Of a DNA stretch of 20,138 nt, positions 1 through 20,138 are shown one piece after another; position 1 is the first letter of the stretch; each line of letters begins with the position of its first letter. The DNA comes from a virus, in IMG/VR virus record IMGVR_UViG_3300025889_001221, positions 1 to 20,138 of that record; one strand, written 5' to 3'. The position numbers and the translations under genes were made by a program. The notes beneath the pieces were generated by a model. That model saw only the letters and a list, made by a program, of their open reading frames with translations. It was not told the origin of the DNA and made no database searches.

Positions 1-6870: not shown

Positions 6871-7137
6871 CTAAAACGGAATATCATCCGTAAACTCATC
6901 TTTGACAATCTTTCTGGATTCAGAGATAGCCCGGTTCCCTGATTCTGTCTTTCCTTGAAGGGCCAAGCTCATAAACTTCTTGCCGTCCTTCTTGGAGGTG
7001 CGTATCCAGGCGGACAGCCAGAACTCCTTTCCGCCAACGGTTACCGCGCCACGGTAGTCAGGGTGGTTGTCCTGCTCCTTCCGGTCATTCTTATAAAGAA
7101 CTCCACTATTGTCGCGCTCATTCCTTATTTCGTTCAT
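6871..7137 (-). CDS. DUF736-like protein with SSB-type acidic C-terminal tip
   Basis: An 88-aa protein. The middle (about 10-60: GVLYKNDRKEQDNHPDYRG, then VGGKEFWLSAWIRTSKKDGKK, then FMSLAL) resembles the compact all-beta DUF736-type proteins of phages and plasmids. The last residues are EFTDDIPF, closely matching the acidic tip of bacterial SSB (DDDIPF), the docking site for recombination and replication proteins. Its ATG overlaps the stop of the ERF annealing protein (ATGA), so the two are co-translated. I infer an accessory single-strand DNA-binding or SSB-partner-recruiting role. No full OB-fold signature can be confirmed by eye, so the SSB call rests on the tail and the neighbour. Confidence 0.7.
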   Translation of the reverse strand: MNEIRNERDNSGVLYKNDRKEQDNHPDYRGAVTVGGKEFWLSAWIRTSKKDGKKFMSLALQGKTESGNRAISESRKIVKDEFTDDIPF

Positions 7138-7871
7138 TTCTTCCTCACTGCCTTGATAAAGGTTTTGGTTGAGTCATCGCACATTTCATAAACCAGCTTC
7201 TTGCCTTCCACGTTCAGCTCGTCGAAGAGTTGATTGCAGGCAAGCTCGTCCTGGGCGTCCTTAGCCTCCGCAAGCTGTTGGACGTAATCCATCCTAAGCA
7301 TGGCGGCTTTCTGCTCAAGCTCCCGGCCCAGCGCCTTCTGCTTAGAGTTCAGTCGGCCAAAAGCGAAACGGTAGCCTTGATCGTCAGCCTTGGATATAGC
7401 AAGCAAGGCAAAGCCATTGCCTTCTTCCAGCGCCCTGACGACCTCTCCGAGCCTGCTCTGATTGTCCACCCCTTCTTTAGTCTCTGGGGTTTCCTTCGAC
7501 CCAGACGAGGAGTCTACGGCGTCATGCTCAATAATCTCCAGCGCAGCGACCCACAGATACCGTCGAAGATAAGTCTGCGAGGCCCCAAGGTTCTGGACAG
7601 GATGACAGCCCTTAAGCTGGGCCTCAGCCAGCGGACTTGAAATCACAATCCTGTCTGTTGGGTTCTCAACGTCCACGATGGTCATGGTTGCTTCAGCGCC
7701 AAACGAAACAAACGCGCAGAGCCCATGCTTGTGGAAGATGTCTATGGCTGGCTTGATGAAGTCGGCCAGCTCGAAATACTTATAGCCCGCGAACTTGTTC
7801 TCACCTGACTTCTTAAGTTCCCGACTGTGAAACTCAACTCTTGCTTCTGACAATTTCTTAAACACGCTCAT
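7134..7871 (-). CDS. erf: ERF-family single-strand annealing recombinase
   Basis: A 245-aa protein matching the ERF superfamily (P22 Erf type), which anneals complementary single strands during phage recombination or genome circularisation. Seen: FAGYKYFELADFIKPAI (residues 27-43), the N-terminal core; HGLCAFVSF (49-57); and the hallmark HPVQNLGASQTYLRRYLW (90-107) followed by AALEIIEHDAVD, equivalent to the family's Q..G...TYarRY.l..l.gi...dD. The C-terminal third is charged and variable, as usual. AAGGGA lies at good distance before the ATG. It is coupled to the downstream SSB-like gene. The operon thus pairs an annealase with a putative ssDNA-binding partner; no phage exonuclease was identified here. 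Confidence 0.88.
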   Translation of the reverse strand: MSVFKKLSEARVEFHSRELKKSGENKFAGYKYFELADFIKPAIDIFHKHGLCAFVSFGAEATMTIVDVENPTDRIVISSPLAEAQLKGCHPVQNLGASQTYLRRYLWVAALEIIEHDAVDSSSGSKETPETKEGVDNQSRLGEVVRALEEGNGFALLAISKADDQGYRFAFGRLNSKQKALGRELEQKAAMLRMDYVQQLAEAKDAQDELACNQLFDELNVEGKKLVYEMCDDSTKTFIKAVRKK

Positions 7872-7902
7872 ACATTATCCCTTTGATATTCATTTACATA
7901 TT

Positions 7903-8814
7903 TTAAATTGATGCAATTTTTCGTGTGTCATAAAACGATATTATTTTACCATCTGCTCCTGCATTTACTATCGTTGAATTAACCCACACTTTATCTCCGC
8001 TTTGTAGCCTGCGAATGTGCCCGCGTCGCAAATGTTCGCGCGGAGAACGATGCCCGCTTTCAATGTTATTTTTTTTTTCGTTTCGGCTTTCCCTAAGTAC
8101 AAGAACCCTATATTCATCAAACGGGATGGCCCCGCGATTTTTAGCGCCCCTGTTAATCTTGCGAACTTCCATTGGTTCGTGGTCTATGTTTTTGCAAGAT
8201 AAAGCCTCAATCAACTCAAGGACCGCCATCATTTCATCATGCAAATCACAATACGCATAACGCTCCCATTCACTACCAAATTGCGATATTCCTGCGCTTC
8301 CTGTAGGTTTCAAAACCACCCCAATGTCTAAAGCTTTTCCGTTTGTGATGTTTTTTAGGGGGAAAGTTTTAGTTCTTTGGTTGTCGCTTTTCCTTACCCT
8401 GCAAGCAAATGGAATCATACTCCAACAATCTCCAGCAGGAATTTTAGCCATGACAATCGAATAAATTTCTATCCAGCCGTCTACTTCTTTCGCAACAGCA
8501 ATTCTTTTTGGAGCTGGAGTTGTTTTGCCTTTTCCAAATTCTTTTTCTACTAATCCGCCTCCGCCATTTTCGTTGGATGTATACTCTATAACCACGTTCG
8601 GATAAGGGAGGCGCAAAATCTCAGGAAGTCCTTTTAACTCGTCATTCAAAATTCTTCCGCCATCAGGCAATACAAACTTAACAGCTTGATTCGCGCAATC
8701 TATAACGCTTTCGCACGCATCAGCATCATAATGAAATCCAAATAAACGAAGACCTGGGATAAATCTACTTTTTAAGTCTGCAGTTGCTTTGCGTAAATAA
8801 TTCAAAGCGTGCAT
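7903..8814 (-). CDS. Conserved phage protein with C-terminal HLRRGHIRRL motif
   Basis: A 303-aa protein. The frame is open back to 8880, but I place the start at ATG 8814, five bases after the stop of the upstream gene, because codons before it lie inside that gene. The C-terminal 45 residues carry SPREHLRRGHIRRLQSGDK and VWVNSTIVNAG, a block I recognise in many phage proteins of unknown function ('RRGHxRxxxxGxxxWVxxxxV'). The N-terminal part has no recognised domain. The gene is visibly richer in A/T (for example the T-runs around 8070) than the flanking ERF and 95-aa genes, a sign of separate acquisition. A nucleic-acid-binding role for the basic C-terminus is plausible but unproven. Confidence 0.75.
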   Translation of the reverse strand: MHALNYLRKATADLKSRFIPGLRLFGFHYDADACESVIDCANQAVKFVLPDGGRILNDELKGLPEILRLPYPNVVIEYTSNENGGGGLVEKEFGKGKTTPAPKRIAVAKEVDGWIEIYSIVMAKIPAGDCWSMIPFACRVRKSDNQRTKTFPLKNITNGKALDIGVVLKPTGSAGISQFGSEWERYAYCDLHDEMMAVLELIEALSCKNIDHEPMEVRKINRGAKNRGAIPFDEYRVLVLRESRNEKKNNIESGHRSPREHLRRGHIRRLQSGDKVWVNSTIVNAGADGKIISFYDTRKIASI

Positions 8815-8818
8815 GAGA

Positions 8819-9106
8819 TTACTCGCTTCTTTTCCACTTGTTTTCGATTGATCGACGCGCGGCCACGGCCAAGGTTGCACACACCATCTTCCCTAGTTCG
8901 GCCATCGCGGTTTTTTTATCGTCCGGGTGACAGGCGTACATCGCAGCAACCATGCCGATGATGTCGGCAGGGCTGTCTGCAAGGAGCTCGATGCGGCCCT
9001 CTTCGTCTACCCAGTCACTAATGAGCTTCGCCTGTTCGTCACGGGTCAGGCGGTCCCAGTTTCCACGTCCTTCTTTCTGAACCTTGCGTGCCATTGCTTC
9101 CCACAT
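8819..9106 (-). CDS. Hypothetical 95-aa phage protein
   Basis: A mostly helical 95-aa protein: a basic N-terminus (ARKVQKEGRGNWDRLTRDEQ), an acidic middle (DWVDEEGRIELLADSPAD), then a moderately hydrophobic helix (IIGMVAAMYACHPDDKKTAM) too short and interrupted to be a clear TM segment, and a basic end. GGAGG precedes the ATG at good spacing, and the stop of the 34-aa peptide overlaps the ribosome-binding region. It is the second gene of the leftward operon driven from the promoter at 9239-9266. No family is recognised. Confidence 0.68.
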   Translation of the reverse strand: MWEAMARKVQKEGRGNWDRLTRDEQAKLISDWVDEEGRIELLADSPADIIGMVAAMYACHPDDKKTAMAELGKMVCATLAVAARRSIENKWKRSE

Positions 9107-9107
9107 A

Positions 9108-9212
9108 TCAACCTCCGTAGATTGGGCTGGTAGTCAGCCCTACCCAAAGAAACGACCCCACGACAATCACGGCGAAAATGAGTTCCGCCAAGAACTTTAG
9201 GACTGTTTTCAT
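9108..9212 (-). CDS. 34-aa single-TM peptide, first gene of leftward operon
   Basis: A 34-codon frame with GAGGT just before the ATG at 9212 and a stop one base before the next gene's ATG. The peptide starts MKTVLKFLAELIFAVIVVGS, continues FLWVGLTTSPIYGG, and has one hydrophobic helix at about residues 7-26 after a Lys-containing N-terminus. It lies about 19 bases downstream of the expected start point of the leftward promoter. The ribosome-binding site, tight spacing and clean TM profile support a real microprotein. A role as a membrane effector, exclusion or host-takeover peptide is only a guess; no homologue is recalled. Confidence 0.62.
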   Translation of the reverse strand: MKTVLKFLAELIFAVIVVGSFLWVGLTTSPIYGG

Positions 9213-9238
9213 TTCAACCTCACCTGTTTGGTGGGACT

Positions 9239-9266
9239 ATCCTACCAGCACGAGACCCTGCGTCAA
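9239..9266 (-). promoter_or_regulatory. Leftward sigma70-type promoter
   Basis: On the minus strand: -35 TTGACG (9261-9266), a 16-base spacer, and -10 TAGGAT (9239-9244). Transcription would start near 9231-9233 and read the 34-aa peptide and the whole leftward operon. The -35 matches 5 of 6 and the -10 matches 4 of 6 consensus bases. It faces away from the rightward promoter at 9458. Confidence 0.6.
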
Positions 9267-9310
9267 GCCCTATTTCTGTTCCAATGGTGACAACTTGAGC
9301 AGAGGGACAG

Positions 9311-9324
9311 GAAGTAATTACTTC
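9311..9324. promoter_or_regulatory. Perfect 14-bp palindrome, probable operator
   Basis: GAAGTAATTACTTC is a perfect 14-bp dyad between the divergent promoters. Its A/T-rich centre and half-site size suit a dimeric HTH repressor such as the product of the gene at 9493. No second exact copy was noticed in this region. The bound protein is unknown. Confidence 0.5.
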
Positions 9325-9336
9325 TTGTGCCGACAA

Positions 9337-9358
9337 TCACGGGTTCGCTAACCCGTGA
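9337..9358. repeat. Perfect inverted repeat, 9-bp arms with 4-nt loop
   Basis: TCACGGGTT, loop CGCT, AACCCGTGA. It lies in the divergent control region between the 14-bp palindrome and the AGGGACG array. It has no T-run on the plus strand, so it is not a classical terminator. It could be an operator or an RNA/DNA hairpin. Confidence 0.6.
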
Positions 9359-9361
9359 AAC

Positions 9362-9453
9362 AGGGACGGCAAGGGACGCATCTTCACTTATCGGCGTATA
9401 CGCGCGTGCACATGTGTACGTCTATAAAGCAAAGTCCGTCCCTCAGCGTCCCT
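9362..9453. repeat. Symmetric array of four AGGGACG boxes (operator or origin-like)
   Basis: Two direct copies of AGGGACG (9362-9368 and 9372-9378) and two inverted copies CGTCCCT (9437-9443 and 9447-9453). Within each pair the copies start 10 bp apart, one helical turn. Both pairs stand 15 bp from a central 28-bp alternating tract, so the array is mirror-arranged about 9407.5. An imperfect extra copy (AGGGACA) lies at 9303-9309. The right pair ends four bases before the -35 of the rightward promoter. The pattern suggests cooperative protein binding, perhaps with looping. Confidence 0.72.
9394..9421. other. 28-bp strictly alternating purine-pyrimidine tract (Z-DNA-prone)
   Basis: Every base from 9394 to 9421 alternates purine and pyrimidine. 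It contains nested palindromes CGTATACG (9395-9402), ACGCGCGT (9400-9407) and CACATGTG (9409-9416). Such tracts, especially with CG and CA/TG steps, can take the Z form under negative supercoiling. It sits at the exact centre of the four-box array. Confidence 0.65.
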
Positions 9454-9457
9454 GCTA

Positions 9458-9486
9458 TTGACCAGATGGTAGGATGCTGCTATAAA
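9458..9486 (+). promoter_or_regulatory. Strong rightward sigma70-type promoter, giving a leaderless mRNA
   Basis: TTGACC (9458-9463), a 17-base spacer, TATAAA (9481-9486). The start point expected 6-7 bases later falls on or beside the ATG at 9493, so the transcript would have no leader, as for lambda cI from PRM. Inverted AGGGACG boxes are centred at about -43 and -53, positions from which a bound regulator could contact RNA polymerase. Confidence 0.78.
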
Positions 9487-9492
9487 GCACCC

Positions 9493-9672
9493 ATGAGCAT
9501 GACCGAAAAAGCTAGAAAGTACGTTCACTCCCTGCGGGGAGAGTGGCCTAGACTCTGTTCGGAGACCGGGCTTAGTTACCACTGGATATGCAAGTTCGCC
9601 CAGGGGGTAATCAAGAACCCCTCGGCGGCCTTCGTGGAGAAACTTCAGAAACATGAAAAACGCACATCCTGA
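9493..9672 (+). CDS. Small HTH regulator (Cro/CI-like), leaderless
   Basis: A 59-aa protein. Residues about 19-45 (WPRLCSETGLSYHWICKFAQ, then GVIKNPSAAF) read as a helix-turn-helix of the small phage repressor/Cro type: a helix, the Gly-Leu-Ser turn, a recognition helix, and an Asn-Pro-Ser loop before the last helix. It has no Shine-Dalgarno and its ATG lies at the predicted transcription start, so it is probably translated from a leaderless mRNA; a second in-frame ATG is at 9499. It is the first gene of the rightward early operon and the best candidate to bind the palindromes upstream. Whether it acts as repressor or Cro-like switch cannot be told. Confidence 0.74.
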   Translation: MSMTEKARKYVHSLRGEWPRLCSETGLSYHWICKFAQGVIKNPSAAFVEKLQKHEKRTS

Positions 9673-9751
9673 GCTGGAGGGCATCATCATGGGAACCGTC
9701 ATTGGATTAATCCTTTGGGGCCTTATCATCACGATAGGGGCTGCGCTATGA
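9653..9751 (+). CDS. 32-aa single-TM peptide in early operon
   Basis: The peptide MKNAHPELEGIIMGTVIGLI continues LWGLIITIGAAL. Residues about 11-32 form one hydrophobic helix. It overlaps the end of the HTH gene by 20 bases and its stop overlaps the ATG of the next gene (ATGA). The overlap chain and clean TM profile support translation. An in-frame ATG at 9689 is a possible shorter start. The function is unknown. It mirrors the other TM microprotein at 9108-9212 that begins the opposite operon. Confidence 0.55.
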   Translation: MKNAHPELEGIIMGTVIGLILWGLIITIGAAL

Positions 9752-9945
9752 CCCAGCGGGAAAAGGTCCTGAAAGCCCTTCTGAGGGGCCAGAAGCTTAC
9801 TCCCTTGGAAGCCATTAACCGAGGTATGGGCCTGCGCCTTGGGAGCCATATACACGCTCTCCGTAAGGCAGGACACGACATCCGCTCTGAGCTTGTCCAG
9901 AAAGGAAATGCGAGAGTTTCAAAATACTGGTTGCACATCGCTTGA
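9748..9945 (+). CDS. Winged-helix/HTH_39-like DNA-binding protein
   Basis: A 65-aa protein starting at the ATG at 9748, coupled to the preceding peptide by ATGA. The sequence VLKALLRGQKLTPLEAINRG, then LGSHIHALRKAGHDIRSELV, then ARVSKYWLHIA matches the helix-turn-helix domain (HTH_39-like) found in small phage proteins: 'LTPLdAl...g..RLaaRIheLR..GhdI...', followed by a beta wing ending in Y.L. The frame is open from 9715, but the upstream part lies inside another gene and is unlikely to be used. It is probably a regulator or recombination accessory DNA-binding protein. An 8-bp hairpin (TACTGGTT, 12-nt loop, AACCAGTA, 9925-9952) spans its stop codon. Confidence 0.72.
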   Translation: MTQREKVLKALLRGQKLTPLEAINRGMGLRLGSHIHALRKAGHDIRSELVQKGNARVSKYWLHIA

Positions 9946-10301
9946 ACCAGTAATATTCTGAACATCGGCCTAGCTTAGCTGGCGAAGAGAGGACCTCGAC
10001 TACCCTCCTGGCCGATTCCCTTCTTAGTCGTTGGTCTCTAGTCAGGGCCAGCCAAACCCCGACTCGTACTCCGCACGTTAGCAGGTGCGCGCTTGTCGCA
10101 GCTCGGAAGTAAAGCAAGCAAACCAAAATAGAGTGGAGCACGGTCCCACCCTGACCGCCACGACGGTGACGAGCCAGTACCCCAGGCTTGCCCGATACGG
10201 AACGATTACCGGCAGAGCTTTTTAGCTTTGTTCGACAGTAAGGCTAGGAGAAATAAGCCTTAAGACCTGTCACCGGAAAATGGGTGGGGTGTCTTTAAAA
10301 T
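9946..10301 (+). ncRNA. Gene-free region, probable structured leader or ncRNA
   Basis: There is no convincing gene on either strand in 356 bases. Complementary segments on the plus strand include: ATCGGCC/GGCCGAT (9964-9970 with 10010-10016); GTCAGGG/CCCTGAC (10041-10047 with 10149-10155); CGCAC/GTGCG (10072-10076 with 10085-10089); an AGCT hairpin with a TTTT loop (10214-10229); and a long hairpin GACAG+TAAGGCT/AGCCTTA+CTGTC (10234-10271, with a 4-nt bulge). CCCACCC (10145-10151) can also pair with GGGTGGG (10282-10288), just upstream of the ATG at 10302, and this excludes the 10041/10149 pairing. It does not match tmRNA, RNase P RNA, 6S or SRP RNA as I know them. A cis-acting leader, a small RNA or a replication origin are all possible. 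Confidence 0.42.
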
Positions 10302-10556
10302 ATGATTAATCCACAATTAAAAGCATTGAGACTAGAAATCCTGAGGGATAAAAACCTCAGGGAAAGATGGGAAGAGCGAGCAGCCATTATGCAATACGAT
10401 GGCGGTCTTACTCGGGAACAATCAGAAGAAGCTGCAATCGTTGAGGTGTTAAATGATAGATCCAGAACTGTGGGCGGACTTCGTCCAACATCGCAAAGAC
10501 ATCAAGAAACCATTAACCCAGACAGCCGAAAAGCGAATGCTCTCCCGGCTTTCTAG
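10302..10556 (+). CDS. Small early protein (replication-module), unknown
   Basis: An 84-aa protein. The first half has LRERWEERAAIMQYDGGLTR with EQSEEAA after it, a phrase I recognise from phage replication-module proteins ('RAAIxEyDGGlxRxeAE'). The last 35 residues overlap the next gene in another frame and look less conserved (SRTVGGLRPTSQRHQETINP). A G-rich GGGTGGGG lies 11-20 bases before the ATG. It may be a small standalone protein or a remnant N-terminal domain separated from the downstream frame by an indel. Confidence 0.6.
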   Translation: MINPQLKALRLEILRDKNLRERWEERAAIMQYDGGLTREQSEEAAIVEVLNDRSRTVGGLRPTSQRHQETINPDSRKANALPAF

Positions 10557-10758
10557 ATTCCTCGAACAAGGTATGAACGTGGACGCTATGCTGGAGCGCA
10601 GCATCGTCAATGGCTGGCAAGATGTCTGGCCAGAACAGAAAGAAAGTCGACCCCAAGCCCACCGCATTGCAGAAATCCCGGAAACCCCAGAAATCGACAG
10701 AGAGGCCGCCAGGGCCGCTGTCAAAGAAGCTATGGGTAAACTGAGGGTCATCCGATGA
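10453..10758 (+). CDS. Phage replication-associated C-terminal domain protein
   Basis: A 101-aa protein. Residues 4-60 (PELWADFVQHRKDIKKPLTQ, then RLSRFLEQG, then SIVNGWQDVWP) match the helical domain usual at the C-terminus of phage replication initiators or helicase-loader-type proteins ('W..f...RkqirkPlT...a......L.......a...l..SI.nGWqgvfp'). Here it stands alone without the upstream DNA-binding or ATPase domain. GAGGTG shortly before the ATG supports the start. The stop overlaps the next ATG. It is probably a component of replication initiation, inferred from the domain and place. Confidence 0.72.
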   Translation: MIDPELWADFVQHRKDIKKPLTQTAEKRMLSRLSRFLEQGMNVDAMLERSIVNGWQDVWPEQKESRPQAHRIAEIPETPEIDREAARAAVKEAMGKLRVIR

Positions 10759-11198
10759 ACCGCGAAGAATACCTTTCAAGAGCCCATGAGTTTGCTCAGA
10801 GGGGGGAGCGCCATCCGAGGGCTGTCCTGACAGAAACCGTCGTTAAAGAGCTTAGGCAGGCAGGGCAGAAGCGAGCGCAGATACGGGGATGGATTCGGGA
10901 CAATCTCTCAGACGAGGCCCTGTGTACTCGACTAGGACTGCATCGCAGAACCCTGTGGACCTACCGAGACTTGATTCCCGAGATTCAGGATGCAAGAAAA
11001 AAGCGGGAAGAGCTGTACAAATACCTTGCCGAGAACCTCACGAACGATGCACTCTCCGTCAAGTACAAACTCCACCCTAACACGGTGGACAAGGTCATTA
11101 ACCGGGGAAGGTGGGCTCATGTGGACGAGGAAAGGCGAGTGGTTCCTCGAGAACCCTCCTATGAAGCTGTGCAAAGCCCTAGTCGACGGGCAACCTAG
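10755..11198 (+). CDS. Double helix-turn-helix phage protein
   Basis: A 147-aa protein with an N-terminal PRAVLTETVVKELRQAG segment (residues 21-37) and two similar HTH units: DNLSDEALCTRLGLHRRTLW (about 49-68) and ENLTNDALSVKYKLHPNTVD (about 93-112). The shared pattern is 'NLS/TxxALxxxxxLHxxT', which points to an internal duplication. NRGRWAHV near residue 115 is the typical end of such phage HTH proteins. It likely binds DNA as a regulator in the replication module. The ATG overlaps the preceding stop (ATGA). Confidence 0.75.
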   Translation: MNREEYLSRAHEFAQRGERHPRAVLTETVVKELRQAGQKRAQIRGWIRDNLSDEALCTRLGLHRRTLWTYRDLIPEIQDARKKREELYKYLAENLTNDALSVKYKLHPNTVDKVINRGRWAHVDEERRVVPREPSYEAVQSPSRRAT

Positions 11199-11373
11199 AT
11201 ACACACTGACCGAAAACAAAGAAATACGGGCGGTCTTTGACTGCCCAGAGAAGGCGAAAAAATGGGCCTCCCAGATTCAGAAAGGGTCGGAAAGGCCCTC
11301 AATTTTCTATGCGATTCCGACGAGCCATATGCCAGAGCCGCCGCCCAGTTGGAGGCTGCGGAACTCCGAGTAA
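11119..11373 (+). CDS. Small overlapping protein, unknown
   Basis: An 84-aa frame from ATG 11119, preceded by a GGAAGGTG ribosome-binding stretch; a shorter start at 11161 is possible but has no such site. The central part (KALVDGQPRYTLTENKEIRA, then VFDCPEKAKKWASQIQK) looks like a genuine small alpha/beta protein. It overlaps the HTH gene by 80 bases and the following gene by 112 bases, both in other frames, and its C-terminus (PEPPPSWRLRNSE) may be poorly constrained. This is a moderate call. Confidence 0.48.
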   Translation: MWTRKGEWFLENPPMKLCKALVDGQPRYTLTENKEIRAVFDCPEKAKKWASQIQKGSERPSIFYAIPTSHMPEPPPSWRLRNSE

Positions 11374-11582
11374 AACAGGTCCGGGAAGTAGCCTTTCTTG
11401 AGGCGACCGGGACTCAGGCAGAACGAGCCGCTAGGGCTAATCAGACCCCGGAAGCTTTAGAAGCGAACGCGGAGCTAGAGAAGAAGGTCTACCAGAAGGA
11501 GCTACTGAAAGCCAGACGCGCAACCGCGCTAGTCCTAATAGATGTCTGGAGAACGCTAGAAGCCTCTCAGAGGCGCTCATGA
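11262..11582 (+). CDS. Conserved helical phage early protein
   Basis: A 106-aa, Ala/Glu/Arg-rich, almost fully helical protein with ALNFLCDSDEPYARAAAQLE, then VAFLEATGTQAERAARANQT, then ARRATALVLIDVWRTLEASQ. I recognise this pattern (an acidic 'DEpyA' start, 'G(s/t)q.ErkA.a.t.pe', and 'vWRtleAsrR' end) from small phage proteins found beside nuclease and single-strand annealing genes. Their function is unknown to me. AGAAGG lies about seven bases before the ATG. The stop overlaps the next ATG (ATGA), linking it to the nuclease gene. Confidence 0.75.
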   Translation: MGLPDSERVGKALNFLCDSDEPYARAAAQLEAAELRVKQVREVAFLEATGTQAERAARANQTPEALEANAELEKKVYQKELLKARRATALVLIDVWRTLEASQRRS

Positions 11583-11875
11583 GGCCCTGGAGGAGCAGAA
11601 AGTACCTAGACCGTATCAGACATCTACCATGCCAGCTTTGTGGCGTAGACGACGGCACAATCGTTCCAGCGCATTATTCTGGAATATACAGTCAGCAACT
11701 TGGAAAAGGCATGGGGCAAAAGTCCTCTGACCACTGCGTTGCTGCGCTGTGTCATAACTGCCACGAGAGCATGGACAAATACGCCGACGGGAATACAGAC
11801 GCCCGAGCGGTCAAGTTCATGTTGGCTATCTTCAAGACTCAATGGGAACTTCTGAATGAGAGTAACAAAAACTGA
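11579..11875 (+). CDS. YbcO/DUF1364-like HNH-type nuclease
   Basis: A 98-aa protein with zinc-binding and nuclease-like motifs: HLPCQLCG (C18, C21), IVPAHYSG (H32), GMGQKSSDHCVAALCHNCHE (C58, C61, H62). The order C-x2-C ... AH ... G.G.KssDh..a..C..CH matches the YbcO/DUF1364 family of phage recombination nucleases. These small metal-dependent nucleases usually lie in recombination or replication modules, as here. The start overlaps the previous stop. A VRR-NUC-like nuclease follows with a 20-base overlap, so the two may act together on branched DNA. Confidence 0.8.
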   Translation: MRPWRSRKYLDRIRHLPCQLCGVDDGTIVPAHYSGIYSQQLGKGMGQKSSDHCVAALCHNCHESMDKYADGNTDARAVKFMLAIFKTQWELLNESNKN

Positions 11876-12179
11876 CGCTAACCATGCCCGGATTATGAAG
11901 GTGCTCCGGGATGCTGGGGCCGAAGTGACTTCTCTGCATAAAGTAGGCCAAGGCGTCCCGGACCTTCTGGTGAGCTTTTGGGGGAAATGGTTCCTGATGG
12001 AGGTCAAGGACCCGGACAAACCTCCTTCGGCCAGAAAGCTAACAAAACCCCAAGAGGAGTGGATAGCGAGGCAGAAAGCCGAGGTCCACATTGTGACCAC
12101 GGACCAGTCTGCGCTGGACTGTTTAGGCATCGGAGACTGGAGAATAGCCCTTGGCGATGATATGGAAAAAGGAGCATGA
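11856..12179 (+). CDS. VRR-NUC-type PD-(D/E)XK nuclease
   Basis: A 107-aa nuclease with the VRR-NUC core: an N-terminal helix (ARIMKVLRDAGAEV), then KVGQGVPDLLVSFWGKWFLM (residues 29-48), ending in EVK (49-51). The catalytic set is D36 of G-x-PDLL and E49-x-K51. The following KPPSARKLTKPQEEW and the VHIVTTDQSAL strand are as expected for small phage VRR-NUC proteins, which act as structure-specific nucleases or Holliday-junction resolvases. It overlaps the YbcO-like gene by 20 bases. Confidence 0.83.
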   Translation: MRVTKTDANHARIMKVLRDAGAEVTSLHKVGQGVPDLLVSFWGKWFLMEVKDPDKPPSARKLTKPQEEWIARQKAEVHIVTTDQSALDCLGIGDWRIALGDDMEKGA

Positions 12180-12495
12180 CCGATGGACACAGATTGTCCA
12201 ACCCGGTCAGCATCGCCTTATGGCGGTCTGGAGAGGAAAACATTGGGTGGTTATTAGGAATTTTTGGAAACCCAGCGTCCTACAATGGGATTTTCCCGTT
12301 ATACTAGGTAAGTGGAAAACCGCCCGAGAAGCCAAACAGTTTTGCGAGGAATTTTATGCCGCTGAAGAAGGGCTCAAGCCAGAAAACAATCTCCAAGAAC
12401 ATCAAGACGGAGATGAAAAAGGGTTACCCGCAAAAACAAGCCGTCGCCATCGCCCTGAGCGTGGCCGGAAAGTCAAAGAAAAGGAAATGACATGA
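12157..12495 (+). CDS. Trp-rich small phage protein with nested gene in its 3' part
   Basis: A 112-aa frame from ATG 12157. Its first two thirds look genuinely coding: [20 protein letters not shown], then [20 protein letters not shown], then [17 protein letters not shown]. This is a Trp-rich beta region followed by an amphipathic helix. From base 12356 it is overlapped by a complete 44-aa gene in another frame, and its own tail there is low-complexity ([20 protein letters not shown]). It overlaps the nuclease gene by 23 bases. The function is unknown. Confidence 0.55.
12356..12490 (+). CDS. Small basic DUF6496-like protein, nested
   Basis: A 44-aa, Lys-rich protein: [20 protein letters not shown], then [20 protein letters not shown], then KKRK. 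The phrase '[28 protein letters not shown].A.K' is a family seen often in phages. GCGAGGA precedes the ATG. The whole gene lies inside the 3' part of the 12157-12495 frame. A DNA-associated role is suggested by the charge only. Confidence 0.78.
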
Positions 12496-12794
12496 CCAAG
12501 ATTGCCCGCGATAAGGACGGCCAGATTGCGCAATGCGTCGGCCTAGGCGCTGCCCAGACCGTAGCCTACGACGCCTCTGTGCAGTCGACTGCGGTGGGCA
12601 TCAATACTTACATCATCCGAGTGGTTTCGACAACCGACTGCCATGTGGCGATTGGCTCGAATCCGACGGCGACGACTAGCTCGACCTTCCTGCCGGTTTA
12701 TGGCGTTGAGTACTTCAAGATTGCGCCAGGACAGAAGATTGCCGCAATCAAGAACGCCACTGCCGGAACGCTTTACGTCACCGAGTGCGAATAA
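12492..12794 (+). CDS. Small virion-type (decoration-like) protein
   Basis: A 100-aa protein with [20 protein letters not shown], then NTYIIRVVSTTDCHVAIGSN, then VYGVEYFKIAPGQKIAAIKN, ending in GTLYVTECE. The all-beta pattern (a Thr-rich jelly-roll-like core with Tyr/Ile strands and 'GqkiaAI....gtl.VtE') is common in small phage proteins next to tail fibre genes, probably decoration or tail-tip proteins. AAGGA sits about seven bases before the ATG. It begins the structural block and is immediately followed by the first fibre gene. Homology is by pattern recall. Confidence 0.65.
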   Translation: MTKIARDKDGQIAQCVGLGAAQTVAYDASVQSTAVGINTYIIRVVSTTDCHVAIGSNPTATTSSTFLPVYGVEYFKIAPGQKIAAIKNATAGTLYVTECE

Positions 12795-14057
12795 ATGTGG
12801 CAGTTAAACCGATTCGGGCTGGGCGCTCCTGGAGGTTCGCCCATAAGAAATCCAACGCTGAGGATAAATTTTATTGGCACTTCCAGTTTGGATTCCAGGA
12901 TTACCTTTACTCGCGCCAGTAACGCAACGTATTTTGATTCCACTGGCACGCTTCAGACCGCCACGACGAATGCTGCGCGCTTTGACTATGACCCCAGCAC
13001 CCTTGCTGCCCGTGGGTTCTTGGTGGAGGAGCAGCGGACGAATCTCGTGACATATAGTGCTGAGTTTGACAATGCGGCTTGGAGCAAAACACGCGCAACA
13101 ATAACTGCAAATGCCCTTGCAAGCCCAGATGGAACGACAACAGCAGACAAATTTGTTGAAGATTCGACCGCTTCAAATACTCATAGACTCAATGGGGTGG
13201 TAGCGGCGACTTCTGGCACAACGTATACATGGAGCGCATTTCTTAAACAAGGCGAACGAACCTTTATAAGGTTTGTGATTGGCGGAAGCGGAATTGGCTC
13301 TGATATTGGGGTCGATGTAAATCTGAGTACTGGAGCAATAATTGCCGATGTAGGCTCTCCGGCAGCAAAATCGATTAGCAATATAGGAAACGGATGGTAT
13401 CGAGTTTCCGTAAGCGTTGCAGCAACATCAACCGCAAATATTAATCCGTTTGTTTATTTGTGCGATTCTGCAAGCAATACAATATATACCGGCGATGGAA
13501 CTTCTGGAGTTTACATCTGGGGCGCTCAACTAGAAGCCGGGGCCTTCCCCACTAGCTACATTGCTACAACCACCGCATCTGCAACCCGAAGCGCAGACGT
13601 CGCAAGCGTTAATACGCTGAGCCCTTGGTTTAATGCGAGTGAGGGGACTTTTTTTGCAGAAACTCAATTAGCGAGCACAAGTGCAAGAGGCGCTGCTGGT
13701 TTTGATGCAAATGATGGATCAACAAATAATCGGATTATTTTTAGAGCATTTACTACAGGTTCCGCAGATCAATGCGTAATCCGTTCGGCATCATCAACCG
13801 TTGCTACGTTGACATCTGCTTCCCCAACAACTGCAACCAGAAAAAGCGCGATTGCATATAAAGTAAATGATTTTGCTTTTACTTCCGCGGGGCAAACTCC
13901 AGTGACGGACACAGCCGGAGCAGTTCCTACCGGGCTTAGTGTTGTTCTTCTTGGTTCTGGTTCTGGTACGTCAGAGTTTCTTGGAGGATATCTTCGGCGA
14001 ATTACCTATTATCCGCGTCGCCTTTCGGGCTCTGAACTTCAGGGCATTACCACTTAA
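12795..14057 (+). CDS. Tail fibre / receptor-binding protein with lectin-like domain
   Basis: A 420-aa protein starting directly after the previous stop. Residues 34-90 (SRITFTRASNATYFDSTGTL, then ARGFLVEEQRTNLVTYSAEF) are a block I recognise at the start of phage tail proteins with concanavalin/laminin-G-like carbohydrate-binding modules. Residues about 95-255 (WSAFLKQGERTFIRF, then WGAQLEAGAFPTSYIATT) read as a beta-sandwich lectin-like unit; a second such unit runs to the end (YLRRITYYPRRLSGSELQG). It probably contacts the host surface. The DNA is visibly more A/T-rich than in the packaging genes, a common sign of exchange in adhesion genes. Tailspike enzyme activity is not indicated. Confidence 0.78.
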   Translation: MWQLNRFGLGAPGGSPIRNPTLRINFIGTSSLDSRITFTRASNATYFDSTGTLQTATTNAARFDYDPSTLAARGFLVEEQRTNLVTYSAEFDNAAWSKTRATITANALASPDGTTTADKFVEDSTASNTHRLNGVVAATSGTTYTWSAFLKQGERTFIRFVIGGSGIGSDIGVDVNLSTGAIIADVGSPAAKSISNIGNGWYRVSVSVAATSTANINPFVYLCDSASNTIYTGDGTSGVYIWGAQLEAGAFPTSYIATTTASATRSADVASVNTLSPWFNASEGTFFAETQLASTSARGAAGFDANDGSTNNRIIFRAFTTGSADQCVIRSASSTVATLTSASPTTATRKSAIAYKVNDFAFTSAGQTPVTDTAGAVPTGLSVVLLGSGSGTSEFLGGYLRRITYYPRRLSGSELQGITT

Positions 14058-14066
14058 GGAACCCCT

Positions 14067-14336
14067 ATGTACTACGACTACATGCTCAACTTTCCTACCG
14101 AGGCGGAATGCAAAGCCGTCCTCGGGACTGAAGAAACGTTTGACGGCCAGACTTACTTCGTCCCTAAGTACACGGCTGTAGACCTCATCGGAACTATCTA
14201 CGAAGACCAAGTAGACCCGGACCTCCCGCCTGTTCCTTATCCTGGCTATCACGCCAATGTCAGGAACACCGAGGAAGCTCCAGAGCTTGACCAGTATCGA
14301 GTCTATCCCCCGAACCCAGTGCGCGTCTGGGCTTAA
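14067..14336 (+). CDS. Small conserved protein between tail fibres (possible fibre accessory)
   Basis: An 89-aa protein: MYYDYMLNFPTEAECKAVLG, then AVDLIGTIYED, then PGYHANVRNTEEAPELDQYR, ending in VWA. The C-terminal 'GyHaNVR.teeaPeL..Y.v.P..P.RvWa' is a widespread phage block adjacent to fibre genes. A fibre chaperone or tail-tip protein is possible, but no activity is known to me. It starts nine bases after the first fibre's stop and ends two bases before the second fibre's start. Confidence 0.75.
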   Translation: MYYDYMLNFPTEAECKAVLGTEETFDGQTYFVPKYTAVDLIGTIYEDQVDPDLPPVPYPGYHANVRNTEEAPELDQYRVYPPNPVRVWA

Positions 14337-14338
14337 GA

Positions 14339-15544
14339 ATGGCAATCACCGTCACCCATCCAAAAGTATCGGCAATCCCGGATGACCCGGCCTCAGTTGC
14401 GGCGGGGGAAGTTGTCCCAAGTGACTGGAACGCTAATCACACAGTTGTGGTGGATGGGTTAGACAACGTTCCAATTGGCGGAACCACTCCTGCGGCTGGT
14501 TCATTTACGAATTTAAACGCAACGGGGGTTGCCGTATTTAACGGCGCCATTGCTTCAGCTATTGCAGGCGCGGAAGTGTCTCTTATCGGAACTCTTCCGA
14601 CCACAGGTTCGGGTGTTGCTTACGGGTTGTGGTCAAATGTAACGATGCCATCAAATGCGACAGGGGCATCGTTTGGTATAAGCAGTCGAGTTTCCACAGA
14701 AGCGACGGCATTCACTGCCGGGTCAATATCAAATTATGCAGCTGGCTTTACGACGCTTGGCGCAAGTTCTTCAGTAACCAATCTTTATGGTTACAATGCA
14801 CAAACGACTTTAACTGTTGCGACAAGTAGTAATGTTGGGTTTTTCTCGCAAATAGCCGCTTCTGGCTCTACTAGATGGAACTTTTACGCAACTGGTTCTG
14901 CGCCGAATTACTTTGCGGGGCCGCTTGGAATAGGCGCAACGACTACCGGAGACCCGTTTAGGATTGCAGGGACCATAAATCATTCCGCGTTTTCTAATGC
15001 TCAAATTATTGACGCTACCATTGGAAGCTCAGTAACAAGCAGTTTTCGCGGAATAATGAGTAGACCAATCACTCAGAATGCGACTTTCACACTTAGCAGT
15101 CTGATTCATTTTTATGTCAATCCGCAAGCCAAGGGCGCAAGCTCAACAATCACAAATCAGTATGGTTTTGTTGCAGAAAGCTCAGTCACCGACGCAACGA
15201 ACAACTTCGGGTTTTACAGCAACATTGCAGCGGCTTCTGGAAGATGGAATTTTTACTCCGCAGGCACTGCATCAAATTATTTTAACGGGAACCTCGGAAT
15301 TGGGTCGAGCACATTCGGAACTAGTGCAACGAACACGCTTGCAATTTTAACTGGAACTGCGCCTACGACTGGTCCCGCTGACACAATTCAGCTTTACAGC
15401 ACTGACCTAAGCGCAGGAAACACAATTCCGAGTTTCTATACAGAAGGCACGAACGTTGGAACAGGGACTCCGACCGCAAATAGAACCATTGCGGTTCGTT
15501 TCAATGGAACTGTTTACTATCTCTTAGCGAGCACAATCCCATGA
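14339..15544 (+). CDS. Second tail fibre protein with internal duplication
   Basis: A 401-aa, Thr/Ser/Ala/Gly/Asn-rich beta protein. The N-terminus (GEVVPSDWNANHTVVVDGLD, then IGGTTPAAGSFTNLNATG) is a typical fibre shaft or attachment block. Two copies of a module lie at about residues 145-199 and 269-323: SSVTNLYGY...RWNFYATGSAPNYFAGPLGIG and STITNQYGF...RWNFYSAGTASNYFNGNLGIG. The 'NYF.G.LGIG' motif is frequent in phage fibre repeats. The end (NRTIAVRFNGTVYYLLAST) looks like a compact tip. It likely trimerises and binds the host. The stop overlaps the next ATG. Confidence 0.78.
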   Translation: MAITVTHPKVSAIPDDPASVAAGEVVPSDWNANHTVVVDGLDNVPIGGTTPAAGSFTNLNATGVAVFNGAIASAIAGAEVSLIGTLPTTGSGVAYGLWSNVTMPSNATGASFGISSRVSTEATAFTAGSISNYAAGFTTLGASSSVTNLYGYNAQTTLTVATSSNVGFFSQIAASGSTRWNFYATGSAPNYFAGPLGIGATTTGDPFRIAGTINHSAFSNAQIIDATIGSSVTSSFRGIMSRPITQNATFTLSSLIHFYVNPQAKGASSTITNQYGFVAESSVTDATNNFGFYSNIAAASGRWNFYSAGTASNYFNGNLGIGSSTFGTSATNTLAILTGTAPTTGPADTIQLYSTDLSAGNTIPSFYTEGTNVGTGTPTANRTIAVRFNGTVYYLLASTIP

Positions 15545-15681
15545 TAAAACTAGAACTGACGGTTGAGGAAGTAAATGCAATTCTTCAGACCTTGGGAAAC
15601 CTCCCTACATCTTCGGGGGCCTGGCCTTTGGTTCTGAAAATCAAAGACCAAGCAGAAGCTCAGGTGAAGAAAAATGATTAA
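15541..15681 (+). CDS. Small conserved phage protein (46 aa)
   Basis: A 46-aa protein: MIKLELTVEEVNAILQTLGN, LPTSSGAWPLVLKIKDQAEA, QVKKND. It is short, with an amphipathic helix containing 'EEVN.iLq.LG.LP...g.wPLv.KIk.QAe.Q', a pattern I recall among small phage proteins beside fibre genes. It overlaps the fibre stop (ATGA) and the next gene's start. The function is unknown. Confidence 0.72.
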   Translation: MIKLELTVEEVNAILQTLGNLPTSSGAWPLVLKIKDQAEAQVKKND

Positions 15682-15997
15682 CTACACTTGGAAAGTCACG
15701 AAGTTTGAGGTTATCGATGAGGGCCCGCTCTCCAATGTTGCAGTAATCAGTTACTTTGAATGCCTTGGAGAAGAGAATGGGCTTAAAGGCAATGCTTCAA
15801 GCGATGTTCGTCTGCTTCCTCCTGACCCCGGCAATTTTATTCCTTTGGACAACGTTACTTCTGACGAGGCTATTGGCTGGACCTTGGCTGCACTCGGAGA
15901 TAGAGCAAAAGTCTACGAAGAAATGGTGAGGGCTCAGATTGAGGGGCAAAAGCTACCGACTCCAAGAGCCGTAGAACTGCCCTGGATGAATGGCTAA
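15674..15997 (+). CDS. Hypothetical phage protein (107 aa)
   Basis: A 107-aa protein with YTWKVTKFEVIDEGPLSNVA, VISYFECLGEENG and a helical C-terminal half (AIGWTLAALGDRAKVYEEMV). It looks like an N-terminal beta sheet plus helices, and I recall similar small proteins near tail genes in marine phages. It overlaps the previous gene by eight bases and the next by eight. No function can be stated. Confidence 0.7.
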   Translation: MINYTWKVTKFEVIDEGPLSNVAVISYFECLGEENGLKGNASSDVRLLPPDPGNFIPLDNVTSDEAIGWTLAALGDRAKVYEEMVRAQIEGQKLPTPRAVELPWMNG

Positions 15998-16349
15998 AGC
16001 ATTTCAACAGAATGCGTTTCAGGACTCCGCCTTCCAGATTGGCGGGGTTCCTGTTGTTGTCCCCAAAGGCGGTGCATCAGGGAAGAAATCGAAATATCCG
16101 AAACGGGTTTCGGTCAATGGCCGAGTCTTTGTTGTCCGGTCAAGGGCAGAAGAAATCGAGTTGCTACGGCAGCTCCAGCAGCAAGCAGACGACCAAGCCG
16201 CTATCGCGAAGGGTCTTGGAGATGAAGTCCTAGCCAAGCGGATTAAGAAAGCCGCTGTCAAAATTGAAACAAGGGTGCAGGCTCAGGAAAGCCGACTTGC
16301 ACGCCTGCTGCGAGACGATGAAGAAATCCTCCTACTGTTGAGTGCTTAA
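15990..16349 (+). CDS. Hypothetical phage protein with AFQ repeats and coiled coil
   Basis: A 119-aa protein. The N-terminus AFQQNAFQDSAFQIGGVPVV has a short repeat of Ala-Phe-Gln seen often in small tail-associated phage proteins. A basic middle (KKSKYPKRVSVNGRVFVV) follows. The second half is a long charged helix (residues 50-115) likely to form a coiled coil. The location after fibre genes suggests a structural or assembly role, but this is inference. Confidence 0.68.
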   Translation: MAKAFQQNAFQDSAFQIGGVPVVVPKGGASGKKSKYPKRVSVNGRVFVVRSRAEEIELLRQLQQQADDQAAIAKGLGDEVLAKRIKKAAVKIETRVQAQESRLARLLRDDEEILLLLSA

Positions 16350-16625
16350 ATGGCCGGACTCCTCGACAAAGACACGCTGCCCTGCAACAAGCCAAGGCGC
16401 ACCCCAGGACACCCTACCAAGAGTCATATGGTCAAAGCCTGTTACGACGGGACCGAGAAGCTCATCAGGTTTGGGGAACAGGGAGCCAAGACCGCAGGCA
16501 AGCCCAAGGCAGGGGAAAGCGACAAGATGAAACAGAAACGCAAATCATTCAAAGCTCGCCATGCCAAGAATATCGCTAAGGGGAAGTCCTCTGCTGCCTA
16601 TTGGTCGGACAAGGTCAAGTGGTAG
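16350..16625 (+). CDS. Conserved basic phage protein (91 aa)
   Basis: A 91-aa, strongly basic protein: TPGHPTKSHMVKACYDGTEK, LIRFGEQGAKTAGKPKAGES, DKMKQKRKSFKARHAKNIAK, then AAYWSDKVKW at the end. I recognise the pattern ('KsH.VK.c..G.eKiiRFGqQG.ktaG....geSdrmK.KRKSFKaRHakNIakGk.s.AYWadKvKW') from many phages near terminase and portal genes. Its role is not known to me. It begins directly after the previous stop. Confidence 0.8.
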   Translation: MAGLLDKDTLPCNKPRRTPGHPTKSHMVKACYDGTEKLIRFGEQGAKTAGKPKAGESDKMKQKRKSFKARHAKNIAKGKSSAAYWSDKVKW

Positions 16626-16690
16626 GATTGTACAAATAGTCCAAAAGTGACAAAATCCCGAGGCGTCAAAAATTAAGGAGTTAACATAAC

Positions 16691-16948
16691 GTGCCCGGCG
16701 GAGCCCCTCTCGGAAATAAAAACGCTACCAAAACAAAGGTATGGAGCGACGCCATCAGGCGCGCTGTCATGCAGGGTAAGAAGCTCGATTCCTTAGCGAA
16801 TGCCATTATCACCGCTGCTGAAGGTGGAGACATTGCGGCATTGAAGGAAATCGGGGACCGCCTCGAGGGGAAGGTCAGCCAGACTATTGCCGGAGAAGAT
16901 GGGCCGATTGAGCTTGTCATTACATGGTCCGACAGCGTATCGAAATAA
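16691..16948 (+). CDS. Probable terminase small subunit
   Basis: An 85-aa protein from GTG 16691, with TAAGGAG about ten bases upstream. The sequence GGAPLGNKNATKTKVWSDAI, LANAIITAAEGGDIAALKEI, GDRLEGK matches the common small phage protein directly before TerL ('GAPlGNkNa.kg..w.dal.ral....L..ia..li.aA..GD..A.keIgdRLdGK'), treated as a small terminase or DNA-recognition subunit. It is shorter than classical TerS proteins. It overlaps the terL start by 25 bases. The 65-bp gap before it holds an A-rich leader without a clear terminator. Confidence 0.7.
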   Translation: MPGGAPLGNKNATKTKVWSDAIRRAVMQGKKLDSLANAIITAAEGGDIAALKEIGDRLEGKVSQTIAGEDGPIELVITWSDSVSK

Positions 16949-18201
16949 ACTACGCCCCCAGACCGCTTCAGCTCGACTACCACAACCGGAAGGAACGATG
17001 GGCAATAGCGGTCTGCCATCGAAGGTTCGGCAAGACGGTGATGGTGCTGAACGATTTAGTCCGGGACATCATTACCTGCCAGAAGCCAAGGCCAAGAGGC
17101 GCTTACATTGCGCCCCTGTACCGGCAGGCTAAGGCGGTGGCTTGGGACTACCTCCAAGAGTTCACCAGAGCTATTCCGGGGATGACGTATAACCAAGCGG
17201 AACTGAGGGCGGACTTCCCGAATGGAGGCCGCATCAGTCTGTATGGGGCGGACAGTCCTGATAGCCTGCGAGGTATCTATCTGGATGCTGTGGCCTTGGA
17301 CGAATATGCCCAGATGTCAGAAAGAACTTGGGAGGAAATCATCCGTCCAGCCTTGGCAGACCGGAAGGGACGAGCAACCTTCATCGGCACCCCCATGGGC
17401 CACAATGCCTTCTATCACCTCTATGACAAGTACCGAGAACACCCGGATTGGTATGTGGTGGTGCACCGGGCTAGTGAAACAGGGTATGTGGACGAGGATG
17501 AACTTGAGGACCAGAGGAAACAACTGAGTGAAGAGAGATACTCCCAAGAGTTCGAGTGCAGCTGGACCGCTGCCATTGTCGGCGCTTATTACGGGCGTTT
17601 GCTTGAAGATGCAGAAAAGTCAGGAAGATTTCGTAACATCAATGCAGACCCAGGATACCCTGTTGAAACTTGGTGGGACCTTGGTATTGGAGACTCTACC
17701 GCTATCTGGTTCGCCCAAAGGGTCGGACCGGAAATACGACTTCTGGACTACTACGAAAACAACTCAGAACCCCTAAGCCATTACGCTCAGGTAGTCCTTG
17801 GGAGGTCTAGAGATAACAAGTGGACGCTGGGGGATATTGTCCTGCCTCATGACGCTAAGCAGCGAAGTCTGGATACCGGGAAAGCCCGAGTGGACACCCT
17901 CAGCGACCTGATGGGGCAAAGGCCGGTTGTCCAGCCTCAGCACCGGATTGAGGACGGCATAGAAGCAGTCAGAAAAATGCTCCCGAATTGCTGGTTCGAT
18001 GCGTTACACTGTGCAGCAGGATTGAACGCGCTTAGGCACTATCGGGCGGAGTATGACGAGGTGCGAAGAACCTACCGGCTGAGACCTGTCCACGACTGGG
18101 CTTCGCACGGTTCTGATGCGTTCAGGGTTGGCGCAATGCACAAGGGCCGGACCGAGAAGCGGTGGGAACCGATTAGTTATTCAAATAAAGGCATCTTGTG
18201 A
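16924..18201 (+). CDS. terL: Terminase large subunit
   Basis: A 425-aa packaging motor ATPase/nuclease. Walker A: CHRRFGKTVM (31-40, lysine 37). Walker B region: DAVALDEYAQM (121-131, with DE 126-127). Coupling motif: ATFIGTPMG (151-159). The nuclease domain begins near residue 245: WWDLGIGDSTAIWF (D252), LPHDAKQRSL (D310) and SHGSDAFRVGAM (D398) give three acidic residues of an RNase H-like active site. Length and order are typical for phage TerL of the Terminase_6 type. The gene overlaps the small subunit at its start; its stop overlaps a short coiled-coil gene (GTGA). Confidence 0.94.
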   Translation: MVRQRIEINYAPRPLQLDYHNRKERWAIAVCHRRFGKTVMVLNDLVRDIITCQKPRPRGAYIAPLYRQAKAVAWDYLQEFTRAIPGMTYNQAELRADFPNGGRISLYGADSPDSLRGIYLDAVALDEYAQMSERTWEEIIRPALADRKGRATFIGTPMGHNAFYHLYDKYREHPDWYVVVHRASETGYVDEDELEDQRKQLSEERYSQEFECSWTAAIVGAYYGRLLEDAEKSGRFRNINADPGYPVETWWDLGIGDSTAIWFAQRVGPEIRLLDYYENNSEPLSHYAQVVLGRSRDNKWTLGDIVLPHDAKQRSLDTGKARVDTLSDLMGQRPVVQPQHRIEDGIEAVRKMLPNCWFDALHCAAGLNALRHYRAEYDEVRRTYRLRPVHDWASHGSDAFRVGAMHKGRTEKRWEPISYSNKGIL

Positions 18202-18335
18202 ATACCGCTTACTTGATAAAACGAATTTCAGAATTGAGTGCTGAACTGACAGCGGTCAAAGCCGCGATAGAGGCGCTGGAAGCCAGACTTGATTCTGTCG
18301 AAACCAGGCGGAAAAAAAATGCCCAAGCTGACTGA
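18198..18335 (+). CDS. 45-aa coiled-coil protein between terL and portal
   Basis: A 45-aa protein from GTG 18198, overlapping the terL stop. The sequence MNTAYLIKRISELSAELTAV, KAAIEALEARLDSVETRRKK, NAQAD is a continuous heptad-like helix. It overlaps the portal start by 17 bases. Short coiled-coil proteins between terminase and portal occur in other phages; a packaging accessory role is inferred from position. Confidence 0.55.
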   Translation: MNTAYLIKRISELSAELTAVKAAIEALEARLDSVETRRKKNAQAD

Positions 18336-20138
18336 CTCGCAGATTCTCGCCAAGGCCCAGATGGAGGTCACCTCCACCATCGGGCGTTGGGGTTCTGAAA
18401 TCTCCAATGAGCGTGCTGCCGCGCTGGACTACTATCTAGGCGAGCAGTACGGAGACGAGGCAGAGGGCAGGAGTCAGGTCATCACTCGGGAAGTCATGGA
18501 GACTGTCGAGTGGATTCTGCCGAGCTTGGTCCGCATCTTCTGCGATGCTGACAATATGGTTCAGTTTGACGCTGTCGGGCCAGAGGACGAAGAGCAGGCC
18601 GAGCAGGAAACGGACGTGGTCAACTACGTCTACTGGAAGCAGAACAAAGGGTTCTATAACACCTATACCTTTCTGAAGGACGCCCTATTATCGAAGAACG
18701 GCATTCTGAAAATCTGGTGGGAAGATGCCGAAATCGAGGAGCGGGAGGAGTACACCGGCCTTGATGAGTTGAGCATTCTTCAGCTTATGTCTGACGCTAC
18801 CGTGACCCGTGAACCTATTGAGGTCACTGTAGAGGAAGATGGGTCTATGTCGGCGGCTTTCAAGGTTACTAAGAACAAAGGCCGAGTCCGCATTGAGCCC
18901 GTAGCTCCTGAGGATTTTGGGATTAGCCGGGATGCCTCCAGCCCATACGCCAAGGATGCGCGGTCCTGCTATATGCGGGTCCAGAAGTCGAAGAGCGAGC
19001 TTATTGAAGCAGGGTACGACCGCAAACTTGTCGAGAGCCTCCCGACTTCTGACGACGTAGATACCCCCGAGAAGATTGCCCGAGACCGCCTAGACGACGA
19101 AGGTCTGGCGACAGTCTATAACCGGGATGTTTACTGGATTACCGAGTGCTATCTCTACCTCGACAAGAATGACGACGGGATAGACGAGCTACTGAAGGTG
19201 ACCTACGCGGGCGACCCTGATGGCGGTGGCTCGGCGACCCTGCTGGACGTGGAAGAGGTCGACCGTATCCCGTTTGCTACAGCAACCCCGGTTATCCTGA
19301 CCCACAAGTTCTATGGACTCTCCATCGCAGATTTGACGATGGATATCCAGCACATCAAGTCCACGCTGTTGCGTCAGGTCTTAGACAACACTTACCTAGC
19401 CAACAACTCGCGGACTATCGTGAACGATGAGTTCGTGAACATGGACGACTTGCTGACGAGCCGCCCTGGCGGGGTTATCCGCGTGCGTGGTGACCAAGGC
19501 GTTGGGGCTTATGTGACCCCGCTCCCTGCCTCTCCGCTGCCGCAGGAAACCTTCCCGCTAATGGAGTACATGGACCAGCAAATCAAGCAGCGCACAGGCG
19601 TTGGCGACGAGGTTGCTGGCCTTGATAAGAACGCCCTCAGCAACGTGAACACCGGGGTGGCCGCGCTGGCCTACGACGCGGCCCGTATGAAGATTGAGAT
19701 GATTGCCCGAATCATGGCCGAGGTTGGCTTTGTCCCGCTGTTTAAGGATATCCACGAAATCCTGAGCAAGAACCAAGACCGGGAAATGGTCCTGAAGCTC
19801 CGCAATCGTTGGGTTCCCGTAAACCCCGGAGAGTGGCGAGAGCGCGAGAACATTACGGTGCGCGTCGGCATGGGCAACCAGAGCCGCGAGCGTCGCGTAA
19901 TGGGGATGATGCAGATTATTGACCTTCAGCAAAAGTACGCGGCGGCGGGAGCGATGGGGTCGCTAGTAGCGCCGGAACAAATGTGGATGGCCAACAAAGA
20001 ACTGGTCAGCGCGATGGGCCTCACGCCTGAGCTGTTCTTCATGGACCCCAAAATGGCCCCGCCCCCGCCGCCGCCGCAGCCAGACCCAGCCGCAATGGCG
20101 GCTCAGGTACAGGCAGAGGCGATGATGCTGGACGCTCA
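18319..20138 (+). CDS. Portal protein, P22-like class (3' partial)
   Basis: At least 606 aa, running off the window; usual length for this class is about 700. Start ATG 18319 after a run of A. Seen: an N-terminal helical segment with ALDYYLGEQYGDEAEG, then VEWILPSLVRIFCDADNMV (about 65-83), a conserved region of podovirus portals; IRVEPVAPEDF-like segment (RIEPVAPEDFGISRDA); LDNTYLANNSRTIVN and DLLTSRPGGVIRVR (about 355-390), the hallmark block; and VNTGVAALAYDAARMKIEMI. A proline run (PPPPPPQPDP) lies near the window end. The portal forms the dodecameric DNA channel at the capsid vertex and docks the terminase encoded just upstream. Confidence 0.9.
   Translation, partial: MPKLTDSQILAKAQMEVTSTIGRWGSEISNERAAALDYYLGEQYGDEAEGRSQVITREVMETVEWILPSLVRIFCDADNMVQFDAVGPEDEEQAEQETDVVNYVYWKQNKGFYNTYTFLKDALLSKNGILKIWWEDAEIEEREEYTGLDELSILQLMSDATVTREPIEVTVEEDGSMSAAFKVTKNKGRVRIEPVAPEDFGISRDASSPYAKDARSCYMRVQKSKSELIEAGYDRKLVESLPTSDDVDTPEKIARDRLDDEGLATVYNRDVYWITECYLYLDKNDDGIDELLKVTYAGDPDGGGSATLLDVEEVDRIPFATATPVILTHKFYGLSIADLTMDIQHIKSTLLRQVLDNTYLANNSRTIVNDEFVNMDDLLTSRPGGVIRVRGDQGVGAYVTPLPASPLPQETFPLMEYMDQQIKQRTGVGDEVAGLDKNALSNVNTGVAALAYDAARMKIEMIARIMAEVGFVPLFKDIHEILSKNQDREMVLKLRNRWVPVNPGEWRERENITVRVGMGNQSRERRVMGMMQIIDLQQKYAAAGAMGSLVAPEQMWMANKELVSAMGLTPELFFMDPKMAPPPPPPQPDPAAMAAQVQAEAMMLDA

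Follow-up and report, generated by a model that had tools for sequence, protein, structure and literature searches.

Phage P4 carries ori and crr iterons. The alpha protein of this phage has been discussed together with AEP primase/SF3 helicases, and in the same paper, pRN1 is described as needing a stem-loop of approximately 100 bp located 3′ of its primase-helicase gene (ORF904), while similar stem-loop origins are suggested for phages such as BIP-1 (PMC4234260). According to another report, the D5/DUF927-type initiator helicases of SaPI and SCCmec (Cch2) bind to repeats lying downstream of the genes that encode them (PMC7581432). Moreover, an ectopic lambda ori blocks lambda growth (PMC4488673), and the blocking of phage growth by ectopic phage origins is described as the PER phenotype (PMC8965321). 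Related origins of the stem-loop or iteron kind that lie 3′ of such genes are already known or proposed (pRN1, SaPI, SCCmec); an alternating purine-pyrimidine core is not among the reported features found in the accessible parts of these sources. Likewise, no description of an alternating core in D5-type origins was found in the literature searched, which lay mostly outside subscription papers.

The window, i.e., the whole stretch of 20,138 nucleotides of viral DNA analyzed here, contains such a core between boxes (Table 1). The letters of the window confirmed that the 28 bases of the tract alternate without a break, as the preliminary description had reported. The second-longest alternating run in the window was 11, and the tract was thus more than twice as long as any other. 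In Markov simulations of the window (200 each), the longest run was 23 for order-1 and 18 for order-3, and approximately 1e-5 runs of at least 28 were expected per window, which places the tract far beyond chance. The three 8-bp palindromes said to overlap within it were all present (9395-9402, 9400-9407, and 9409-9416), but overlap was found only between the first two, and the first was nested in a 10-bp palindrome (9394-9403). The position at the center of the symmetric boxes was also borne out, as the four boxes and the tract have an identical center with an offset of 0 bp. The self-complementarity of the tract was 57%, and the 41-nt arms of the symmetric element were just 71% complementary. 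When folded as single-stranded DNA, 176 nt around the tract formed three successive hairpins (z -5.3).

Table 1. Coordinates of the features discussed, given for the window unless another record is named
Feature	Position	Strand	Remarks
Alternating purine-pyrimidine tract GCGTATACGCGCGTGCACATGTGTACGT	9394-9421	.	28 bp, center 9407.5
TTATC	9388-9392	+	left of tract, opposite TATAA at 9423-9427
Symmetric element	9361-9454	.	~60-bp core between two box pairs in opposite orientation
AGGGAC box 1	9362-9367	+	
AGGGAC box 2	9372-9377	+	10 bp from box 1
AGGGAC box 3 (GTCCCT on +)	9438-9443	-	
AGGGAC box 4 (GTCCCT on +)	9448-9453	-	10 bp from box 3
Outlying AGGGAC box	9303-9308	+	within first hairpin
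First hairpin GGGACAGGAAGTAA/TTACTTCTTGTGCC	9304-9331	.	ahead of symmetric element
Second hairpin TCACGGGTTcgctAACCCGTGA	9337-9358	.	ahead of symmetric element
Insert/replacement	9298-9457	.	~160 bp; carries tract and boxes
Promoter-like TTGACC-17-TATAAA	9458-9486	+	abuts insert; TTGAC retained in relatives
Leftward promoter-like TTGACG-16-TAGGAT	9239-9266	-	
59-aa protein	9493-9672	+	weak match to phage repressors (phrog_6223); putative HTH protein
Winged-helix protein	9748-9942		
95-aa protein, function not assigned	8819-9106	-	heads leftward genes
Candidate origin core, Bordetella phage BPP-1	26652-26665 (L242 653-666)		~500 bp beyond bbp29 end

Several other element classes were considered. 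A protelomerase (telN-type) telomere site was rejected since it needs a perfect central palindrome, and a REP/MITE was rejected because the element is present as a single copy in the window record, the minus-strand match being its own hairpin. An integron attC (by eye) and a tRNA were unsupported, and an Rfam search of the array gave no match.

To find the same architecture elsewhere, paired GGGAC boxes in inverted orientation were scanned for with the core unconstrained, and a stricter version was used for genomes. The scans gave 45 viral contigs and 14 genome contigs. The D5-type arrangement, namely, inverted boxes phased by approximately 10 bp around a core of approximately 55–70 bp, was found in the window array. 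An unusually long alternating run was present in 14 of 49 distinct cores (p<0.05 vs mononucleotide shuffles), and 13 of those 14 runs lay within 6 bp of the core center. TAT/ATA near the tract was also found in many, not all, of the other cores. Some scan matches proved to be hairpins of other kinds, among them long GGGAC-rich hairpins from a Chlamydiae MAG and from other viral contigs. Three of these long hairpins (L145, L154, and L156) were on separate contigs of that one MAG and possibly form a repeat family. Furthermore, Rhodobacteraceae arrays (L143, L147, L148, and L152) had a non-alternating core with inverted TATCCNCCGTATA-like arms, and two contigs from one assembly each had a copy.

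Many of the arrays were accompanied by replication genes. A D5 primase-helicase gene lay at most approximately 200 bp from the array or overlapped it at 19 of 30 inspected loci, with the array at the 3′ end of the gene, whereas no D5 gene was found nearby at any of 75 ERF control loci. When proteins near the arrays were clustered, a single family joined by blastp, in which a few members were linked weakly, extended over 21 of the 30 loci. D5_N and DUF5906 domains are present in its members, in many cases along with a Prim-Pol domain, and the family matches TIGR01613 (P4 family). In the case of eight further arrays from viruses or genomes searched at record level, a D5 match was obtained for L119, L128, L111, and L153; the records of L129, L136, L137, and L116 had no D5 match and also no centered alternating core. 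All arrays with a centered significant alternating core, except that of the window, had a D5 gene adjoining or in the record. The two hairpins ahead of the symmetric element were not found at other D5 loci when their exact stem motifs were searched.

A DNA packaging site (cos/pac) could also produce a recurrent array, and a large terminase-like gene was indeed found within 0.6–1.5 kb at 6 of the 30 array loci. However, D5 genes were closer and more frequent neighbors, the signal was present in a set chosen by D5 without reference to terminase, and the window array is approximately 7.5 kb from its own terminase gene. Packaging was accordingly given hardly any chance as an explanation.

The set chosen by protein comprised 80 loci selected by D5 alignment, of which 350 bp downstream were inspected. 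An alternating run of at least 11 was found in 41 of 73 D5 downstream regions, as compared with 8.4% of 1304 control windows. In a second test, the loci were collapsed to 29 clusters, and the center was set by arm complementarity alone with the core excluded. Strong palindromes were found in 11 of 29 D5 clusters vs 16 of 442 controls, and an alternating core was present in 8 of the 11 strong D5 palindromes vs 5 of 442 controls. Coding DNA is contained in some of the controls. Downstream regions that lacked an alternating core included those of phiBT1, Celaena, RcCronus, and Methanoculleus virus. The named isolates with an alternating core were BPP-1/BIP-1, Eileen, and AmM-1; in BPP-1/BIP-1, a 14-bp tract is located between GTTTGCCTCG-type boxes phased by 10 bp.

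The preliminary description had proposed comparing alternation with exact sequence among related phages. All three carriers of the window element are near-identical contigs. The comparison was made with origin-like elements elsewhere, in which alternation was kept and the letters were not. By eye, the box letters vary among elements (GTGACAC, ATGACGC, CGGTCAT, AAGGGATGCG, and others), and the core letters range from (AT)n to CG-rich. The identity between the window tract and GC-type tracts was 0.776, while shuffles that keep the alternation gave 0.772 ± 0.011. The conserved feature of the cores is alternation, not letters.

Alternation of this kind raises Z-DNA or cruciform formation as the shared function of the core. 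A rough energy model with approximate constants put the B-Z midpoint of the window tract at -sigma of approximately 0.046; this value and the strong single-strand folding described above are favorable to such a function. In the same rough model, however, cores of the (AT)n type, which occur in AT-rich phages, need -sigma of 0.069–0.074. Since AT-only cores would need approximately 0.07, Z-DNA could not be the common denominator. On the modeled energies, it is therefore doubtful that the cores have Z-DNA formation as their common function, and the Z-DNA or cruciform reading as a whole was considered unlikely.

The element was then compared with relatives, which were collected with the 59-aa protein and aligned across the insert site. 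A wider search with an HTH alignment returned the same eight contigs. Besides the window, the insert was found only in the near-identical contigs L003 and L004. It had no counterpart in L005–L010, where approximately 17–20 bp are present instead (longer in L010), and both flanks aligned well in the relatives. No target-site duplication was visible at the insert ends in this alignment, and blastn of GenBank phages and plasmids gave no relatives. No close donor of the insert was found. Exact 16-/19-mer matches of the insert in viral contigs beyond the near-identical ones were taken as chance; those in L018/L019 were apparently within coding sequence, and others, e.g., in L012/L014/L017, were in unrelated sequence.

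The preliminary description had regarded the boxes as the operator array of an early switch. Under an operator reading, a phage regulator (either the winged-helix protein or the HTH-like protein of 59 aa) would bind the boxes, and the tract would be a bend between bound dimers. The insert does abut the -35 of the early promoter, relatives carry short palindromes at the same place, and the 59-aa protein weakly matches phage repressors. However, boxes are missing at this site in L005, although its HTH-like protein is 100% identical to that of the window, and they are likewise missing in five further relatives, whose HTH-like protein is 77–93% identical. Because L005 combines the identical protein with zero boxes, the boxes are unlikely to be operators of the 59-aa protein. 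Moreover, the architecture elsewhere lies 3′ of primase-helicase genes (P4-family/D5) and accompanies replication genes. The operator claim was therefore not supported: the neighboring repressor-like gene probably does not have its operator in this array, and operator function in general was considered improbable.

Other observations were made around the insert. In L006–L010, the short palindromes that replace it co-vary and stand directly before the -35 (TCAAG-CATCA-CTTGA; GTAAG-CATCA-CTTAC). A 9-mer, ATCCTACCA/TGGTAGGAT, is inverted in both divergent promoter-like regions (9239-9247 and 9467-9475). As the insert is located between leftward and rightward promoter-like sites, neither would be expected to transcribe it. 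The -10 TATAAA (9481-9495 region) is very near the ATG at 9493, so the mRNA of the 59-aa gene may be leaderless. In the case of the int-alpA RNA (RF02996), the match at 9963-10030 of the window scored 32.0 bits, slightly below the gathering score of 35.8, while that in the relative L006 (3843-3910) scored 36.5 bits and was over it. On the minus strand of the window, 5535-6353 holds two long overlapping ORFs, one of which resembles a DNA cytosine methyltransferase by eye.

No D5 gene was found in the window record (G000) or the near-identical genome (G001), the latter searched with a 12-protein profile and PF08706 while positive controls matched; such profile searches are blind to an unrecognizable initiator. 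The ends of G001 have 131 bp in common with 1 mismatch, and the window crosses that junction; thus, the genome of approximately 35.6 kb is probably circular and complete. Among the small genes of its early region are ERF and a fragment similar to a portion of an O-like initiator. A D5-type element together with the lack of a detectable D5 gene points to a D5-type origin lacking its own initiator, and a phage without such an enzyme seems to have acquired the origin of another element. Judging from sequence comparison, the tract and boxes are quite likely derived from a D5-type origin, and the locus is probably an orphan origin of this type that was captured. The orphan case is one phage lineage.

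By analogy with the described systems, we infer origin activity, box binding, melting, capture, and use as a decoy or by hijacking as follows. The tract would form the center of an origin-like element such as those that adjoin primase-helicase genes of the P4-family/D5 (SF3) group, in which initiator boxes about one helical turn apart, in inverted arrays, flank a core of approximately 60 bp. A D5 initiator would bind the boxes through its C-terminal DNA-binding region, and two helicase assemblies would load head to head. The alternating, pyrimidine-purine-rich center would be an easily deformed or melted hinge between the helicase assemblies. The element may have come as a replacement of approximately 160 bp next to the early promoter of a phage in which no D5 gene was found. 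There, an initiator encoded by a different element of the same host could use it in trans, or it could be a decoy for that initiator or a relic. The last case, i.e., an origin-derived element that is inert or captured by chance and has no present function, is possible although somewhat unlikely. The presence of the element in one near-identical lineage only and its absence from six relatives, which evidently get by without it, are consistent with a relic, while the intact box pairs, symmetry, and uninterrupted 28-bp alternation argue against long decay; a recent capture would look alike. A broader proposal is offered tentatively, namely, that orphan D5-type origins in phages are replicated by, or titrate, an initiator that a competing prophage or satellite encodes within the same cell, and that D5-type origins generally use an alternation-conserved core as an opening hinge.

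If the origin reading holds, the sequence rule of an alternating core between phased inverted boxes would locate the origins of a very widespread primase-helicase family, BPP-1 included. Moreover, how SF3/D5 initiators open DNA would become testable at named sites, and the orphan copy hints that phages may steal origins from one another or use them as decoys.

Compared with known systems, the origin-like elements resemble that of pRN1, where a self-complementary element of approximately 100 bp is located just 3′ of the primase-helicase gene and double-hexamer assembly at the stem-loop has been proposed; unlike the window, pRN1 is described without iterons and with its initiator in cis, and an alternating core is unmentioned in the accessible text (PMC4234260). 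As the candidate core of BIP-1 is approximately 500 bp from the gene end, it may differ from the stem-loop drawn in that paper. SaPI and SCCmec are similar in that short repeats follow the gene of a self-loading initiator helicase and are bound by the C-terminal domain of the initiator, but their initiator is present in cis, and the accessible text does not mention an alternating core (PMC7581432). Phage P4 alpha has the same family name (TIGR01613, P4 family) as the D5 genes found here, and its repeats are bound by a winged helix, whereas it differs in the type of its primase domain; this likeness is by family name. Lastly, in the ectopic-origin cases, the replication of a phage is disturbed when its origin is present at another location. 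Those cases involved laboratory plasmids and the cognate origin, whereas the window would hold a natural orphan origin.
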